NCBI GenBank assembly: GCA_021323635.1 | Contig: JAJPKQ010000037.1 | Span: 1 to 64,000, forward strand | DNA from: a bacterium | Lineage (GTDB): Bacteria > Actinomycetota > Thermoleophilia > Solirubrobacterales > Solirubrobacteraceae | Direction of reading: 5' to 3' | Length of the DNA: 64,000 nucleotides | Part shown: positions 1-64,000 of the stretch, one piece after another | Layout: each line of letters starts with the position of its first letter | How positions within the stretch are numbered: the first letter of the stretch is position 1 | Notes under the pieces: generated by a model | What the model was told of the DNA's origin: nothing | Databases searched by the model: none | What the model saw: only the letters and a program-made list of their open reading frames with translations | Made by a program: the position numbers and the translations under genes

Positions 1-105
<105 letters not shown>

Positions 106-122
106 GTGCTTCACGAAAAGCT

Positions 123-186
123 GTCATGGCTGCTGCGCGGCTGCGCCGCGCGGTGGGACCTATACACCCGATCCCACCACCATGAC
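123..186 (-). other. rRNA leader: branched stem just upstream of 16S
   Basis: An outer stem GTCATGG (123-129) with CCATGAC (180-186) encloses two inner hairpins: GCGCGG with CCGCGC, and GGTGGGA (152-158) with TCCCACC (172-178). It lies directly 5' of the 16S gene in the transcribed direction. Structures here usually form processing stems in pre-rRNA; that role is inferred from position, while the complementarity is seen directly. Confidence 0.55.
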
Positions 187-293
187 GGGTTCCTGCTGAT
201 TGATATCTCTGACCGCCTGCCACGCGACCTGCGCGGGCAGGCAGGCTCGAACCTGGACACATCACGGTCGGTGTGCGACCGCGATGCGCGCAT

Positions 294-313
294 GCTGTTG
301 AGTTTTCAAAGAC
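294..313 (-). promoter_or_regulatory. boxA-like element in the rRNA leader
   Basis: On the minus strand this reads GTCTTTGAAAACTCAACAGC. It resembles the boxA region (TGCTCTTTGA followed by AACTC/AACTG) of bacterial rRNA leaders, which binds NusB/S10 for antitermination. It sits between the promoter at 399-426 and the 16S 5' end, where boxA is expected. Confidence 0.6.
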
Positions 314-398
314 CGGGCGACCTCTGCACTCACGTGCCCTCAGAGAGGCCCAGCGGCCTGCGGCGCCCGCGCACGGGCGAGCCGAAGGCCAACGAGGA

Positions 399-426
399 AG
401 TATAGCCCCGCGCACGCAGCTTTCAA
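399..426 (-). promoter_or_regulatory. rRNA operon promoter, sigma-70 type
   Basis: On the minus strand a -35 TTGAAA (421-426) is followed after 16 bases by a -10 TATACT (399-404). It is followed about 300 bases later by the 16S gene. It is the best sigma-A-type match in the 400-base rRNA leader. The remaining bases up to 513 hold no gene or clear signal. Confidence 0.7.
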
Positions 427-513
427 GCGCGCGCCCGTGGCCGGTGGCGCAGCATAGCAGGCCCGTGGCGTGCGGGCCGGCCTCCCTGCCGGGAACCCGC
501 AGTGGGCGCTTGC

Positions 514-1695
514 TCAGGCGCCACGCAGACGCACGAAGCGGCGTCTGCCGATCTGGAGCACGCGGCCGTCCAGCTGCTCGGCGGGCAGGTCGTAGCACCC
601 CGCCGACAGCTGCTCGCCGTCGAGCGCGACCGCTCCCTGGTCGATCAGGCGCCGAGCCTGCGAGCGGCTGACGTCGATCGTGCTTGCGAGCAGCGCCGGC
701 AGATGAACGGCGGAGTCAGGCGCCCCAGGGAGGCTCACCTCCTCGATCTCCTCGGGGATGCCTCGCTCGCGGAAGACGCGGTCGAAGCGGGCCTCTGCTC
801 GCTCGGCTGCAGGAGCGTCGTAGAGCCAGGCGACCAGCTCGCGGGCGAGCGCACGCTTGGCCGTCAGCGGCGACGCCTCTGCGGGGAGCTCGCGCGAGAG
901 CAGCAGGCGGTAGTACTGGTCAAGGGCGTGATCGGGAATCGACATCGTCTTGCCGTAGATCTCATCTGGCGGGTCGGCCAGACCGATGTCGTTGCCCAGT
1001 GTCTTGGACATCTTGCGGGAGCCGTCGACGCCGATCAGGATCGGCAGCGTCATGATCACCTGCTCAGGCAGGCCATGCGCGCGTTGGATGTCACGGCCGA
1101 GCAGCAGATTGAACTTCTGGTCGGTGCCGCCGATCTCCACGTCGGCGCGCACTGCGACGGAGTCGTAGGCCTGCAGCAGCGGGTAGAGGAGCTCGAGCAG
1201 CGAGAGCGGCTGCCCGGCGGCCAGGCGCCTGGCGAAGTCATCGCGCTCGGTCAGCTGCGCGACGGTTGCCATGCGCAGCAGCGCCAGCAGCTCTCCGGAG
1301 CGCATCTCCAGCCATTCGGAGTTGCGCCGGACCTCAAGCAGCTCCTCGTCGCGACGCAGGATCTTGGCCGCCTGGTCGAGATAGGTGGCGGCGTGGGCGG
1401 CGATCTGCGCCTCGGTGAGTTGAGGTCGCAGCGCCGAGCGTCCGGAGGGGTCGCCGATCCGGGCCGTGAAGTCGCCGATGATCAGCACTACGCGGTGGCC
1501 GGCGTCCTGGAAGGCGCGCAGCTTGCGCAGGGCGACCGCGTGACCGAGATGCACCCCTGGGGCGGTCGGGTCGATGCCGAGCTTCACGCGCAGCGGGCGC
1601 CGCTCGCGAGTGGCCTCCGCGAGCCTTGCCGCCAGCCCGTCCGCAGGCAGGACCTCGACCGCGCCGGCGCTCAGCTGCTCGACATCGACCGCCAT
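514..1695 (-). CDS. tyrS: tyrosyl-tRNA synthetase
   Basis: Cytoplasmic class I aminoacyl-tRNA synthetase that charges tRNA-Tyr with tyrosine. The 393-residue product carries the nucleotide-binding HIGH-type motif HLGH at 49-52, the family stretch DFTARIGDPSGRS near 75-87, and KMSKT at 228-232. An S4-like RNA-binding domain forms the last ~65 residues, as in the shorter-loop TyrRS class. The ATG at 1695 gives about 36 residues before the VKLGIDPTAP core, close to family length. The open frame continues upstream but that part looks non-coding. The gene lies just upstream of the rRNA promoter on the same strand. No T-box motif was seen in the upstream 226 bases. Confidence 0.95.
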   Translation of the reverse strand: MAVDVEQLSAGAVEVLPADGLAARLAEATRERRPLRVKLGIDPTAPGVHLGHAVALRKLRAFQDAGHRVVLIIGDFTARIGDPSGRSALRPQLTEAQIAAHAATYLDQAAKILRRDEELLEVRRNSEWLEMRSGELLALLRMATVAQLTERDDFARRLAAGQPLSLLELLYPLLQAYDSVAVRADVEIGGTDQKFNLLLGRDIQRAHGLPEQVIMTLPILIGVDGSRKMSKTLGNDIGLADPPDEIYGKTMSIPDHALDQYYRLLLSRELPAEASPLTAKRALARELVAWLYDAPAAERAEARFDRVFRERGIPEEIEEVSLPGAPDSAVHLPALLASTIDVSRSQARRLIDQGAVALDGEQLSAGCYDLPAEQLDGRVLQIGRRRFVRLRGA

Positions 1696-1921
1696 CGCCG
1701 CTAGCGCGCTCCGCGCACGCTTGTGTGCGCTGTGGTCTGCCTGCGCCCGCTCATCGCCGGGCAGATGGTAGAGGGCCTCGAGGGAGGGCGGTGTCGGCAG
1801 GGGGCCGCTCGCCGGCGGCTGCTGGTAGAGTCGATGGCCGCGGCGGGGCCCCGCGCGGCCACGCACGTGGGCAGGTCGGCCCGCGCTGCGCCGACCACGG
1901 CCGGCGTGGCGCCATCCCGAG

Positions 1922-4429
1922 ATGACCCAGCGAGAGCGTCTCCAGTCAACATCGCAGCCCGGCGGCGGCGCGCGAGCGCGGCTCTCGGCTACCGTCCAGG
2001 CCGCGGAGGCAACCACAGGCGCCCGGCGCCCGCCGGCCCCAGGCGAGCAGGCGCCGGAGACGCCGGATGAGGCGCCGATCCGCCGCCGCCTGCGCAAGCT
2101 GCGGTTGATCTCGATCATCGGCGCAGCGCTGCTGTTGGCGGGCGTCTCCTTCCTTTACGGGATCTTCATGGCGGTGGTCTCCGACCTGCCTCAGCTCGAA
2201 GACCGCTATCAGTTCACCCACGCCCGCAACTCCTATCTGCTGGACGATCACGGCCGACCGCTGGCTGTGCTCTCGGAGCAGCATCGCATCCTGCTCTCGG
2301 CCGCCCAGATCCCTCGGATCGTCAAGGATGCGGTCATCTCCGTGGAGGACAAGCGCTTCTACAGCGAGCCGGGGATCGACCCGCAGGGCATCCTGCGCGC
2401 TGCGCTCGAGGACATCCTGCACCCGGGGGCCGTGCAGGGCGCCTCGACCATCACCGAGCAGTTCGTGAAGAACGCGCTGGCGGCGCAGGATCAGCGCACG
2501 ATCTTTGAGAAGCTCCGTGAGGCCGCGCTCGCCTTCCAGCTCGCGCACAAGTGGCCCAAGGAAAAGATCCTCGCGGAGTACCTGGACACGATCTACTTCG
2601 GCGAAGGCGCCTACGGCATCGAGGCCGCCGCCCAGACCTACTTCGGCCACGAACCGGGCCACAGCGGCTGCGGGCTTCCCGGCGCGCCGCTCTGCGTCAG
2701 CCAGCTCTCGGTGGCGCAGGCGGCGATGCTTGCCGGCGTGATCGCCTCGCCGACGGGCTTTGACCCCGTGACGCACCCCCGCGCCGCGTTGGCGAGACGA
2801 TCGCTCGCGCTCGCGGACATGCTTGCGCAGCACTACATCAGCCCTGCCGAATACCGCCAGGCGATGGCGACGCCGCTGCCCTCTCCCCTGGAGGTCCAGC
2901 CGCCGGAAGCCGCGCCGGTCGACGGCCTGCAGACGGGATACTTCACCAGCTGGGTCGAAGGCCAGCTGATCGAACGCTACGGCGCCCAGCGGGCGCTGGA
3001 GGGCGGCCTCACCGTCCACACGACGATAGACCTCGAACTGCAGCGCGCCGCCGAAGCTGCTGTGGCGAGCTACCTGTCGGGGCCCGGGGGCCCGACCGCT
3101 TCGCTGGTGGCGATTGAAAACTCAACCGGCGATGTGCGGGCGATGGTGGGTGGGCCCAACTTCAACAGCGACCCGTTCAACCTCGCAACCGAGGGCGAGC
3201 GCCAGCCGGGCTCGGCCTTCAAGGCCTTCGATCTCGCCGCAGCGCTGGAGCGCGGGATCTCCCCCTACTCGGTGTGGTCCTCGCGGCCGAAGGTCTTCAT
3301 CGTGCCCGGAACCGGTGGCCATGAAAAGTTCTATGTGCACAATGACGGCGAAGCCTATGCCCCGGGCGGCTACCGCACCCTGATCGAAGCGACCGCCTAC
3401 TCGGACAACACCGTCTTCTCCGAAATGGGGATCGATGTCGGCACCGGGAAGATCGCGCAGATCGCGCACAAGATGGGGATTGAAACGCCGATCTCCACCA
3501 ATCCGGCGATGACGATCGGGGGCCTGAAGGTCGGCGTCTCGCCGCTGGAGATGGCCCACGCCTACGAGACGATCGCCCACGGTGGCCAACGCGTCGACAG
3601 CTCCTTTGAGCCAAGCGGCGAACCGACCGGAATCCAGGAAGTCACCGCGCCCGCCGGCGAGACGCTGCCGAACGGCGCCAGCCGCGAAGTCAACCACGTC
3701 AGGCTCGTTCGGGTGCTGCCGGAAAGCGTGGCCGCCGAAGAGACCAAGATGCTTGAAACAGTCGTACAGTACGGCACGGCAAGGATGGCGGCGCTGGGCC
3801 AGTTCGCAGCGGGCAAGACCGGGACCACCACCAACTACACCGACGCCTGGTTCGTCGGCTGGGATGACAAGTACACCGTCGCGGTGTGGGTGGGCTTCCC
3901 CGCGCACCCGGTTCCGATGTACACCGATTTCAACGGCGGCCCGGTGGAAGGCGGAACCTTCCCGGCGCTGATCTGGCACAGCTTCATGGTCGGCGCGATG
4001 CAGATCGAACGTGAACACGCCGAAGGGAGCGCCGGTGCGACGCAGCACGCGGCGGCAGCAGGGACCGAAAGCACGTCCGCCCCGAGCGCCGGCATGCAGG
4101 GCAGATCGGCCACAGCGGCGAAGGGCCCGACTGAAGGCGGCGCCGGCCGGGCCGGTCATGCTCCATCCCCGGCGGTGAGCCACGAAGGGCCCGCCGGCGG
4201 GTCTGGAAGCGAAGCGGGCGCGAGCGCGCAGTCAGAACAGGGAGCGGCCAAGGCACCGGCAGGGGCGCCCGAAAAGGCCGAAGCGCCGAGCGCGAGCGGC
4301 ACCCAGCCTGGGGGCTCCGGGTCGGGCAGCGGCGCCGGCAGCGAAGCGGGCGCAAGCTCGGGCTCGCCGGGCGAAGCCAGCGGTGGCGCGCACCCGGGCG
4401 CAGGCGGTGCCGCGGCGCCGGGAGGCTAG
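1922..4429 (+). CDS. class A penicillin-binding protein (bifunctional transglycosylase/transpeptidase)
   Basis: Polymerises and cross-links peptidoglycan outside the membrane. The 835-residue protein has a cytoplasmic basic N-terminus, one membrane anchor at about 62-85, and a GT51 glycosyltransferase domain with the VEDKRFY motif (catalytic Glu142 by family rule). The transpeptidase domain follows, with SAFK (Ser431 to Lys434), SDN (494-496) and KTG (632-634). The last ~150 residues are a low-complexity Gly/Ser/Ala/Glu tail that probably does not fold. It is divergent from tyrS, and its 3' end overlaps the convergent flavin oxidoreductase gene by 4 bases. The length and motif order fit PBP1a/PonA-like enzymes of Gram-positive bacteria. 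Confidence 0.95.
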   Translation: MTQRERLQSTSQPGGGARARLSATVQAAEATTGARRPPAPGEQAPETPDEAPIRRRLRKLRLISIIGAALLLAGVSFLYGIFMAVVSDLPQLEDRYQFTHARNSYLLDDHGRPLAVLSEQHRILLSAAQIPRIVKDAVISVEDKRFYSEPGIDPQGILRAALEDILHPGAVQGASTITEQFVKNALAAQDQRTIFEKLREAALAFQLAHKWPKEKILAEYLDTIYFGEGAYGIEAAAQTYFGHEPGHSGCGLPGAPLCVSQLSVAQAAMLAGVIASPTGFDPVTHPRAALARRSLALADMLAQHYISPAEYRQAMATPLPSPLEVQPPEAAPVDGLQTGYFTSWVEGQLIERYGAQRALEGGLTVHTTIDLELQRAAEAAVASYLSGPGGPTASLVAIENSTGDVRAMVGGPNFNSDPFNLATEGERQPGSAFKAFDLAAALERGISPYSVWSSRPKVFIVPGTGGHEKFYVHNDGEAYAPGGYRTLIEATAYSDNTVFSEMGIDVGTGKIAQIAHKMGIETPISTNPAMTIGGLKVGVSPLEMAHAYETIAHGGQRVDSSFEPSGEPTGIQEVTAPAGETLPNGASREVNHVRLVRVLPESVAAEETKMLETVVQYGTARMAALGQFAAGKTGTTTNYTDAWFVGWDDKYTVAVWVGFPAHPVPMYTDFNGGPVEGGTFPALIWHSFMVGAMQIEREHAEGSAGATQHAAAAGTESTSAPSAGMQGRSATAAKGPTEGGAGRAGHAPSPAVSHEGPAGGSGSEAGASAQSEQGAAKAPAGAPEKAEAPSASGTQPGGSGSGSGAGSEAGASSGSPGEASGGAHPGAGGAAAPGG

Positions 4430-5610
4430 CTCGCAAGCCAACGGGAAATGCGCTCCTGGCTCAGGGCTGCTGAGGGCTCCAGGCGACGGCTGAAGGAGTC
4501 ACGAAGGTCCTGCGCGGCGTCTGCGTCGCTCGCCCATCCCCGAAACAGGCTCTCCGACTCCGGAGGGGGAAAGCACCCCCACGTGAACGACCAGGAATAG
4601 TGCTCCGAGGAGCGCTCATCGCGCCAGCGCTCGTAGCCGTCGAGGCCCGCGTCTGGCCCACAGACCGCCTCGGCGACATACAACGCCTGCTCCACGGCGT
4701 CTGCGATGCCCTGGGCGGTTCCCGGGTGCTTGAAGTGGCTGGCGTCGCCGACCAGCGCCCAGCCGCAGCCGCTAGGCGAGCGAAAGTAGCCGCGCATGAG
4801 CGACGGCGGAGCGACGACGACCTCACCGATCATCTCGGCGTCCGCGAGCTCCCCGGGCGCGATCAGCTCTGGGAAGCGATGGAGCCGCTCGATGTACCGG
4901 CGGCGGCGCTCCTCTTTCGATCCGCGGGTGAACTGCTCATCGCCCCAGGCGATCAGCAGACACACGCCGTCCTCGCACGCCCAGCGGTTGACGATCTCCT
5001 CCGTCCTGATATGCGAGCTGGCATAGCCGTCGTTGGGAATGCCACGCCAGTAGGCAAACAGGAAACCGACATCCCCTTGCAGGACGCGAGTCTTCGCGAT
5101 CCCAAGCCTGCCGGCAACGGTCGACGCTCGGCCGTCAGCGCCGAAGACCCACTTCGCGCCGATCCGCTCGCCGCTCTCCAGCACGACCCCGGTGACCGGA
5201 TCCGCGGCGGTCCCAGAGCCGATCAGATCGACCACGCGCTCCTTGAAGCAGCCGCATGCTCCCGCCGCGAGCGCCGTGTCGAGGATCGCCTTATCCAGCG
5301 CCGAGCGTCGTGGCGCAGCGCAGCGGTCGAAGCCGCTGAGCGGCGTGAAGGGGCCGGCGATCTCGTGCCCAAAGCCGACGATGCGAAATTTCAGCATCGG
5401 CAGCTCATGGGAGGCGAGCAGCGTGTCGAGCACCCCGAGCGCCTTGAAGCGGGCCAGTGTGTTCGGAAAGATCAGGTGCGTGGAGACCGTCTCGCTCGGT
5501 AAGGACTCGCGATCGACGAGGATTACCTCCCAGCCGCGCCGTGCCAGCGCCAGTGCGAGCGTGGACCCGGCGCAGCGCGATCCGACGATCACCGCGTCGG
5601 CCGTTCTCAT
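4426..5610 (-). CDS. FAD-dependent oxidoreductase (geranylgeranyl reductase/monooxygenase type)
   Basis: The 394-residue protein opens with a Rossmann FAD-binding motif of the form VIVGSRCAGST (residues ~7-17) and has a second FAD contact, GDASHFKHPGTAQG, near residue 300. This arrangement is shared by geranylgeranyl reductases and aromatic-ring FAD monooxygenases. The first glycine-rich motif is GSRCAG rather than GxGxxG, which is common in this superfamily. The substrate cannot be told from sequence, and neighbours give no pathway clue. Convergent with the penicillin-binding protein gene. Confidence 0.85.
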   Translation of the reverse strand: MRTADAVIVGSRCAGSTLALALARRGWEVILVDRESLPSETVSTHLIFPNTLARFKALGVLDTLLASHELPMLKFRIVGFGHEIAGPFTPLSGFDRCAAPRRSALDKAILDTALAAGACGCFKERVVDLIGSGTAADPVTGVVLESGERIGAKWVFGADGRASTVAGRLGIAKTRVLQGDVGFLFAYWRGIPNDGYASSHIRTEEIVNRWACEDGVCLLIAWGDEQFTRGSKEERRRRYIERLHRFPELIAPGELADAEMIGEVVVAPPSLMRGYFRSPSGCGWALVGDASHFKHPGTAQGIADAVEQALYVAEAVCGPDAGLDGYERWRDERSSEHYSWSFTWGCFPPPESESLFRGWASDADAAQDLRDSFSRRLEPSAALSQERISRWLAS

Positions 5611-5729
5611 GGGCTGGTGGTGCTGGCGGTCAAGTTTCGCTCCGCGCAGAGCAAGGAAGGCGGTGCCTGCACCCGCAGTCTACCCTCGGCGCGCAATCGG
5701 GCTCTGTCCGCCAGTAGACTCCAGGCACG

Positions 5730-6539
5730 GTGCCGCTCTTCATGGACCGTCATGACCTTCCGGACGCCACTGCGGCCGACGTCGCGGCAGCGCACCTGCG
5801 TGACCTCGAGGTGCAGGAGCGTCATGGCGTGCGCTTCGTCACCTATTGGTTCGAGGAAGGCGCGGGCAGTGGCTTTTGCCTCGTCGAGGGACCTGACGCG
5901 GTGAGCGTCGAAGCCGCCCACGCGGAGGCGCACGGGCTGACCCCTTCGCACGTGATTGAGGTCGACGAGGCAAGCATCCGCGGCTTCTTCGGTCGGCTCA
6001 ACACCCATCCTCCCGGAGAGCCGTATGTCGAAAGCGCGTTTCGCGCGATCCTGTTCACCGATATCGTCGACTCTACGCGACTAACGCAGCTATGGGGAGA
6101 TCTTGGGGCGATGCGCTTGCTGCGCCAGCACGACTCGATCGTGCGTGCAGCGCTCGCTCGGTTCGGCGGCACCGAGGTCAAGCACACCGGCGATGGCATC
6201 ATGGCTGCGTTCGCCTCCGCATCTCAGTCGGTGCACGCTGCAGTGCACATCCAGCGAGAGCTGCACGTCCGCGAGGGCACAGATCAAGCGCTGCAGCTGC
6301 GGATGCGGATCGGCGTGGCCGCGGGGGAGCCGGTGAGCGAGCAGGGCGACCTCTTCGGCGCCGCGGTGCAGCAGGCTGCGCGGCTGTGCGCGTGTGCGCA
6401 GCCCGGAGGCATCGTCGTCTCGTTGGGCGTGCAGGATCTCTGCCGCGGCAAGGGGTTCTCCTTCTCGGATTGCCGCTCTGCCACGGTAAAGGGCTTCGAG
6501 GAGCCGATCGGGCATTACGAGGTGCGCTGGCGCGACTGA
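5730..6539 (+). CDS. DUF4242 domain fused to class III adenylate/guanylate cyclase
   Basis: Residues 1-79 match the small DUF4242 (SCO4226-type, proposed nickel-binding) fold, starting MPLFMDRHDLP. Residues ~104-269 form a class III nucleotidyl cyclase domain with metal-binding Asp111 (FTDIVDST) and Asp155 (KHTGDG), substrate-side Lys151, Asp207 (GDLFG), and Arg218 of the AARL helix. The position usually held by the transition-state Asn (VNxAARL) is Gln214. No membrane segment is present, so the enzyme should be soluble. GTG at 5730 is chosen because the DUF4242 fold needs the first four residues; ATG 5742 is the alternative. Likely makes cAMP from ATP in response to a ligand of the N-terminal domain; the ligand is unknown. 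Confidence 0.88.
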   Translation: MPLFMDRHDLPDATAADVAAAHLRDLEVQERHGVRFVTYWFEEGAGSGFCLVEGPDAVSVEAAHAEAHGLTPSHVIEVDEASIRGFFGRLNTHPPGEPYVESAFRAILFTDIVDSTRLTQLWGDLGAMRLLRQHDSIVRAALARFGGTEVKHTGDGIMAAFASASQSVHAAVHIQRELHVREGTDQALQLRMRIGVAAGEPVSEQGDLFGAAVQQAARLCACAQPGGIVVSLGVQDLCRGKGFSFSDCRSATVKGFEEPIGHYEVRWRD

Positions 6540-6682
6540 CGTGAGACGCAGCGGGACGCGCTGCGCATGGGGGACAAGGTGCCGACCCCAGGCCGGGCGC
6601 GAAGACACCCACGAGGAGTGAAGGTGAGCAGGCCGCCTGCGCCGACCGCTCCCTGGCGTCGGGGGCGCCGCGGCGCCTGCCC

Positions 6683-7267
6683 TCAGGACGTCGCGTCGTG
6701 AATGACGATGTGCTTTACAGTCACCGTCGGGGCAAATCCTTCCTGCGTGCAGCGCCTCGGCATGAAGGTCGTGCGGCCGATCAGCTTCACACGATCGCCG
6801 GCCTTGACTTCGGTGACGGAGGCCGGTCCGCCGCTCGCCGAGCGAAGGCCGAGCGTCAGGCGCACGTCCGCCACCTTGTAGGTTTCAGTCTTGCCCTTGG
6901 CTTCGCGCGCGAAGCGGTTGACGTGCTTGACTTCGAGCGTCACTTCACCGCTGTAGAGGCCGCTTGTGCCTGTGGCGAGTAGGCTCTCGCTGACAAGCGT
7001 GCCTGAGACCACGTAGGCGACGGTGCGCGCCTTGCAGCGCTGAGAGTGACCGTTGCCCTGCGCGCCGCTGGAGCCTTGCGAGCGTCCGCCGCGGCTGTGA
7101 TTGGCGTGCTGTGCCTCGCCATGGCCGCGGTGTGCTTCGCTGTTGCCCGGGGTGGCGCTGCCGCTGCCCGCAGGGGTGGGGTGGGCGGCTGCGAGACCGC
7201 TCGAGCAGACCGGCAGCGATATCAGCGCCGCACCGGCGAATGCGATCAGAGTCTTCTTGATTGGCAT
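6683..7267 (-). CDS. secreted protein of unknown function
   Basis: A 194-residue product with a clear Sec signal peptide (MPIKKTLIAFAGAALISLP, then AAAHP). A low-complexity His/Gly/Ser region follows at ~35-75, then a C-terminal ~110-residue beta-rich domain. Two cysteines (CKAR near 80 and RRCTQ near 175) could form a disulfide. The C-terminal part contains AGDRVKLIGR, suggestive of an OB-like barrel. I do not recognise the family. A strong ribosome site AAGGAGG lies 5 bases before the ATG. It follows the ECF sigma gene by 73 bases on the same strand, so it may be its target or operon partner. Confidence 0.75.
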   Translation of the reverse strand: MPIKKTLIAFAGAALISLPVCSSGLAAAHPTPAGSGSATPGNSEAHRGHGEAQHANHSRGGRSQGSSGAQGNGHSQRCKARTVAYVVSGTLVSESLLATGTSGLYSGEVTLEVKHVNRFAREAKGKTETYKVADVRLTLGLRSASGGPASVTEVKAGDRVKLIGRTTFMPRRCTQEGFAPTVTVKHIVIHDATS

Positions 7268-7340
7268 CGGATCCTCCTTGGATGGTTCGGATGGGAGAGG
7301 GTTGCTTGCTCTGCCCTTTAACGCAGATCAGCGCCTGCGG

Positions 7341-8867
7341 TCAGGGTCTACCGTTTGCTTCGCTTGCTGCTTGACGGTGGCCTGCAGCGCCTTCGGGCGT
7401 GCGGCCGGCGCCTCTGCCGCCAGCGGGCTCCCCCGCGGATGGAGCCTGCGCGGCGCCGCTACGCCTGTCGGCGCCTTCGCGGTGGCCTTCGCCGTGGCCG
7501 TTTGCCCTGCCCTCGCCGGCGTCGCTGCGTCCGCTCGCCGCCCGCCGGTGAGCACCCGCCTGGGAGTGGGCGAAGCCTCTGCTCGGTCCTCTTTCGTGGT
7601 GCCCTCCGTGCGGCGGTGCCTGTGAGCGCCCGCCTTCGCTGGCGGCTGGCGTGCGCGTGGGAGCGGGTGCCCCAAGGCGGGCAGCGCCGCCGCCGGCGCG
7701 TTCGCTCGCTGCCGGAGCCTGGCTGGCGGCTGCCTGCTTCACGAGCGCTTTGCTGCCGACGCCGGCGCCGGAGGCGCGGTGTCGATGCGCGCTCGATGCT
7801 GCCGGCGCTCTCGCGCTTGCGCTGTGGCGCGCGCGTGGGAGGTCAGCAGCAGCCCTCGCACCGGAGCTGCGGTGCGCGTGAGCGCTCGCAGCGCGCGGGG
7901 TGTGGCTTGCGGCGAGCGTCATGCCTCCGGCCGCTGCGCCCGCAGCCAGGAGCGCGCCCGCGAGCACCTTTGCAAGCACCGCAAGGCCGGCGTGATTGGC
8001 GCCGATGCCTGCGGAGGAGACGCCTGCGCCGCCGGCGCCAAGCGAGGCCGCCCTGCCGCCGTGGGCGCCCACGCCCGAAAGCAGCCTCTGCATCAGCGCC
8101 GCAGAGGCTGCAAGCGGCAATGGCGGGAAGAGCGCCTGCAGCGTGCGTTCGCGCGCGGCGATCGACTCGGCGAAGGCGCGACAGCTCTCGCAGGCGCGCA
8201 GATGAGCGCGCACGCGACGGCCGCGCAGGGTGCGCCTGTCCCCTGCGCCGATCAGCTCGCGTACGCTCTCACAGCCCATCGAGCGCCCCTCCTGGAGATC
8301 GTGCAGCGCCGATCGCGCTTCGAATATCAGCTGCTTGGTCGCGCCCTCCGACACCTCCAGCGCCAGAGCGATCTCGGCGATCGGGAGGCCGCTCAGCTCG
8401 CGCATCAGCAGCGCCCCCCGCTGACGCTCGGGCAGCGACTGGATATCGGCCAGGAGCTCTCGCAGCTGCTCGGCCGCCATCATCTCCTCCGCTGCGCTCG
8501 GACTCGCACCGGCAGCGGCGAGCGCGTCGAGGTCGACCTCGCGCGTGCGCTGCGGCGAGCGCTTGCGCAGCAGCGAGATCGACTCGTTGTGAGCGATGCG
8601 AAACAGCCAGGGCCGCAACGCCAGCCGACCGTCCGCATGTGGCAATGCCCGCAGGGCAGCTAGCATCGTGCTCTGCAGCGCGTCCTGAGCGTCCTCGTGG
8701 TCGTGCAGGATCGCGCGACAGTAGCGGTAGAGCGCCTGGTGATGTCGGCGGTAGACCGCCACAAAGCTGCGCTCTTGAGCGCGCCTCGCGCGCCCGGCGC
8801 CGCCAACGTCGGCGCACACAGGGGGCGCATCCGGGCGAGTCTGCTGGGTGCTCTGCTCTAGGCCCAT
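7341..8867 (-). CDS. ECF sigma factor fused to a zinc-finger anti-sigma-like domain and membrane tail
   Basis: The 508-residue protein starts as a normal ECF sigma factor: region 2 at ~34-103 (FVAVYRRHHQALYRYCRA, HEDAQDALQ) and region 4 at ~136-193 (SLPERQRGALLMRELSG, a helix-turn-helix at PIAEIALALEVS). It then continues with Cys199 and the HxxxCxxC pattern (His222, Cys226, Cys229) typical of zinc-binding anti-sigma domains, and a hydrophobic segment at ~294-320. The final ~190 residues are Ala/Gly/His/Arg-rich and would be outside the membrane. So sigma factor and putative inhibitor occupy one chain. No frameshift is visible. ATG at 8867. Confidence 0.85.
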   Translation of the reverse strand: MGLEQSTQQTRPDAPPVCADVGGAGRARRAQERSFVAVYRRHHQALYRYCRAILHDHEDAQDALQSTMLAALRALPHADGRLALRPWLFRIAHNESISLLRKRSPQRTREVDLDALAAAGASPSAAEEMMAAEQLRELLADIQSLPERQRGALLMRELSGLPIAEIALALEVSEGATKQLIFEARSALHDLQEGRSMGCESVRELIGAGDRRTLRGRRVRAHLRACESCRAFAESIAARERTLQALFPPLPLAASAALMQRLLSGVGAHGGRAASLGAGGAGVSSAGIGANHAGLAVLAKVLAGALLAAGAAAGGMTLAASHTPRAASAHAHRSSGARAAADLPRARHSASARAPAASSAHRHRASGAGVGSKALVKQAAASQAPAASERAGGGAARLGAPAPTRTPAASEGGRSQAPPHGGHHERGPSRGFAHSQAGAHRRAASGRSDAGEGRANGHGEGHREGADRRSGAAQAPSAGEPAGGRGAGRTPEGAAGHRQAASEANGRP

Positions 8868-8959
8868 GGCTCACACACCTCTAACGCGCCACCATTGCCA
8901 AGGTTAGGCGCAACCGCGGCGGATGCCAAGCGTGCGGTGGACGGATTGGCAGCGCCACC

Positions 8960-9587
8960 TCAGCGCGCATGGCGCGCGCGCGCAAGCCCGGAGGCCGGCA
9001 GCGGGCGGGAGAGGTAGCGAGAGCCGGCGAGCGCAAAGCGCCACGGCAGCTCCGCCGCCTTCGTGATCCCGATCCGTGGCCCGGCAGCGACCCGTGGCGA
9101 GTCGGCTCCATCAGCGCGCCCCAGCACCCGCACCGGGCCCTCTCGCAGGTCGCAGCGATTGGCCGCAAGCTCGATCCCAAGCGCCTGCGTGAGCTTGCCC
9201 GGCCCCGAGCAGAGCGCAAGCTCTGCGCTTACGCCGCGCCTTGCGCGCATCAGCGCCTGCCCGGCCAGCGGCTGCAGGGCGCGCACGAGCACCGCCGCGC
9301 CTACGCCCTCCGGCTCGCAGACGGCGTTGAAGAGCGCATGGATGCCGTAGGAGCGGTAGACGTAGGCGAGCCCGGGCGGGCCGAAGAGCGTGCTCGTGCG
9401 CTCGGTGTACCCGACATAGGCGTGGCAGGCCGGCTCCGACTGATGGTATGCCTCGGTCTCGACGATCAGTCCCGCGCAGTCGCCGTGCGCCAGCACGCAG
9501 CCGATCAGCGCGCGCGCGACCACCGTCACCGGCCGTTCGTAGAAGGAGCGCGGCAGGGCTGCCTGGGAGCGTCTGCGCAGCCGCGCC

Positions 9588-9607
<20 letters not shown>
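8960..9607 (-). CDS. 3-methyladenine DNA glycosylase (AAG/MPG family)
   Basis: Base-excision repair enzyme that removes alkylated purines such as 3-methyladenine. The 215-residue product shows the AAG signatures FYERPVTVVARALIGC near the N-terminus, LIVETEAYH with the catalytic Glu, GPPGLAYVYRSYGIH, and SGPGKLTQALGI. Length fits the family (about 200 residues). The open frame extends 157 codons upstream, but that part is antisense-like shadow of argH. The ATG at 9607, overlapping the end of argH by 20 bases, is the sensible start and suggests translational coupling to argH. Confidence 0.92.
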
Positions 9608-11042
<1,435 letters not shown>

Positions 11043-11118
11043 TTGCAGGCAGTCTACGGACACGCTTGGGCAAATCCTCGCGAGGGCGTCTGGGCGCACG
11101 GCGCCAGCGCGCTAAGGG

Positions 11119-11931
11119 CTATTCGAAGCTGACGCTGAATGCGCTCGCGCCCGCAAGCGGCCCCGCGCTTGCCAGCAGCGGCAGGCTGCTCGCGCTCGAG
11201 GAGCTGTCGATGCCCGAGCTGCCCGAGCCTCCCGCTGTCAGATCCAGCCGCGTCACCTGGTAGCGCCCGCTTTCAATCGCCAGCAGCGGCTGGCCGACGA
11301 GGGCGCTCAGTGAATCGCTGAAGCTGACGGTGCCGAAGTTCGCCAGCGGCAGCACCCGACAGCGGCCTTCTTCGCAGCCGGTCGGCGCCTCCGCAATCCA
11401 CTCCGCAGAGGTCAGGTCGGGCGTGCGCATGTGGCGCGTGACCTCGGCCACCGCGCCATCTGTGAGGTCGCGGATGTGCAGCGCGATCGAGCTGCCCGCG
11501 ACGGTCACGCTCGCGGCGATGCGGTCGCCCGACCTCACCGCCAGCGGGAGGTTGACCGGCGCAGAGGGGATCAGCTCATACCACGCATAGACATGCACAT
11601 GGCCGCCGCTGCCGCAGTCGCTGTCGGTGCCGATCTGCTCGAGCTTGCGCGAGGAGGGCTTGAAGCCGCCAAGCCCGACCCAGAAGGCGGAGTAGCTTGC
11701 TGCGCCCGGGGTGCAGCGCGGCGCAGGCTGCACCCATTCGCCGAGCACGCGCCGAAAGGGCGCCCGGGCGGTGACCGCGTATCCTGCCCAGTTTTCGCTT
11801 CGCGCCAGCGCCTGCGCGCCGGCGGCCGCCGGCCGCGCCAGCGTGCCGAGCGCCACGGCAAGCGCGAGCGCCGCGCGGAGCCCGGGCATTACGACCAGGG
11901 TCTGCGGCCGCCGCTGCCGAGGGCGTCTCAC
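11119..11931 (-). CDS. G1 family (eqolisin-type) glutamic endopeptidase, secreted
   Basis: The 270-residue product has a signal peptide (Arg-rich start, then a hydrophobic run to AAAGAQA near 40) and a G1 peptidase beta-sandwich. Visible family features are NWAGYAV, EWVQP, SAFWVGLGGF, LEQIGTDSDC with the likely catalytic Gln99, YAWYELIP, and SAEWIAEAPTG with the catalytic Glu (177 or 181). NFGTVSFS closes the domain. The last ~30 residues are Ser/Gly/Ala-rich. GTG at 11931 overlaps the stop of the upstream aminotransferase gene (GTGA), suggesting coupling; ATG 11889 is an alternative start giving a tighter signal peptide. Acid-active secreted protease is the family role. Confidence 0.85.
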   Translation of the reverse strand: MRRPRQRRPQTLVVMPGLRAALALAVALGTLARPAAAGAQALARSENWAGYAVTARAPFRRVLGEWVQPAPRCTPGAASYSAFWVGLGGFKPSSRKLEQIGTDSDCGSGGHVHVYAWYELIPSAPVNLPLAVRSGDRIAASVTVAGSSIALHIRDLTDGAVAEVTRHMRTPDLTSAEWIAEAPTGCEEGRCRVLPLANFGTVSFSDSLSALVGQPLLAIESGRYQVTRLDLTAGGSGSSGIDSSSSASSLPLLASAGPLAGASAFSVSFE

Positions 11932-13082
11932 GGCGCTGGGGCTCCAAGCGCGGCTGCCAGCGCCTCCGTCACCCGCTGCACCTCGCCCTCGCTCATCTGT
12001 GGATAGAAGGGCAGCGCCAGCGAGCGCTCGGAGACCTCCTCGCAGACCGGGAACATGCCCTTCTTGTAGCCGAAGCGCTCGCGGAAGTGCGGCAGCAGGT
12101 GAATGGCGGGCAGATAGGGCTTGGAGGCGATCCCCCGGCGGGCGAGCTGCGCGATCACCGCGCCGCGGTCGCAGCGGCGCGGCAGCGCCACCACGTAGAC
12201 GAACCAGCTGCGCCTGGCGCCCTCAGGGGCCGCGCCCGGAAGCAGCAGCTCCTCGCCCGCATGCGTGGCGACCGCAAGCTGCTCGAGCGCGTCGTGATAG
12301 AGGCGCGCAACGCGCTCGCGCTGCGCAAGCAGCTCGGGCAGCCGGCCCAGCTGCACGATCCCGAGCGCGGCCGCGAGCTCGGAGAGCCGGTAGTTGAAGC
12401 CCAGCCGCTCATGCTCGAGCAAGGAGAGCTCGGGCCCGCGCCCGTGGTTGCGCTCAGAGTCGATCTGCTCCTTGAGCGCCCGATCGGCCACTGCAACCAT
12501 CCCCCCCTCCCCGGTCGTGATCTGCTTGTTGGCGTAGAAGCCAAATACCGCAGGGTGGCCGCGTGAGCCGACGGCCGAGCCGTCGCGATAGCGGGCGCCG
12601 AGCGCCTCGCAGGCGTCCTCGACGAGCCCGAGCCCGTGGCGCGCCGCCAGCGCCTCGAAGGCCTCGATCTCGCAGGGATAGCCGAAGATGTCAACAGGCA
12701 GCAGCGCGCGCGTGCGCGGGCCGATCCGCTCCGCGGCCGCGTCCGGGTCGAGATTCAGGCTCACGGGATCGATATCGGCAAAGACCGGGAGCGCTCGCTC
12801 GTAGAGGATCGCGTTGGCCGAAGCGACGAAGGAGAAGGGGCTCGTGATCACCTCCGCGCCCTCGCTCAGCCCGATCGCGCGCAGCGCGAGGTGCAGGCCG
12901 GCCGTGCCGCTCGAGCAGGCGCTGGCATACGGCACGCCCAGATAGCGCGCAAAGGCCTCCTCGAATTCCTTCAGCCTGCTGCCCAGCGAGAGCCGCTCGG
13001 AGCGCAGAGCCGCGAGCACCGCCGCCTCCTCCTCCTCGCCAATCAGCGGGCGCGCAAGCGGGATGGCATGAGGGGCGCTCAC
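11928..13082 (-). CDS. DegT/DnrJ/EryC1/StrS sugar aminotransferase
   Basis: PLP-dependent aminotransferase that puts an amino group on a nucleotide-linked keto sugar. The 384-residue product shows SSGTAGLHLAL (phosphate pocket), DIDPVSLNLDP, LVEDACEALGA, and GFYANKQITTGEGG with the PLP lysine Lys186. These are standard DegT family landmarks. It is followed with a 4-base overlap by the G1 peptidase and preceded by cimA with a 3-base gap. The sugar product is unknown. A role in surface or flagellin glycans is possible, given the glycosyltransferases elsewhere in the window, but this is speculation. Confidence 0.9.
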   Translation of the reverse strand: MSAPHAIPLARPLIGEEEEAAVLAALRSERLSLGSRLKEFEEAFARYLGVPYASACSSGTAGLHLALRAIGLSEGAEVITSPFSFVASANAILYERALPVFADIDPVSLNLDPDAAAERIGPRTRALLPVDIFGYPCEIEAFEALAARHGLGLVEDACEALGARYRDGSAVGSRGHPAVFGFYANKQITTGEGGMVAVADRALKEQIDSERNHGRGPELSLLEHERLGFNYRLSELAAALGIVQLGRLPELLAQRERVARLYHDALEQLAVATHAGEELLLPGAAPEGARRSWFVYVVALPRRCDRGAVIAQLARRGIASKPYLPAIHLLPHFRERFGYKKGMFPVCEEVSERSLALPFYPQMSEGEVQRVTEALAAALGAPAP

Positions 13083-13085
13083 GCC

Positions 13086-14762
13086 TCAGATAGCCTCTGA
13101 CGGGCGAGCGCGCCGCCTGGCCCTGGCGGCGGCCGGCATCGTCTTGACGGGACGCCTCGGCCTGCCGTTGCGCCCGCGATGGCCCAGCGAGGACTCGGCC
13201 ACCACCATGCCGTACTCGAGCGAGTCGACGAGCGCCTCCCAGGAGGCGGAGATGAGGTTCTCGGAGACGCCGATCGTGCCCCAGACGCGATGGCCGTCGG
13301 AGGCGTCGATCAGCACGCGCGTGACCGCGCCCGTGCCCTTGCTCTCGTCGAGGATGCGAACCTTGTAGTTGACGAGCTCGACATCGCGCAGCTGCGGATG
13401 GACTGCGCCGATCGCCGCGCGCAGCGCGTTGTCCAGCGCGTTGACCGGCCCGTTGCCCTCCGCCGTCTGGATGTAGCGCCGCTCGCCCTCCCCGTCAGGA
13501 ACCCAGATCTTGATCGTCGCCTCGGTCTGCGCGCGGCCCTCGGCCCGCTTCTCGACGATCACCCGCCAGGACTCCAGCCGAAAGAGCGGACGGTAGCGGC
13601 CGGAGCGCTGGCGCAGCAGCAGCTCAAATGAGCCGTCAGCGGCCTCGAACTGATAGCCGGCATGCTCGAGCTCCTTGATCTGGTCAGCAGCGCGTGCCGC
13701 AGCGCCCTCCGGCAGCTCGATTCCCGCCTCCGCCGCCCGTGCCAGCAGCGTCGCCCGGCCGGAGAGCTCAGAGACGACAAGCTCGCGCTGATTGCCGACG
13801 CTCGCCGGGTCGACGTGCTCGAAGGTGGCGGGGTCCGAGCGCACGCCGGAGGCGTGCATACCGGCCTTGTGCGCGAAAGCGTGGCGGCCGACATAGGGCT
13901 GATTGGGGTTCGGTGCGCGGTTCAGGAGCTCATCGATGTAGTGGGCGGTCTCCGTCAGCCGCGCAAGGCGCGAGGCGCTCAAGACCTTGACGCCCATCTT
14001 CAGCTGCAGGTCGGCGATGATCGTGATCAGGTTGGCGTTGCCCGTGCGCTCGCCGATCCCGTTGACCGTCCCCTGCACCTGGGTCGCGCCCGCTTCGACC
14101 GCCACGAGCGCGTTGGCGACCGCGCAGCCGCTGTCATTGTGCGTGTGAATGCCCAGGGCGAGATCGGGCAGCTCTCTACGCACCGCCGCCACGATCCTGC
14201 CCACCTCTCCCGGCAACGAGCCGCCGTTGGTGTCACAGAGCACGGCGCGCTCGCACCCCGCATCGCGTGCGGCGCGCAGCGTCTGCAGCGCATAGTCGGC
14301 ATCCGCGCGATAGCCGTCGAAGAAGTGCTCCGCGTCAAAGAGCACGCGCTTGCCCGCTGCGCGCAGGAAGGAGACCGACTCGCCAATCATGGCCAGGTTC
14401 TCGCGCTTGCTCACGCGCAGCACCTTCTGCACCTGAAGCGTCGAGCTCTTGCCGACGAGCGTGCAGACCGGAGCGAAGCTCTCCGCCAGCACGCGCAGCC
14501 CGTCGTCCTGATCGGCGCTGCATCCGCGCCTGCGCGTCATGCCGAAGGCGACGATCTGCGCGTGGCGCAGACGCGCCTGCTCCAGCAGCGCGAAGAGCTC
14601 GCGCTCCTTGGGGTTCGACGCCGGGAAGCCCGCCTCGATCAGGTCGACGCCAAGCTCGTCCAGGCGCTGCACGACGCGCAGCTTCTCCGCCGCTGTCAGG
14701 CTCATCCCGACGCCGCCCATGCCGTCGCGCAGGGTCGCGTCGTAGAGCTGCACCCGGGCCAT
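13086..14762 (-). CDS. cimA: (R)-citramalate synthase
   Basis: Condenses pyruvate with acetyl-CoA to citramalate, the threonine-independent entry to isoleucine. The 558-residue protein belongs to the LeuA/homocitrate synthase family: N-terminal DATLRDGMGG, GIHTHNDSGCAVAN metal site, GTVNGIGERTGNANL. A C-terminal LeuA-type regulatory domain follows (region ending GTIGVSENLI). CimA-type enzymes have the long FDAEHFFDGY stretch seen near residue 150. ATG 14762 (MARVQLYD) directly follows the ilvE stop (TGAGATG arrangement). A basic tail of ~30 residues at the C-terminus is unusual but in frame. Confidence 0.92.
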   Translation of the reverse strand: MARVQLYDATLRDGMGGVGMSLTAAEKLRVVQRLDELGVDLIEAGFPASNPKERELFALLEQARLRHAQIVAFGMTRRRGCSADQDDGLRVLAESFAPVCTLVGKSSTLQVQKVLRVSKRENLAMIGESVSFLRAAGKRVLFDAEHFFDGYRADADYALQTLRAARDAGCERAVLCDTNGGSLPGEVGRIVAAVRRELPDLALGIHTHNDSGCAVANALVAVEAGATQVQGTVNGIGERTGNANLITIIADLQLKMGVKVLSASRLARLTETAHYIDELLNRAPNPNQPYVGRHAFAHKAGMHASGVRSDPATFEHVDPASVGNQRELVVSELSGRATLLARAAEAGIELPEGAAARAADQIKELEHAGYQFEAADGSFELLLRQRSGRYRPLFRLESWRVIVEKRAEGRAQTEATIKIWVPDGEGERRYIQTAEGNGPVNALDNALRAAIGAVHPQLRDVELVNYKVRILDESKGTGAVTRVLIDASDGHRVWGTIGVSENLISASWEALVDSLEYGMVVAESSLGHRGRNGRPRRPVKTMPAAARARRRARPSEAI

Positions 14763-14763
14763 C

Positions 14764-15759
14764 TCAGGTGCCGGCGGTACCCTGCGCGCCGCTGGAGGCG
14801 CTCTCGGCGGGGGTCGAGCCGACGCTCTGGCTGCTCGGCGCCTGCGGGAGCACGTCAAGCCACTCGCGGTAGCGCTCAGAGCGCCCGTAGATCGCGTCCT
14901 CGAAGGCCTCCTGCAACAGGGCTGTGACCTCGCCGCGCTTGCCCGTGCCGATCACGTGGTCGTCGATCTCGCACACCGGAACCAGCTCCGCCGCGGTGCC
15001 CGACATGAAGACCTCCTCCGCCAGATAGAGCTCCGCGCGCGCCAGCGAGCGCTCACGGACGACGAGGCCCAGGTCGCCGGCGATCTGGATCAGCGCCCGC
15101 CGCGTGACCCCGTCGAGGATCGAGTCTGCCTGAGCCGGAGTGTGGATCTCCCCGTCGCGCACGATGTAGATGTTCTCGCCGGTGCCCTCGGACACATAGC
15201 CGTGGTCGTCGAGCAGGATCGCCTCCTCGTAGCCGGCCTTCAGCGACTCGATCTTCGCCAGCACATTGTTGAGGTACTGCCCGGAGGCCTTGGCGTGCGG
15301 GATCAGCCCCTGTGGCGAGATCCGCCGCCAGGAGGAGACCTTCGCGCGCACGCCGCCGACCTTGGCCGACTCGCCGAGGTATGCCCCCCACTCCCAGCAT
15401 GCGATCACGACGTCGACGCTCGCCTCCAGCGGATTGAGGCCCATCGTGCCGTAGCCGCGATGAATGATCGGGCGGATGTAGCAGGAGCGCAGTCCGTTCT
15501 GGAGCACGACCTGGTGCGTGGCCTCCCTCAGCTCGGCAAGGCTGTAGGGGACGGGCATGTAGTAGAGCTCGGCTGATAGCAGCAGCCGGCGCAGGTGGTC
15601 GCTGTTGCGAAAGATCGCCGGTCCGAGCTCGGTCTCATAGCAGCGCATCGAGTCGAAAACTGCGGTTCCGTAGTGCAGGCCGTGCGTGAGCACGTGCACG
15701 CGCGCCTCGTTCCACGGCACGAGCTCGCCGTTCATCCAGATCCAGTCGGTGGGCTTCAT
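14764..15759 (-). CDS. ilvE: branched-chain amino-acid aminotransferase
   Basis: Fold-type IV PLP aminotransferase for the last step of leucine, isoleucine and valine synthesis. The 331-residue protein has HVLTHGLHYGTAVFDSMRCY, YIRPIIHRGYG, the HAKASGQYLNN motif with the PLP lysine, EGTGENIYIV, and DGVTRRALIQIAGD. The last ~25 residues are a Ser/Ala/Gly-rich tail. Its ATG overlaps the leuB stop by one base (TGATG), so the two are translationally coupled within the leu/ile cluster. Confidence 0.95.
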   Translation of the reverse strand: MKPTDWIWMNGELVPWNEARVHVLTHGLHYGTAVFDSMRCYETELGPAIFRNSDHLRRLLLSAELYYMPVPYSLAELREATHQVVLQNGLRSCYIRPIIHRGYGTMGLNPLEASVDVVIACWEWGAYLGESAKVGGVRAKVSSWRRISPQGLIPHAKASGQYLNNVLAKIESLKAGYEEAILLDDHGYVSEGTGENIYIVRDGEIHTPAQADSILDGVTRRALIQIAGDLGLVVRERSLARAELYLAEEVFMSGTAAELVPVCEIDDHVIGTGKRGEVTALLQEAFEDAIYGRSERYREWLDVLPQAPSSQSVGSTPAESASSGAQGTAGT

Positions 15760-16799
15760 CAGCTCTTTCTTGCCATCAGTCCTTCGAGCACCGCCCGCGT
15801 TGCCTCCGCAGTGGTCGCCGACCCGCCGAGGTCGGACGTACGCAGCCCCGCATCGAGCGCTCCCGCCACAGCCGATTCTATCGCCGCCGCCTCGGCCTCC
15901 ATGCGCAGGCCGAGGCGCAGCATCAGCGCCGCGGAGAGAAACATCGCAAGCGGGTTGGCGAGGCCACGGCCGGCGATGTCCGGAGCCGAGCCGTGCACGG
16001 GCTCGAAGAGGCCCGGCCCGCCCGCGCCGAGCGAGGCGGAGGGAAGCATCCCGATCGAGCCGGTCAGCATCGCCGCCTCGTCGGAGAGGATGTCGCCGAA
16101 CATGTTCTCGGTCAGGATCACGTCAAAGTGGCGCGGAGCGGCGAGCAGCTGCATCGCGGCGTTGTCGACGAGCATGTGCTCAAGCGCGATGTGCGGAAAC
16201 TCCTCGGAGTGCACCCGGCTCACCACCTCGCGCCAGAGGCGCGAGGTCTCAAGCACGTTTGCCTTGTCGACGCTTGTCACCTTCGCGCGCGCCAAGCCGA
16301 ATGCGCTGCGGGCGATGCGCTCAATCTCCGCTTCGCTATAGATGCAGAGGTCGCTTGCGCTGTCGGCCTCGCGGCGCTTCTCGCCGAAGTAGATGCCTCC
16401 CGTGAGCTCGCGCACGACCAGCAGATCGACCCCTTCGATCAGCTGGGCGCGCAGCGGCGAGGCCTCGGCGAGGGCCGGCAACGGCCTGACCGGGCGCAGG
16501 TTGGCGTACAGGCCAAGGCCCTTGCGCAGGCCGAGCAGGCCCTGCTCGGGTCGCGGCGCCTGCGGATCGGTGGAGTCCCAGCGCGGCCCCCCCACAGCCG
16601 CAAGCAGGACCGCGTCCGCAGAGCGGGCGGCCGCCAGCGTCTCATCGCTGAGCGCCACCCCACAGGCGTCGATCGCCGCGCCACCGATCAGGTGCTCCTC
16701 AAAGTCGAAGTCGCCGAGCTCACGCAGGATGCTCAGCGTCGGAGCCATGATCTCCGGTCCGATCCCGTCGCCGGGGAGGGTGACGATGCGCTTGGCCAT
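15759..16799 (-). CDS. leuB: 3-isopropylmalate dehydrogenase
   Basis: NAD-dependent oxidative decarboxylation of 3-isopropylmalate in leucine synthesis. The 346-residue protein shows [13 protein letters not shown] at the N-terminus, the substrate arginines in [21 protein letters not shown], and [12 protein letters not shown] followed by [14 protein letters not shown]. These match the isopropylmalate dehydrogenase family throughout. It lies in the minus-strand cluster between the methyltransferase gene and ilvE, overlapping ilvE by one base. Confidence 0.96.
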
Positions 16800-16854
16800 C
16801 GGCGGGGAAGCTTACTTGCACGCGCGGGCTCTGCCCACCGCTGAGCGCACGCGC

Positions 16855-17664
16855 TCAGGCGCTCGCCTCGATGTTCAGCCGCACGTAGTCGATCAGCCCC
16901 CGATCGCCCATCGCGTCGATCACAGCGGTGGTGAACTGCTCGGCAAGCCGGCGCCCGGCCTCTTGGCCGGCGCGCTGGCGCAGGCGCTCGCCGTGGTAGT
17001 TGAGGCACACCTTTTCGACGAAGTCGTGCAGCTGCGCAGGCCTGAGCGGGCGCTCCTCAAGCCAGCAGGAGATCGCATCAAAGCCGGCCGCACGCAGGCG
17101 CTGCGCCGTCTCCTCGGGCGTGGCGTAGTGCCATGGCGCGGGCATCCCCGCGAGATGGCGCGCGAAGGGCTCGCGCATCGCCACCGCCTGCGCATGGGCG
17201 TGGAAGCGCGCGACGTTCCCTGCCCCGCCGCACTGCGCGACCAGCATGCCGCCCGGGCGCAGCGCCTCGTGCAGGCGCGCAAAGAGGCGGTCGTGATCGT
17301 GGATGTGGTGGAAGACCGCGCAGGAGAAGATCGCATCGACGCGCTCGCCCAGCGAGAGCTCGAGCAGGTCCTGCTCGAGCACGCTCAGCGCTCCGCGCCG
17401 AATCTCGCCCTCCAGCGCAGCGCGCGCGGCGGCGACCATCGCGGGCGAGGCGTCCACCGCCAGCACGCGGCCATGCGGCAGCGCCTCAAGCAGCAGCCTC
17501 GTGACGCGCCCGGAGCCGCAGCCTGCGTCAAGCACGGTCTCTGCCCCGCGCAGCTGCATGCGGGCGATGATCTCGCGCGCCCAGGACTCCTGCGGGTCAG
17601 CGACGCGGTCATAGGTCGCCGCATCCCAGTCCAGGGGGCGCCTCCGGGCGCCTTCACTGCACAA
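16855..17664 (-). CDS. SAM-dependent methyltransferase, class I
   Basis: Rossmann-fold methyltransferase, about 269 residues. It has the SAM motif VLDAGCGSGRVTRLLL, acidic VLAVDASPAMV, and IFSCAVFHHIHDH, followed by LRPGGMLVAQCGG. The pattern is closest to the trans-aconitate methyltransferase-like group. The substrate is unknown. The start is uncertain: TTG 17664 is chosen because it avoids leuD and places the family-like DWDAATYDRVAD near the N-terminus. ATG 17739 or 17745 would overlap leuD by about 60 bases. Its place between leuD and leuB suggests co-transcription with the leucine genes without a clear pathway role. Confidence 0.8.
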   Translation of the reverse strand: MCSEGARRRPLDWDAATYDRVADPQESWAREIIARMQLRGAETVLDAGCGSGRVTRLLLEALPHGRVLAVDASPAMVAAARAALEGEIRRGALSVLEQDLLELSLGERVDAIFSCAVFHHIHDHDRLFARLHEALRPGGMLVAQCGGAGNVARFHAHAQAVAMREPFARHLAGMPAPWHYATPEETAQRLRAAGFDAISCWLEERPLRPAQLHDFVEKVCLNYHGERLRQRAGQEAGRRLAEQFTTAVIDAMGDRGLIDYVRLNIEASA

Positions 17665-17683
17665 CGTGCCCCCGCCCGCCCGC

Positions 17684-18271
17684 TCAGAGGGCGCTCGTGC
17701 ACGGCAGCGGCGGCTGCCGGTCGGCGCGGGCGCGCTCATAGGCATCGATCTCGCTCGCGTGCTCGGAGAGCGTCAGCGCGATGTCATCGAGGCCCTCGAG
17801 CAGGCGCCGCCGGACCTCTGCGTCGATTGTGAAAGGGACCGCAACGAGTTGGCCTGCAGGATCGCGGTAGCGGACCTCCTGCGCGCGCAGATCCACCTGC
17901 CCCTCGCCGGCCGCAGCGAGGGCTCGGCAGTGGCGCTCCTCGAGCACCACCGGGAGCAGGCCGATCTTCGTGCAGTTGGTGTAGAAGATGTCCGCGAAGG
18001 AGGGCGCAACGATCGCTTCAAAGCCGTAGTCCTGCAGACCCCAGGGAGCGTGCTCGCGCGAGGAGCCGCAGCCGAAGTTGGGCCCGGTGACGAGGATCGG
18101 GTTGGCTGGCAGGTCCCAGCCCGGCTCCTGCGCCCAGTCATAGAAGAGGTAGCGCCCGAAGCCGGAGCGCTCGATCCGCTTCAGAAACTGCTTGGGCATG
18201 ATCTGGTCGGTGTCAACGTCGGCGCGGTCGAGGTGGCTCACCGCGCCGCTGATCACCTCGATCGGCTTCAT
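17684..18271 (-). CDS. leuD: 3-isopropylmalate dehydratase small subunit
   Basis: Swivel-domain subunit of isopropylmalate isomerase, partner of LeuC. The 195-residue product shows DVDTDQIMPKQFL near the N-terminus and GPNFGCGSSREHAPWGL, the classic LeuD substrate loop. ATG 18271 overlaps the leuC stop by one base (TGATG). Upstream open frame is a leuC shadow. Converts 2- to 3-isopropylmalate together with LeuC. Confidence 0.95.
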   Translation of the reverse strand: MKPIEVISGAVSHLDRADVDTDQIMPKQFLKRIERSGFGRYLFYDWAQEPGWDLPANPILVTGPNFGCGSSREHAPWGLQDYGFEAIVAPSFADIFYTNCTKIGLLPVVLEERHCRALAAAGEGQVDLRAQEVRYRDPAGQLVAVPFTIDAEVRRRLLEGLDDIALTLSEHASEIDAYERARADRQPPLPCTSAL

Positions 18272-19680
18272 CACGCCACCTCCCAGTCCCTGATGTCGAC
18301 GAAATGGCCTGCGATCGCCGCAGCGGCTGCCATCCGCGGCGAGACCAGATGGGTGCGCCCGCCGCGTCCTTGCCGACCCTCGAAGTTGCGGTTGGAGGTC
18401 GAGGCGCAGCGCTCGCCCGGCGCAAGCGTGTCGGGGTTCATGCCCAGGCACATCGAGCAGCCCGCTCCGCGCCATTCAAAGCCAGCATCGCGGAAGATGC
18501 GGTCCAGCCCCTCGGCCTCGGCCTGCGCCTTCACCTGCGCGGAGCCGGGCACGACCATCGCACGGACGCCCTTCGCCACTCGCTTGCCCGCGACGACCTC
18601 GGCCGCCTCACGCAGGTCGCCGATCCGCGAGTTGGTGCACGAGCCGATGAACACGCGCTGCAGCTCGATCTCGGCGATCGGCGTTCCGGGCTCGAGCGCC
18701 ATGTACTCGAGCGCGCGCTGCGCAGTTGATGGGTCGACCGGCCCCTCAAGCTCCGTGGGCGAGGGCACCCGCCCGGTCACGGGCGCGACCATCCCAGGGG
18801 TCGTCCCCCAAGTGACCTGCGGCGCGAGCGCGGAGGCATCGACCGTCACCTCGCGGTCAAAGCGCGCGCCTGGGTCGCTTGGCAGCTGCGCCCAGCGCTC
18901 GATCGCCCGCTCGAGCTCCGCGGGCGCTCCTGGGCGCCGCGTCTCCGTGAACCAGGAGAAGGTCGTCTGGTCGGGCGCGATCATGCCGGCGCGCCCACCG
19001 GCCTCGATCGTCATGTTGCATACCGTCATGCGGCCCTCCATCGAGAGCGACGCGATCGCCTGGCCGGCGTACTCGACGACGTGGCCCACCGCGCCATCGA
19101 CCCCGATCTGCCCGATCGTGCCGAGCACCAGGTCCTTTGCGCTGACCCCGTAGCCGAGCTCGCCGACATAGCGGATCACCATCGTCTCTGGCTTGCGCGC
19201 GGGCAGCGTCTGGGTGGCGAGCACGTGCTCGACCTCGCTGGTGCCGATCCCGAAGGCGAGCGCCCCGAAGGCGCCGTGGGTGGAGGTGTGCGAGTCCCCG
19301 CAGACGATCGTCATGCCCGGCTGGGTGACGCCGAGCTCCGGTCCGATCACGTGCACTATCCCCTGGCGGCTTGAGCCCAGCGAGTAGATCGGGATGCCGA
19401 ACTCGCTGCAGTTGCGCTCCAACGTCTGGACCTGCACGCGCGAGAGCTCTTCCTTGATCTGGGCGGCCGCCGCGGTGCCGTCGGTGGGCACGTTGTGATC
19501 GGCCGTCGCCAGCGTGTGCTCCGGCCTGCGCACGCTGCGCCCGGCCAGCCGCAGCCCCTCGAAGGCCTGTGGGCTGGTGACCTCGTGGATCAGGTGCAGG
19601 TCGATGTAAAGCAGCCCGCCGTGAGCGCCCTCGCCGATCGCGTGGGCCTCCCAGATCTTCTCGAACATCGTCTTCGCCAT
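18271..19680 (-). CDS. leuC: 3-isopropylmalate dehydratase large subunit
   Basis: Aconitase-family [4Fe-4S] subunit of isopropylmalate isomerase, 469 residues. Cluster-ligand cysteines are visible in GSCTNSR and in [10 protein letters not shown]. Other landmarks are [30 protein letters not shown]-type HNVPT and [13 protein letters not shown]. It heads the leuC-leuD-methyltransferase-leuB-ilvE-cimA run on the minus strand. The 92 bases separating it from the upstream regulator gene must hold any promoter, but no convincing one was seen. Confidence 0.97.
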
Positions 19681-19772
19681 CGTCTTGCCTTTCGTGTCCG
19701 GATTCCTGTTGATTGTGCCTATCTTGGCCTGTGCGGATCGCCCATCTGCGTGCCCGCGCGGGCGCTGAGCCT

Positions 19773-20423
19773 TCAGCTCCTTCGCAGCCCTGCCGCCAGC
19801 ACCGCCAGAAAGCGCGCCTGGCGCTCGCCGTGGTTCTCGAAGTGGTGGGGCAGGTCGGCGTCGAAGGTGACCGAGTCGCCCTCCTCAAGCGTGTAGGAGA
19901 CGCCGTCGCAGGTGAGCGTGAGCGTCCCGGAGAGCACCAGCGCGATCTCGCGCGCTCCGGGCTCGTGCATCGGCGGGTCCTCTGCCGAGCCGGTCGATCC
20001 GCCCGGCGCGAGCTCGTGCAGCGAGAGCTCCGCGCGCTGGCCGGGCGCGGGCGCGCTGACGATCTCGTAGCTGTGCCCCCGCCGCCGATTGCCGCCGCGC
20101 CGGCGCTGCCCACGCCGTAGCACCGTGACCGCGCCCTCCTCGTCCAAGCGCAGAAGCTCTGAGAGGCGCAGCCCCAGGCCGGCGGCGATGCGGGCGCCGA
20201 GCGCAAGCGTCGGGCTGGTCTCGCCGCGCTCGACCTGCGAGAGCATCGGCGCGCTCACGCCGCTGCGGCCGGCAAGATCGCGCAGCGACAGCGAGCCTGC
20301 CTCTCGCAACGCGCGCACGCGCGCGCCAAAGGCGATCTGGTCGATCTGCGAGCCGAGCGCCGCTGCGTCGCCGCCAGCTGGCGCCGACCGATCAGCGCGC
20401 TGCGCGTCATCCAAAGCAAGCAT
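19773..20423 (-). CDS. XRE-type HTH regulator with C-terminal cupin domain
   Basis: About 216 residues. The N-terminal helix-turn-helix ([20 protein letters not shown], then [18 protein letters not shown]) is typical of XRE repressors. The C-terminal ~70 residues form a small cupin barrel ([32 protein letters not shown]) that likely senses a small molecule. ATG 20423 is chosen; GTG 20441 in frame is the alternative. The palindrome CATAC-ATCC-GTATG (20421-20434) overlaps the chosen start and may be its own operator. It lies between csrA and leuC on the same strand, so it could control either the leucine genes or itself. Confidence 0.82.
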
Positions 20424-20434
20424 ACATCCGTATG
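20421..20434. promoter_or_regulatory. possible operator palindrome at the XRE-cupin gene start
   Basis: CATAC and GTATG form a perfect 5-bp inverted repeat around ATCC. It overlaps the regulator's start codon and is an AT-richer island in GC-rich surroundings. Binding is inferred from position only. Confidence 0.3.
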
Positions 20435-20462
20435 TTATCACAGACAGGGTCGCTATGGGCGC

Positions 20463-20741
20463 CTACTGCCCGCCACTACCGCCGTCGCTCGTCGGGTCGG
20501 GCTCCTCGTCGGGGCGCCCGCCCGTTGCAGGCAGCTCGCTGGGCAGCGACTCCGGGCTCGACTGCGCGGCCGCGAGGTTCTCGGACTGCACGGCCAGCCA
20601 GATCTCCTCGCGATAGACCGGCAGGTCCTCAGGTGCGGCGATCCCCAGGCGTACCGTCTGGCCGGTGATCTCCATCACCGTCACGACGACATCACCGCCG
20701 ATCACCACGCGCTCGCCCGGGCGTCGCGCAAGTATGAGCAT
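20463..20741 (-). CDS. csrA: carbon storage regulator CsrA
   Basis: RNA-binding translational repressor; the dimer binds GGA motifs in mRNA leaders. Residues 1-55 match CsrA (MLILARRPGERVVIGG, VTVMEITGQTVRLGI, APEDLPVYREEI). The C-terminal ~37 residues are an acidic, Ser/Pro-rich tail not found in short CsrA proteins of about 60 residues. It is encoded next to fliW at the end of the flgF-to-csrA run. In Bacillus and Campylobacter the FliW-CsrA pair ties flagellin synthesis to secretion; the flagellin leaders here carry GGA sites. Confidence 0.95.
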   Translation of the reverse strand: MLILARRPGERVVIGGDVVVTVMEITGQTVRLGIAAPEDLPVYREEIWLAVQSENLAAAQSSPESLPSELPATGGRPDEEPDPTSDGGSGGQ

Positions 20742-20809
20742 CGCCGAGATTATGCCCGAGAGCGGCGCGGCGGGCTCGTGTGCCCACCGGCTCGGCGGCG
20801 CGCCCGAGG

Positions 20810-21253
20810 CTAGGCCGCCGCCTGGGCTCTCGCGCCGCCCAGCAGCGGCACGCGCAGGTCCTCGTCGGGGCCGTTGGTCACGACCTGGAATCCACGCCGT
20901 CCGACCACCAGGATCGGCGCTCGCAGGTTGACGGTCGTCTCGTGCGGATCGGGTCGAGCGCTCACGGCGACATACACGGTCGCATCCTCCGCCTTTGCAA
21001 GCCCAAGCACCTCGCGGTCGGCGGCGGTCAGCTCCAGCGAGTAGTCGGGGCGCACCAGGCGCGGGTCGATCAGCGGCAGCGCCAGCGCCGGGTCGGCGAG
21101 CGACTGCAGCCAGGAGAAGAGCGCGTCGGCACGCTCCGAGAGCAGGACGTAGCGATTGCCCGGCAGCCCGACAAGGCCGTTGGGAAAGTCGATCACATCG
21201 CCCTCGGCGACAGATCGCACTCCAAAGCGGGTTGTCTGGACCTCGATGCTCAT
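20810..21253 (-). CDS. fliW: flagellar assembly factor FliW
   Basis: Protein antagonist of CsrA that also binds unexported flagellin. The 147-residue product shows FliW features: VQTTRFGVRSVAEGDVIDFP, LVGLPGNRYVLL, FSWLQSLADPALALP, and the late VNLRAPILVVG. Located between flgL and csrA, the common arrangement in Gram-positive flagellar loci. Free FliW is expected to bind CsrA and release repression of the flagellin genes at 55.9 and 57.1 kb. Confidence 0.94.
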   Translation of the reverse strand: MSIEVQTTRFGVRSVAEGDVIDFPNGLVGLPGNRYVLLSERADALFSWLQSLADPALALPLIDPRLVRPDYSLELTAADREVLGLAKAEDATVYVAVSARPDPHETTVNLRAPILVVGRRGFQVVTNGPDEDLRVPLLGGARAQAAA

Positions 21254-21277
21254 CGGCGCCTCTGTTTGTTTGGGTCT

Positions 21278-22195
21278 CTAGTGGAGGAAGTTGAGGAGTG
21301 ACATCTGGATTATGCTCGACCCGGCGCGCATCGCCGCTTCATAGGCGACCTGCTGCGTCGAGTATTCCGTCGCCGCGCGCGCGAAGTTGACTTCCGTCGT
21401 GCCGGCAAGCGCAGCGGTGGTGGTCGTGCGCATCGCTTCGATGCTGCCTTCGGCGGCGCGCAGCTGGTCGGTTATCACCCCCATATGCGACTGCATCTGG
21501 TCGAGCTTGACTTCGGCCCTTTCAAGCCCTTCGAGGCCGCTCGTGCGCACCGCTTGCAGCGCTTCCGGGGTGCCTTCCTTCAGCTCCTTGGCGATCGTGC
21601 GCAGCACATCAAGCAGCTTCCCGTCGGCCGCCGGGGCGCCGCTGCCGAGCAATTCGGAGATGTTGACGCCAAGCCCGACGCTCATGCCCGGCGCGATTGA
21701 GCGCGCGACCGTTTCGCCGTTGCCCTGGTAGGCGTCTTCGGCGCCCGTCTGGTAGGGCGCGGTCGTGCTCTTCGTTCCCGAGAAGATGTACTCGCCCGCG
21801 TACTTGGCGTTGGCGTCGGCCTTGACCTGTTCGGTCAGCTGTTCGATCGAGCCCCCGAGCATCGCCAGCTCTTCCTTGTTGTCGATTCCCGAACCGGACT
21901 GCAGCGCGATTTCACGCGCGCGCGCAACCACCTGGCCGATCGAGGTCAGCGATCCGGTTGCCGTGCTCTGCCATGCCAGCGCTTCCTGCACGTTGGTGGC
22001 ATACGAGGAGAGGCCGTCGAGCGTGCTCTGAAGTTCGATCGCGCGCGCGGCCCCGAAGGGGTTGTCGGAGGGCTGCGCGATCGCCTTGCCCGAGGAGAGC
22101 TCTTCACCGGTGCGCTGGACGCTCGCGAAGGATTCGGTGATGTCGCGCAGTACGTTCTGGGAGACCGTCACCGAGGCTATGCGATCGCTTGACAT
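21278..22195 (-). CDS. flgL: flagellar hook-filament junction protein FlgL
   Basis: Axial protein joining hook to filament, exported by the flagellar type III system. The 305-residue product has a flagellin-like N-terminus (RIASVTVSQNVLRDITES, SSGKAIAQPSDNPFGAARA) and C-terminus (NFARAATEYSTQQVAYEA ending SLLNFLH), with a short central domain. It follows flgK with a 10-base gap. Glutamate codons are mostly GAA, unlike the cytosolic genes in the window. Confidence 0.93.
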   Translation of the reverse strand: MSSDRIASVTVSQNVLRDITESFASVQRTGEELSSGKAIAQPSDNPFGAARAIELQSTLDGLSSYATNVQEALAWQSTATGSLTSIGQVVARAREIALQSGSGIDNKEELAMLGGSIEQLTEQVKADANAKYAGEYIFSGTKSTTAPYQTGAEDAYQGNGETVARSIAPGMSVGLGVNISELLGSGAPAADGKLLDVLRTIAKELKEGTPEALQAVRTSGLEGLERAEVKLDQMQSHMGVITDQLRAAEGSIEAMRTTTTAALAGTTEVNFARAATEYSTQQVAYEAAMRAGSSIIQMSLLNFLH

Positions 22196-22205
22196 CAGCT
22201 TCTCC

Positions 22206-23528
22206 TTATAGCCCGACCCGCCCGGTGTGCTCGATCAGCGTTTCAAGCGCCTGGTCCATTGCGGTGAGCACGCGAGCGGAGGCTTCGTAGCCACGCTGGA
22301 AGGTCATCATGTTGGTCATTTCTTCGTCGATCGACACCCCCGAGACCGATTCGCGCTGCGCCTTGATCGCCCCCTGCATCGCTTCGGCGTTTGACAGCGT
22401 CGTCTTGGCGCTCTTCACTTCGTGGCCCACGCGCGCGACCAGCGCGCCGTAGAGCGATTCGACTTCGCCGCCGCGCAGGGCGGCGATCGCGCTTGCGTAT
22501 TCGTTGGAGCCCGGCTGGCCGGCCGGCCCGGCCTGCAGCGATTCGGGGGTCGCCACAACCTTGATCGTCGCCGCCGCCGCGCCGGCGCTGAAGGAGAAGA
22601 AGGGGCTTTCCGGCTGGTGGCCGTTGACGCTCACCGCGAGCGTTTCGGCGATCTTGTTCAGCGCTTCGCCGAGTTCGTCCAGCCGGCCGGTCGGTTCGGT
22701 GAGCGCAAGCAGGGCGCCCAGTTCGCCGCCCGCGCTCGCCTTCAGCGTCTGCGGCCAGTTGACAACACTTCCTTCCACAAGCGGCTTTTCGGCGCCCCCG
22801 AAGCTGACGTTGACGACGCCGAATTCCCCTTCGCTGGCCGAGGTGTTGGCCAGCTTCGCCAGTTCGTTGATCAGCATTTCGCGCTTGTCGAGCAGTTCGT
22901 TGGGCTGCTGGCCCGCCTGCTCGGCAAGCTGGATCTGGTGGTTGAGCGACGCGATCGCTTCGGCGTCGCTGCCAACCTGTCCGCTTGAGCCGGTCAGCTG
23001 GCTGTAGCGGGCGGAGGCGGTTTCGTAGACTTCGGAGATCTGCGCGCGCAGGCGGTTCAGCGTTGTGGCGACTTCCTTGCCCGCCGCCACGACGACTTCG
23101 CGCGCACCAAGCGATGTGGGGGCGTTGGCGAGGCTGTTCCACGCCGACCAGAAGGAGGAGAGCTGTGCGGCGAGCCCGCTGCTTGAGGGTTCGTTGAGCG
23201 CCGACTGCACCTGTTCGAGCGATTCTGCAAGCGCGGCGGAGCTCCCGAGCGTCGCGGTGGTCGACCGATACTGCCCTTCAAGGAAGTTGTTGTGGATGCG
23301 TTCGATCTCCTTGACGCCCACGCCGGTGCCGACGATTGCGCCGCGACCGTCTTCGGGGGAGAGCGCCGGAACGGTGACGGTCGGCTCGGTGACAAGGTCG
23401 GCAACCTGGCGGCTGTATCCGGGGGTCTCCGCATTGGAGATGTTCTGGCCGGTGATGTCGAGTGAGTCCTGGTAGGCCATCAGGCCGGAGATCGCGGTCT
23501 GGAGGCCCTGCATGGTGGGGATGCTCAT
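22206..23528 (-). CDS. flgK: flagellar hook-associated protein FlgK
   Basis: First hook-filament junction protein. The 440-residue product starts MSIPTMQGLQTAISGLMAYQ and carries NISNAETPGYSRQ, the rod/hook N-terminal signature. It ends with the matching C-terminal helix (EEMTNMMTFQRGYEASARVL). The central region is shorter than in enteric FlgK (about 550 residues). It lies between flgN and flgL with spacings of 2 and 10 bases, so it belongs to the same operon. Confidence 0.95.
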   Translation of the reverse strand: MSIPTMQGLQTAISGLMAYQDSLDITGQNISNAETPGYSRQVADLVTEPTVTVPALSPEDGRGAIVGTGVGVKEIERIHNNFLEGQYRSTTATLGSSAALAESLEQVQSALNEPSSSGLAAQLSSFWSAWNSLANAPTSLGAREVVVAAGKEVATTLNRLRAQISEVYETASARYSQLTGSSGQVGSDAEAIASLNHQIQLAEQAGQQPNELLDKREMLINELAKLANTSASEGEFGVVNVSFGGAEKPLVEGSVVNWPQTLKASAGGELGALLALTEPTGRLDELGEALNKIAETLAVSVNGHQPESPFFSFSAGAAAATIKVVATPESLQAGPAGQPGSNEYASAIAALRGGEVESLYGALVARVGHEVKSAKTTLSNAEAMQGAIKAQRESVSGVSIDEEMTNMMTFQRGYEASARVLTAMDQALETLIEHTGRVGL

Positions 23529-23530
23529 CG

Positions 23531-24097
23531 CTATGCCTCCAGATCCAGCACGTGCAGGTCGCTGCGACGGGCGCTCTGCTGGGCGGGCGCGCTGCCGCGG
23601 CGATCGTAAGCGGGCGCGCAGTCCGGCTCAAGCGAGCCCAGCAGGTGGTCGAGGAAGGCAAGTTCGATCCTCATCAGCGCGCGGTTGATCAGGTGCTCTC
23701 GCTGCAGCTGCTCGAGGATGCCGCGCAGCTGGGAGCTGCGTGCGGCAGCCTGCGCCGCCTCCTGCTCGCCCATCAGCGTCGAGATCGCTCCCACCGTGAT
23801 CTGCTCGGGCGCGATGCCCAGCGCCGCCCCCGCTCGCTCAAGCAGCTCGCCGCGGCGCTCCTCAAGCTCGCTCCGGCGCACGAGCTCGCCCTGCAGCAGC
23901 CCAGCGCAGTGCACGACCGCGTGGACATCGCGGCGACGGATCGCCGCGCCCTGGTCGAGCACGATCGCAAGCATCCGCTCCGCGGAGCCAAGCTGAGCGG
24001 CCAGATGCGCGAGCACCGCACGCCCCAGCGGCTCCTCCTCCTCGGCGGTGGCTGGCCGCAGCTGCCATTGCGCAAGCGTTGTGGAGCGCTCGCTCAT
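23531..24097 (-). CDS. flgN: FlgN-like flagellar export chaperone
   Basis: The 188-residue, mostly helical protein sits directly upstream of flgK and flgL, the standard place for their chaperone FlgN. It shows ~140 residues of heptad-rich sequence (LLQGELVRRSELEERRGELLE, LRGILEQLQREHLINRALM) and a basic C-terminal tail. Sequence similarity to FlgN is weak by eye, so the call relies on context, size and helical content. Start ATG overlaps the flgJ-like stop by 4 bases. Confidence 0.75.
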   Translation of the reverse strand: MSERSTTLAQWQLRPATAEEEEPLGRAVLAHLAAQLGSAERMLAIVLDQGAAIRRRDVHAVVHCAGLLQGELVRRSELEERRGELLERAGAALGIAPEQITVGAISTLMGEQEAAQAAARSSQLRGILEQLQREHLINRALMRIELAFLDHLLGSLEPDCAPAYDRRGSAPAQQSARRSDLHVLDLEA

Positions 24098-24564
24098 CCT
24101 GCCGACGCTCCTGTGCCGCCGGCGCCGTGCGTGCCCGCGGCGGGCGCAGCGGCGCCGCCGGCCTGTGCCTGCGCGGGCGTCGGTGAGGCGCCGCCGGCCT
24201 GCTGAGCGCGGTGGGCAAGCGAGCTGGCGAGCCCAAGGCCGCCTGCCCTCTGCAGCGCTTCGGAGAGCACGTGAGGCAGATAGCTTTCCATCACCATCGA
24301 GCCACCCGCGTCGCTGCCGGCCGTAGCTTCTTGCGCTTCTTCGCCGGCGCCCGCCCGCGCCGCTTCGCCTTCTTCTGAGCCGCCAAGCAGGCCCGATGTG
24401 CGCGCCAGCTCGCCGGTAAGCTGTTCAAGCAGCATCCCTTCAAAGGCCTCCCCCTCCTGCCAGGCCTGCTTGACCGCCTGTCCGCCTTCGCGCACGAAGG
24501 CAGGCTCGGCAGCGGTGATCGATGTAGGCAGCGGCGGCGGGCTGCTGTTTGGGTGTGTGCTCAT
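24094..24564 (-). CDS. FlgJ-like rod-binding protein
   Basis: A 156-residue protein resembling the N-terminal rod-binding domain of FlgJ: AFEGMLLEQLTGEL and MVMESYLPHVLSEAL followed by GGLGLASSL. It lacks the muramidase domain found in enteric FlgJ. Separate hydrolases encoded at 38.9 and 58.2 kb may supply that activity. The C-terminus is an Ala/Gly-rich tail. It overlaps flgG by 4 bases upstream and flgN by 4 bases downstream. Confidence 0.82.
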   Translation of the reverse strand: MSTHPNSSPPPLPTSITAAEPAFVREGGQAVKQAWQEGEAFEGMLLEQLTGELARTSGLLGGSEEGEAARAGAGEEAQEATAGSDAGGSMVMESYLPHVLSEALQRAGGLGLASSLAHRAQQAGGASPTPAQAQAGGAAAPAAGTHGAGGTGASAG

Positions 24565-25298
24565 GCGCTCGTGTAGATCTGGTTGGCCGTCGCGAGCATC
24601 TGGCCCTCGATCTTGACCGCGTTGGCGCTCATCTGGTAGCCGCGCTCGGTCAGCGCCATCTGCGCCAGTTCTGAGGCGACTTCGACATCGGAGCCTTCAA
24701 GCGCGCCCTGTATCACGGTCGAGCTGCGCAGCGCCCGCGCCGGCCCGCTTTCGGGCGTAACCGCAAAGGAGCCTTCGCCGGTGGCAAGCAGCTTTTCGGG
24801 GGCGGCAACGCCGTAGATCGCTATGCGCCCCAGCGTGCGCCCGCGCGCCTGCACCACGCCGCCCGCGGAGATGCTCACTTCGCTCGGCGAGATTTCCGGC
24901 GGGATTGTGATCGGCGGATCGAGCAGCTGGCCGCTCTGGGTGACGATGCGCCGACGGGCGTCGAGCCCGAAGCTGCCATTGCGCGTGAGCAGGACCGCTC
25001 CGGTGGCGCTGCGCACGCGGAAGTAGCCTTCGCCGGAGATCGCAAGATCGAGGGGATCTCCAGTCTGGCGCAGCCCTCCCGGCGCGGAGGAGTAGCCGAG
25101 CGGACGCGCCGCAGCGCCGGCGCCGGTGGTTGTAGCCGTGCCGGCTTCTTTGACTTCGGAGTAGAGCAGGTCGGTGAAGCCCACCTGCACGGCGCGGTAC
25201 CCGGTCGTGGAGGCGTTGGCGAGGTTGTTTGCGATCGCGTTCAGCTGCTGCTGCTGGGCGTTCATCCCCGCCGCCGCCGAAAAGAGCCCTTCCAACAT
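24561..25298 (-). CDS. flgG: flagellar rod protein FlgG
   Basis: Distal-rod/hook-basal-body protein, 245 residues, exported by the flagellar system. N-terminus MLEGLFSAAAGMNAQQQQLN and ANNLANASTTGYRA match the basal-body rod signature. The internal GEGYFRVR and C-terminal MALTERGYQMSANAVK are typical of FlgF/FlgG. Being second in the run after a paralogue, it is most likely FlgG, though FlgF and FlgG are hard to separate by eye. Rich in GAA glutamate codons. Confidence 0.85.
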   Translation of the reverse strand: MLEGLFSAAAGMNAQQQQLNAIANNLANASTTGYRAVQVGFTDLLYSEVKEAGTATTTGAGAAARPLGYSSAPGGLRQTGDPLDLAISGEGYFRVRSATGAVLLTRNGSFGLDARRRIVTQSGQLLDPPITIPPEISPSEVSISAGGVVQARGRTLGRIAIYGVAAPEKLLATGEGSFAVTPESGPARALRSSTVIQGALEGSDVEVASELAQMALTERGYQMSANAVKIEGQMLATANQIYTSA

Positions 25299-25320
25299 CG
25301 TGACTGCGCTCCTCTCCCCC

Positions 25321-26007
25321 TCAGCTCAGGGCGCCAACCTGCGCGGCGGCCATCTGCAGCGTCTGCCCGATCGCGGCAATCGCCTGCTGGCCGGATTGGA
25401 AGGTGCTCTGGGCGGTCATCATCTGCACCATCGCATTGACCGGGTTGACGCCCGATTCTTCGAGCGCGCCCGCACGCACGCTGCCGCGCGCGCGCCCGCC
25501 CGCGGCGCCGCTGAAGAGGTTTTCGCCCTGCTTGACAGGGTTTCGCACCTTGAAGAGGCCAAGCGCCGAGGAGGCGACCCTGCCGCTCGCCGGGACGCGG
25601 ATCGGCGCGCCGCCCTGGCCGACCACGTCATTGCCGAAGGAGTCGGTCAGCAGCCCCGCCGCTGAGACCATGAACTGGCCGTTGCGCGTGTAACGGACCC
25701 CAGCCCGCGTGCGCACCGCAAAGAAGCCTTCGCCCTGAATCGCGAAGTCAAGCGGGCGACCGGTTTCGTGGATCGATGCCGGTTCGAGGTTCACGTATTC
25801 CTTGCCCGTTTCCACGCCGACGTTGAGCGCGCCGATCGGCGCGCCGGTGGCTGTGTTTGAGAGCAGCAGGTCGCCGAAGGCGTGCTCGCTTGATTCGGAG
25901 GGCTTGTAGCCGGGGGTCGCGGCGTTGGCGAGGTCGTTTGCCAGCTGGCTCTGGCGCGCCTGCTCGGCGATCATCCCGCTGGCTGCGATGTAGAGGCCGA
26001 GGTCCAT
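25321..26007 (-). CDS. flgF: flagellar rod protein, FlgF/FlgG type
   Basis: The 228-residue paralogue of the neighbouring rod gene: MDLGLYIAASGMIAEQARQS, NDLANAATPGYKPS, GEGFFAVRTRAGVRYTRNG, and a C-terminal MVQMMTAQSTFQSGQQAI. FlgF is the likely identity from gene order. ATG 26007 lies 9 bases after a sigma-28 -10 element, so the message should be nearly leaderless. It begins the run flgF-flgG-flgJ-flgN-flgK-flgL-fliW-csrA. Confidence 0.82.
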   Translation of the reverse strand: MDLGLYIAASGMIAEQARQSQLANDLANAATPGYKPSESSEHAFGDLLLSNTATGAPIGALNVGVETGKEYVNLEPASIHETGRPLDFAIQGEGFFAVRTRAGVRYTRNGQFMVSAAGLLTDSFGNDVVGQGGAPIRVPASGRVASSALGLFKVRNPVKQGENLFSGAAGGRARGSVRAGALEESGVNPVNAMVQMMTAQSTFQSGQQAIAAIGQTLQMAAAQVGALS

Positions 26008-26016
26008 CTCGCCGGG

Positions 26017-26043
26017 TGATCGTCGCAAGCGCCCCGATCTTGA
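26017..26043 (-). promoter_or_regulatory. sigma-28 promoter of the flgF-csrA operon
   Basis: On the minus strand TCAA (26040-26043), 15 bases, then GACGATCA (26024 to 26017). The flgF ATG begins 9 bases further on. Confidence 0.75.
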
Positions 26044-26066
26044 GCTGTGGCGGCGTCCTCGCGTCG

Positions 26067-26849
26067 CTAGGCCAGCTGCTCGCGCAGGCGCCGGCGCAGC
26101 TCTGTGTGAATCTGCGACACGCGGCTCTCGGAGACGCCGAGGCGCTCGCCGATGTCGCGCAGTGTCCACTCCTCCACGTAGAGCAGCACCGCCACCTGGC
26201 GCTCGCGCTCTGAGAGCGTCCCAAAGGCGGCGCGGAAGCGCTGCTTGATGTCGTTGCGCTCGGCCATCGCCACCGGATCACAGCTCTCATCCTCGCTCTG
26301 CAGGGTGTCGATGCGCTCGATCGCCGTGTCGTCGTCGCCGTTGATCGTCTGATGCAGCGAGCTGACCTCCGCGCGCGATAGCTCATCGAGCCTGCGCGTC
26401 AGCTCCTGCGCTGTGATCTGCAGCTCTGCCGCCAGCTCCTCGCGGGTCGGCTGTCTTTCGGTGCGCTCGGCGAAGCTGCGTCGCGCGGCGTTGATCTGGC
26501 GCTCGGCGGCACGCAGCGACCGCGGCGCCCAGTCGTGGCGGCGGAGCTCGTCGAGCACCGCGCCCTGGATGCGCGTCCAGGCGAACTGCTCGAGCGTCGC
26601 GCCCTTGGCGGGGTCGAAGCGCTCGATCGAGTGCATCAGCGCCTCCATGCCGCAGGAGAGGAAGTCGTCCACCTCGCACTGTGCGGGGATCTCGCGAATC
26701 TTGCGGTAGACGATGTAGCGCACCATCGGCGTGAACATGAAGATCAGCCGATCGCGCACAGCGCGATCACCGCTGCGCTTGTACTCCTGCCAGATGCGCA
26801 GCGCCTCCGAAGCCGTCGGCCTTCTCGTCGGCTTCTCGGTGATTTGCAT
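26067..26849 (-). CDS. fliA: sigma factor FliA/WhiG type (sigma-28)
   Basis: Group 3 RNA polymerase sigma factor for late flagellar genes, 260 residues. Region 2 (RDRLIFMFTPMVRYIVYRK, ALMHSIERFDPAKGATLEQF), region 3 (RSFAERTERQPTREELAAEL) and region 4 (FGTLSERERQVAVLLYVEEW, then ESRVSQIHTELRRRL) are all present. A strong GGAGG lies 7 bases before the ATG. Its predicted targets are the TAAA/TCAA-N15-GCCGAT promoters listed here. No anti-sigma factor FlgM gene was found in the window. Confidence 0.95.
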   Translation of the reverse strand: MQITEKPTRRPTASEALRIWQEYKRSGDRAVRDRLIFMFTPMVRYIVYRKIREIPAQCEVDDFLSCGMEALMHSIERFDPAKGATLEQFAWTRIQGAVLDELRRHDWAPRSLRAAERQINAARRSFAERTERQPTREELAAELQITAQELTRRLDELSRAEVSSLHQTINGDDDTAIERIDTLQSEDESCDPVAMAERNDIKQRFRAAFGTLSERERQVAVLLYVEEWTLRDIGERLGVSESRVSQIHTELRRRLREQLA

Positions 26850-27008
26850 ACGTATCCTCCAACCTTCGAGGGAACAGCCTCACAGGGACGTGGCGCCGGA
26901 GCGCACGCCTGGGCAAGGCATCAGGGACATTAGGGAACAGGTGTGCGGTCTTCTGTAGACCTGCCGTGCGCCTTGCGGAGCACTCCGTGACGCGCGGTCG
27001 GACGCTGC

Positions 27009-27034
27009 ATCGGCGCCTCGCGTTGGCGACTTGA
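27009..27034 (-). promoter_or_regulatory. possible sigma-28 promoter upstream of fliA
   Basis: On the minus strand TCAA (27031-27034), then 16 bases, then GCCGAT (27014 to 27009). The spacing is one base longer than at the other sites. If real, fliA would be autoregulated from a leader of about 150 bases. Confidence 0.35.
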
Positions 27035-27093
27035 GCGCAGCAGCGCAAGCCTCGGCACCTCTTCGGCTAGAGCGTTGGTCTAGCGCAAGGCGC

Positions 27094-27120
27094 TCAGGTC
27101 CTCTCGCTCCCTGCCGATCA
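27094..27120 (+). promoter_or_regulatory. sigma-28 promoter of the TPR glycosyltransferase gene
   Basis: TCAG (27094-27097), 15 bases, GCCGATCA (27113-27120). The ATG at 27130 follows after 9 bases. Confidence 0.65.
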
Positions 27121-27129
27121 CCCGTCCAG

Positions 27130-29679
27130 ATGAGCGCGCGTCCCCGCACCAGCAAGCGCCGGCGCCGGAGCAGGCGCCCGGCGGCAACCGGCCATTCGTC
27201 GAGCCGCCTGCGACCGCCGGCGACCGGCACTGGCGCTCCCGCGATCGCCGCTATCGAGCGCCGCGAAGGCGAGCGCGAGGACCTCTACGCGGCGGCGCGC
27301 TCGCTGATCGCAGGCGCTCGCCGCGAGCAGCTGATCGCCCTTGCCCACCAGGCCGGTGAGCTCCCCGGCGTCCACCACGCCTACACCGCACAACGCGCGC
27401 TGATCACCGGGGCGATCGAGGGCGCCGGTGCGCTGCCCACCCCCCTACTGCCGGCTGCGTATGTGGCGATCGCCGAGCTCGGGTTGATCGCGCTGCAGAG
27501 GGAGGCACGCGAGCCGCTGCTGCTCAACCTCACCGGCATGGCGCTGTATGAGCTCTGGGCGCTCGATGCCGCGCAGGAGCTGTTCGCCGCCGCGCTGCGT
27601 CTCGATCCGCAGCTCGCCAGCGCAAGGTCGAACGAGGAGGCGCTGGCGCGCCGCCGGCGCAGGCTCGCCGGGCGTCGGGCTCCCGCACTGCATCGCGATG
27701 TCGCCCAGCTTGAGGGGCGCGCGATCGAGCTGGCGCGCAGCGCCCAGCCGGCCCACGGTATGACGCTGGCCCTCTGCATGATCGTCCGCGACGAGGAGCG
27801 CGTGCTCGCGCGCTGCCTGGAGTCGGTGCGCGACGCGGTGGACGAGCTCGTTGTGGTCGACACCGGCTCTCGCGATGCGACGATCGACATAGCCCGATCA
27901 TTTGGAGCGCGGGTGATCGAGGTGCCCTGGGAAGACTCCTTTGCCGCGGCACGCAACGTCTCCTTCGACGCTGCGCGCTCCGACTGGCTGCTCTATCTCG
28001 ATGCTGACGAGACGCTCGTCGCCGAGGACCGGGAGCTGCTGCGAGCGCTCTGCGGCCGCACCTGGAGGGAGGCCTTCTATGTGCAGGAGACCAACCTCAC
28101 CGGCTCGCTACGCTCGGGAACGGCGTTCACCAACGACGCGCTGCGAGTCTTCCGCAACCGCGCCGAGTATCGCTTCGAGGGGCGCATCCACGAGCAGATC
28201 GCCAAGCGCCTGCCTGCGCATCTGCCCGAGCGCATCGAGCGCAGCGCGGTGCGCATCGAGCACGACGGCTACCTGGCCGAGATGCGTGAGGACAGGGACA
28301 AGTCCGCGCGCAACCTGGCGCTGCTGCAGAAGGAAGCCGAGGAAGGCGCCGACAGCGCCTTCGTTCACTTCAACCTCGGCACCACCTACGCCAGCGGCGA
28401 CGAGCCCGGGCGGGCAGTCGAGGAGTTTGCCTATGCCTGGCGGCTGGTGGCTCAGGAACCCCAGCTTGAGCGCTTCCCGTTTGCGCCAAGCCTTGCGAGC
28501 TGGTATGCGGCGGCGCTCTGCGCATGCGGTCGCGAGCGCGAGGCGATCGCTCTGGCCGAGCAGGCGCTCGTGCACTTTCCGGAGCACACCGACCTCGTGC
28601 TGCGGCAGGCGAACGCCCACGCCGCGCTGGGCGATAGCGAGCGTGCGCTTGCGCTGGCGCAGCGCTGCCTGGAGATGGGCGACTCGGACCCCAAGCTTGC
28701 CGGCACGCGCGGCTCCGGCGGCTTTCTGGCGCGCACGCTGATCGGCCGCATCCTGCTGGCCCGCGGCGAGGCGCAGGGCGCGGCGGCGGCGCTGAGCCAG
28801 GCGCTCGCTGAAGGCTCCTCCTATCTTGAGCCCGTCGAGCCCCTGGTCACGGCGCTCTTGGCAGCGGGCCGATCGCCCGAGCAGGCGCTTGCGGCGCTCG
28901 AGGAGGCGCTCGGAGCGCTGCCCGGCGTCGCCCGCTTTCTGGCCGCCGGCGCGCTGCTTGCAGGCGGACACGCCGAGCCTGCCGCAGCACAGCTCGAGAT
29001 CCTGCTGGCCGAGGAGGAGGACAGCCGCGTGCGGCTGGCGCTTGCCGAAGCGCAGCTCTACAGCCACAACTACCCCGCCGCCGCCCGCACTGCCGCCGGG
29101 ATCGCGCCCGAGGACCCCTTGGCGCAGGCCGCCTGCCGCAGCGAGCTGCGCGCGCTTGTCCTCGCCGGCTCCGAGCCGGTTGCGCAGGCGCTTGCGCGCG
29201 CCGGCCGGGCGGGCCTCGATGAGCGCCAGCTTGCCGCCTATCGCCTATGGTGGGCGCTTGAGGGTGGTGCCGAGCGCGCCGAGGGTCAACCTCCCCCGGC
29301 GGGCGAGGAGCTGCTTGCAGCGCTGGGCGTTCTGCTCGACCTGCGCGAGTACCGCAGGTTTGAGCGGCTGTTACCCGCGCTGGCCGACTGCGACCTCGAG
29401 CCCACCCAGCGCCGGCACCGCCTTGCCGAGCTCTATCTGCGTCACGGCTTTGCCAAGTCGGCGGCGCGCGAGTGGATGGAGATCTGCGCCAGGGAGCCAG
29501 ATGCGCAGGCACTCTACGGGCTGGCCGTCATCGCCTCCGCGCAGGGCATGAGCGAGCAGGCGGCAGAGCTTGCGCGCCAGGCGCTGGCGCGCGATCCAGG
29601 CTCAGACGGCGCCCGCTCGCTGCTGGAGGAGCTGCGGCGCGCGCCGGTGCAGCCGCCTACCGGAGCGCTGCGCGCCTAA
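27130..29679 (+). CDS. family 2 glycosyltransferase with TPR repeats, flagellar-associated
   Basis: About 849 residues. A basic N-terminus and a helical region (~60-200) precede a GT-A/GT2 domain at ~210-420, with MTLALCMIVRDEE, VVVDTGSRDATIDIA and LLYLDADETL containing the DxD-type site. The remainder (~420-849) is a series of TPR-like helical hairpins (for example ALALAQRCLEMGD, GRILLARGEAQGAAAALSQAL). Such TPR-glycosyltransferases modify proteins. The sigma-28 promoter 9 bases before its start and its place between fliA and flaG suggest it glycosylates flagellin or another flagellar part; the acceptor and sugar are unknown. A longer in-frame start at 27031 (TTG) would read through the promoter and is rejected. 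Confidence 0.83.
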   Translation: MSARPRTSKRRRRSRRPAATGHSSSRLRPPATGTGAPAIAAIERREGEREDLYAAARSLIAGARREQLIALAHQAGELPGVHHAYTAQRALITGAIEGAGALPTPLLPAAYVAIAELGLIALQREAREPLLLNLTGMALYELWALDAAQELFAAALRLDPQLASARSNEEALARRRRRLAGRRAPALHRDVAQLEGRAIELARSAQPAHGMTLALCMIVRDEERVLARCLESVRDAVDELVVVDTGSRDATIDIARSFGARVIEVPWEDSFAAARNVSFDAARSDWLLYLDADETLVAEDRELLRALCGRTWREAFYVQETNLTGSLRSGTAFTNDALRVFRNRAEYRFEGRIHEQIAKRLPAHLPERIERSAVRIEHDGYLAEMREDRDKSARNLALLQKEAEEGADSAFVHFNLGTTYASGDEPGRAVEEFAYAWRLVAQEPQLERFPFAPSLASWYAAALCACGREREAIALAEQALVHFPEHTDLVLRQANAHAALGDSERALALAQRCLEMGDSDPKLAGTRGSGGFLARTLIGRILLARGEAQGAAAALSQALAEGSSYLEPVEPLVTALLAAGRSPEQALAALEEALGALPGVARFLAAGALLAGGHAEPAAAQLEILLAEEEDSRVRLALAEAQLYSHNYPAAARTAAGIAPEDPLAQAACRSELRALVLAGSEPVAQALARAGRAGLDERQLAAYRLWWALEGGAERAEGQPPPAGEELLAALGVLLDLREYRRFERLLPALADCDLEPTQRRHRLAELYLRHGFAKSAAREWMEICAREPDAQALYGLAVIASAQGMSEQAAELARQALARDPGSDGARSLLEELRRAPVQPPTGALRA

Positions 29680-29703
29680 AGGTCCAGAGCAAGCTGCCGA
29701 TCT
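29677..29703 (+). promoter_or_regulatory. sigma-28 promoter of flaG-fliD
   Basis: TAAA (29677-29680, sharing the stop codon of the glycosyltransferase), 15 bases, GCCGATCT (29696-29703). This is an exact match to the core sigma-28 consensus. Confidence 0.8.
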
Positions 29704-29721
29704 TCAAGGGACGTGGCAGGC

Positions 29722-29749
29722 CTGATAGGGCGCAGACTGCGACCATCAG
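29722..29749 (+). other. leader hairpin upstream of flaG
   Basis: CTGAT (29722-29726) pairs with ATCAG (29745-29749), GG with CC, and CGCA with TGCG around a GAC loop. It lies in the ~70-base leader before flaG and its ribosome site AAAGGAG (29757-29763). Function unknown. Confidence 0.45.
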
Positions 29750-29774
29750 CCCCGCCAAAGGAGCAAGATCAAGG

Positions 29775-30122
29775 ATGAGCGCACCCATACAATCCCCTGA
29801 AGGTCTCGGCGGCATCCTGCCGACTGCTCCCAGCGCGCGCACGGGGGGCGCACGGGCGCCCACCGCCACGGGCGCGACGCTGGGGCCCGCGGTGGCGGTC
29901 GAAACCACGCCCTCCTCTCCGCCGGCCGAGGTTCTGGCGCAGGTGCAGGCAGCCGGGCGCGTCTACGACCGCCTGCGCTCGGAAGGGATCACGGTCCGCT
30001 TCACGCGCGATCCGCTTGGGCGGATGCGCGCGAGCCTCTACAACAGCGAAGGCGCTCCCGTGCGCGACCTCTCGCCAGGCGAGACGGTCGCGCTTGCGGC
30101 CGGTGAAGGGCCGGCGCGATGA
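29775..30122 (+). CDS. flaG: FlaG-like flagellar protein
   Basis: A 115-residue protein directly upstream of fliD, where flaG usually sits. The N-terminal half is Pro/Ala/Thr-rich. The C-terminal half (VRFTRDPLGRMRASLYNSEG, VRDLSPGETVAL) follows the FlaG pattern of a short beta-hairpin followed by a proline-containing loop. ATG 29775 follows AAAGGAG with an 11-base spacer. Overlaps fliD by 4 bases (ATGA). The role of FlaG in filament length or cap assembly is known only loosely in other species. Confidence 0.7.
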   Translation: MSAPIQSPEGLGGILPTAPSARTGGARAPTATGATLGPAVAVETTPSSPPAEVLAQVQAAGRVYDRLRSEGITVRFTRDPLGRMRASLYNSEGAPVRDLSPGETVALAAGEGPAR

Positions 30123-31513
30123 GCGTCGGCAGCGAATCGCTGGTCAAGTTCGAAGGCCTCGCCTCTGGCCTGCACACCCAGGAAATCGTAAACGCGATGA
30201 TGGCGGTCGAACGCCAATCGCTCACGCGCATGCGCGATGAACGCACGGTCCTTGAAACGCAGGAGGGGGCGCTGCGCAACCTCCGAGCGGACCTGCAGAG
30301 CCTGCTCACCGCCACCACCACCGAACTGGGCTCGCCCGCGATCTTCGCCAAGAGCCAGCAGATCAGCTCGAGCGAACCATCGCGCGTCGGCGCGACGCTC
30401 AGCGGCAGCGCACCCGCCGGCGGCTACTCGATCACGGTCGCCGGGCTGGCGAGCGCCGCTCAGCGCTCCTTCACCTACCACAGCCCCAGCGAAGAAAAGA
30501 GCGTCACGATCGAAGGCCACGAACTCAAGATAAAGGCCGGCGAGACGCTCGCCCAGCTGGCGGAATCGATTAACGCGAACTCCGAACTGCCGCTGCTGGC
30601 AACCGCGGTGGGCGGCGAAACGCTTGTGCTCTCCGAGCGCGCAACAGGCAAGCAGGGTCCCGGCTACATCGCGGTCTCAGGCGGCGAAACGCTGACCGAA
30701 GTGCTCGGCTCGGCCAAGGAAGGGACCAACGCCGCCTATGCGATCAACGGCGTCGAAGGCTCTTCGAAGAGCAATGTCCTGACCGAAGCGATACCGGGCG
30801 TCACGCTGACGCTGAGCGCGCTGACGGGCTCCTCTCCCGTGTCGGTGACGATCTCCCAGCCCGAAGTCGACAAGGCCAAGGTCGTAGAAGCGGTCAAGGC
30901 CTTCATCAGCGCCTACAACAGCGCCCTCACAGCGATCCAGGGCGAAATTCAGACCAAGCCGCCCAGCGGCCTGGCGGCGCAGGCCCAGGAACGCAAGGGC
31001 ACGCTCTTCGGCGACCCGGAACTGCTCTCGATCGCCACGACGATGCGCCAGGAAGCCTACACCGCCGTCGCGGGGCTGCCGAGCGGGGTCTCGAGCCTGA
31101 CCGACATCGGCATCAGCACCGGCGCTGCAAGCGGCAGCGCGACGCCCTCGCAGAGCGCGATCGAAGGCAAGCTCCAGCTTGAAGAATCGAAGCTAGCCGA
31201 AGCGCTCGCAAGAGAACCGGAAGCGGTGCAGAAGCTCCTCAAGGAATGGTCCGCCCGCTTTGCGGTCGGGGTCGAAGCAAGCACGCAGACCGCGAGCAGC
31301 CTCGACTCGCGCGCGCAGAGCGACGAAGAACGAGCGCTTGCGATCTCCGAACGCTCGACCGCGCTCTCGGAAATGCTCGAAGTGCGCCAGCACAACCTTG
31401 AAGCGCGCTTTGTCGCGCTGGAATCGACGCTCGCACGGCTGAAGGTACAGAGCTCCTACGTCTCTGCGCAGCTCTCGAAGCTCTCCGCGAGCGGCTCCAC
31501 CGCGATCCTTTAG
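30119..31513 (+). CDS. fliD: flagellar filament cap protein FliD
   Basis: Forms the cap that helps flagellin fold at the filament tip. The 464-residue product has the FliD N-terminus (LVKFEGLASGLHTQEIVNAM, then a coiled stretch MAVERQSLTRMRDE) and the C-terminal helices (RQHNLEARFVALESTLARLK, SYVSAQLSKL). The central domains are rich in Thr/Ser/Gly/Ala, as expected. Glutamate codons are almost all GAA. Expressed with flaG from the promoter at 29677. Confidence 0.94.
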   Translation: MSVGSESLVKFEGLASGLHTQEIVNAMMAVERQSLTRMRDERTVLETQEGALRNLRADLQSLLTATTTELGSPAIFAKSQQISSSEPSRVGATLSGSAPAGGYSITVAGLASAAQRSFTYHSPSEEKSVTIEGHELKIKAGETLAQLAESINANSELPLLATAVGGETLVLSERATGKQGPGYIAVSGGETLTEVLGSAKEGTNAAYAINGVEGSSKSNVLTEAIPGVTLTLSALTGSSPVSVTISQPEVDKAKVVEAVKAFISAYNSALTAIQGEIQTKPPSGLAAQAQERKGTLFGDPELLSIATTMRQEAYTAVAGLPSGVSSLTDIGISTGAASGSATPSQSAIEGKLQLEESKLAEALAREPEAVQKLLKEWSARFAVGVEASTQTASSLDSRAQSDEERALAISERSTALSEMLEVRQHNLEARFVALESTLARLKVQSSYVSAQLSKLSASGSTAIL

Positions 31514-31538
31514 CGACCTGTCAAGCAGGCCCAGTCGC

Positions 31539-31565
31539 TCAATCCTGGCCGCCCGCGGCCGATCA
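31539..31565 (+). promoter_or_regulatory. sigma-28 promoter of fliS
   Basis: TCAA (31539-31542), 15 bases, GCCGATCA (31558-31565). The fliS GTG at 31573 follows after 7 bases, so the transcript is probably leaderless. Confidence 0.78.
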
Positions 31566-31572
31566 CCATGGT

Positions 31573-31956
31573 GTGAGCACTCAGACCGCATACACCACCG
31601 CCTACTCGCGCTCGCTGCGCGAGAACAACATCCTCTCAGCCTCGCCCACCGGGCTCATCGTCGCCCTCTACGACGGCGCCAAGCGCTTTCTCGGCGAGGG
31701 CGCCGAGGCGATGCGCAATCGTGAAATCGAGCGCTCTCACCACGCGCTGCGTCGCGCTGAAATGATCATCGACTACCTCAATCAGATCATCGATGACGAG
31801 CAGGGCGAGGTCGCGCAGAGCCTCCACTCGCTCTACGCCTTCGCACGCCGCCACCTCAACAGCGCGCGGATGAGCCTCGACGCGGGCAAGGTCGAGGAGG
31901 TCATCCGCGTGCTCAACCCGCTGCGCGAGGCCTTCGATCAGATCTCACGGCAATGA
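31573..31956 (+). CDS. fliS: flagellin chaperone FliS
   Basis: Cytosolic chaperone that binds the C-terminus of flagellin. The 127-residue helical protein shows the family stretches ENNILSASPTGLIVALYDGA and RRHLNSARMSLDAGKVEEV. GTG 31573 is preferred because it starts just after the sigma-28 -10 element and gives MSTQTAYTTAY, a normal FliS N-terminus. Glutamate codons are mainly GAG, unlike exported flagellar proteins next to it. Confidence 0.92.
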   Translation: MSTQTAYTTAYSRSLRENNILSASPTGLIVALYDGAKRFLGEGAEAMRNREIERSHHALRRAEMIIDYLNQIIDDEQGEVAQSLHSLYAFARRHLNSARMSLDAGKVEEVIRVLNPLREAFDQISRQ

Positions 31957-32330
31957 GCGTCGGGCAGTCAGGCCGGACAGGGGCGCACGACGGCGACTCC
32001 GCAGGCAGCGCTGATCAGCACTACCAGGAGCTGCTTGCGCTGGTCGAGCAGCAGCTGCTGCTCGCCGAAGCCGGCAGCGCCGACGCACTGGTCGGCCTGG
32101 CGGCGGCCTGGGAGCGGATCAGCGCGCTGGGCCCGGTCAACCCGACGCCGGCGGCCGCCAGTGCGCTGGCCCGAGCAGCGTTGCTGCTGCGCCGCACCAG
32201 CGAGCGCATCGAGCACATGCAGGCAAGCCTCGGCGAGGAGATCACCAGGACCGCGAAGGTGGCTCACGCCGCCCGCTCCTACGCCTCCCCTGCCCCTTCG
32301 CTCTCGCGACGCGTCGATCGCCGCGCCTAG
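31953..32330 (+). CDS. FliT-like small helical protein
   Basis: A 125-residue protein overlapping the end of fliS by 4 bases. The middle (QHYQELLALVEQQLLLAEAG, ALVGLAAAWERI, ARAALLLRRTSERIEHMQ) is predicted helical, like FliT chaperones for FliD, which usually follow fliS. Similarity is weak, so the name rests on gene order and size. The ends are Gly/Ser and Arg/Ser-rich. Confidence 0.6.
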   Translation: MSVGQSGRTGAHDGDSAGSADQHYQELLALVEQQLLLAEAGSADALVGLAAAWERISALGPVNPTPAAASALARAALLLRRTSERIEHMQASLGEEITRTAKVAHAARSYASPAPSLSRRVDRRA

Positions 32331-32334
32331 GCGC

Positions 32335-32361
32335 TAAAGCTCACGGTGGATCGTCCGATCA
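32335..32361 (+). promoter_or_regulatory. sigma-28 promoter of flgB-flgC-fliE
   Basis: TAAA (32335-32338), 15 bases, TCCGATCA (32354-32361). The flgB ATG at 32377 follows after 15 bases. Confidence 0.68.
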
Positions 32362-32376
32362 CCGAGGGCGAGCTGC

Positions 32377-32724
32377 ATGTCTACCCTCGACGGCATTCAG
32401 GCGATCCTTGAGACCGCGATGCGCGGTGCCTGGCAGCGCCAGACGCTGCTGACGCAGAACATCGCCAACGCTGAAACGCCGGGCTACCAACGCGAGACGC
32501 TCTCCTTCCAGTCCAGCCTCCGCTCGGCGCTCAGCGGCGGCGAACCGCTTGAATCGCTCAGCTTCACGCCGGTGGCGGAAGCGCGAGCGGCGACTCCGAA
32601 CGGCAATGGCGTGAACCTCGATCAGGAATCGGCGCTGCTGGCCGAAAACGGCCTCACCTACGAGGCGCTGTCGCAGATGCTCTTTGCCCACAACGAAACG
32701 CTGCGCGCCGCGATGGGGCTGTGA
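32377..32724 (+). CDS. flgB: flagellar proximal rod protein FlgB
   Basis: 115-residue rod subunit exported by the flagellar system. It carries the rod N-terminal motif (LTQNIANAETPGYQRETL) and the C-terminal LAENGLTYEALSQMLFAHN. It begins the flgB-flgC-fliE-fliF-fliG-fliH-fliI block, whose order matches other Gram-positive flagellar operons. Confidence 0.93.
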   Translation: MSTLDGIQAILETAMRGAWQRQTLLTQNIANAETPGYQRETLSFQSSLRSALSGGEPLESLSFTPVAEARAATPNGNGVNLDQESALLAENGLTYEALSQMLFAHNETLRAAMGL

Positions 32725-32726
32725 CG

Positions 32727-33230
32727 ATGGGGCTCTTTGACGCAATTGAGATTGCCGGCTCGGGCCTCTCCGCCGAACGTGTGCGGATGGACGTGACCGC
32801 CGAGAACCTTGCCAACGCGCAGACCACGCGCGTCCCCGGCGGCGGCCCCTATCAGCGCAAGGAAGTGATACTCGCCGCGAGCGCGCCCGCAGAAAGCTTC
32901 GAAGGGGCGCTGGAAGGAGCGCTCGGCAGCGGCTCCGAAACGCAGGAAGCACCGGCCTCAAACCAGATCGGCGGATCGCCCGCAGCGGGCGAAGGGCCCG
33001 GAGGCGGCGTGCAAGTCGCGGCGGTCGTCGCCTCCAAGACGCCCGACCAGCTGGTCTATGAGCCGGGCAACCCCGAAGCCAACGCCAAAGGCTATGTCCG
33101 GCTGCCCAATGTCGACACCGTCACGGAAATGACGAATCTGATCGCCGAGTCGCGCTCCTACCAGGCTGACGTGACCGCGATGGAGACCGCAAAGGGCATG
33201 TTCAACACGACGCTCGGGCTGCTGAAGTGA
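32727..33230 (+). CDS. flgC: flagellar proximal rod protein FlgC
   Basis: 167-residue rod protein: MGLFDAIEIAGSGLSAERVR, AENLANAQTTRVPGG, and C-terminal PNVDTVTEMTNLIAESRSYQ. ATG 32727 is chosen over GTG 32721, which overlaps the flgB stop, because MGLFDAI matches family starts. The middle is a Gly/Ala/Pro-rich insertion (~60-95). It overlaps fliE by 4 bases. Confidence 0.93.
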   Translation: MGLFDAIEIAGSGLSAERVRMDVTAENLANAQTTRVPGGGPYQRKEVILAASAPAESFEGALEGALGSGSETQEAPASNQIGGSPAAGEGPGGGVQVAAVVASKTPDQLVYEPGNPEANAKGYVRLPNVDTVTEMTNLIAESRSYQADVTAMETAKGMFNTTLGLLK

Positions 33231-33577
33231 CGATTCCAGCGATCGGATCCCTCGAAGCGCTCTCGGCACTCTCGCCGAGCACCAACGCGGCGGCCAAGGT
33301 CGGCTCCGAAGCGCCGGCGGGCGGCACGCTCGCCGTCGAAGAAGGCGAAAAGGCAAAGGGCTCCTTCGGCAACGCCCTGGCCAAGGCGCTCAACGCGCTG
33401 GAAGGCTCGCAGTCGAGCGCCGAAGTCGCCGCAGCGGAAGTCGCGACCGGCACCACCGCCAACCCCGAGGCGGCGATCGTGAAGGTCCAGAACGCCGAGC
33501 TTGAGATGCAGCTTGCCTCGCAGATGCGCGCCAAGGCAAGCGAAGCCCTGCAGACGATCTTCCAGACTCAGGTCTAG
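33227..33577 (+). CDS. fliE: flagellar hook-basal body protein FliE
   Basis: Connects the MS ring to the rod. The 116-residue product keeps the FliE C-terminus (LEMQLASQMRAKASEALQTI). The N-terminal ~60 residues are unusually Ala/Gly/Glu-rich and include FGNAL (47-51), a FxxxL element of the kind used by early export substrates. GTG 33227 overlaps flgC by 4 bases. Exported protein with GAA-biased glutamate codons. Confidence 0.9.
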   Translation: MTIPAIGSLEALSALSPSTNAAAKVGSEAPAGGTLAVEEGEKAKGSFGNALAKALNALEGSQSSAEVAAAEVATGTTANPEAAIVKVQNAELEMQLASQMRAKASEALQTIFQTQV

Positions 33578-33628
33578 GCGATGGCCGCTCGCTCCTCCGA
33601 TCGCAAGCGCAGGCGCCGGGAGGCATAG

Positions 33629-35173
33629 GTGGGAAGCCTCGGCCAGATGGCAACCCGCCTCTCTCCGCGCGGCTGGCTTGCCGCGGCAGCAGCGGGCATC
33701 GGCTCGATCGTCGTCCTCTATCTGCTGCTGCAGATGGTCTCCGCGCCGAGCTACACGACGCTGCTGACCGGCCTGGAACCGGCGCAGACGGGCAAGATGA
33801 CCGCGGCGCTCTCCCAGAAGGGGATCAGCTATGAGCTGCAGAACAACGGCACCGCGCTTGCCGTGCAGTCGACCGAAACCGCTCAGGCGCGCGTCGCGCT
33901 GGCCGGCGCCGGCCTGCTGGAAGGCAACCAGCAGGGCTTCTCGCTCTTCAACAAGTCCGAACTGGGGGAATCGACCTTCCAGCAGCAGGTGACCTATCAG
34001 CGCGCCCTCCAGGGCCAGCTTGCGCAGACGATCGACCAGATCCAGGGCGTATCGGGCGCGCAGGTCGAGCTGGTGCTCCCCAACACGCAGAATCAGCTCT
34101 TCTCCGAAAATCAGGCGCCGCCATCGGCGGCCGTGCTGCTGGGCGGCTCGGGCACGCTCGAACCGGCGACCGTGCGCGGCATCGCGCACCTGGTCGCCTC
34201 CTCGGTGCCCGGCCTGCAGACCTCCAACGTCACGATCACCGGTCCCTCCGGGCAGCTGCTGTGGCCCTCGGCCGAAGGCGGCGAAGGCGGCGAAGGGTCC
34301 TCCCGTCAGAGCGCCGAGCAGCACTACGACCAGCAGCTGGACTCGACGATCGGCGCGATGCTCAACCAGATCGTCGGCCCCGGCAAGGCGCAGGTTCAGG
34401 TCTATTCCGAAATGAACGTCAACAAGACCACACAGGAACAGCTCACCTACGGAACCAAGGGCGTGCCGCTGCAGGAAAGCAAGAGCCTCGAGACGCTGCA
34501 GGGGACCGGTGGCGGCAGCGGCGGAGCTGCGGGAACCGCGGCGATCCCCGGCTATGCGCAGACCGGCAGCGGCAAGTCCAACTACAAGCACGAAACCAAC
34601 AGCGCCTCGCTCGGCGTCAGCAAGACCGTCACGCACTCCACGATCGCCCCTGGCGAAGTCACAAAGGAGCACGTTGCGGTGCTGCTGGACCGCTCCGTGC
34701 CGGCCTCGGCTGTCCCGGCAATCCGCGAAGCGGTCTCCAACGCCGCCGGGATCGAACCCAAGCGCGGCGACACCCTCTACATCGGCCAGATGAGCTTCTC
34801 GAAGGCAACCACAGCTGCCGCCGCCGGCTCGAGCTCCTCGATGCTCTCCTACGCCAAGGACCTCCTCGCCGTGATCGCCGCGGCGATCTTCATCTTCTTC
34901 ACCACCCGCTTTCTGCGCAAGCGCGAAGCTGCGCCGATCGCCGAGGACCCGCCCTGGCTGCGCAGCCTGCAGGCGCCGGTCCGCCTGGCAGAGCTCGAAC
35001 GCGAGGTCGGCGCCGGCGCCCGCTCGGGCAACGGCGCCCGCAGCGCGGGCACCGGCAACGGCCAGGGCGCGCAGAGCGCCGGCGCAACGACGCGTCAGCG
35101 CGTCGAGGAGCTGGCAAACGCCAACCCCGAGCAGATCGCCGGCCAGCTGCGCAGCTGGATGAACGAAGAGTGA
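33629..35173 (+). CDS. fliF: flagellar MS-ring protein FliF
   Basis: Base-plate membrane ring, 514 residues. One membrane segment lies near the N-terminus (~17-37), ring-building domains follow (LTGLEPAQTGKMTAAL; QVTYQRALQGQLAQTIDQI), then a disordered loop (GSSRQSAEQHY), the C-terminal membrane segment (~412-428, DLLAVIAAAIFIFFTT) and a cytoplasmic tail. The tail's last helix (VEELANANPEQIAGQLRSWM) is the FliG-binding part. GTG 33629 follows GGGAGG. Glu codons switch from GAA in the outer part to GAG in the cytoplasmic tail. Confidence 0.95.
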   Translation: MGSLGQMATRLSPRGWLAAAAAGIGSIVVLYLLLQMVSAPSYTTLLTGLEPAQTGKMTAALSQKGISYELQNNGTALAVQSTETAQARVALAGAGLLEGNQQGFSLFNKSELGESTFQQQVTYQRALQGQLAQTIDQIQGVSGAQVELVLPNTQNQLFSENQAPPSAAVLLGGSGTLEPATVRGIAHLVASSVPGLQTSNVTITGPSGQLLWPSAEGGEGGEGSSRQSAEQHYDQQLDSTIGAMLNQIVGPGKAQVQVYSEMNVNKTTQEQLTYGTKGVPLQESKSLETLQGTGGGSGGAAGTAAIPGYAQTGSGKSNYKHETNSASLGVSKTVTHSTIAPGEVTKEHVAVLLDRSVPASAVPAIREAVSNAAGIEPKRGDTLYIGQMSFSKATTAAAAGSSSSMLSYAKDLLAVIAAAIFIFFTTRFLRKREAAPIAEDPPWLRSLQAPVRLAELEREVGAGARSGNGARSAGTGNGQGAQSAGATTRQRVEELANANPEQIAGQLRSWMNEE

Positions 35174-35177
35174 GCGC

Positions 35178-36227
35178 ATGGCAGCTGAGGTGAGAGAGCG
35201 CGGGCGCGCGGGCACCTCGACGGCGCAGATGAGCGGGCGCCGCAAGGCCGCGGTGCTGCTTGCGGCGCTGGGCCCAGAGCTTGCGGCCAGCGTCATCGCG
35301 CACCTGCGCGAGGATGAGGTCGAAGCGCTCTCGATCGAGATGCTGCACCTGGAGTCCGTCGCCCAGCAGACAGCCGAGGCGATCATGATCGAGCTTGAGC
35401 GCAGCGCACAGGAAGGCGGCGCTTTTGCCGCCGGCTCCGAGCTGGCGCAGGCGGTGCTCTCCCGTGCGCTCGGCGAGACGCGTGCGACCGAGCTCTTGGA
35501 AAGGGTGACCTCGGCCAGCGAGCAGCGCCCCTTCGAGCATCTCCGCCACACGCCCCCCGAGCGCGTCGCGGCCTTCCTGCAGGGCGAGGCACCGCAGACG
35601 ATCGCGCTCGTGCTGGCGCATCTGGACGCCGGCCACGCCGCGCTGGCGCTGGCGCGGCTGCCCGAGCAGATCCGCCCGGAGGTTGCGCTGCGCATCGCGC
35701 GCACTGGCGAGGTGGCGCCGGAGGTGATCCACCAGATCGAAGAGCTGGCGCGTCAGCGCATGACGGCAGCAAACCAGCAGGAAGGCTTTGCGAGCGCTGA
35801 CGGCGTCAAAGCGCTGGCGGAGATCCTCGGCCACAGCGACCGCGCCACCGAGCGCGCGGTGCTGGAGTACCTCCACAGCTCCGACCAAGAGCTCGCCGAG
35901 GACGTGCGCTCGAGGCTGTTCGTCTTCGAGGACATCGTCAAGCTGGAAGACCGCGCCATCCAGCAGGTGCTGCGCGAGGCCGACCAGAAGGATCTCGTGC
36001 TGGCGATTCGCGGCGCCCCGGAGGAGGTCAAGGAGCGCATTCTCGCCAACATGTCCGAGCGCGGCGCGGAAATGCTCAAGGAAGAGCTTGAAGTCCAGCA
36101 GCCGCAGCGCAAGTCCGACATCGACGCCGCACAGAGCCGCATTGTCAGCGTCGTTCACAAGCTCGAGGAAGCGGGCACGATCATCGTTCCGCGCCCGGAG
36201 GATCACGCCGAGGGCGACATCGTCTAG
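35178..36227 (+). CDS. fliG: flagellar motor switch protein FliG
   Basis: C-ring protein that binds FliF and interacts with MotA for torque. The 349-residue product includes an N-terminal domain (GRRKAAVLLAALGPELAASV), the middle EHLRHTPPERVAAFLQGE, and the C-terminal domain with charged motor residues (DRAIQQVLREADQKDLVLAI and RGAEMLKEELE). Gene order fliF-fliG-fliH-fliI is standard. Length is normal for the family. Confidence 0.95.
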   Translation: MAAEVRERGRAGTSTAQMSGRRKAAVLLAALGPELAASVIAHLREDEVEALSIEMLHLESVAQQTAEAIMIELERSAQEGGAFAAGSELAQAVLSRALGETRATELLERVTSASEQRPFEHLRHTPPERVAAFLQGEAPQTIALVLAHLDAGHAALALARLPEQIRPEVALRIARTGEVAPEVIHQIEELARQRMTAANQQEGFASADGVKALAEILGHSDRATERAVLEYLHSSDQELAEDVRSRLFVFEDIVKLEDRAIQQVLREADQKDLVLAIRGAPEEVKERILANMSERGAEMLKEELEVQQPQRKSDIDAAQSRIVSVVHKLEEAGTIIVPRPEDHAEGDIV

Positions 36228-36237
36228 GGAGCTGAGG

Positions 36238-36888
36238 ATGGCCGGGCAGACGAAGCCATACGAGCTGGCCGCGCTCGAGCCGAGCGCTCCGCTGGAGCCC
36301 GAGGACCCGCGCACGATTCTCGAGCGCGCGCGTCTCGATGCCGAGGCGATCCGCGACGCTGCGCGAGAGGAGGGCTACGCGGCCGGCCACGCGGAGGGCG
36401 CCCGCGCAGGCGCTGCTGCGGCGGTTGCCGCCGCGCAGGCGCTAGATGAGGCTCGCATCCAGCTGCTTGGCGCCAGAGAGCGGCGCGAAGCGGACCTGAC
36501 CCGTGAGGCGGTCGAGCTCGCGCTGGCGCTGGCCGAGAAGATCCTCTCCGGCGCGCTTGAGATTGCGCCGGAGCGGGTGCTCGACGTGGTGCGATCCGCC
36601 CTGCGCCAGATTGAGGAGCGCCGCGCGCTGACGATCCTCGTGCACCCCGACGACCTGCCACTGGTGAGCGGCGCGCTCGCGCAGCTCTCCGCGGCAGCGG
36701 GGGGAATCGATCACTGCGAGCTGCACGCCGAGCGGCGGATCAGGCGCGGCGGCGCAATCGTGCGCACGAGCGAAGGCGAGCTTGACGCCAGCATCGAGAC
36801 ACAGCTCGAGCGCGCGCGCGAGGTTGCGATGCGCGAGCTCAGGGGCGCAGTGGAGCACCCGGCTCGGGGCGGCGATGAGCTCCACTGA
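36238..36888 (+). CDS. fliH: flagellar export protein FliH
   Basis: Stator-like regulator of the FliI ATPase. The 216-residue protein has an N-terminal Ala/Glu helix with GYAAGHAEGARAGAAAAVA (the FliH GxxxG-type repeats), then a folded C-terminus (ALTILVHPDDLPLV, GGAIVRTSEGELDASIETQL). ATG 36238 follows GAGG. The open frame extends far upstream, but only as a shadow of fliG. It overlaps fliI by 14 bases. Confidence 0.92.
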   Translation: MAGQTKPYELAALEPSAPLEPEDPRTILERARLDAEAIRDAAREEGYAAGHAEGARAGAAAAVAAAQALDEARIQLLGARERREADLTREAVELALALAEKILSGALEIAPERVLDVVRSALRQIEERRALTILVHPDDLPLVSGALAQLSAAAGGIDHCELHAERRIRRGGAIVRTSEGELDASIETQLERAREVAMRELRGAVEHPARGGDELH

Positions 36889-38398
36889 GGTTGACCGCCA
36901 GGGCGACACGAGCCTGGCGGGGGTCCGCGCGACGCTGCGCAACGCCAACCTCGCGCGCCACAACGGGCGCGTCAGCGACCTGATCGGCCTGATCATCGAG
37001 GCCACCGGCCTGAGAGCGGAGGTGGGTGAGCTGTGCCTGATCAACGCCGGGCGCCACCGTGATCCGGTCGCCTCCGAGGTCGTCGGCTTCCGCCAGGGCA
37101 GGACGCTGCTGATGCCCCTGGGCGAGCTGCAGGGCATCGGCCCCGGCACCAAGGTGCAGGCAACCGGCTCGAGCTTTCAGATCCCGGTGGGCGAGGCGCT
37201 GCTCGGGCGAGTGCTAGACGGTCTCGGCCGGCCGATCGACCTCGACCTGCGTGCCCGCACGCAGCGCGAAGAGGAGCTCGGCGGAGAGGAGCGGCTAGAC
37301 CTCGAGCATGCGGCGCTCCGCCCCACCCAATCCTCGCCGCCGGACCCGCTCAGCCGCCCCCGGATCACCGAACGCGTCGCGCTGGGGGTTCGGGCGCTTG
37401 ACGCACTGGTGCCCTGCGGGCGAGGGCAGCGCCTGGGGATCTTTGCCGGCTCAGGCGTCGGCAAGTCATCGCTGCTGGGGATGATCGCACGCGCCAGCGC
37501 GGCGTCAGTCAACGTGATCGCTCTTGTCGGCGAGCGCGGACGCGAGGTGGGTGAGTTCATCGAGCGTGACCTCGGCGAGGGGCTCGCGCGCTCGGTGGTC
37601 GTCGTTGCAACCTCCGATCAGCCGGCGCTGGTGCGCATCAAGGCAGCCTTCACCGCGACGGCGATCGCCGAGCACTTTCGTGATCGCGGCCACGATGTGA
37701 TGCTGATGATGGACTCCATCACGCGCTTTGCAATGGCCCAGCGCGAGGTCGGCCTGGCGGTGGGCGAGCCGCCCGCGACGCGCGGCTACACGCCAAGCGT
37801 CTTTGCGCTGCTGCCAAGGCTGCTCGAGCGCGCCGGGCGCAACGAGAGCGGCTCGATCACGGGCCTCTACACCGTGCTCGTGGACGGCGACGACATGAAC
37901 GAGCCGATCGCCGATGCGGTGCGGGCGATCCTCGACGGCCACATCGTCCTCTCGCGTGCGCTGGCGCACGCAGGGCACTACCCGGCGATCGACGTGCTAC
38001 AGAGCGTCTCGCGACTGGCTGACGAGATCGTCTCCGCCGAGGCGGGCCGCGCCGCGCAGCGGCTTCGCGCCGCACTCGCGCGCATGCGCGAGAAGGAGGA
38101 TCTGATCGCGATCGGGGCCTATCGATCCGGCAGCGACCCCGAGCTTGACGCCGCGCTGATGCTGCGCGGCGAGATCGAGCGCTTTCTCTGCCAGCCAGTC
38201 TCGGAGGCGAGCAGCGCCGAGCAGGCCGAGAACGCGCTGCTTGAGCTCGAGCAGGCTCTGCAGGCAGCCGCCTCGGCGGCGGCGAGCGCCCAGGAGAGCG
38301 ATCAGGAGGCTGAGGTGCTCGAGGGCGAAGCGCTTCCGCCCGCAAGCGCGCTTGGCGCCTACGGCAACCAGAGCGCGATCCCCGATCTTCGGCTTTAG
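36875..38398 (+). CDS. fliI: flagellar type III export ATPase FliI
   Basis: Hexameric ATPase that energises flagellar protein export. The 507-residue product resembles F1-beta: Walker A GSGVGKS (192-198), Walker B region VMLMMDSITRFAMAQREVG, and GEPPATRGYTPSVFALLPRL. The C-terminal ~60 residues (Glu/Ala-rich, ending AIPDLRL) extend beyond the usual ~440-residue length. The N-terminal ~40 residues are the FliH-binding extension. Start ATG 36875 lies within the end of fliH. Confidence 0.95.
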   Translation: MSSTEVDRQGDTSLAGVRATLRNANLARHNGRVSDLIGLIIEATGLRAEVGELCLINAGRHRDPVASEVVGFRQGRTLLMPLGELQGIGPGTKVQATGSSFQIPVGEALLGRVLDGLGRPIDLDLRARTQREEELGGEERLDLEHAALRPTQSSPPDPLSRPRITERVALGVRALDALVPCGRGQRLGIFAGSGVGKSSLLGMIARASAASVNVIALVGERGREVGEFIERDLGEGLARSVVVVATSDQPALVRIKAAFTATAIAEHFRDRGHDVMLMMDSITRFAMAQREVGLAVGEPPATRGYTPSVFALLPRLLERAGRNESGSITGLYTVLVDGDDMNEPIADAVRAILDGHIVLSRALAHAGHYPAIDVLQSVSRLADEIVSAEAGRAAQRLRAALARMREKEDLIAIGAYRSGSDPELDAALMLRGEIERFLCQPVSEASSAEQAENALLELEQALQAAASAAASAQESDQEAEVLEGEALPPASALGAYGNQSAIPDLRL

Positions 38399-38412
38399 CG
38401 GCGCAGCGGCGC

Positions 38413-38439
38413 TCAAGAGCTGACGTCGGCCGACGATTA
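38413..38439 (+). promoter_or_regulatory. sigma-28 promoter of fliJ
   Basis: TCAA (38413-38416), 15 bases, GACGATTA (38432-38439). The fliJ GTG at 38447 follows after 7 bases. Confidence 0.72.
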
Positions 38440-38446
38440 ATGAGCT

Positions 38447-38902
38447 GTGCCCGACTCGCCCTTCCGATTCCGTCTGGAGCGCATCCGCGCCCTGCGCGAG
38501 CAGCGCGAGCAGGCGGCCCGCGCGGAGCTGGCCAGCGCGCTCGGCGCCGAGGCGCAGCGAGAAGCGCACCTACTCGCCACGGAAGCAAAGCTGATCGCCG
38601 CCAATGAAGAGCACCGCGAGGCTCTCCAGGAGTCGACCGTTGACGTCGCGGAGCTGAACGCGCGCCAGCAGTTCGTCGAGCGGGTGGAGCAGGAGCGGCA
38701 GCTACGCGAGCAGGCGCTGGCGCACGCCTCCGGCGAGGTTGCCGCGCGCGGGCGCCAGCTTCAGGATGCCGCGCGCGAGCATCGCATGCTCGAGCGCCTG
38801 AAGGAGCGCAGGCGCGCCGAGCACCGGCTCGCGGACTCCCGCCGCGAAAGCAAGCTGCTCGACGAGATCGCGGGCGAGCGCTTCCATCGAAACGCGGCGT
38901 GA
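38447..38902 (+). CDS. fliJ: flagellar export chaperone FliJ
   Basis: Coiled-coil protein that links FliI to FlhA. The 151-residue product is one long helix pair, rich in Glu/Gln/Arg, with FRFRLERIRALREQREQAAR at the start and KERRRAEHRLADSRRESKLL near the end, as in FliJ. GTG 38447 is the start; the next gene begins in its last 4 bases (GTGA). Position after fliI is standard. Confidence 0.9.
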   Translation: MPDSPFRFRLERIRALREQREQAARAELASALGAEAQREAHLLATEAKLIAANEEHREALQESTVDVAELNARQQFVERVEQERQLREQALAHASGEVAARGRQLQDAAREHRMLERLKERRRAEHRLADSRRESKLLDEIAGERFHRNAA

Positions 38903-39759
38903 GCATCGAAGCGATCGCAGGGGCGTCCGGCGCAGCGTCTGATCTGCAGGCGGCGAGCGCGCGCGTGCGCGAGCTGGAAGCCCTTGAGGCCGAAGCGTCC
39001 GCCCCGCGCGGCCCCTCCGAAACGGCGAGCTTCGCCGCCGTGCTTGCGGCGGCAGGCGAAGAAGCGGGTGGTGGCGGCGGTGGTGCGGTCGCCAGCGCGG
39101 CGACCCAGGCGCTGGCGGAACGGACCGGCGGCACAGCCGCCCCCGGCCTCTCAGCAAGCGAAGCGGCCGGCCCGGGCGCCCTCCTCTCGCCCTACGCGAC
39201 CGGGGCATCCGCAAGCACCCCGGCGCCCTACCCCACCGCCGCGGCGCAGAGCGAAGGCGCCGCGGCCGCCGGCGTCGGCCACCAGGCGCCGGCCTCCTAC
39301 CCGGGCTCCTATCGGTCCGAATCGCTCGCATCCGAAGGTGTCTCGCAGGCAGCGGTGCAGAGCGCCGGCGCTGCCCCCTACGCACAGGCGATCAGCCGCG
39401 CGGCGATCGCCAACGGCATCGAACCGGCGATCCTCTTCGGGCTGATCGAGCAGGAGTCTGGCTTTGACCCGCAGGCGCGCTCCTCTGCGGGCGCGCTCGG
39501 CCTGACCCAGCTGATGCCGGCCACCGCAGCCTCGCTCGGCGTCCGCGAACCGCTGGACCCCTGGGAAGCGATCGCAGGCGGGGCGCGCTACCTCGGGCAG
39601 CTGCTGCGCGAATTCCACGGCAACATCCAGGATGCCCTCGCCGCCTACAACGCCGGCCCCGGCGCGGTCAGCGCGGCTGGGGGAGTCCCGCCGATCGCCG
39701 AAACCGAAGCCTACGTCAGCGACGTGCTCGCCAACGCACGGCGCTTCCGCGGCGAATAA
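38899..39759 (+). CDS. SLT-type lytic transglycosylase of the flagellar cluster
   Basis: Cuts peptidoglycan glycan strands to let the rod pass. The 286-residue product has a disordered Ala/Gly/Ser-rich region (~1-145) and a C-terminal lysozyme-like SLT domain with EQESGFDP (catalytic Glu186), GALGLTQLMPATA and DALAAYNAGPGAV. No Sec signal peptide is seen. Instead FAAVL (45-49) lies near the N-terminus and resembles the FxxxL element of flagellar export substrates. Starts GTG 38899, overlapping fliJ by 4 bases. It may replace the missing hydrolase domain of FlgJ. Confidence 0.87.
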   Translation: MSIEAIAGASGAASDLQAASARVRELEALEAEASAPRGPSETASFAAVLAAAGEEAGGGGGGAVASAATQALAERTGGTAAPGLSASEAAGPGALLSPYATGASASTPAPYPTAAAQSEGAAAAGVGHQAPASYPGSYRSESLASEGVSQAAVQSAGAAPYAQAISRAAIANGIEPAILFGLIEQESGFDPQARSSAGALGLTQLMPATAASLGVREPLDPWEAIAGGARYLGQLLREFHGNIQDALAAYNAGPGAVSAAGGVPPIAETEAYVSDVLANARRFRGE

Positions 39760-39777
39760 CGAACGTTCGGCGCGCCT

Positions 39778-39804
39778 TCAAGAGCAGCCGGATGCGGACG
39801 ATTA
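39778..39804 (+). promoter_or_regulatory. sigma-28 promoter of fliK
   Basis: TCAA (39778-39781), 15 bases, GACGATTA (39797-39804), the same half-sites as before fliJ. The GTG of fliK follows after 7 bases. Confidence 0.72.
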
Positions 39805-39811
39805 CACGCAC

Positions 39812-41485
39812 GTGACCCCAGCGTCCGCGACATGCGAACTGCCGGCGCCGCAAGCGCCGGGCCCCATCGCCACACTTGGCGCGCAGGCCGCCGGCCCGGG
39901 CGCCGCCGAAGCGCCGCCGGCGCTCACCGCCACAGACCCTCCGCCGAGCGCAGGCCCGCCGGGCGGCTCCTCCCCACCCCCGCACTTCGGGGAGCTGCTT
40001 GAAGAAAGCCTCGTCCGGACCGCCAAGTCGGAGGACGAAAAGCCGGAGGCAAAGCAACCCGCAGGCGCCTCCGCGCAGCAGGCAGAGGCAGCGATGGCAA
40101 CGCTCGCGGGCGCCCAGGCGGCGGCGGCAGCAGCGGCAGACGGGGCTCAGGGCAGCGCGGGCCAGGCAATGCGCAGCAGCGTGGGGCAGGCTGAGGCCAG
40201 GCCCGCCGGCGCAGGGGCAGCGACCGCTGCCACCGAGCCTGCGCCCGGCGCTGAGGGCGCAGGCAGCGGCACGGCTGCGCCGAACGGCGCTCCAGGGCGC
40301 TCCAGCGTGAGCTCCGCAGGCGAGGGGGCGCCCTACCTCGAGGGGGAGGCCACAGCCGCTGCGGCAGCCGGCGAGAGCCTCGCGGAGGGTCGGCCGGCGA
40401 GCGGCGGCGGCGGCGCGAGCTGCGCGGCAGCGCCCAAGGCCTCCTCGGCGACGGCTGCAGCACCTGACCCCGCGGCCCTCTCGGCGGCAGGCACGACGAC
40501 GACGACGGGCGCCAAGCTGCGCGTTGCCGAGGGACGGCCTGAAGGTCAGGTTGGCACCAGCGCGCCGGCGGCCGCCCCTGAGCCAGCTCCCAGCCGGCGT
40601 GCGGCGGCCACCGCGCCCGCCATGCCCTCCGGCGCCGGCACCGGCGCCAAGGCGACTGCCGCCGGCACCCTCGCCGATGACGGTCCCCTGCCCAACGCCG
40701 CTGCAATGCAAGGCACCGCAGCAGGACCGCAGCGACCCGTGCAAGCGATCGCAGGTCGAGCACCTGCTGGTACCCCGACGCCCGCAGCCACGGGCAGCTC
40801 GGGCGGCACATCCAGCAGCGCAGAGGCGCCAGCGCAGCCAGACCCCGCGCCGGCGGCGCTCGGCGAGGCCCGGGGGCCCGCCGCGGGCGCGATGCCGCGC
40901 CAGAGCAGCGCTGCACCGGCCGCAGGCGAGCAGCCCGCCGCGCAGGGTGCCCAGCCGGTCACACCGCCCGCGCCAGGGTTGCCGGCCGGCGGCGCCCCCA
41001 GCGCCGCCGCAACCTCCACGAGCTTCGCGCAGCTCCCCTCATCCACCCTCGGCAGAGCACTGCGCCAGCAGATCGAGTCCCTGCGTGCGACGGTGGCGCT
41101 GGCGGTGCGCAGCGGCGGCGCGCAGGCGCGGATCAGCCTCTCCCCACCCGAGCTCGGAGCGCTGCGCATCCGCCTGACGCAGACCGAAGGTGGCCTGATC
41201 GCGCGCGTGAGCGCGGAGTCGGGGGCGGCCGCGCAGGCGCTCTCAGAAAGCCAGGGCGAGCTGCGCAACACGCTGGCCTCGCTTGGCATCGCCCTTCTGC
41301 ACCTTGACATCTCCGGTGGATCGGCAGGCCAGGCGCGGGCGGGCGGCTCACAGCGGCGGGTGCGCGCCACCGCCGCCCGCAGTGCCATCGCCCATGAGGA
41401 GGAGGAGGCGTCGATCGCCCTGACGGCGCCCGCAGCCCTTGCCCAGTCTGGTCTCCGCCAGGGCCACGTGAACGTCCTTGCCTGA
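39812..41485 (+). CDS. fliK: flagellar hook-length control protein FliK
   Basis: Exported ruler that sets hook length and switches export specificity. The 557-residue product has a long low-complexity Ala/Gly/Pro/Ser region and a C-terminal hook-length domain (ARISLSPPELGALRIRLTQT, ESQGELRNTLASLGI). Near the N-terminus FGELL (59-63) resembles an export motif. GTG 39812 is inferred from its 7-base distance to the sigma-28 -10 box; the open frame upstream overlaps the transglycosylase gene and is a shadow. Confidence 0.85.
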   Translation: MTPASATCELPAPQAPGPIATLGAQAAGPGAAEAPPALTATDPPPSAGPPGGSSPPPHFGELLEESLVRTAKSEDEKPEAKQPAGASAQQAEAAMATLAGAQAAAAAAADGAQGSAGQAMRSSVGQAEARPAGAGAATAATEPAPGAEGAGSGTAAPNGAPGRSSVSSAGEGAPYLEGEATAAAAAGESLAEGRPASGGGGASCAAAPKASSATAAAPDPAALSAAGTTTTTGAKLRVAEGRPEGQVGTSAPAAAPEPAPSRRAAATAPAMPSGAGTGAKATAAGTLADDGPLPNAAAMQGTAAGPQRPVQAIAGRAPAGTPTPAATGSSGGTSSSAEAPAQPDPAPAALGEARGPAAGAMPRQSSAAPAAGEQPAAQGAQPVTPPAPGLPAGGAPSAAATSTSFAQLPSSTLGRALRQQIESLRATVALAVRSGGAQARISLSPPELGALRIRLTQTEGGLIARVSAESGAAAQALSESQGELRNTLASLGIALLHLDISGGSAGQARAGGSQRRVRATAARSAIAHEEEEASIALTAPAALAQSGLRQGHVNVLA

Positions 41486-41534
41486 GCCAGATGCAGACAC
41501 CGCCAGAGAAAAGGAACACCAAGGAGCAACAGAG

Positions 41535-41918
41535 ATGACGACATCGATCGAACCCACCGGCGCCATGACGCCGAGCACGCACGAAGCGACCAACCCCAAC
41601 GGGACGATCGGCCAGGAGGGCTTTCTCCAGCTGATGATCGCGCAGCTGCGCTCCCAGAACCCGTTGAACCCCGCCACCAACGACGAATACATCGGCGAGC
41701 TTGCCACCTTCACCGAGCTTGAGCAGATGACCAACCTCGCCAACGCCGGCGAGCTCTCGGGCGGAATCGCCCTGATCGGTCACAAGGTCACCTACAACGG
41801 CGCCAGCGGATCGGCCTCAGGCACGGTCGAAAGCGTTCAGAGCGGGACCTCCGGCACCACCCTCACGATCTCGGGGGTCAGCGGCGTTCCCGAGTCCGCG
41901 ATAACTGAAATCTCCTGA
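41535..41918 (+). CDS. flgD: flagellar hook-capping protein FlgD
   Basis: Scaffold for hook assembly. The 127-residue protein keeps the conserved N-terminal core (GFLQLMIAQLRSQNPLNPAT, EYIGELATFTELEQMTNLA) and a short C-terminal part without the Ig/Tudor-like domains of enteric FlgD, as in many Gram-positives. The FLQLM element (30-34) is the usual FxxxPhi export motif. ATG 41535 is preceded by AAGGAG. Confidence 0.9.
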   Translation: MTTSIEPTGAMTPSTHEATNPNGTIGQEGFLQLMIAQLRSQNPLNPATNDEYIGELATFTELEQMTNLANAGELSGGIALIGHKVTYNGASGSASGTVESVQSGTSGTTLTISGVSGVPESAITEIS

Positions 41919-42328
41919 TGAGCGATCCCCGCCTCCAGCAGCTCTCCAGCCCCGCCCCGCTTGTCGCGCCGCCCTCGCCGGCGCCCACGCGTCCGGCGCG
42001 CGCCACCTCCTCTGGCCCGGCGCCCGCGCCCTTCGCAAGGGCTCTGGCCGAAGCGGGGAGCGCTGGGCAGACGCAGCCGCTGCGCTTCTCCAAGCACGCG
42101 CTCGCGCGTGTGGCACGGCGCAACATCCCGCTCGACCAGCGCACGCTCGCCCGCCTTGCGGCCGGCGTCGGCAGGGCGGCTGGCAAGGGCGCGCGCGACT
42201 CGGTGGTGCTTGTCGACGGGACCGCCTTCGTGGTCTCGGTCGCCAATCGCACCGTGCTGACCGCGGTCATCCCCGAGCAGACGCGCGAGCAGGTCTTCAC
42301 AAACATCGACAGCGCCGTGATCGCATGA
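41918..42328 (+). CDS. flagellar operon protein, TIGR02530-like
   Basis: A 136-residue protein with a Pro/Ala-rich N-terminus and a compact C-terminal ~80 residues: LRFSKHALARVARRNIPLD, VVLVDGTAFVVSVANRTVLT and a final NIDSAVIA. This pattern is that of the small flagellar operon protein encoded between flgD and flgE in Firmicutes (TIGR02530). Its function is not known. FARAL (39-43) near its N-terminus resembles an export motif. Starts in the last base of the flgD stop (TGATG). Confidence 0.75.
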   Translation: MSDPRLQQLSSPAPLVAPPSPAPTRPARATSSGPAPAPFARALAEAGSAGQTQPLRFSKHALARVARRNIPLDQRTLARLAAGVGRAAGKGARDSVVLVDGTAFVVSVANRTVLTAVIPEQTREQVFTNIDSAVIA

Positions 42329-42437
42329 CGCTGCCAAGGACGAACACCCCGACATCGCCCGGCGTCGCAGGCGCAGGGCAAGGACAACGACGCGGCCGGA
42401 CCTCTACGAGGAGGTCGCAGAAGGAGACAGATCAACC

Positions 42438-43337
42438 ATGATGAGCGGTATGTACAGCGCGATCAGCGGTCTGGAAGTCAACCAGACGATGCTGAACGTG
42501 ACCGCCAACAACCTCGCCAATGTGAACACGGTCGGCTACAAGTCCGCCTCGGTCACATTCGCAGACTCGCTGACGCAGGTGATGCGCGGCGCATCCGGCG
42601 CCGACGCCTCCACCGGCGGCACCAACCCCGTTCAGGTGGGGCTCGGCGTGCAGGTAGACGCGACCGAGAACGAAATGACCGAGGGCGCCTTCCAGACGAC
42701 CAACAACCCGCTTGATGTCGCAATCGAGGGCGCGGGCTTCCTGCGCGTGGGCACGGGCACCCCGCCGGCCGCGGAACCCTACACCAAGGAACTGCCCAAG
42801 AGCCTCTCCTACACCCGCGCGGGCAACCTCTCGACCGACGCCAACGGCTTCCTGACGACCCAGACCGGCGAGTACGTGATCGGCTTCAACGCGGTGGCGA
42901 AGGTCGAAGGCACCAACACCGTCTACACGCCGGGCACCGAAGAAAGCTACATCCGCATCCCGCCCGGCTCCACCGACGTCTCGATCGGCCCCAACGGCGC
43001 GGTCAACTACGTCGATCAGAACCCCGAATCCCCCAATTACGGCAAGCAGGTGACCGCCGGCTTCATCTCGCTGGCGAAGTTCCCCAACGAAGCCGGGCTG
43101 GAACGCCTCGGCAACTCGCTGTGGGCCGAAACCGCCAACTCGGGCAAGGCCCTGGTGGGCGTCCCCGGCGCGACCGGGTATGGCGCGACGATCGGCGGCG
43201 AGCTTGAGATGTCCAACGTCAACCTCGCGGGCGAAATGACCGCGATGATCACATCCGAGCGCGGCTACCAGGCCAACTCGCGCGTGATCACCGTCGCGGA
43301 CGAAATGCTGCAGTCAGCGGTCTCGATGGTCCCGTAG
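42438..43337 (+). CDS. flgE: flagellar hook protein FlgE
   Basis: Hook subunit, 299 residues, exported. N-terminus MMSGMYSAISGLEVNQTMLN with NNLANVNTVGYKSA, internal AIEGAGFLRV, and C-terminus MSNVNLAGEMTAMITSERGY all match the hook family. At 299 residues it is shorter than most FlgE (over 400), so the outer D2 domain is small or absent; FlgG would be the alternative, but the gene position after flgD favours FlgE. A clear AAGGAG precedes the ATG. Confidence 0.85.
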   Translation: MMSGMYSAISGLEVNQTMLNVTANNLANVNTVGYKSASVTFADSLTQVMRGASGADASTGGTNPVQVGLGVQVDATENEMTEGAFQTTNNPLDVAIEGAGFLRVGTGTPPAAEPYTKELPKSLSYTRAGNLSTDANGFLTTQTGEYVIGFNAVAKVEGTNTVYTPGTEESYIRIPPGSTDVSIGPNGAVNYVDQNPESPNYGKQVTAGFISLAKFPNEAGLERLGNSLWAETANSGKALVGVPGATGYGATIGGELEMSNVNLAGEMTAMITSERGYQANSRVITVADEMLQSAVSMVP

Positions 43338-43400
43338 CAATGTCGGCGGGGGCCTGCCGCCAGCCCGCGGAGGGCCCCCGCAACAGGAAAGGAGCACCAA

Positions 43401-43685
43401 ATGATAACCCTCCACAAGCTCGGTCACGGAACGGAGTGCTTCAGCCTCAACCCGGACCTGATCGTCTCAATCGAGGCGACGCCGGACACGGTGATCACGC
43501 TTGCCACCACCTCCAAGGTGCTTGTCGCCGAGCGTCCGGAGGAGGTCGCCGAGGCTGTCCGCAGCTGGCGCGCTGCGGTGATCGCAAGCGCCCTGCGCCC
43601 CGAGGCCCCCACGCTCGCTCCCGGCAGCAGGGCCGGCCGAACGGTGGCCGGCGCCACCCCCCAGGCAGCGCACGCAAACGCCTAG
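43401..43685 (+). CDS. flbD: FlbD-like small flagellar protein
   Basis: A 94-residue protein, first ~55 residues matching the FlbD/SwrD family (MITLHKLGHGTECFSLNPDL, VSIEATPDTVITLATTSK). The rest is an Ala/Pro-rich tail. In Bacillus subtilis SwrD raises motor power. It follows flgE, as in most Gram-positive loci, and precedes motA. An AGGAG box is 8 bases before the ATG. Confidence 0.85.
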   Translation: MITLHKLGHGTECFSLNPDLIVSIEATPDTVITLATTSKVLVAERPEEVAEAVRSWRAAVIASALRPEAPTLAPGSRAGRTVAGATPQAAHANA

Positions 43686-43718
43686 CAGACCGCCGGCGCC
43701 CCCCTCATCGCTCTGCGG

Positions 43719-43745
43719 TGAAGGTTGGGCGCAAGCGGCCGATCA
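43719..43745 (+). promoter_or_regulatory. sigma-28 promoter of motA-motB
   Basis: TGAA (43719-43722), 15 bases, GCCGATCA (43738-43745). The motA ATG at 43755 follows after 9 bases. Confidence 0.65.
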
Positions 43746-43754
43746 ACCAGGACG

Positions 43755-44573
43755 ATGAAGGCTGCAACGGCCATAGGCATCGTTGTCGCGGTCTTTGGGC
43801 TGCTGCTCGGAGCGATGATGGACGGCACAAGCCCGGCCGCCTTCATCGACATCCCTGCGCTCCTGATCATCCTCGGCGGCACCGGCGGCGCGACGATGGC
43901 AAGCGTCGGCATGCCCTCGATGAAGCGCATCCCAAGCCTCTACAAGATGGTCTTCTCCTCCGAGCCGCCCGATCTGCGCGAGCGGCTGGAGCTGTTGGTC
44001 TCGCTTGCCGACAAGGCCCGCCGTGAGGGGCTGCTCGCGCTTGACGCGCAGCTGTCGCAGATCGAGGACTCCTTCACGCGCAACGCGCTGCAGCTCGTCG
44101 TCGATGGCACCGATCCCGAGCTCGTGCACGCGATCCTCGAGGCCGAGATCGACGGCATGGCAGAGCGCCATGAGGCCGCTGCGCGCCCCTTTGAGAAGGC
44201 CGGCGGCTTTGCGCCGACGATGGGGATCATCGGCACGGTGATGGGGCTGGTGCACGTGCTCGGGAACCTCAGCTCGCCAAAGACGCTCGGTCCGGCGATC
44301 GCATCGGCGTTCATGGCGACGCTGATGGGGGTCGGCTCGGCAAACGTCGTCTTCCTGCCGATCGCCAACCGGCTGAAGGCGATCTCTGCCGAAGAGGTAT
44401 CGCTGCGGATGATGACGCTCGAGGGGATCCTCTCGATCCAGTCCGGCGACAATCCGCGCCTGGTTGCCGACAAGCTCTCCTCCTACCTGCCGCCCACCGA
44501 GCGCGCGGCGGATCCCAAGCAGAAGAGCGGCGCGATTGCGCCGAGCCTGCAGGCCGAGCCGGAGGCGGCTTGA
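43755..44573 (+). CDS. motA: flagellar motor stator protein MotA
   Basis: Proton-channel stator subunit with four membrane segments: ~4-26, ~31-50, and the pair near ~150-172 and ~180-202. The product is 272 residues. The cytoplasmic loop (residues ~60-145) carries charged residues that contact FliG, and the TM3/TM4 region GTVMGLVHVL is conserved. It is followed 1 base later by motB. Confidence 0.93.
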   Translation: MKAATAIGIVVAVFGLLLGAMMDGTSPAAFIDIPALLIILGGTGGATMASVGMPSMKRIPSLYKMVFSSEPPDLRERLELLVSLADKARREGLLALDAQLSQIEDSFTRNALQLVVDGTDPELVHAILEAEIDGMAERHEAAARPFEKAGGFAPTMGIIGTVMGLVHVLGNLSSPKTLGPAIASAFMATLMGVGSANVVFLPIANRLKAISAEEVSLRMMTLEGILSIQSGDNPRLVADKLSSYLPPTERAADPKQKSGAIAPSLQAEPEAA

Positions 44574-44574
44574 G

Positions 44575-45408
44575 ATGGCAAGGGGTCGTGGCAGCGGGCG
44601 GCGCGGCAGCAAGACCGAGGAAAACGAGGAGCGCTGGCTGCTGACCTATGCCGACATGATCACGCTGCTGCTCGCGCTCTTCATGGTCCTCTTCTCGATC
44701 GCCTCGATCAACACCACGAAGTTCAAGGAGTTCAAGGAAGCCCTTCACGACGCCTTCTCGGCACCGATCGTCGGCGGGGGCGCTGCGATCAAGCAGACGG
44801 GGTCCTCTGCCAGCTCCAGCACGATTCCAGAAACAAGCCCGACCGTCAGCATCATGCCCTTCTCCGAGGAACCGACCACCGAAAGCCTCAAGAGCCTCCC
44901 GGAAGCCGCCAAGACGAACGCCCAGATCGAGCAATCGAGCCTCGAACGGCTCGAGCGCGAAGTCAAGGCATACATCGCTGAACACCGTCTCAGCCAGTAC
45001 GCCACCGTCGCGCTGGAACCACGCGGGCTCGTCATCACGCTGCTCACCGACAAGCTGCTCTTCGCCTCCGGATCGGCGGCGCTCTCCCCCAACTCCTTCC
45101 CGCTTCTGGAAGAGATCGCGCTGCTGCTGCAGCTGGAGGCCAAGGAGCCCGTGGCCGTCGAGGGCAACACCGACAGCGTCCCGATCGACACGGCTCAATA
45201 CCCGAGCAACTGGGAGCTCTCGACTGCGCGCGCCAGCGTGATCGTGCGCTTTCTGGTCGCCCACGGCGTCGCGCCCTCGCGGCTGGCGGCGATCGGCTAC
45301 GCCGAACAGAGACCGGTCGCAAGCAATGCGACCGAAGCCGGGCGCGCAAAGAACCGCCGCGTGGAGATCGTGCTCGAACGCCTCTATCAGGAGCCGATCG
45401 AAGGATGA
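44575..45408 (+). CDS. motB: flagellar motor stator protein MotB
   Basis: Stator subunit that anchors to peptidoglycan. The 277-residue product has a basic cytoplasmic N-terminus, one membrane helix with the proton-carrying Asp27 (TYADMITLLLALFMVL), a plug/linker and a C-terminal OmpA-like domain (VEGNTDSVPI, NWELSTARASVIVRFL, AKNRRVEIVLERL). Periplasmic-type linker glutamates are mostly GAA. Overlaps fliL by 4 bases. Confidence 0.94.
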   Translation: MARGRGSGRRGSKTEENEERWLLTYADMITLLLALFMVLFSIASINTTKFKEFKEALHDAFSAPIVGGGAAIKQTGSSASSSTIPETSPTVSIMPFSEEPTTESLKSLPEAAKTNAQIEQSSLERLEREVKAYIAEHRLSQYATVALEPRGLVITLLTDKLLFASGSAALSPNSFPLLEEIALLLQLEAKEPVAVEGNTDSVPIDTAQYPSNWELSTARASVIVRFLVAHGVAPSRLAAIGYAEQRPVASNATEAGRAKNRRVEIVLERLYQEPIEG

Positions 45409-45851
45409 AGCGCCTCTTTGCAGGCAAGCGCAAGTTCGCGCTGATCGCGGTGCTCGTGGTGCTGCTGGGCGCCGGCTACACGATGACCAAGCCGCACGCA
45501 AGCGTCACCCATAGAGTCAAGGGCACGCTCTACCAGCTGCCCAAGAGCTTCCTGATCAACTTGGGCGGCGGCCAGTTCGCCAAGCTTGACGTCGCGCTGA
45601 TCCTCTCTCCGGGCCAACCGTCAAGCGCCGAAGGCAGCGCGGCCGCAAGCGCCGGCGAAGAAAAGGGCACGCTGCCCGAGGAACCGCTGGTGCGCGCGAT
45701 CATCACCAACGCGATCACCGGCGTGCGCAGCGAAGCGCTGCTTGAAGAACGCGCACGCGTTGGCATTGAGCATCAGATCCTCAAACAGATCGACGAACGA
45801 ACCGATGTGAAGGTTGAATCTGTTCTCTTTCCCGACCTGACCGTGCAATAG
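45405..45851 (+). CDS. fliL: flagellar basal body-associated protein FliL
   Basis: 148-residue single-pass membrane protein that supports stator function. A short basic start, a membrane segment (~10-28), then an extracytoplasmic FliL domain with FLINLGGGQFAKLDVALIL and the C-terminal RTDVKVESVLFPDLTVQ. ATG 45405 overlaps the motB stop. Confidence 0.9.
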   Translation: MKRLFAGKRKFALIAVLVVLLGAGYTMTKPHASVTHRVKGTLYQLPKSFLINLGGGQFAKLDVALILSPGQPSSAEGSAAASAGEEKGTLPEEPLVRAIITNAITGVRSEALLEERARVGIEHQILKQIDERTDVKVESVLFPDLTVQ

Positions 45852-45859
45852 GAGCAGCA

Positions 45860-46315
45860 ATGTCAGACGCGACCGCATTCCAGCAGCTCTCCCCATCAGC
45901 CCCGGCGCAGACCGACGCCGAGGTCGACCTCACGCGCCTGGGCGAGATCCCGATGGAGCTCTCGGTTGAGATCGGACGCACCCACATGACCGTCGCCGAG
46001 GTGCTCGCGCTGCACATCGGCGCGATCGTCGCGCTCGAGCGCACCGCCGGCGAGGCGGCCGACCTGCTGGTCAACGGCACGCCGATCGCGCGCGGTGAAG
46101 TCGTCGTCGTCGAGGAGCGCTTTGGCCTGCGCATCACCGAGATCACGGAGGGCCCGCAGATGGCAGCCGGCGCCGATGAGGGCGCGGTCGTCGAGGCCGC
46201 AGCGGCGGCGGGCTCAGACGCCGAGCAGGATGTCGGCACCGCCCAGCCAGCGGTTGCGCAGGGCGCAGGCGGAGAGGCGCTCGAGGCGCAGGGCGCTGAG
46301 AGGATCGCAGCTTGA
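45860..46315 (+). CDS. fliN: flagellar motor switch protein FliN
   Basis: C-ring component with one SpoA domain (IPMELSVEIGRTHMTVAEVL, LLVNGTPIARGEVVVVEERF, LRITEI), residues ~25-105. An acidic Ala/Gly tail of ~45 residues follows. It is unusual that fliN precedes fliM. Overlaps fliM by 4 bases. Confidence 0.9.
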   Translation: MSDATAFQQLSPSAPAQTDAEVDLTRLGEIPMELSVEIGRTHMTVAEVLALHIGAIVALERTAGEAADLLVNGTPIARGEVVVVEERFGLRITEITEGPQMAAGADEGAVVEAAAAAGSDAEQDVGTAQPAVAQGAGGEALEAQGAERIAA

Positions 46316-47568
46316 GCGCGAGCGTCGCCGCAGGGGGGATCGCGGAGCGCCGCGGCGATGATCAGGCGCCGGCCGAGCAGATTCACTCGCTTGACTTCTC
46401 TCAGCCGACCAAGTTCAACCCCGAGCTGCGCCGACGCATAGCGCTGGTCCTCGGCCCCTTTTTGAAGTCCGCCGCCATGCGGCTCTCCGGCGAGCTGAAG
46501 GCCACCGTCGAGCTGCACCAGATCGACGCGCGCGAGGTCGCCTGGTCAGCCGCCCGCGGCTCGCTTCCCGAGGACGCCGCACTTGCCGAGATCAAGGTGC
46601 GACCGATCGGCGCCCAGATGCTGCTGGCGGCTGAGCTGCCCCTCCTGCTGCGCGGCATCGAGTGCCTGCTCGGCGGATCGGCGGCCTCGGCGCCGACCGA
46701 GCGGCGGCTGAGCGAGATCGACCTGGCTCTGATTGAAAGGCTGCTGGAGACGACCGTCGCGCAGCTCTCCCTTGCCTGGCGAGACCTCGGCGGGCTGGAG
46801 CTCGAGCTGGGCGAAGTCGATGTCGAGCACGAGCACGACGCAGGCGTCGAGGTGCATATGCGCGAACCGACCTACCTGATCGCAATCAACTTCCTGATTG
46901 CCGAGCTGCCTTCGAGGCTCTTCATCCTGGTGCCCTGGGCCGCAATCGATCCCGTGACCGCGAGCATCCTCGAGCAGGGGTCAAAGCCCGACGCGAACCC
47001 GCGCCACGCGCTGGCGCTGCGCCGCGGCCTTGCGAGCGTGCGGGTTCTGCTGCACGCGGAAGTCGGCGCCTGCCGCATGCCGGTCGCGCGCCTGAGCGCG
47101 CTGCGCGCCGGCGAGGTGCTGCGCCTGCAGGCCAAGGCCGACCAGGGCGTCCGCCTGCTTGCCGACCGCGTGGCGCTCGCCTACGGCACACCGGGACGAT
47201 CGGGCTCCTACAAGGCCCTCAAGCTGAGCGGCCCGGTGGCGCCCGCCCCCGGGCCGGCGCTGCTGCCGCCGCCCTCGCTGCGCGGCGCGCGCAGCGAGGC
47301 GAGCAGCGAGCGCACGCCTCCAGCCGTGCTGCTCGAGCGCATCGCGGCACTGCGCGGGGCAGACCTGCGCGTCTGGGCCGAGCTCGGTCGCGTTGAGCTC
47401 TCCCTGCAGACGGTGCTCTCGTTGCCACCAGGGGCCGTGATCGAGCTCGATGCCGCTGCCGAGGATCCGGTTGCGATCTACGCCAACGGCATGCGTCTGG
47501 CCTCCGGCTCGCTCTTCGTCACCGACGAGGGCGAGTGGGCGGTGCGGCTCGGCGACCCCGGCAGCTAA
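46312..47568 (+). CDS. fliM: flagellar motor switch protein FliM with a second SpoA domain
   Basis: C-ring protein, 418 residues. The middle domain is recognisable (KFNPELRRRIALVLGPF; RLSEIDLALIERLLETTVAQ; YLIAINFLIAELPSRLFIL). Two SpoA-type domains follow, at ~232-306 and ~340-415 (LRVWAELGRVELSLQTVLSL), so it looks like FliM fused to a FliN module. The N-terminal CheY-binding motif of the LSQxEIDxLL type is not seen. TTG 46312 overlaps the fliN stop (TTGA) and is the only plausible start before the conserved part. Confidence 0.88.
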   Translation: MSASVAAGGIAERRGDDQAPAEQIHSLDFSQPTKFNPELRRRIALVLGPFLKSAAMRLSGELKATVELHQIDAREVAWSAARGSLPEDAALAEIKVRPIGAQMLLAAELPLLLRGIECLLGGSAASAPTERRLSEIDLALIERLLETTVAQLSLAWRDLGGLELELGEVDVEHEHDAGVEVHMREPTYLIAINFLIAELPSRLFILVPWAAIDPVTASILEQGSKPDANPRHALALRRGLASVRVLLHAEVGACRMPVARLSALRAGEVLRLQAKADQGVRLLADRVALAYGTPGRSGSYKALKLSGPVAPAPGPALLPPPSLRGARSEASSERTPPAVLLERIAALRGADLRVWAELGRVELSLQTVLSLPPGAVIELDAAAEDPVAIYANGMRLASGSLFVTDEGEWAVRLGDPGS

Positions 47569-47592
47569 AGCGAAGCCGGCTGCTGCCGATTA
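47566..47592 (+). promoter_or_regulatory. sigma-28 promoter of the fliO-flhF operon
   Basis: TAAA (47566-47569, sharing the fliM stop codon), 15 bases, GCCGATTA (47585-47592). It fits the consensus at every core position. The fliO ATG is 47 bases downstream. Confidence 0.8.
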
Positions 47593-47639
47593 CCGGGGCG
47601 TCCCAACCCGGATGCTCCCAACCCGGAAACCGTCCCTCG

Positions 47640-48224
47640 ATGCGGAATGCGACATCGCAACTTCGCGCGGCTTGGCGCGTCGTGCTACCTGCCCTCACCC
47701 TGGCGATCCTGGGGCTCGGCTGCGTGGCCACGCCCGCTGTCGCGGCCTCGCTGATCGCGCACGCGCCATCTGAAGCTACGCCGCTCCACCTCGGCGGAGC
47801 GCCCGCGAGCGCGCATTCGAGCGGCTCGTCGGGCGCGAGCCTGGTGCGCACGATCGTCGGGCTGGCGATCGTGCTCGCGGTCATCTGGGGGCTGACCTGG
47901 GTGCTCAAGCAGTTCAAGGCCAGGGGCGCCGTCAAGGCAGGGGGCTCCGGCCTGCACGCGCTTGCGAGCCTGCCGCTGGGCTCAGGTCGATCGCTCGCGC
48001 TCGTGCGCGCCGGAAGCGACTTCGTCCTGCTCGGCGTGGCCGAGCACGGCGTCGTCCCGATTCACCGCTACAGCGAGGCTGAGGCGCGCGCCGCAGGGCT
48101 TCTCTGCCTCGATCAGAGCAACCCGCTGCTGGCAGAGGAGCTGACCGGCGGCGAGCTGCAGCTTCCCGCCACCGCATCGCAGTCGCTGCTTGACCGCGTG
48201 CGCCGCTGGACGGTCAGGGCATGA
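47640..48224 (+). CDS. fliO: flagellar biosynthetic protein FliO
   Basis: Scaffold for the FliP export gate. The 194-residue product has an N-terminal hydrophobic segment (VLPALTLAILGLGCV, ending AASL), a short linker, a second membrane segment (TIVGLAIVLAVIWGLTWVLK) and a cytoplasmic domain (LPLGSGRSLALVRAGSDFVL, the FliO beta motif). ATG 47640 is preferred; the frame extends further upstream through the promoter. Confidence 0.85.
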   Translation: MRNATSQLRAAWRVVLPALTLAILGLGCVATPAVAASLIAHAPSEATPLHLGGAPASAHSSGSSGASLVRTIVGLAIVLAVIWGLTWVLKQFKARGAVKAGGSGLHALASLPLGSGRSLALVRAGSDFVLLGVAEHGVVPIHRYSEAEARAAGLLCLDQSNPLLAEELTGGELQLPATASQSLLDRVRRWTVRA

Positions 48225-48243
48225 GGGCGCGCGGTGGCAGTCG

Positions 48244-48879
48244 ATGAGCATCTCCACCGGATCGGCGGTGCAGATCCTGCTTTTGGCGGGCGGCCTGACG
48301 CTGGTCCCAGCGGTGCTCTTCACCGTCACATCCTTCACACGCATCCTCGTCGTGCTGGGCTTCGTGCGCACCGCGATCGGCACCACCACCTCGCCGCCCA
48401 ATCAGGTGCTGGTCGGGATCGCCCTGTTCCTGACGCTGTTCGTGATGGCGCCCACGATCAACGCCGTACGCAAGGACGCGGTCGAACCGCTCGCTGCACA
48501 CAAGCTGAGCGCCGGCGCTGCGCTCGAACGGGCAGAGCTGCCGCTGCGCGAGTTCATGTTCAAGCAGACCCAGCCCGCCGATCTGGAGCTGTTCGTCAAC
48601 CTCGCCCACGAGAAGACCCCGCAGCGGCGCGCAGAAGTCCCGACCGACGTGCTGATCCCCGCCTTCATCGTCTCCGAGCTCAAGACCGCCTTCGAGATCG
48701 GGCTTTTGATCTTCCTGCCCTTCCTGATCATCGAACTTGTCGTCTCCTCGACGCTGATGTCGATGGGCATGATCATGCTCCCGCCGACATTCATCTCGCT
48801 GCCGTTCAAGCTGCTGCTGTTCGTGTTGATAGACGGCTGGGACCTCGTGATCAAGGCGCTCGTTCAGAGCTTCCACTGA
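48244..48879 (+). CDS. fliP: flagellar export gate protein FliP
   Basis: Core of the type III export pore, 211 residues, hydrophobic with four membrane segments. It matches FliP throughout: TSFTRILVVLGFVRTAIGT, TPPNQ-type SPPNQVLVGIALFLTLFVM, LIPAFIVSELKTAFEIGLL, and LISLPFK-type SLPFKLLLFVLIDGWDLV. The ATG at 48244 gives MSISTGSAV without a cleaved signal peptide, as usual in Gram-positives. Confidence 0.95.
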   Translation: MSISTGSAVQILLLAGGLTLVPAVLFTVTSFTRILVVLGFVRTAIGTTTSPPNQVLVGIALFLTLFVMAPTINAVRKDAVEPLAAHKLSAGAALERAELPLREFMFKQTQPADLELFVNLAHEKTPQRRAEVPTDVLIPAFIVSELKTAFEIGLLIFLPFLIIELVVSSTLMSMGMIMLPPTFISLPFKLLLFVLIDGWDLVIKALVQSFH

Positions 48880-48892
48880 GGCGCGATCTGCG

Positions 48893-49162
48893 ATGACTGC
48901 CGACAGCGCGATCAACCTGGGGATGCAGGCGCTGACGGTCGCCGTCGACGTCGGTGGCCCGTTGCTTGCCGCAAGCCTCCTGATCGGGCTGATCGTCTCC
49001 GTCTTCCAGGCGGCGACGCAGATCCAGGAGCAGATGCTGACCCTGATCCCCAAGCTCGTGGGCATCGTGCTGGTGATCATCGTGCTCGGGCCCTGGATGC
49101 TCGATCGCCTTACCTCGTACGCCACTTCGCTGTACAGCTCGATCCCAACCCTCGTCGGCTGA
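48893..49162 (+). CDS. fliQ: flagellar export gate protein FliQ
   Basis: 89-residue protein with two membrane helices (VDVGGPLLAASLLIGLIVSV; IPKLVGIVLVIIVLGPWML), as expected. The loop FQAATQIQEQMLTL is the family signature. Lies between fliP and fliR, sharing its last base with the fliR ATG. Confidence 0.95.
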   Translation: MTADSAINLGMQALTVAVDVGGPLLAASLLIGLIVSVFQAATQIQEQMLTLIPKLVGIVLVIIVLGPWMLDRLTSYATSLYSSIPTLVG

Positions 49163-49941
49163 TGCAGACGCTGCTTGCAAAGCTCTCCGGGGGCGAGCTG
49201 CTGGGCTTCATCCTCGTGCTCGCGCGCATCGGGCCGTTGTTTCTGATCGCTCCGGTCTTCTCGGCTCAAGCGCTCCCGGCGCGCGTCAAGACGGTCGCGG
49301 CCGCGGGCATATCGATCGGCCTGACGCCGGTGGCGCTGCACGGCCAGCAGCTGCCCGGCGGGGCGCTTGCGATCGGCGAGCTGATCGTCGAGAGCCTCCT
49401 GTGCGGGCTTGCCTTCGCCTTCACGCTGGCGGTGCTGTTTGCCGCCGTCGAATCGGCCGGCGCCTTCGTGGACTTCACCACCGGGCTCTCCTTCGGGAGG
49501 ACCGTGAACCCGGCGCTCGGCAACGAAGGGGGATCGATGTCGCTGCTCTACGGGATCATCGGCCTGCTTGTCTTCATCGTGATCGGCGGCATCGAGTGGA
49601 TGGTGCGGGGGATCGCACGCACCTTCACGCTGGTTCCGCTTACGCGCGCCCCACGGCTCGGATCGCTTGTCGGCGGCGCGGAGAGCGCCTTTGCCACCGT
49701 CTTCACCGCGGCGCTTGAGATCTGCGCGCCTGTGATCATCGCGATGGCGATCACGGATGTCGCCTTCGGCGTGCTCGCCCGCGTCGTCCCGCAGATGAAC
49801 GTCTTCGCGGTCGGCTTCCCGCTGAAGATCCTGATCGGCGTTCTGCTGGTCGGTGCGACGCTGCCCTTCCTCGGCAGCTGGATCTCTGAAGCACTCACCC
49901 AGAGCGTCGCCAGCGCGCTCGCGACCCTGCACGTGGCCTGA
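49162..49941 (+). CDS. fliR: flagellar export gate protein FliR
   Basis: 259-residue hydrophobic protein with about six membrane helices. Typical pieces: ARIGPLFLIAPVFSAQALPA, ESLLCGLAFAFTLAVLFAAV, and a PQMNVFAVGFPLKILIGVLL C-terminal stretch that is strongly conserved in FliR. Follows fliQ directly; flhB begins 4 bases after its stop. Confidence 0.95.
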   Translation: MQTLLAKLSGGELLGFILVLARIGPLFLIAPVFSAQALPARVKTVAAAGISIGLTPVALHGQQLPGGALAIGELIVESLLCGLAFAFTLAVLFAAVESAGAFVDFTTGLSFGRTVNPALGNEGGSMSLLYGIIGLLVFIVIGGIEWMVRGIARTFTLVPLTRAPRLGSLVGGAESAFATVFTAALEICAPVIIAMAITDVAFGVLARVVPQMNVFAVGFPLKILIGVLLVGATLPFLGSWISEALTQSVASALATLHVA

Positions 49942-49945
49942 GCCG

Positions 49946-51082
49946 ATGGCGGCCAGCGGTGAAAACCGGACCGAGAAGGCGACGCCGAAGCGCCGCGAGG
50001 ACGCACGCAAGCGCGGTCAGGTCGCGCGCTCGGCAGATCTCAGCGGTGCTGCGGTCTTGCTCGCCGGCATCCTTGCTATCTCAGCCTTCGGCAGCAACGG
50101 CGCCCAGGCGCTCGGCGACTTCATGCAGGTGAGCTTCGCGGCCATCACCAACCCGCAGGCCAACGGCTCCGGGCAGGGGCTGGCGGCGCTTGGCATGGAG
50201 GGCCTGCGGACACTGCTTGCCGTCGTCGCCCCGATCCTCGGCGCCTGCGCCGTGGCGGCGCTGCTCTCGCAGGCGCTGCAGGCCGGCGGACGGCTGCGCA
50301 TCAACCCGCTGCGCGTCGATCTGCGGCGCCTCTCGCCGGCAAAGGGGATCAGGAACCTCGTAGGGCCGAACACCCTCTTCGAAGCGCTGAAGGCGCTTGC
50401 CAAGACCGCTGCGGTCGGCCTCGTGGCGCTGCTTGCGCTGCTGCCCGACTTCACCGGGCTGCCGAGCAAGGTCGGCGCAGGCCCGCTTGCGATCGGCACG
50501 CTGGCGGGGTCAGGGGCGCTCGGCGTAGCCGAGCGTGCTGGCTTCGCCTACCTCTTGATCGGCGTGGTCGACTTTGCCTGGCGGCGCCATCGCATGGAGC
50601 GACAGCTGCGGATGACAAAGCAGGAGGTGCGCGAGGAGGCGCGCCAGCACTCGATCCCCACCGAGGTCCGCCAGGCGTTGCGGCGGCGAGCGCTTGCGCT
50701 GGCGCGCGTGCGCATGATGGCCGCTGTGCCGCAGGCCGATGTGGTGGTGACGAACCCGACCCACTACGCGGTCGCGCTGCGCTACGACGGCAGCCACCCG
50801 GCACCGGAGGTGGTCGCCAAGGGCCAGGAGCTCGTTGCGGCGCGCATCAGGGAGATAGCCCAAGAGAACGATGTCCCGGTGATCTCCGACCCGCCGCTTG
50901 CGCGCTCGCTCTACGCAAGCTGCGAGGTGGGCGACGTAATCCCTGCTGAGCTCTACATGGCCGTCGCACGGGTGCTTGCCTTTGTCTACCGCCTGGCCGG
51001 CCATCGCCGGGCAAGTGCGCCTGCGCGCACGACGATACGGCCGCAGAGGCTGCCCGCAGCGGCTGGCGGAGGTGTGCTGTGA
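49946..51082 (+). CDS. flhB: flagellar export switch protein FlhB
   Basis: Export gate subunit, 378 residues, with four membrane helices and a cytoplasmic C-domain. Autocleavage motif NPTH is at 270-273 (VVTNPTHYAVAL). The start KATPKRREDARKRGQVARS is typical, and the C-domain contains VISDPPLARSLYA. ATG 49946 is 4 bases after fliR. Proline-rich tail ends the protein. Confidence 0.95.
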   Translation: MAASGENRTEKATPKRREDARKRGQVARSADLSGAAVLLAGILAISAFGSNGAQALGDFMQVSFAAITNPQANGSGQGLAALGMEGLRTLLAVVAPILGACAVAALLSQALQAGGRLRINPLRVDLRRLSPAKGIRNLVGPNTLFEALKALAKTAAVGLVALLALLPDFTGLPSKVGAGPLAIGTLAGSGALGVAERAGFAYLLIGVVDFAWRRHRMERQLRMTKQEVREEARQHSIPTEVRQALRRRALALARVRMMAAVPQADVVVTNPTHYAVALRYDGSHPAPEVVAKGQELVAARIREIAQENDVPVISDPPLARSLYASCEVGDVIPAELYMAVARVLAFVYRLAGHRRASAPARTTIRPQRLPAAAGGGVL

Positions 51083-53121
51083 GCACGCTGCGGCGGGTGC
51101 TCGCCCACACCGACCTGCTTGCCGCCGCGGCGGTGCTGATCGTCGTCACGATGCTTGTCGTGCCGCTGCCCTCGGCGCTGATCGATCTCCTGATCACGCT
51201 CAATATCTCCGGCGGCCTGACCATCCTGGTGGCGACGATGTACGTCGGCAGCGCGCTCGAGTTCGCCGCCTTCCCGAGCCTGCTGCTGCTGACGACGATG
51301 TTCCGCCTGGCGATCAACGTCTCGGTGACGAGGCTGATCCTGACCACCGGCCAGGCGGGATCGGTCGTCCACGACTTCGGCGAATTCGTGGTCGGCGGCG
51401 ACGTCGTGATCGGCCTGGTCGTCTTCCTGATCCTGGTGGTGATCCAGTTTGTCGTCGTGACCTCGGGCGCGGGCCGCGTAGCGGAGGTCTCCGCACGCTT
51501 CACCCTCGATGCGATGCCGGGCAAGCAGATGGCGATCGACGCCGACCTCAACGCGGGCCTGATCACCGAAGAGCAGGCACGCAATCGCCGCGATGAAATC
51601 GCCCGCGAAGCGGACTTCTACGGCGCGATGGACGGCGCCTCGAAGTTCATCAAGGGCGATGCGATCGCTGCTGTGGTGATCACCGCGATCAACCTGATTG
51701 GCGGGATCGTCGTGGGGGTGCTGCAGCGCCATGTGGGCTTCACCGAAGCGACCCACACCTACTCGCTGCTGACTGTCGGCGACGGCCTCGCCGCCCAGAT
51801 CCCGGCGCTGCTGATCTCCGTGGCGACCGGCATCATCGTCACCCGCGCCACCTCCGAAAAGGATCTTGGCTCCGACATCGCCGCGCAGATCCTCGCCCAG
51901 CGCAAGGCACCGCTAGTCGCAGCCGGCGCGATCTGCCTCTTTGCCCTGATCCCGGGGCTGCCCACGCTCCCCTTCCTCTTTGTCGGCGCGATCCTCGGCG
52001 CGATCGGCTGGGCGCTGCGCCGCCAGGCGCAGCAGGAGGCGCTGGCGCCCGCCGAGGAGCAGCCCGCAGCCAAGCCCGCCGAGCGCGAGGAGTCGCTGCG
52101 CGCGCTCGCGGTCGACCCGCTTGAGCTCTCGATCGGCTTCGGGCTGGTGCCGCTCGTGGACGGCTCCGCCGGCGGCAACCTGGTGCGCCGGGTCTCGACG
52201 ATCCGCCGCCAGCTTGCAAGCGAGCTTGGCGTGATCGTCCCGCCGGTGCGCATCCACGACGAGCTCGGCCTCGATCCGCACGAGTACGTTGTCAAGGTGC
52301 GCGGCTCCGAGGTCGCGCGCTGGCGGATCATGCCCTCGCATCTGCTGGTGATGGACGCTCCTGGCGGTCGCGGGCCGCAAGGAATCGCCACCAACGAGCC
52401 GATCTACGGGCTGTCGGCACGCTGGGTGCACGAGTCCGCGCGCGCGGAGGCCGAGGCCGCCGGCTGCACCGTCGTCGACCCGGAGTCCGTGATCGTCACC
52501 CATCTGACCGAGACGATCCGCGCTCACGCAGCGGAGCTGATCAGCCGCCAGGACGTGAAGAGCCTGCTTGATCAGCTAAAGCAATCGAACGCTGCTGTCG
52601 TTGAGGAAATTGTGCCGGATGTTCTTACAGTCGGCGAGATTCAGCGGGTGCTCCAGGGCCTGCTCTCAGAGGGCGTTGCAATCCGCGACCTCTCTGCGAT
52701 TCTCGAAGCAATTGGCGACAAGGCGCGCCTCACCCGCGACACCGCGCTGCTCACCGAGTACGCCCGTCAGGCGCTCGGCCGCGCGATCGTCGCGCCGCAT
52801 CTGGACGAGCAGATGCGCCTGCGCGCGCTCACGCTCGATCCGGCGATCGAGCAGGAGATGGCAGGCGCGCTCGCGCAGGGGCCCGAGGGCGAGCTGCTGG
52901 CGATGGAGCCCTCGCGCGCCCAGGCGATCGTCGCAGCGCTGCGCGCGCAGGTGGAGCGCGCTAGCGCCCGTGGCGTGCGCCCGGTGCTGCTCTGCTCGGC
53001 ACGCCTGCGCAGGCACCTGCACCGCCTGATCGCACAGGTCCAGCCGCACCTTCCCGTCTGCTCATACAACGAGCTTGCACCCGGCATCAACATCGAGACG
53101 ATTGGAGTGATCAGCGCATGA
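51079..53121 (+). CDS. flhA: flagellar export gate protein FlhA
   Basis: Largest export gate component, 680 residues, with about eight membrane helices in residues 1-320 and a cytoplasmic ring domain beyond ~350 that docks chaperones. Landmarks: GGLTILVATMYVGSALEF, FTLDAMPGKQMAIDADLNAG, GAMDGASKFIKGDAIAA, and EILITHL-like SVIVTHLTETIRAHAAELI. GTG 51079 overlaps flhB. Overlaps flhF by 4 bases. Confidence 0.95.
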   Translation: MSTLRRVLAHTDLLAAAAVLIVVTMLVVPLPSALIDLLITLNISGGLTILVATMYVGSALEFAAFPSLLLLTTMFRLAINVSVTRLILTTGQAGSVVHDFGEFVVGGDVVIGLVVFLILVVIQFVVVTSGAGRVAEVSARFTLDAMPGKQMAIDADLNAGLITEEQARNRRDEIAREADFYGAMDGASKFIKGDAIAAVVITAINLIGGIVVGVLQRHVGFTEATHTYSLLTVGDGLAAQIPALLISVATGIIVTRATSEKDLGSDIAAQILAQRKAPLVAAGAICLFALIPGLPTLPFLFVGAILGAIGWALRRQAQQEALAPAEEQPAAKPAEREESLRALAVDPLELSIGFGLVPLVDGSAGGNLVRRVSTIRRQLASELGVIVPPVRIHDELGLDPHEYVVKVRGSEVARWRIMPSHLLVMDAPGGRGPQGIATNEPIYGLSARWVHESARAEAEAAGCTVVDPESVIVTHLTETIRAHAAELISRQDVKSLLDQLKQSNAAVVEEIVPDVLTVGEIQRVLQGLLSEGVAIRDLSAILEAIGDKARLTRDTALLTEYARQALGRAIVAPHLDEQMRLRALTLDPAIEQEMAGALAQGPEGELLAMEPSRAQAIVAALRAQVERASARGVRPVLLCSARLRRHLHRLIAQVQPHLPVCSYNELAPGINIETIGVISA

Positions 53122-54485
53122 GCGAGCAAGGCAACATCACAGCTCCCAGCAGTACCATGAACGGCGCAGCCGGTGCCGATGCAAGCGCGTCGGCGCGCGA
53201 CGCCAAGACGCGCCTCTACCGCGGACGGGACATCGCCGAGCTGATCCCCCGCATTCAGGCTGAGCTGGGCGGCGATGCAGTCGTGGTCGGGCGACGCAGC
53301 GGTCTGGAGGGAGGCATCGCGGGCTTCTTCCAGCGACCCTTCGTCGAGCTTGAAGCGCGCCCGGGAGCGGCCACGATCGACATCACCGACGGCGAGCGCG
53401 CGCTGCCTGAGCCCGACGGCGCAGCGCACCTAGAGCAATCCGCAATGCCGGGCGACCCTGAAGCAGAGCCGGCCGGCAGACTCGGGCGCGCGGACGCAGG
53501 GCCGCTCGATCGGCCATCAGCGCAGCGCGACAATCACGGTGAAGGGCCGCTGCCCTTCGAGGCCGCGCTTGCGGTCGTCCAGAGCGCGCTTGAGGCAGAC
53601 GGCGGGGAGCCAGGCCAGACCGCCCCCTGGTCGCCCGCGCCCGGCGCCGAGCCCCCGGATGAGAGCCTCCAGACTCAGCTTGCCTCAACGCCGATCGCAA
53701 GCGCGCACCCTCCCTCCCCACCACTGCCGCACCACAGCAGAGCGGCTCAGAGGCTGGTGGCTGAGCTCTGTGCTGCCGGCTTCAGCGAGGAGCTTGCCCA
53801 CGAGCTGATTGGGCGCAGCGAAGCTCACCTGCTCCCGCTGGCGCCGCGCACAAGCCTGCGCAGGGCACTGCGCGTGACGCTTGCGCGCTCCATCCCCCAG
53901 CTGCCGCCGCCGCCTGCCGCCGGGGCTCTGATCGTCGTGATCGGGCCGGGCGGCTCCGGCAAGACAACGCTGCTGCGGGCGCTCCAGCGGTGCTATGAGG
54001 AGGCGGGCAAGATGGCGGTCAACTGCGCAGCGATCGCCGCGACGGGCCCGGGCGGGGCGCTGCGGCTTGATCGCGGTGGCAACGGCTCGCTTGCGCTCAC
54101 GAGCAAGCAGGCACGGAGCGTGCTGGAACGGGAGCGCACAAATGCTCTCGCACTCCTCGACACACCGCCGCTCTCGGCCGCAAGCGGGGCGCAGGTGCGC
54201 GAGCTCGCCCGCTTCCTCCATGGTCTTGCGCCCGAGCGTGTGCTTGTTGCGCTGCCCGTAACGCTCTCGCTCGCGGCGGCCAGCAAGCTGCTCTCAGCGC
54301 TGAAGCCGCTTGGCGTCAACGCGGCGGCGTTCTCGCACGCCGATGAGAGCGACCAGCTCGGCGTTGCGCTCGAGGCCGCCTGCCGCTTTCAGCTGGCGCC
54401 GGAGCTGCTGCTCGCCGCCGGTGGCGAGCGAGCGTCGCTGCAGCGCATCGACGCCCGAAGCATTGCGGAGCGGCTGCTGCCATGA
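53118..54485 (+). CDS. flhF: FlhF-like SRP-family GTPase, divergent
   Basis: FlhF normally sets flagellar position and number. The 455-residue product has an FlhF-type N-terminus (YRGRDIAELIPRIQAELGGD, VVVGRRSGLEGG), a long disordered Pro/Ala/Glu linker, and a C-terminal NG-type domain with P-loop GPGGSGKTT (276-284). Downstream GTPase motifs are degraded: the usual DTAGR is LLDTPPLSA, and no TKxD guanine motif is seen (FSHADESD). It might bind nucleotide poorly. Located after flhA, as is usual. No partner FlhG/MinD gene is present here. Confidence 0.82.
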   Translation: MSEQGNITAPSSTMNGAAGADASASARDAKTRLYRGRDIAELIPRIQAELGGDAVVVGRRSGLEGGIAGFFQRPFVELEARPGAATIDITDGERALPEPDGAAHLEQSAMPGDPEAEPAGRLGRADAGPLDRPSAQRDNHGEGPLPFEAALAVVQSALEADGGEPGQTAPWSPAPGAEPPDESLQTQLASTPIASAHPPSPPLPHHSRAAQRLVAELCAAGFSEELAHELIGRSEAHLLPLAPRTSLRRALRVTLARSIPQLPPPPAAGALIVVIGPGGSGKTTLLRALQRCYEEAGKMAVNCAAIAATGPGGALRLDRGGNGSLALTSKQARSVLERERTNALALLDTPPLSAASGAQVRELARFLHGLAPERVLVALPVTLSLAAASKLLSALKPLGVNAAAFSHADESDQLGVALEAACRFQLAPELLLAAGGERASLQRIDARSIAERLLP

Positions 54486-55168
54486 GGCTGCCTTGGCAGC
54501 GAGCGGCGCCCGTCGCAGCGTCCAGCGGCACCGCCGCCTCAGCGCCGCTGCAGCTGCCCTCGCGCCATGCGCCCGTCGAGGTCCAGATGCGCGACGGCAC
54601 CTGCCTGCATGCGCGCGTGGCCGGCCAGGAGGGCGGAGAGCTGCTGGTGCTGCTCCTCGTTCCCCTCCAGACACCCGTCGGCCAGGCGCAGCTGCGCGAA
54701 ATCGTGCTCGAGCAGACGGGGCCCGCCGGCGTCATCCGCATCGCCGGCGATGGCTTTACCGAGGACGGCGAGCTGCTGCGGCTTGCCAACCTGCGCGCGC
54801 TTGACGTCCTGCAGCGGCGTGAGTACGTACGGGTGCGCGCGACCTGCCCGGTCGAGGTTCACATCGCCGGCACCTCGACTCCGATTGAGAGCTCCTCGCT
54901 CGACCTCTCCGGCGGCGGCATGCTGCTTGGCGGGCTTGACCATCTGCGCGTAGGCGACCACCTCGACTTCCGCCTCAACACCGCCCCGGAGGCGCCGCCG
55001 ATCACCGGGTCGGGCACGGTCGTGCGCATGGAGTCCGACGGACGGCGCGCGATCGCCTTCGACTCGATCTCCGAGGGCAACCAGCGCAGGTTGGTCCGGT
55101 TCCTCTTCGAATGCCAGCGCGAGGAACGCCGCAAGGGCCTTGCGCAGGAGGGCAGCGTTGGCCGCTGA
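54482..55168 (+). CDS. PilZ-domain protein, YcgR-like (cyclic-di-GMP receptor)
   Basis: 228 residues. The C-terminal PilZ domain (~110-220) carries the c-di-GMP binding RRxxxR motif (Arg112/113 to Arg117) and DLSGGG (141-146). The N-terminal ~95 residues resemble the YcgR barrel. Such proteins slow flagellar motors when c-di-GMP is high. It follows flhF with a 4-base overlap, so motility is probably tied to c-di-GMP level. No diguanylate cyclase lies in the window. Confidence 0.88.
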   Translation: MRLPWQRAAPVAASSGTAASAPLQLPSRHAPVEVQMRDGTCLHARVAGQEGGELLVLLLVPLQTPVGQAQLREIVLEQTGPAGVIRIAGDGFTEDGELLRLANLRALDVLQRREYVRVRATCPVEVHIAGTSTPIESSSLDLSGGGMLLGGLDHLRVGDHLDFRLNTAPEAPPITGSGTVVRMESDGRRAIAFDSISEGNQRRLVRFLFECQREERRKGLAQEGSVGR

Positions 55169-55541
55169 GCAGAGCGCAGCGAGCGCCGTGCATCCTCGCG
55201 GCGAGGACCCCACCCAGGTGCTTGCCGCCCCTAGCGCCGCCGGCGCCCAGGCGACGCCGACGCTTGGCGCCCATCCGCGCTTTGCCGCCAAGCTGCGGCG
55301 CGCGCGTGAAGCAGCGGGTCTGGCGGGATTCGTGATCGCGCTCTGGCTCGCCCATTCCACGCACTCCTTCGGCGAAGCGGTCGCGCGCGCGATCGTCGCC
55401 GGGCTGCTGGCGCAGCTGATCGTGTGGGGCGCAGGCGTGCTGATCGGCCGTCAGCTGGTCGGCGCCGAGCTGCGCGCGCACCAGGAGGCGGCGCTGCGCC
55501 GTGCGCAGCTCGCCGTCGAGGAGGCCGTGCAGGAGCGCTGA
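55158..55541 (+). CDS. small membrane protein of the flagellar operon
   Basis: 127 residues. The region ~55-95 holds one or two hydrophobic stretches (AGLAGFVIALWLAHSTH; ARAIVAGLLAQLIVWGAGVLI) flanked by basic residues, followed by a helical C-terminus (RAHQEAALRRAQLAVEEA). I do not recognise a family. TTG 55158 is chosen as the start because AGGAGGG lies just upstream; it overlaps the PilZ gene by 11 bases. Probable membrane hairpin, role unknown. Confidence 0.7.
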   Translation: MAAEQSAASAVHPRGEDPTQVLAAPSAAGAQATPTLGAHPRFAAKLRRAREAAGLAGFVIALWLAHSTHSFGEAVARAIVAGLLAQLIVWGAGVLIGRQLVGAELRAHQEAALRRAQLAVEEAVQER

Positions 55542-55558
55542 GAGGAGCGCCGAGCGCG

Positions 55559-55813
55559 ATGGAGCCGATCGAGCCGATCCTCCCCTACGCCCCCGCCCTG
55601 GCGCCCGTGGAGGCCGCCAATATCCGGGTGCACGCCCCCCCGCCGACCAGCCGCGAGGGCGATCGGGGCGCGCGCGCAGGATCCGGACGCCGGGAAGAGC
55701 CCGAGAAGGACCGAGAGGGCGCTCAAAGCCGCCCCAGCGTGCCTCCCCAGAGCGGCGAGGAGGCAGAGACCGGCGAGGAGCCAGCGCGCACGCACATCGA
55801 TCTTGAGGCCTGA
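55559..55813 (+). CDS. small hydrophilic protein of unknown function
   Basis: 84 residues, rich in Glu, Arg, Pro and Gly with no predicted fold. It starts MEPIEPILPYAPALAPVEAA and ends HIDLEA. It has a GAGGAG upstream and lies between the membrane protein and flagellin 1, in line with the operon. No homologue recognised; it could be non-coding in part, but codon positions look ordinary. Confidence 0.5.
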   Translation: MEPIEPILPYAPALAPVEAANIRVHAPPPTSREGDRGARAGSGRREEPEKDREGAQSRPSVPPQSGEEAETGEEPARTHIDLEA

Positions 55814-55841
55814 GCGAGCACGCCAGCGAGCGCCCAGCGCC

Positions 55842-55868
55842 TCAAGCTTGCTCCGCTGCTGCCGATCG
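55842..55868 (+). promoter_or_regulatory. sigma-28 promoter of flagellin 1
   Basis: TCAA (55842-55845), 15 bases, GCCGATCG (55861-55868). The flagellin ATG is 68 bases downstream, leaving room for a leader. Confidence 0.8.
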
Positions 55869-55936
55869 TACTTTGTTGTAAAGGTCGGCAGAGCGTCGGC
55901 CCAGGACCCCGCAACGAAAGCAAGGAGAATTGACCT
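55869..55936 (+). promoter_or_regulatory. flagellin 1 leader with GGA motifs
   Basis: The leader has a GGA at 55904-55906 (CCAGGACC) and another inside the Shine-Dalgarno AAGGAG (55922-55927). Two GGA motifs, one covering the ribosome site, is the layout of CsrA-controlled mRNAs. No clean hairpin loop was found around the first GGA, unlike flagellin 2. Confidence 0.45.
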
Positions 55937-56728
55937 ATGTCCCTAACGGTCAACACCAACATCGCCGCGCTTGAGGCGCAGCGATACTTGCAGGCCACCG
56001 AAGGCCGACTCTCCTCGACCATGGAAGAGCTCTCCTCGGGCCTGCGCATCAACATTGCCGCAAACGACGTGGCCGGCTACGCGATCAGCGAGGAGCTGGA
56101 AGGCCAGATCAACGGCACCAACCAGGCAGTCCGCAACGTTCAGGACGGCGTCGCGCTCGCGCAGACCGCGCAGGGTGCCCTCAACACCACCGAGGAAATG
56201 CTGCAGCGGATCAGGACGCTGGCGGTGCAGTACAAGAACGGCACCAACTCCAAGGAAGCGCGCGAAGCGATCGCGGGCGAGGTCAAGCAGCTCACCTCGC
56301 AGATCGAACAGATCAGCGAAGTGACAAAGTTCAACGGCGTGAGCCTGCTGGCCGAAGCGGTCAAGATCACCTTCCAGGTCGGCGCCAACCAGGGCGAAAC
56401 GATCACAATCGAAACAAAGAAGCTCTCCGAAGTGGTCGGCGCGATCTCGCTCGCGGAAGAAAACGCGATCGAATCGATCAACGAAAAGGTCAAGAAGGTC
56501 GCTGAAGCAGCCGCCGAATTCGGCGCTATTCAGGACCGCATGCAGTACACCGCGGCCAACCTCGAAGTCTACGGTCAGAACCTCTCCTCGGCCAACAGCG
56601 CCGTCAAGGACGCGAACATGGCAGAAGCGACCGCAGCCTTCGCCCAGGAGCAGATCCTGCAGCAGTCGGGCGTCGCAGTCCTGGCTCAGGCAAACGCCCT
56701 GCCGCAGGCGGTGCTCAAGCTCGTCTGA
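55937..56728 (+). CDS. fliC: flagellin (filament subunit) 1
   Basis: 263-residue flagellin with the conserved D0/D1 ends: LTVNTNIAALEAQRYL, LSSGLRINIAANDVAGYAIS, QTAQGALNTTEEMLQRIR, and C-terminal VKDANMAEATAAFAQEQILQ with a final QAVLKLV. The central domain (~125-190) is short, so there is no D2/D3. Neighbour fliC2 is closely similar at both ends and divergent in the middle. Export through the flagellar gate; chaperone FliS is encoded at 31.6 kb. Likely late, sigma-28 controlled and CsrA/FliW regulated. Confidence 0.95.
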   Translation: MSLTVNTNIAALEAQRYLQATEGRLSSTMEELSSGLRINIAANDVAGYAISEELEGQINGTNQAVRNVQDGVALAQTAQGALNTTEEMLQRIRTLAVQYKNGTNSKEAREAIAGEVKQLTSQIEQISEVTKFNGVSLLAEAVKITFQVGANQGETITIETKKLSEVVGAISLAEENAIESINEKVKKVAEAAAEFGAIQDRMQYTAANLEVYGQNLSSANSAVKDANMAEATAAFAQEQILQQSGVAVLAQANALPQAVLKLV

Positions 56729-56752
56729 TCGGCGAGCCAGACTTCAGAAGCT

Positions 56753-56797
56753 TTCCGGCGGCGGCGCAGAGCGCCGAGCGCGATCCCGCCGCCGGAA
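56753..56797 (+). terminator. inverted repeat after flagellin 1
   Basis: A 12-bp perfect stem TTCCGGCGGCGG (56753-56764) with CCGCCGCCGGAA (56786-56797) around a 21-base loop. It lies 24 bases after the flagellin stop codon. There is no U tract, so factor-independent termination is uncertain; it may instead stabilise the mRNA 3' end. Confidence 0.5.
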
Positions 56798-56820
56798 TAC
56801 CCCCGTCAGGTCTTCGCCTA

Positions 56821-56904
56821 GCGGGGTCATCAACAACGCGCCAAGCGGACAGGGACGGAAAGCAGGCGCTACATACCGCCGGTTCTTCGAGGGAACGGTG
56901 GCAG
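56821..56904 (+). repeat. conserved 84-nt element downstream of flagellin 1
   Basis: Hand alignment with 57976-58058 gives about 72 of 84 identical positions, including CAGGGACGG, ATACCGCCG and TCGAGGGAACGGTGGCAG. It can fold into a stem (GCGCC with GGCGC) and a second stem built from CCGCC-GTTC and GAAC-GGTGG with one bulged purine. It is not coding in any frame that I can support. It is followed directly by a GC-rich hairpin. Function unknown. Confidence 0.65.
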
Positions 56905-56934
56905 GCAGCGGGCGGCGCAGCCGCCCGCTCTGCC
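56904..56934 (+). terminator. GC-rich hairpin after the 84-nt element (copy 1)
   Basis: GGCAG and CGGGCGGC pair with GCCGCCCG and CTGCC across a 3-base loop, with a 2-base bulge. It lacks a U tract. In copy 2 the matching hairpin is a perfect 12-bp stem. Confidence 0.4.
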
Positions 56935-56991
56935 GTCTGGCCCGGGCGCGCACGAGCCGCTACCGCCGCGTCCAGCGCTCGGGCGCGCCCC

Positions 56992-57018
56992 TCAAGTCTG
57001 ACCGCGCGCTGCCGATGA
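56992..57018 (+). promoter_or_regulatory. sigma-28 promoter of flagellin 2
   Basis: TCAA (56992-56995), 15 bases, GCCGATGA (57011-57018). The ATG is at 57089, 70 bases on. Confidence 0.78.
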
Positions 57019-57031
57019 CCATGACTGAAGG

Positions 57032-57048
57032 GCCGACAGGGAGTCGGC
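57032..57048 (+). promoter_or_regulatory. CsrA-type hairpin in the flagellin 2 leader
   Basis: GCCGAC (57032-57037) pairs perfectly with GTCGGC (57043-57048), leaving the loop AGGGA, so a GGA sits in a hairpin loop. This is the preferred CsrA binding shape. A second GGA is in the Shine-Dalgarno CAAGGAG (57074-57079), 10 bases before the ATG. Bridging both by a CsrA dimer would block ribosome entry. Confidence 0.6.
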
Positions 57049-57088
57049 TCGGGACTAGCAAACCCACGACATCAAGGAGATGTGACGC

Positions 57089-57880
57089 ATGTCCCTTACG
57101 ATCAACACCAATGTCGCCGCGCTTGAGGCGCAGCGCTACCTGCAGAACACCGAATCACGGCTGTCCACCACAATGGAACAGCTCTCCTCGGGCCTGCGCA
57201 TCAACATCGCAGCAAACGACGTTGCCGGTTACGCGATCAGCCAGGAGCTGGAAGGCCAGATCAACGGCTCCAACCAGGCTGTCCACAACGTCCAGGACGG
57301 GGTCGCGCTCTCGCAGACCGCCCAGGGCGCGCTGAACACCACGGAGGAAATCCTCCAGCGGATCCGGACCCTGGCGGTGCAGTACAAGAACGGCACCAAC
57401 TCCGAAGAAGCCAAGAAGGCGATCGAAGGCGAGGTCACCCAGCTCGTCTCGCAGGTCGAAAAGATCGGCGAAGTGACGAAGTTCAACGGCGTGGCGCTGC
57501 TCAAGGAAGCCGGCTCGATCACCTTCCAGGTCGGCGCCAACAAGGGCGAAGAAATCAGCGTCACGCTGAAGTCGCTCAAGACCGAAGTGGGCACGATCTC
57601 ACTCGGCGAAGAAACGGCGATCACGAACATCAGCACTGCAATCAAGAAGGTCGCTGAAATGGCCTCCGAATTCGGCTCTGTCCAGGACCGCATGCAGTAC
57701 ACCGCAGCGAACCTGGAAGTCTACAGCCAGAACCTCTCCGCGGCAAACAGCGCGGTGAAGGACGCGAACATGGCCGAATCGACAGCAGCATTCGCCCAGG
57801 AGCAGATCCTCCAGCAGTCGGGCGTCGCGGTGCTGGCCCAGGCCAACGCCCTGCCGCAGGCGGTGCTCAAGCTCGTCTGA
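57089..57880 (+). CDS. fliC: flagellin (filament subunit) 2
   Basis: 263-residue paralogue of flagellin 1, same length, with LTINTNVAALEAQRYLQNTE at the start and the same VKDANMAESTAAFAQEQI and QAVLKLV end. The middle differs, for example SITFQVGANKGEEISVTLK. Both lack D2/D3 domains. Tandem flagellins in one locus allow filaments of mixed composition or dose effects. It has its own promoter and CsrA-type leader. Glutamate codons are mainly GAA. Confidence 0.95.
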   Translation: MSLTINTNVAALEAQRYLQNTESRLSTTMEQLSSGLRINIAANDVAGYAISQELEGQINGSNQAVHNVQDGVALSQTAQGALNTTEEILQRIRTLAVQYKNGTNSEEAKKAIEGEVTQLVSQVEKIGEVTKFNGVALLKEAGSITFQVGANKGEEISVTLKSLKTEVGTISLGEETAITNISTAIKKVAEMASEFGSVQDRMQYTAANLEVYSQNLSAANSAVKDANMAESTAAFAQEQILQQSGVAVLAQANALPQAVLKLV

Positions 57881-57907
57881 GCCGCCGGCTGAGGCGCCAA
57901 CAAGCTT

Positions 57908-57947
57908 CCCACGTGGCGGCGCACTGCGGGCGCGCCGCCACCGTGGG
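57908..57947 (+). terminator. inverted repeat after flagellin 2
   Basis: CCCAC and GTGGCGGCGC (57908-57922) pair with GCGCCGCCAC and GTGGG (57932-57947) with one bulged base. It begins 27 bases after the stop. No U tract, so role in termination is uncertain. Confidence 0.5.
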
Positions 57948-57975
57948 GGGATCCCGCCGCAAGCCTTCAACCCTT

Positions 57976-58058
57976 GCGGGGTCACAAAAAAGCGCCACGC
58001 GGCCAGGGACGGGCAGCGGGCGCCATATACCGCCGATTCATCGAGGGAACGGTGGCAG
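57976..58058 (+). repeat. conserved 84-nt element downstream of flagellin 2
   Basis: Second copy of the element at 56821-56904, 83 bases. Substitutions tend to keep the pairing of the CCGCC/GGTGG stem and its bulged purine. Located between the flagellin 2 repeat and the perfect hairpin at 58060-58086. Function unknown. Confidence 0.65.
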
Positions 58059-58059
58059 C

Positions 58060-58086
58060 GAGCGGGCGGCCAAGGGCCGCCCGCTC
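58060..58086 (+). terminator. perfect 12-bp hairpin after the 84-nt element (copy 2)
   Basis: GAGCGGGCGGCC (58060-58071) pairs with GGCCGCCCGCTC (58075-58086) across a 3-base loop. The following CTCGTTTCG is only a weak U tract. This is a good candidate for intrinsic termination in a GC-rich genome, ahead of the next promoter at 58165. Confidence 0.6.
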
Positions 58087-58164
58087 CTCGTTTCGCGACA
58101 CCTGCCGAGCCGATCCCCGGTCGAAGCGCAGGGATCGGGCGAGGACCGGGCGAGGAAGGCGCGC

Positions 58165-58191
58165 TCAAGATCCGCACAGGGCTGCCGATTG
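58165..58191 (+). promoter_or_regulatory. sigma-28 promoter of the CHAP hydrolase operon
   Basis: TCAA (58165-58168), 15 bases, GCCGATTG (58184-58191). The ATG at 58200 follows after 8 bases. Confidence 0.75.
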
Positions 58192-58199
58192 TCGGGGGG

Positions 58200-59111
58200 A
58201 TGTCAGGGCAAGACGCGATCGAACGCGTCGCGGAAGTGACGGGCGCGGCCGCCCCGCCGCAGGGAAGCCTCTCGCCCTACCCACTCTCCGGCGCAGCCCC
58301 CGGCGCCGCGACGGCGGCGTCGGGTACTCAGCCTGCCACCGCGCCCGAGTCCCCCACCGCAAGCGCCCAGGTCGCCTCCTTTGCGGCGGCGCTGAGCGAG
58401 GCAGAGATGGCGATGCTCGCCCAGAGCTCGATGGCGGCGCTTGCTCAGGGAGGCGAAGGGGTCGGCGCCAGCAGTGCAGGATCGACCCTGGCGCTCCTGA
58501 CCGACGAGCTGCAGAGCCTGATCTCGACGCTTCCCGGCGCCCTCGCGCAGGGCGCCTGCCTGCAGGCGCCCGCCGGCGCGAGCGCGTCGGGCAGCCTGGC
58601 CCCCGCCGGCGCGCTGAGCGGCATCTCCGCAGGCGCCCCGGCCGGTGCGCTGGCTGCAAGCGGCCCGGAAGCGCTTCGTGAACGCATCGTGCACATTGCC
58701 GAAGGCCAGGCCGGGCAGCACGAGGAACCGATGGGGTCAAACGAAGGCGCCGCGGTTGCGATGTACAGAGGCGCCACGCGCGGGGCGATCCCCGGCGCCC
58801 CCTGGTGCGCCTACTTTGTCTCCTGGGTCGCGCGTCAGGCCGGCGAGCCGATCGGCTCCGAAGGCCAGGGGCTCGGCGCCGTCTCGGAGATCTGGGAATG
58901 GGCCCAGCAGAGCGGACGGGCGATCCCAAACGGACCGGGCGTCGTGCCCAAGCCGGGCGATCTGATCGTCTTCGGCGACGAACACGTGGGCATCGTGCGC
59001 GGGGTGCTGCCCAACGGTCAGATCGAGACCGTCGAGGGCAACTACGAAAACAAGGTCGCGCTCAATGTGCGCTCACCCTCCGAACCGACCGGCTACGTGG
59101 AAATGGGGTGA
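58200..59111 (+). CDS. CHAP-domain peptidoglycan amidase/peptidase
   Basis: 303 residues. N-terminal ~160 are disordered Ala/Gly/Ser/Pro sequence with no Sec signal, and FAAAL (61-65) resembling a flagellar export element. The C-terminal CHAP domain carries the catalytic Cys203 (APWCAYFVSWVA) and His262 (GDEHVGIV). Such enzymes cut peptide cross-links. Own sigma-28 promoter and position after the flagellins suggest a role in filament passage or remodelling at the cell wall. Confidence 0.85.
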   Translation: MSGQDAIERVAEVTGAAAPPQGSLSPYPLSGAAPGAATAASGTQPATAPESPTASAQVASFAAALSEAEMAMLAQSSMAALAQGGEGVGASSAGSTLALLTDELQSLISTLPGALAQGACLQAPAGASASGSLAPAGALSGISAGAPAGALAASGPEALRERIVHIAEGQAGQHEEPMGSNEGAAVAMYRGATRGAIPGAPWCAYFVSWVARQAGEPIGSEGQGLGAVSEIWEWAQQSGRAIPNGPGVVPKPGDLIVFGDEHVGIVRGVLPNGQIETVEGNYENKVALNVRSPSEPTGYVEMG

Positions 59112-59114
59112 GCG

Positions 59115-60311
59115 GTGACGGACGGCAGACCTGCGGCGACGATCATCTTGCCGGTCGCCACCAATGCGGTGCGTACCCTGCGCTGTCTGGAAGGGATCGC
59201 GGCCCAGGGCCAGGCAACGGATTTCGAGGTGTTGCTCGCAGCAGGGCGCGAGGGCCCGCCGCAAGGCCTGCTCGACGCGCTTGGCGGCGACTTTGCGCTG
59301 CTGCGCCACGAGGGGCCGCCGACGCTGGCAGCTGCGCTCGCAGTCGCGCTCCCGCACGCACGCGGCGAGGTCGTCGTGCTGCTGCGCGATCTCGCCCGTC
59401 CGCGCGTGGGCTGGCTTGCGCCGCTGATCGCGGCGCTGCAAGACCCCAGCGTGGGCGTCGCCCTTAGCGCCGCGAGCGCGCCCTCAGCGCACCCCCTCGA
59501 GGCGCTCGCCTTCGCCGCCCGGCGCGCTGAGCTGCGCGCGGCGCCGGTGCCCGAGGCGCCCGATGCGCTGCTGCTGGCCGCGATCGCCTTGGCGGCAGCC
59601 GAGCGCGGCCTCTCCCTGCGCACGGTGCCGACAAGCCGCCTTGCCGCCAACGAGGAGGCGGAGACCCCGCTGCGTTGCCTGCCGCCGGATCGTCCGGAGC
59701 TGGCGATCGTGATCCCAACGCTCGATGCCGGCTCAGAGCGAGTGCGCCGCTGCCTCGCCGCCGTGCACGCGCACACCGAGTGCCCCAATGAGCTGATCAT
59801 CGTCGACAACGGCGCACCGCCACAGGGCTTCACAGCCCCGGTCAACGCCGGCGTCAGAGCAAGCAGCGCACCGTATGTCGCGGTGCTCAATGACGATGTT
59901 GAGGTGCTCGAGGGATGGTGGCCGCCGTTGCGAGAGGCGCTGCAGGCGGGCGCTGAGGTGGCCTGCCCTCTGACCGTCGAAGGCGCCATGCGCGACGACT
60001 TCCCGGCTTGGTGCTTTGCCTTCGCGCGCGCGCGCCTGGATGTGATCTCCCACGCCCCCGGCCAGCTCTTCGACCCCGAGCTGGTGATCTGGTTTCAGGA
60101 CACCGATCTGCTCCGGCGCCTGCGCGCGCTCGGCAGGCCGCCTGTGATCGTGGAGCGCTCGCGCATCCGCCACGCCCTCTCGCGCACGCTCGCGAGCGAG
60201 GACCCCGCGCTTCGCGCCTGGGTCCAGGCGCAGGTGCAGAGGGACCGCGAGCGCTTCCTGCAGAAGTACCCGGACGCGATCCTGCAGCCCGCGCAGCTCC
60301 TCAGCTCCTGA
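59115..60311 (+). CDS. glycosyltransferase with two GT2 domains, the first degenerate
   Basis: 398 residues starting GTG 59115, 3 bases after the CHAP stop, so co-transcribed from the sigma-28 promoter. Residues ~8-170 form a divergent GT2-like half (TIILPVATNAVRTLRCLEGI) that lacks a DxD motif. Residues ~195-350 form a fuller GT2 domain: LAIVIPTLDAGSERVRRC, ELIIVDNGAP, VAVLNDDVEVLEGWW. Candidate flagellin glycosyltransferase from context; sugar and acceptor not known. Confidence 0.82.
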   Translation: MTDGRPAATIILPVATNAVRTLRCLEGIAAQGQATDFEVLLAAGREGPPQGLLDALGGDFALLRHEGPPTLAAALAVALPHARGEVVVLLRDLARPRVGWLAPLIAALQDPSVGVALSAASAPSAHPLEALAFAARRAELRAAPVPEAPDALLLAAIALAAAERGLSLRTVPTSRLAANEEAETPLRCLPPDRPELAIVIPTLDAGSERVRRCLAAVHAHTECPNELIIVDNGAPPQGFTAPVNAGVRASSAPYVAVLNDDVEVLEGWWPPLREALQAGAEVACPLTVEGAMRDDFPAWCFAFARARLDVISHAPGQLFDPELVIWFQDTDLLRRLRALGRPPVIVERSRIRHALSRTLASEDPALRAWVQAQVQRDRERFLQKYPDAILQPAQLLSS

Positions 60312-60348
60312 CGCTCCGGGGGCGATCCAGAGCCCGCGGCCGGCCGGC

Positions 60349-61854
60349 TCAGCGCACGCCCGCCACTGCGCCGACGGTGCGCTTCTCGGCGCTGCCTGAG
60401 CGGCGCTCCCAGCGGCGTGCGGCAAGCGCGCGCAGGGTCCCCACGCGCTGAGCGTCGACGTGGGGCCTGATCTGCAGCGGCTCAAGCGGGGGACGAGCGG
60501 AGAGCACGGCGTCGACCGAGAGCGCCACGCGGGCCAGCAGCTCGCCCCGACCGCCCGGCGCAAAAGGTTCCGCCACGATCGCTGCCGAGCGCTGCGAATG
60601 CAGCTCAAGGCTCATCACCACCGCGCTCAGGCGCTCGAGCTGATCGGCGCCCACAAGCACCAGCAGCGCCGCGTCATCTGCGCCGCTGAACACCCTCCCA
60701 TAGGCGGCAAGCAGCTCCGGGCAGGCGATCAGCTCCTCGGCATAGGCCAGCGTCACGAAGCTCGCTGCGCGCTCGGGCGCGCGCTGCTCGAGCCGCTCGA
60801 GCGCATCGGCGACCGCCGCCAGCGCCAGCTGAGGATCGCCTGCAAACGGGTCCAGCGCACGTGCGCGCACCGCCTCGCGCGCCGCGGCGTCAAGTGCCCC
60901 GCAGGCCAGATGCTCGCCCGCGCGGCGCGCCGCGGCCGCCGCCCGGGCGCGCTGGGCATCGCTGACTGCCAGCAGGCACGCGGCGTCGAGAGCTCGCGCA
61001 GTCGCGACGCGGTTGACGTCGCCAACCCAGCGGGAGTGCGCGGCGAGCCACTCGTGTGCAGTTGCTCGGCCATTGTCCTCGAGCTCGCCCAAAAGCCAGC
61101 GTCGCAGTGGGAGCTCGGCCTCGATCAGCCCCAGCAGACGCGCGGCGTCAGCACCGAGGTTCATGTTTTGCCCGTGGTGTCGGTAGCCGGTGAGCGGTCG
61201 CTCGACGTAGTCGACATCGGCCACCTGCGCAACTCTGATCGCCGTCCACCAGTCCTCCCAAGGAGCGTGCTCGGGGATCGGCCAGAAACGCTCGCGCATC
61301 GCCGCGCGCGCCATGATCGTGCCGCCGGAGATGAAGTTGGCGGCCAGCAGCCGACCCAGGACCGAGCCGCGCGCAGGCGCGATGCCGGCGGCCGCCCAGA
61401 AGGAATCGTGCAGCGTGCGCTCGTCGCGGTCGATCAAACGCAGGTCGCTGTAGACGAGACCGACCTCAGGTGCCGAGCGCAGCAGCGCCACCTGCGCTGC
61501 GACCTTGCCCGGCAGCCAGATGTCATCGCCGGAGTGGTATGCGATCAGCTCGCCGCGCGCCTCTGAAAGCGCCCGGTTCATCGTTGTGCGCACGCCGCCG
61601 TTGCGCTTGCGGATGTAGGTGATGCGATTGCCGAACCGCGCCGCGACGGCCGCGGTCTCGTCCTGCGAGCCGTCATCCACGACGATTATCTCGATGCGAT
61701 CAGACGGGTAGTCTTGATCGAGCACGCTTTCAATCGATCGTGCCAGGTAGGGCGCGAAGTTGAAAGTTGCGATCAGGCAGCTGACGAGCGGCAGCTCGCC
61801 GCCCGTCCCTCCGCCGCGCCGGCTCGGCGTCTGCGCTCGCCCGCCGCCGCTCAC
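60349..61854 (-). CDS. family 2 glycosyltransferase with helical C-terminal region
   Basis: 501 residues. A GT2 domain at ~20-260 shows LVSCLIATFNFAPYLARSIE, IIVVDDGSQDETAAVAARF, ELIAYHSGDDIWLPGK (DxD region) and WEDWWTAIRVA. The C-terminal half is helical and Ala/Glu/Arg-rich, of unknown role. It is convergent with the previous gene (37-base gap) and overlaps the upstream oxidoreductase gene by 4 bases, pointing to a minus-strand glycan operon. Confidence 0.85.
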   Translation of the reverse strand: MSGGGRAQTPSRRGGGTGGELPLVSCLIATFNFAPYLARSIESVLDQDYPSDRIEIIVVDDGSQDETAAVAARFGNRITYIRKRNGGVRTTMNRALSEARGELIAYHSGDDIWLPGKVAAQVALLRSAPEVGLVYSDLRLIDRDERTLHDSFWAAAGIAPARGSVLGRLLAANFISGGTIMARAAMRERFWPIPEHAPWEDWWTAIRVAQVADVDYVERPLTGYRHHGQNMNLGADAARLLGLIEAELPLRRWLLGELEDNGRATAHEWLAAHSRWVGDVNRVATARALDAACLLAVSDAQRARAAAAARRAGEHLACGALDAAAREAVRARALDPFAGDPQLALAAVADALERLEQRAPERAASFVTLAYAEELIACPELLAAYGRVFSGADDAALLVLVGADQLERLSAVVMSLELHSQRSAAIVAEPFAPGGRGELLARVALSVDAVLSARPPLEPLQIRPHVDAQRVGTLRALAARRWERRSGSAEKRTVGAVAGVR

Positions 61855-62915
61855 GCCACCAGCAGGTCGGTGCTCGGGGCGGGCGCAGGTGCCAGTCGGC
61901 GGCCCGCAGCGCGGATCATCTCCACCACCTCCAGGCTGCGCACTCCCATGTCAAGCGCGACGGCCGGCCTGGTGCGCTCCCGGACGCAGCGCAGAAACGC
62001 GGCGAGCTCTGCGACCAGCGGCTCTTCGGGCGGGACGTGGATACGTTCGACCACGCTCTCCTGGCGGCAGGATCGCTCGTCTTCCTGCTGGTCTTCGACA
62101 CGGGTCCAGCGCGAGACCTCGATCGTCCGGCTCAGGTAGTCCACGGCGACCAGCGCCTCTGCAGTCGTCGCAGCCAGTCGCCGAATCTTGCTTTCGGTGA
62201 TGCGGCTCGCCGAGAGGCTTGCGATCAGCCCGTCGGCGAATATCAGATGAGCCACGGCGTAGTCGAAGGAGGGCTCAGCTGAGCGCACGCTCAGCCCGGC
62301 GCTCTGGACGTGGAGCAGGTCGGCCCTGGCCAGCGAGAGAACGATGTGAACGTCGTGGAGCATCAGGTCCTGAACTACGTCCGCGTCGGTGATTCGTCCG
62401 TCGAAAGGGCTCAAGCGCTGGATGTCAAGCGCAACCAGTGACTGGGAGCCGAGCAGCTTGCGCAGCTCGCCGATCGCCGGGTTGAAGTGCTCGATGAGGC
62501 CCACCTGGACGATGCGCTCCGGGGCCGCCGCGGCCGCCGCGCACAGCATCTGCGCTTCACCTCGATCGAGCGCGACGGGCTTCTCGATCAGCACATCGAC
62601 GCCGGCGGCGATCGCCGCCGTCGCCTGCTCGACGTGCCTGCTGCTCGGCGAGGCGATCGAGACGGCCTGGACGTCGGCAAGGAGATCCTCCAGCGAGCCG
62701 TAGACACGCGTTTCGTAACGCTCTGCGACGGCGCGAGCACGTGCGCGGTCGGTGTCATAGACGCCATGAAGCTCACAGAGCCCACCCAGACCGGAATAGA
62801 CGCGCGCATGACGCCTGCCCATGTAGCCTGCCCCGACCACGCCCACGCGGCACGGCGCTCTCCGAGCGCGTGCTCCGCGGCGCTGCCGGCGACGATCGAT
62901 CGGTAGGGAGGGCAT
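61851..62915 (-). CDS. Gfo/Idh/MocA-family oxidoreductase
   Basis: 354-residue NAD(P)-dependent sugar dehydrogenase-type protein: CRVGVVGAGYMGRRHARVYS nucleotide fold, VLIEKPVALDRGEAQML with the usual EKP motif, and LIEHFNPAIGELRKLLGS. Family members act on sugars or inositol. Its overlap with the glycosyltransferase gene suggests nucleotide-sugar processing. The first ~20 residues are basic and possibly not translated; a start further in is possible. Confidence 0.87.
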   Translation of the reverse strand: MPSLPIDRRRQRRGARARRAPCRVGVVGAGYMGRRHARVYSGLGGLCELHGVYDTDRARARAVAERYETRVYGSLEDLLADVQAVSIASPSSRHVEQATAAIAAGVDVLIEKPVALDRGEAQMLCAAAAAAPERIVQVGLIEHFNPAIGELRKLLGSQSLVALDIQRLSPFDGRITDADVVQDLMLHDVHIVLSLARADLLHVQSAGLSVRSAEPSFDYAVAHLIFADGLIASLSASRITESKIRRLAATTAEALVAVDYLSRTIEVSRWTRVEDQQEDERSCRQESVVERIHVPPEEPLVAELAAFLRCVRERTRPAVALDMGVRSLEVVEMIRAAGRRLAPAPAPSTDLLVA

Positions 62916-63089
62916 CGGTTTGCCCCGTTGATCGACCGGCGCCGGCGCCGCTTTAGCATGCCGACTCGGGTGTCCGGCGCGCCGCGCTCGATCGACTTGC
63001 CACCGACAGCCGAGCCGGCGTGCGCCGAGGGGGCTCCTGCCATACGCTGTATGCTGCCTGTCGGGTCCACTCCAGTGAAGGAGGACGAG

Positions 63090-63584
63090 TTGCCCGAGAT
63101 CACACCATTCCTGTGGTTCGACGACCAGGCCGAGGAGGCCGCCGCCTTCTACGTCTCACTGTTTCCCAACTCGCGGATCGAGCAGATCGTGCGCTACGGC
63201 GAGGCCGGGCCGGGACCGACGGGCTCGGTGATGACGGTGCGCTTCAGCCTCGACGGCGCCCCCTTCACTGCGCTCAACGGCGGCCCCGCCCACTACGGCT
63301 TCGACGAGTCGATCTCCTTCGTGGTGAGCTGCGCAAGCCAGGAGGAGGTCGACCGCTACTGGACGGCGCTGACCGAGGGCGGCGAGGAGATCGCCTGCGG
63401 CTGGTGCAAGGACCGCTACGGCCTGCGCTGGCAGATCGTCCCCGCTGGGCTCAAGGAGCTGCTCGCCGACCCGGACCCCGCGCGGGCAGCGCGCGCTACA
63501 CAGGCGATGCTGGCGATGAAGAAGCTTGATCTGGAGGCGATGCGGCAGGCGGCAGCGGGTGGCTTGAGGGAGGCGAGCGCCTGA
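63090..63584 (+). CDS. PhnB-like VOC/glyoxalase superfamily protein
   Basis: 164 residues of the 3-demethylubiquinone-9 methyltransferase-like/PhnB group. Typical text: PEITPFLWFDDQAEEAAAFY, FPNSRIEQIVRYGEA, WCKDRYGLRWQIVP. TTG 63090 is preferred because AAGGAGG (63078-63084) lies 5 bases before it and family starts read MPxITPFLWF. ATG 63051 and GTG 63075 are longer alternatives. Substrate unknown. Confidence 0.87.
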   Translation: MPEITPFLWFDDQAEEAAAFYVSLFPNSRIEQIVRYGEAGPGPTGSVMTVRFSLDGAPFTALNGGPAHYGFDESISFVVSCASQEEVDRYWTALTEGGEEIACGWCKDRYGLRWQIVPAGLKELLADPDPARAARATQAMLAMKKLDLEAMRQAAAGGLREASA

Positions 63585-63622
63585 GCCCCCGCAGGCTCGC
63601 GCTGCTCTGCGCGGATCCGCGC

Positions 63623-64000
63623 TCAGGGCGTGCCACTTGCGACGCCCACCCAGACCGCCGCGCCGCCGCTCTCGGCAAGCGCGCGCGCGACCGCCAGCGC
63701 GCGCAGGTAGGCGCGGGCAGCGGCCTCGATCGTGTCCGGCGAGACGCCCTGCCCGGAGCCGGTGTGGCCCTGCACCTCGACCACGACCGACACCTCCGCA
63801 AGCGCATCCTGGCCCTCGGTGACGGCGCTGACGCGAAACTCGCGCAGCGCGCCGGGGATGGCGGTTGCGGCGTTGATAGCGCGGAAGACGGCGTCGATCG
63901 GCCCATCGCCAGAGGAGGAGCCCGTCAGGCAGCGCGTGCCCCCGTCCTCGTCGGGGAGGCTCGGGCGCTCCTCCGGCAGCGAGACCGAGACCTTTGCCAG
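63623..64000 (-). CDS. leuA: 2-isopropylmalate synthase, C-terminal end (partial)
   Basis: The last 125 codons before a TGA at 63623-63625 translate to a LeuA-type regulatory domain: SSSGDGPIDAVFRAI, then FRVSAVTEGQDALAEV, the glycine-rich GHTGSGQGVSPDTIEA, and AYLRALAVARAL. The 5' part, including the catalytic barrel, lies beyond the right edge. It is on the same strand as leuC-leuD-leuB. CimA-type enzymes share this domain, so a second citramalate synthase is the alternative. Confidence 0.85.
   Translation of the reverse strand: MAKVSVSLPEERPSLPDEDGGTRCLTGSSSGDGPIDAVFRAINAATAIPGALREFRVSAVTEGQDALAEVSVVVEVQGHTGSGQGVSPDTIEAAARAYLRALAVARALAESGGAAVWVGVASGTP

What the first reader, a model, noticed from the sequence alone, without database searches (positions are those of the whole stretch)
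7341..8867. ECF sigma factor fused to its own zinc-finger and membrane anchor
One frame encodes sigma regions 2 and 4, then Cys199 and His222-Cys226-Cys229 as in zinc anti-sigma proteins, then a hydrophobic segment (294-320) and ~190 residues of disordered outside tail. This would hold the sigma factor at the membrane until a signal releases it. The next gene, a secreted protein 73 bases away on the same strand, could be the regulon output or the sensor partner.
Basis: partly seen in the sequence, partly recalled or inferred. Interest (0 to 1): 0.6.

Follow-up and report, generated by a model that had tools for sequence, protein, structure and literature searches.

The report
Membrane-tethered sigma factor with secreted partner
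This bacterial gene makes a transcription switch built in one piece with its own brake and membrane anchor, a known design; what is new is that the same promoter sequence sits in front of the switch gene and in front of the small secreted protein next door, and that the secreted protein has been exchanged for unrelated ones in relatives.

Summary
ORF 7341-8867 (-, 508 aa) encodes sigma regions 2 and 4, a Cys199/His222-x3-Cys226-x2-Cys229 anti-sigma-type zinc motif, a hydrophobic segment and a ~188-residue low-complexity tail. Homologues have the same fusion: HxxxCxxC in 31 of 31, all four ligands invariant in 26 of 26 aligned, tails of 138 or more residues in 28 of 28. The kind is known: ECF48, ECF52 and ECF53 sigma factors are described as ZAS-plus-membrane-helix fusions. 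This protein lacks the carbohydrate-binding module given for ECF52.

Following the neighbour gave more. An ECF-type motif (CTRACC-N15-CGTTARA) lies 40 bases before the sigma start, and again on the sigma stop codon, in front of the secreted-protein gene. The core TRACC-N15-CGTTAR occurs only at these two places in the 2.64-Mb genome. Many homologues keep both sites. The secreted protein is of this type in 8 genomes and of an unrelated cysteine-repeat type in 5 others. New variant of a known kind.

The parts
7341..8867 (-). fused ECF sigma factor gene, 508 aa
   Evidence: homologues
8556..8753 (-). sigma region 2 (residues 39-104)
   Evidence: Pfam PF04542
8304..8459 (-). sigma region 4 (residues 137-188)
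   Evidence: Pfam PF08281
8181..8273 (-). zinc anti-sigma-type motif, Cys199, His222, Cys226, Cys229
   Evidence: invariant in 26 of 26 rows of A2; zf-HC2 only sub-threshold
7908..7988 (-). hydrophobic, Ala/Gly-rich segment, residues 294-320, likely membrane helix
   Evidence: Kyte-Doolittle 2.05 here; at least 1.5 in 29 of 30 homologues
7344..7907 (-). low-complexity tail, residues 321-508
   Evidence: tail length and composition in 28 homologues
8880..8907 (-). ECF-type promoter motif CTAACC-N15-CGTTAGA, 40 bases before the sigma start codon
7317..7344 (-). same motif CTGACC-N15-CGTTAAA; its TGA is the stop codon of the sigma gene; predicted promoter of the next gene
7273..7279 (-). Shine-Dalgarno-like AAGGAGG of the secreted-protein gene
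   Evidence: read directly from sequence
6683..7267 (-). small protein with signal-peptide-like N-terminus, 194 aa, no Pfam or NCBIfam family

Best explanation
The locus is a compact two-gene signalling unit. The sigma factor is made as one polypeptide with its own class-I (zinc) anti-sigma-type domain, a single membrane helix and a disordered tail outside the membrane. The anti-sigma-type domain masks the sigma domains at the membrane (inferred). A signal leads to cutting of the outer part and then of the membrane helix, and the freed sigma part works with RNA polymerase (inferred from analogy). The free sigma reads a CTRAC-N15-CGTT promoter at two places: before its own gene (positive feedback, with a very short mRNA leader) and on its own stop codon, which starts the gene for a small secreted protein. 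The twin promoters are shown as conserved sequence; that this sigma reads them is inferred.
For: Fusion: HxxxCxxC in 31 of 31 homologues, all four ligands invariant in 26 of 26, hydrophobic 19-mer of 1.5 or more in 29 of 30, tails of 138-326 codons in 28 of 28. Promoters: TRACC-N15-CGTTAR occurs twice in the 2.64-Mb genome, both here, with 0 in the reversed-pattern control. CTRAC-N15-17-CGT lies near the start of 20 of 31 sigma homologues, against a mean of 0.43 and a maximum of 4 in 500 shuffles, mostly at -40/-41. At the sigma stop it is in 8 of 8 genomes with the pair, against a mean of 0.032 and a maximum of 1 in 1000 shuffles. Three of those 8 pairs (G348, G350, G352) were found by the motif alone. 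Copies of the secreted gene that lie elsewhere in G035, G092 and G050 also carry a motif upstream. ECF promoters typically have AAC at -35 and CGT at -10 and ECFs are often autoregulated (PMC8103513, passages). Release by proteolysis is shown for IutY and expected for ECF48, ECF52 and ECF53 (PMC8999054, section 3.5).
Against: No experiment. Both AlphaFold models, from single sequences, are too poor to use (mean pLDDT 43 and 45). zf-HC2 does not reach its Pfam cut-off. The hydrophobic segment is Ala/Gly-rich and moderate. The motif was first read off these two sites. In looser form it is at chance level in this genome (15 sites against 28 in control) and only modestly above control in the genus (48 against 30 summed over 21 genomes). 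11 of 31 sigma homologues lack it in strict form. In 5 of 19 homologues with the motif at the stop, no secreted gene follows. Most copies of the secreted gene are not next to a sigma gene: adjacent in 5 of the 17 family genomes that have one.
Confidence: 0.68

Rival explanations
1. The anti-sigma-type domain acts as a redox or metal switch in the cytoplasm: loss of zinc opens the protein while it stays at the membrane, with no proteolysis.
For: The four ligands are invariant; some class-I anti-sigma domains need zinc and cytoplasmic ones often sense redox (PMC7406223, passages).
Against: Does not explain the conserved hydrophobic segment and long outside tail. The same paper argues that zinc is often structural in membrane-bound anti-sigma factors.
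Confidence: 0.15
2. The hydrophobic segment is not a membrane helix; the protein is a soluble sigma factor with a low-complexity tail that tunes activity or stability.
For: The segment is Ala/Gly-rich with moderate hydropathy; no usable structure supports it.
Against: 29 of 30 homologues reach 1.5 or more at this place, the far tail reaches it in none; a Lys before it is nearly invariant (K300).
Confidence: 0.1
3. The two promoters are read by another ECF sigma of the cell, for example a paralogue, and the fused sigma serves other genes.
For: The genome encodes other sigma-like proteins, including a fused paralogue 37% identical.
Against: The motif travels with this clade of fused sigma: well placed in 22 of 36 high-scoring homologues and in 4 of 44 of the rest. 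The paralogue L002 lacks it.
Confidence: 0.1

Closest known systems
ECF52 (SCO4117 of Streptomyces coelicolor)
   Same: One polypeptide with ECF sigma, zinc finger, transmembrane region and low-complexity outer part; proposed proteolytic release and autoregulation (PMC5826349, abstract and sections 15 and 21; PMC8999054).
   Different: No carbohydrate-binding module here or in any of the 26 homologues scanned. The proposed SCO4117 motif CSGYN-17bp-SRHA differs from CTRACC-N15-CGTTARA. A secreted-protein gene with the twin promoter follows here.
ECF48 and ECF53
   Same: Described as fused ZAS-like domain plus one or two membrane helices (PMC8999054, section 3.5.3).
   Different: Their sequence models were not on hand, so group membership could not be tested.
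IutY of Pseudomonas putida (ECF243)
   Same: Sigma fused to a membrane anti-sigma, shown to be freed by Prc and RseP (PMC8999054, section 3.5.3).
   Different: [quoted passage not shown] nothing of that kind was seen next to this locus.

Membership tests
ECF sigma factor | sigma regions 2 and 4, no regions 1 and 3 | tested here: met
   Pfam r2 and r4_2 only; TIGR02937 83 bits against a cut-off of 42.9
ECF sigma factor | promoter with AAC-like -35 and CGT -10, autoregulation | tested here: inconclusive
   motif present and conserved at both sites; binding not tested
class I zinc anti-sigma domain (ZAS/ASDI) | Hx3Cx2C motif | tested here: met
   31 of 31 homologues
class I zinc anti-sigma domain (ZAS/ASDI) | family profile match above cut-off | tested here: not met
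   zf-HC2 14 bits, cut-off 22.2; matched at E up to 0.1 by 7 of 26
class I zinc anti-sigma domain (ZAS/ASDI) | binds and inhibits the sigma factor | not testable with these tools
   needs protein work
ECF52 | carbohydrate-binding module after the membrane helix | tested here: not met
   no such family in 26 of 26 homologues
ECF52 | zinc finger and transmembrane region | tested here: met
   (motif and hydropathy only)
ECF48 / ECF53 | match to the group's own sequence model | not tested

The most novel reading that the evidence does not exclude
A signalling unit with an exchangeable output: a membrane-tethered sigma factor carries the promoter of its output gene on its own stop codon, and lineages have swapped in unrelated small secreted proteins behind it. 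The secreted protein acts back on the sigma's outside tail, closing the loop outside the cell.
Probability: 0.2. Interest if true: 0.72.

Novelty: new variant of a known kind. Interest (0 to 1): 0.5.

Why it matters
Tethered one-piece sigma factors are largely unstudied: the review read here names IutY as the only one whose proteolytic activation has been characterised experimentally (PMC8999054). This locus gives a testable unit with both promoters predicted to the base, a near-unique motif in the genome and a defined reporter gene. The apparent repeated exchange of the secreted partner behind a fixed promoter suggests that relatives can be compared to learn what these sensors watch.

Tried and rejected
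Chance frameshift or untranslated tail: rejected. Openness of the sense frame is partly by construction, because each frame is followed to its own stop; the length and the amino-acid make-up are the test. The tail's third-position G+C (0.718) is below positions one and two (0.798, 0.777), so GC3 does not help there. The 509-aa plus-strand ORF 7355-8884 is taken as an antisense artefact of high G+C.

Large regulon in this genome: not supported; the looser motif is at chance. ECF52 membership: rejected for lack of the carbohydrate module. Fold of the secreted protein: single-sequence model too poor, no solved relative at a convincing E-value (best 0.15), only scattered weak Pfam hits, several to OB-like families; left open. 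No fold search was run, because both models were too poor. The scan of genome contigs gave only generic ECF factors in distant phyla. Plasmids: no match to the secreted protein. Defence library: none. Literature: searches listed no paper on this sigma clade or its secreted partner as far as titles and abstract starts show; hang in part on my guess of the lineage, and subscription papers are not held.

The organism is named by no call. That it looks like a high-GC actinobacterium near Solirubrobacterales is my recollection of such genomes, not a result.

Rows dropped: alignment A2 has 26 of the 31 fetched sigma homologues; left out were L019 (gives the same values as L018), L024 (start unclear) and L025, L033, L038 (cut by contig ends); all five have HxxxCxxC. 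L055 was left out of A1 (start unclear). L029 and L193 (same genome, G070) carry the same motif and are counted apart. mis-oriented minus-strand loci and is superseded.

Full report
Observation. Pfam's zf-HC2 hits the zinc region only below its cut-off, so conservation was the better test: HxxxCxxC is in 31 of 31 sigma homologues (29 from 29 other genomes of the same family, the window's own, and a paralogue of this genome), and Cys199, His222, Cys226 and Cys229 are invariant in the 26 aligned. The four other sigma-like proteins of the genome that were fetched (L003-L006) lack the motif. A hydrophobic 19-mer of 1.5 or more follows in 29 of 30, of 1.6 or more in 26 of 30; the far tail never reaches 1.5. 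Tails run 138-326 codons in the 28 homologues with a closed frame and avoid Cys in the sense frame only; Trp and Phe are rarest there too.

How widespread. In a sample of 101 genomes of the family, 100 have a match to the protein, many with frames of 500-600 aa; this count includes ordinary ECF factors. In 246 genomes of the phylum sample, 94 match at 1e-15. Fused forms with ZAS motif, hydrophobic segment and tail were seen in the same family, order and class, and more distantly in G192 and G174 elsewhere in the phylum. No Pfam domain beyond the sigma and zinc-finger ones is shared by more than a few of the 26 scanned. So the fusion itself is ordinary in this group of bacteria.

Two promoters. 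Upstream of the sigma gene is CTAACC-N15-CGTTAGA; on its stop codon is CTGACC-N15-CGTTAAA. Strict core TRACC-N15-CGTTAR: two sites in 2.64 Mb, both here, control 0. The motif was read off these two sites, so the tests that count are in relatives. Near the start of sigma homologues the motif is in 20 of 31, shuffles mean 0.43 and maximum 4. In a larger set of 80 sigma loci, 28 have it upstream; of these 26 are well placed, 22 among the 36 best-scoring loci (430 bits or more) and 4 among the other 44 (the split was counted by hand from its output). The usual place is -40 or -41 from the start codon, which predicts a leader of only a few bases. At the sigma stop it is in 19 of 80, and in 8 of 8 genomes where the secreted-protein gene is next door, shuffles mean 0.032 and maximum 1. 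In 9 of the 19 the TGA stop codon is itself part of the CTGAC box, the window included.

The secreted partner. Relatives of the 194-aa protein are in 17 of 101 family genomes and, by profile at 1e-6, in 13 of 199 class genomes. It lies next to the fused sigma, same strand, in 8 genomes: G000, G099, G063, G092, G096 and G348, G350, G352, the last three found by the promoter pattern in a search of 21 genomes of the genus. In that search 48 sites met the pattern against 30 in control; by my reading of the places, 14 of the 48 belong to this unit. In G035 the promoter remains on the sigma stop but no such gene follows; its relative on another contig carries its own copy of the motif. Copies away from a sigma gene also have a motif in G092 and G050; the other unlinked copies have none.

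Exchange of the partner. In L030, L034, L036, L199 and L209 the same kind of sigma and stop-codon promoter is followed by a different small protein with a signal-peptide-like start and a cysteine repeat (SKKHVxGxxGTPFSxCV-like), without Pfam family in the two tested. L082 has a third kind. Of the 19 loci with a motif at the stop, 14 have a secreted-looking gene next (8 of the window's type, 5 cysteine-repeat, 1 other) and 5 do not (L012, L029, L193, L198, L203). On a quick tree of sigma plus zinc region the two main partner types are interspersed: the window's type in the window's genus and in L147, the cysteine-repeat type in at least three places (no support values were read). This suggests repeated exchange. 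Signal peptides were judged by eye and by a crude rule, not by a trained predictor.

Mechanism. Shown: architecture, its conservation, twin promoters and their conservation. Inferred: that the sigma reads these promoters, self-inhibition, membrane topology, release. The genome has M50 site-2 proteases, as did all 14 control genomes. A second fused sigma of this genome, without the zinc motif (L003), lies next to a secreted DUF5666-like protein (E 0.0017, below cut-off) and a divergent M50 protease with CBS domain; this is suggestive company, not proof.

Known kinds. ECF48, ECF52 and ECF53 are described as sigma factors fused to ZAS-like domains and one or two membrane helices, with proteolysis expected for them and characterised for IutY of ECF243 (PMC8999054: abstract, section 13 part 1, tables). 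SCO4117 of ECF52 has in addition a carbohydrate-binding module (PMC5826349: abstract, sections 15 and 21), which is absent here. ECF promoter hallmarks AAC/CGT: PMC8103513, passages. Zinc in anti-sigma domains: PMC7406223, passages. Some ECF52 and ECF53 proteins are predicted to carry carbohydrate domains: PMC10766802, passages. Group membership beyond ECF52 could not be tested.

Verdict. Observation confirmed; interpretation partly supported; new variant of a known kind. Interest lies in the conserved twin promoter and the exchanged secreted partner rather than in the fusion.

Noticed in passing
L211 (own genome, contig C18): 866-4659: Another fused sigma (450 aa, tail, no HxxxCxxC) directly after a secreted DUF5666-like protein gene and next to a divergent M50 site-2 protease with CBS domain.
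   Followed up: partly
window 5730-6539 (+): SCO4226-like (nickel-responsive) domain fused to an adenylate/guanylate cyclase catalytic domain.
   Followed up: no
window 11119-11931 (-): Peptidase A4 family protein.
   Followed up: no
L030, L034, L036, L199, L209: Small secreted-looking proteins with repeated SKKHVxGxxGTPFSxCV-like motif behind the fused sigma; the two tested have no Pfam family.
   Followed up: partly
window 1922-4429 (+): Transglycosylase/transpeptidase penicillin-binding protein with a low-complexity tail much like the sigma's.
   Followed up: no
L002 (own genome, contig C46): Fused paralogue, 37% identical, of a separate clade that lacks the promoter motif.
   Followed up: partly

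What the first reader, a model, noticed from the sequence alone, without database searches (positions are those of the whole stretch)
56821..58058. 84-nt conserved, foldable element after each flagellin gene
Two copies (56821-56904 and 57976-58058) share about 72 of 84 positions by hand alignment although they are non-coding. Each lies between two strong hairpins. Pairing of CCGCC with GGTGG and the bulged purine is kept across substitutions. It resembles no RNA family I can name with confidence. Copy 1 has GGGACGGAAAGC, close to the core of the cyclic-di-GMP-I riboswitch, but the 5' half of that riboswitch is missing and copy 2 departs from it. It might be a 3' UTR regulatory RNA or a processing or stability element for flagellin mRNA.
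Basis: seen in the sequence. Interest (0 to 1): 0.7.

Follow-up and report, generated by a model that had tools for sequence, protein, structure and literature searches.

The report
Flagellin-tail RNA targeting fliO and fliA
A small structured RNA at the tail of flagellin messages in a family of soil actinobacteria keeps a hairpin whose tip matches, letter for letter, the translation start regions of two other flagellar genes (fliO and the flagellar sigma factor fliA), so making flagellin probably feeds back on the machinery that makes flagella.

Summary
In detail: two non-coding copies, 86% identical, follow the two flagellin genes, and no Rfam family matches. The 84 nt belong to a larger module: hairpin C, a linker, hairpin D with invariant tip U-Y-C-[(A/U)UCGAG]-G-G-A, and a terminator-like hairpin. 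A covariance model finds 27 copies in 23 Solirubrobacteraceae genomes and none convincing elsewhere in a phylum sample. Twenty-four directly follow a flagellin; three stand apart, one behind a sigma-28-type promoter. Covariation supports the fold. The invariant tip is the reverse complement of conserved words at two flagellar translation starts. At fliO, [T/C]CCCTCG-ATG occurs in 14/14 leaders from the three genera with flagellin-linked copies and in none of four from other genera. At fliA, CCCTCGA lies just before the Shine-Dalgarno in 15/23 genomes with the RNA versus 1/22 without. The same-strand word never occurs there. Best explanation: a base-pairing 3'UTR or small RNA that feeds back on fliO and fliA, probably by repression. 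It works like E. coli FliX, but no relationship to FliX was tested or is claimed. All evidence is sequence-based; transcription, processing, pairing itself and the sign of regulation are not shown.

The parts
55842..55866 (+). sigma-28-like promoter of flagellin 1 (TCAAG-N14-GCCGAT)
   Evidence: same form before flagellin 2, the CHAP gene, fliO and flagellins of relatives
55937..56728 (+). flagellin 1
   Evidence: Pfam PF00669 and PF00700
56752..56797 (+). copy 1, hairpin A behind the stop codon
56838..56869 (+). copy 1, hairpin C (covarying outer stem, variable loop)
56875..56902 (+). copy 1, hairpin D
56885..56896 (+). copy 1, candidate seed CUUCGAGGGAAC (12 nt complementary to the fliA leader)
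56900..56934 (+). copy 1, terminator-like hairpin T
   Evidence: no clear T run in this copy (not found by the consensus scan)
56992..57016 (+). sigma-28-like promoter of flagellin 2
57089..57880 (+). flagellin 2
57908..57950 (+). copy 2, hairpin A
57992..58023 (+). copy 2, hairpin C
58029..58056 (+). copy 2, hairpin D
58039..58050 (+). copy 2, candidate seed CAUCGAGGGAAC (10 nt complementary to fliO start, 10 nt to fliA leader)
58060..58086 (+). copy 2, terminator-like hairpin T
26864..26875 (-). candidate target site GTTCCCTCGAAG in the fliA leader, 3 nt before GGAGG
   Evidence: conserved in relatives
26067..26849 (-). fliA, flagellar sigma factor (sigma-28 / WhiG family)
   Evidence: TIGR02479 above cut-off
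47566..47590 (+). sigma-28-like promoter before fliO (TAAAG-N14-GCCGAT)
   Evidence: also in relatives
47633..47642 (+). candidate target site TCCCTCG-ATG overlapping the fliO start codon
   Evidence: invariant in 14 leaders of three genera
47640..48224 (+). fliO
   Evidence: TIGR03500 53.8 bits against cut-off 55.25, and directly upstream of the fliPQR-flhB-flhA run

Best explanation
The element is the 3' end of flagellin mRNAs and acts as a base-pairing regulatory RNA, either while still attached to the mRNA or as a released small RNA ending at its own terminator. The tip of hairpin D shows the loop AUCGAG; the loop and the adjoining 3' arm (AUCGAGGGA[A/C]) pair with UCCCUCG-AUG at the start codon of fliO and with (G)UUCCCUCGA or GUCCCUCGA just before the Shine-Dalgarno of fliA. 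Because the flagellin promoters look sigma-28-dependent, flagellin transcription would feed back on the export-gate operon and on sigma-28 itself, most likely by blocking translation initiation. Shown here: sequence, conservation, covariation of the fold, and conserved strand-specific complementarity at both sites. Inferred: transcription and processing, actual pairing, repression rather than activation, physiological role.
For: 27 copies at E<1e-3 in 23 family genomes, 24 directly behind a flagellin. RNA fold supported by covariation: 35 two-sided changes against a shuffled mean of 6.8 and at most 10 in slid controls. The invariant core UYC[A/U]UCGAGGGA is the reverse complement of fliO UCCCUCGAUG: 14/14 leaders of g1, g35 and g39, columns -6 to -1 invariant among neighbours mostly 36-71% identical; absent in G064, G065, G105, G164. 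Own RNA pairs with own fliO over 9-11 contiguous nt at the start codon in 11 of 11 genomes. fliA leader CCCTCGA, 22-33 nt before the start, in 15/23 genomes with the RNA against 1/22 without (Fisher 1.7e-5). RNA GGGAAC goes with site GTTCCC, RNA GGGAC with site GTCCC. Same-strand word TCGAGGG in 0 of 62 start regions. Three free-standing copies, one with TAAAG-N14-GCCGATTA about 100 nt upstream. Loop predicted mostly unpaired.
Against: No expression or pairing data. 8 of 23 genomes with the RNA lack the fliA word (six of nine in g39, and G138, G064). G086 has both sites and G083 the fliO site, though no RNA was found there. In G020 the fliA word is in a second fliA-like gene, not the one in the flagellar contig. 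G082 and G084 fliA sites lose a pair. The GGA part of the seed is paired inside hairpin D. Genera are few, so Fisher values ignore shared ancestry. Targets of the copies in the non-flagellated genomes G119 and G138 are unknown.
Confidence: 0.77

Rival explanations
1. The shared word (TCCCTCGA/TCGAGGGA) is a DNA binding site of a transcription factor at the fliO, fliA and flagellin loci, not an RNA-RNA pairing site.
For: The word occurs at several flagellar loci and contains a TCGA palindrome.
Against: At the flagellin end it is always inside an RNA hairpin whose stem covaries, followed by a terminator-like hairpin. Orientation is strictly opposite at the target sites, 0 of 62 in the same sense. 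At fliO it abuts the start codon at a fixed distance in 14 of 14.
Confidence: 0.07
2. The module is a CsrA binding site or decoy acting in the FliW-CsrA circuit.
For: csrA and fliW lie in the cluster. Flagellin leaders carry hairpins with ANGGA in the loop. Hairpin D always contains AGGGA, and hairpin C loops have ANGGA in five of nine copies of the genus.
Against: In the flagellin leader hairpins the N of ANGGA varies, whereas here the whole 12-nt core is fixed. The GGA is predicted paired, and the hairpin C loop is not conserved. A CsrA site would not explain the complement at fliO and fliA.
Confidence: 0.07
3. The module is only a 3'-end structure that terminates transcription or protects flagellin mRNA from decay.
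For: It always ends in a strong terminator-like hairpin, and flagellin mRNA is expected to be abundant.
Against: Stems vary while the loop of D does not. Some flagellin genes of the same array lack it and have a plain hairpin (G087). Free-standing copies exist. It does not explain the complementary start sites.
Confidence: 0.06
4. It is a c-di-GMP-type riboswitch remnant or variant.
For: GGGACGGAAAGC in copy 1 resembles part of the c-di-GMP-I core.
Against: No Rfam hit. The stretch is in variable hairpin C and absent in relatives. The element lies behind a gene, and the next gene has its own promoter.
Confidence: 0.01

Closest known systems
FliX, small RNA processed from the fliC (flagellin) 3' UTR of E. 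coli (PMC10578931)
   Same: Origin in the flagellin 3' UTR, under a flagellar sigma-28 promoter, with flagellar output as a proposed target by base pairing
   Different: Different phylum; no relationship tested; here the conserved complement is at translation starts of fliO and fliA, whereas FliX pairs within coding sequences of S10-operon and fliC mRNAs; here several copies can follow tandem flagellins and free-standing copies exist in relatives; dependence on Hfq untested
sigma-28-dependent small RNAs of Campylobacter jejuni (PMC11187230, PMC4626219; titles and abstracts only)
   Same: FliA-dependent RNAs that tune the flagellar hierarchy
   Different: Described there as small RNAs in an unrelated phylum; sequence not compared here
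FliW-CsrA flagellin control (e.g. PMC6529632, PMC4894983; abstracts)
   Same: Post-transcriptional control around flagellin; its parts are present in this cluster
   Different: Protein-based and acting on flagellin mRNA; here an RNA at the flagellin tail and other mRNAs

Membership tests
3'UTR-derived, sigma-28-dependent flagellar small RNA (FliX kind) | Lies in the 3' UTR of flagellin and ends at an intrinsic terminator | tested here: met
   24 of 27 copies behind a flagellin (and contexts); terminator-like hairpin in all 21 aligned copies, though the U run is weak in some, copy 1 included
3'UTR-derived, sigma-28-dependent flagellar small RNA (FliX kind) | Under a sigma-28 promoter | tested here: inconclusive
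   Consensus-like promoters before flagellins and before the free-standing G119 copy; not shown experimentally
3'UTR-derived, sigma-28-dependent flagellar small RNA (FliX kind) | Base-pairs with target mRNAs | tested here: inconclusive
   Conserved complementarity at fliO and fliA; pairing itself not testable here
3'UTR-derived, sigma-28-dependent flagellar small RNA (FliX kind) | Exists as a processed small RNA | not testable with these tools
   Needs RNA-seq or Northern blot
3'UTR-derived, sigma-28-dependent flagellar small RNA (FliX kind) | Binds Hfq | not tested
   Presence of hfq in these genomes was not searched
c-di-GMP-I riboswitch RF01051 | Match to the covariance model | tested here: not met
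   No match at gathering score or up to E = 10
CsrA site or sponge RNA | ANGGA motifs exposed in hairpin loops and conserved as such | tested here: not met
   AGGGA of D predicted mostly paired; hairpin C loop motif in five of nine copies only

The most novel reading that the evidence does not exclude
The RNA is a flagellar checkpoint that does in RNA what FlgM does by protein elsewhere: output of the last-stage gene (flagellin) turns down sigma-28 and the export-gate operon. In this cluster the stretch between the flgJ-like and flgN-like genes, a usual neighbourhood of flgM, holds no flgM-like gene by eye; absence from the whole genome was not tested.
Probability: 0.2. Interest if true: 0.85.

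Novelty: new member of a known kind. Interest (0 to 1): 0.66.

Why it matters
It would be a new RNA family with its likely targets found from sequence alone and, as far as the searches made here show, a flagellin-3'UTR regulatory RNA not described before in actinobacteria. The candidate pairs are short and exactly defined, so the claim can be tested with two reporters and compensatory mutations. If true, coupling flagellin output to earlier flagellar genes through the 3' end of the flagellin message exists well outside enterobacteria.

Tried and rejected
c-di-GMP-I and all other Rfam families: no hit. CsrA site in hairpin C: loop not conserved. Pairing with flagellin's own start (AUGUCCCU): 5-6 nt, and the same start is found in flagellins without the RNA. 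Translation start GTG inside the module: frame not conserved, by eye. Pattern hits outside the family: most look coding, judged chance. Phylum hits at E 0.002-0.009: judged chance by reading. Duplex energy against shuffles over 36-nt RNA pieces: uninformative, because GC-rich flanks dominate. motA coding-sequence complement at 43914 (11 nt) and a site at 33248 (10 nt): conservation not tested, not claimed. sigma-70 scan around two free-standing copies: nothing at its thresholds; the TTGACA-N17-TCCAAT before the G064 copy was read by eye.

Full report
Setting. The window lies in a draft genome (2.64 Mb in 46 contigs) whose named relatives are Solirubrobacteraceae, Actinomycetota. It holds a flagellar cluster with fliA (26067-26849, minus), flgL, fliW and csrA, fliO (47640) followed by the fliPQR-flhB-flhA run, two tandem flagellins (55937-56728 and 57089-57880) and a CHAP-domain gene. 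Sigma-28-like promoters of one form, T[AC]AAG-N14-GCCGAT, stand before flagellin 1, flagellin 2, the CHAP gene and fliO. Each copy of the element is therefore in the 3' UTR of the preceding flagellin and ends before the next promoter.

Observation. The two copies are 86% identical over 84 nt and the only convincing ones in the genome. Rfam gives nothing.

Relatives. In its genus the element was found in the seven genomes that have flagellin, with no convincing copy in the 17 others. A first model (R1, nine sequences) found weak relatives in other genera; an exact-pattern search and reading of contexts gave more. A second model (R2, 21 sequences, hairpin D plus terminator-like hairpin T) finds 27 copies at E<1e-3 in 23 of 146 family genomes and nothing convincing in 396 genomes of the phylum apart from the window's own. 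Twenty-four copies directly follow a flagellin: in g1 (7 of 7 flagellin-bearing genomes), g35 (5 of 7) and g39 (8 of 10) (flagellins). Three do not: G138 (behind a PilZ gene, 1.6 kb from a FliA/WhiG-type sigma gene), G064 (intergenic, with TTGACA-N17-TCCAAT upstream by eye) and G119 (TAAAG-N14-GCCGATTA about 100 nt upstream, the only such site in 20 kb). G119 and G138 have no flagellin or FlhA hit but do have a FliA-like sigma.

Anatomy. Hairpin C covaries (GCUUC/GAAGC against GCGCC/GGCGC). It is followed by a linker, CAYAUA in g1 with variants in g39 and free-standing copies, not kept in g35. Hairpin D has invariant UYC-[A/U]UCGAG-GGA in all 21 aligned copies, Y being U or C opposite G. T has two-sided changes at nine of ten pairs. 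For the whole structure 94.6% of cells are paired with 35 two-sided changes; none of 500 shuffles reaches these, and slid controls reach at most 10. The hexaloop is predicted mostly unpaired and the GGA side mostly paired, with exceptions in G129, G064 and G085a.

Partners. Scanning the 64 kb for perfect complements of the D tip of at least 10 nt gave, outside the copies, the fliA leader (12 nt with copy 1), the fliO start (10 nt with copy 2), a motA coding site and one site at 33248. The first two lie at translation starts, so they were tested in relatives.

fliO. All 14 leaders retrieved from g1, g35 and g39 read [T/C]CCCTCG-ATG. Columns -6 to -1 are invariant and -7 is 86%, while neighbouring columns are mostly 36-71%. 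In most, a short hairpin that holds a Shine-Dalgarno-like stretch in its 3' arm stands directly before the site; its stem varies with compensation (GACUC/GAGUC, GACCC/GGGUC, GACCU/AGGUC), and its loop is itself UCCCUC in several. In G132 the AUG of the word may lie in that hairpin's loop, with the true start downstream. Leaders of G064, G065, G105 and G164, from other genera, lack the word. Own RNA pairs with own fliO over 9-11 contiguous nt in 11 of 11 genomes with flagellin-linked copies and an available leader; G017, retrieved later, agrees.

fliA. CCCTCGA lies 22-33 nt before the start in 15 of 23 genomes with the RNA (g1 7/7, g35 5/5, g39 3/9) and in 1 of 22 controls (Fisher 1.7e-5, which ignores relatedness). 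Where the RNA reads GGGAAC the site reads GTTCCC (g1 except G020); where it reads GGGAC the site reads GTCCC (G085, G081; G087 by G-U); G082 and G084 lose one pair. In G020 the word is before a second fliA-like gene. G128 has another 9-nt complement further upstream. The same-strand word TCGAGGG never occurs in these 62 start regions.

Mechanism. The site covers the start codon of fliO and lies next to the Shine-Dalgarno of fliA, so blocking initiation is the simplest outcome (inference). For fliA, masking the site raises predicted Shine-Dalgarno accessibility slightly in most genomes, so activation is not excluded. Action attached to the flagellin mRNA or as a processed RNA cannot be told apart; free-standing copies, and one copy among four tandem flagellins in G087, favour action in trans.

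Comparison. FliX of E. coli comes from the fliC 3' UTR and pairs within coding sequences of the S10 operon and fliC (PMC10578931). The present RNA resembles it in origin and principle and differs in the placement and identity of its likely targets; no homology was tested. Literature searches found no such RNA for this group (open-access papers only).

Limits. G086 and G083 carry sites without a detected RNA; most of g39 lacks the fliA word; targets in non-flagellated genomes are unknown; nothing here shows expression, pairing or sign.

Noticed in passing
window 57020-57088; relatives: Flagellin leaders across the family carry two hairpins with ANGGA in the loop (GCGAC-AUGGA-GUCGC with varying N, and CAUC-AAGGA-GAUG at the Shine-Dalgarno), as expected of CsrA sites; flagellin 1 of the window seems to have lost the first.
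   Followed up: partly
window 20586-20741 and 20843-21193, minus strand: csrA and fliW sit behind flgL. Flagellated genomes of the genus have two csrA genes, while most non-flagellated ones have one.
   Followed up: partly
window 58200-59111: A CHAP-domain protein gene with its own sigma-28-like promoter and almost no leader follows the flagellins; similar short-leader genes follow flagellins in several relatives.
   Followed up: no
window 47566-47639 and L236, L237, L238, L265: fliO leaders are short and carry a covarying hairpin that holds the Shine-Dalgarno-like stretch, directly before the candidate pairing site.
   Followed up: partly
window 23531-24564, minus strand: No flgM-like gene by eye between the flgJ-like and flgN-like genes, a usual neighbourhood of flgM.
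   Followed up: no
L180 (G138) and L181 (G119): Genomes without flagellin or FlhA hits keep a FliA/WhiG-like sigma and a free-standing copy of the RNA; in G138 they lie 1.6 kb apart.
   Followed up: partly
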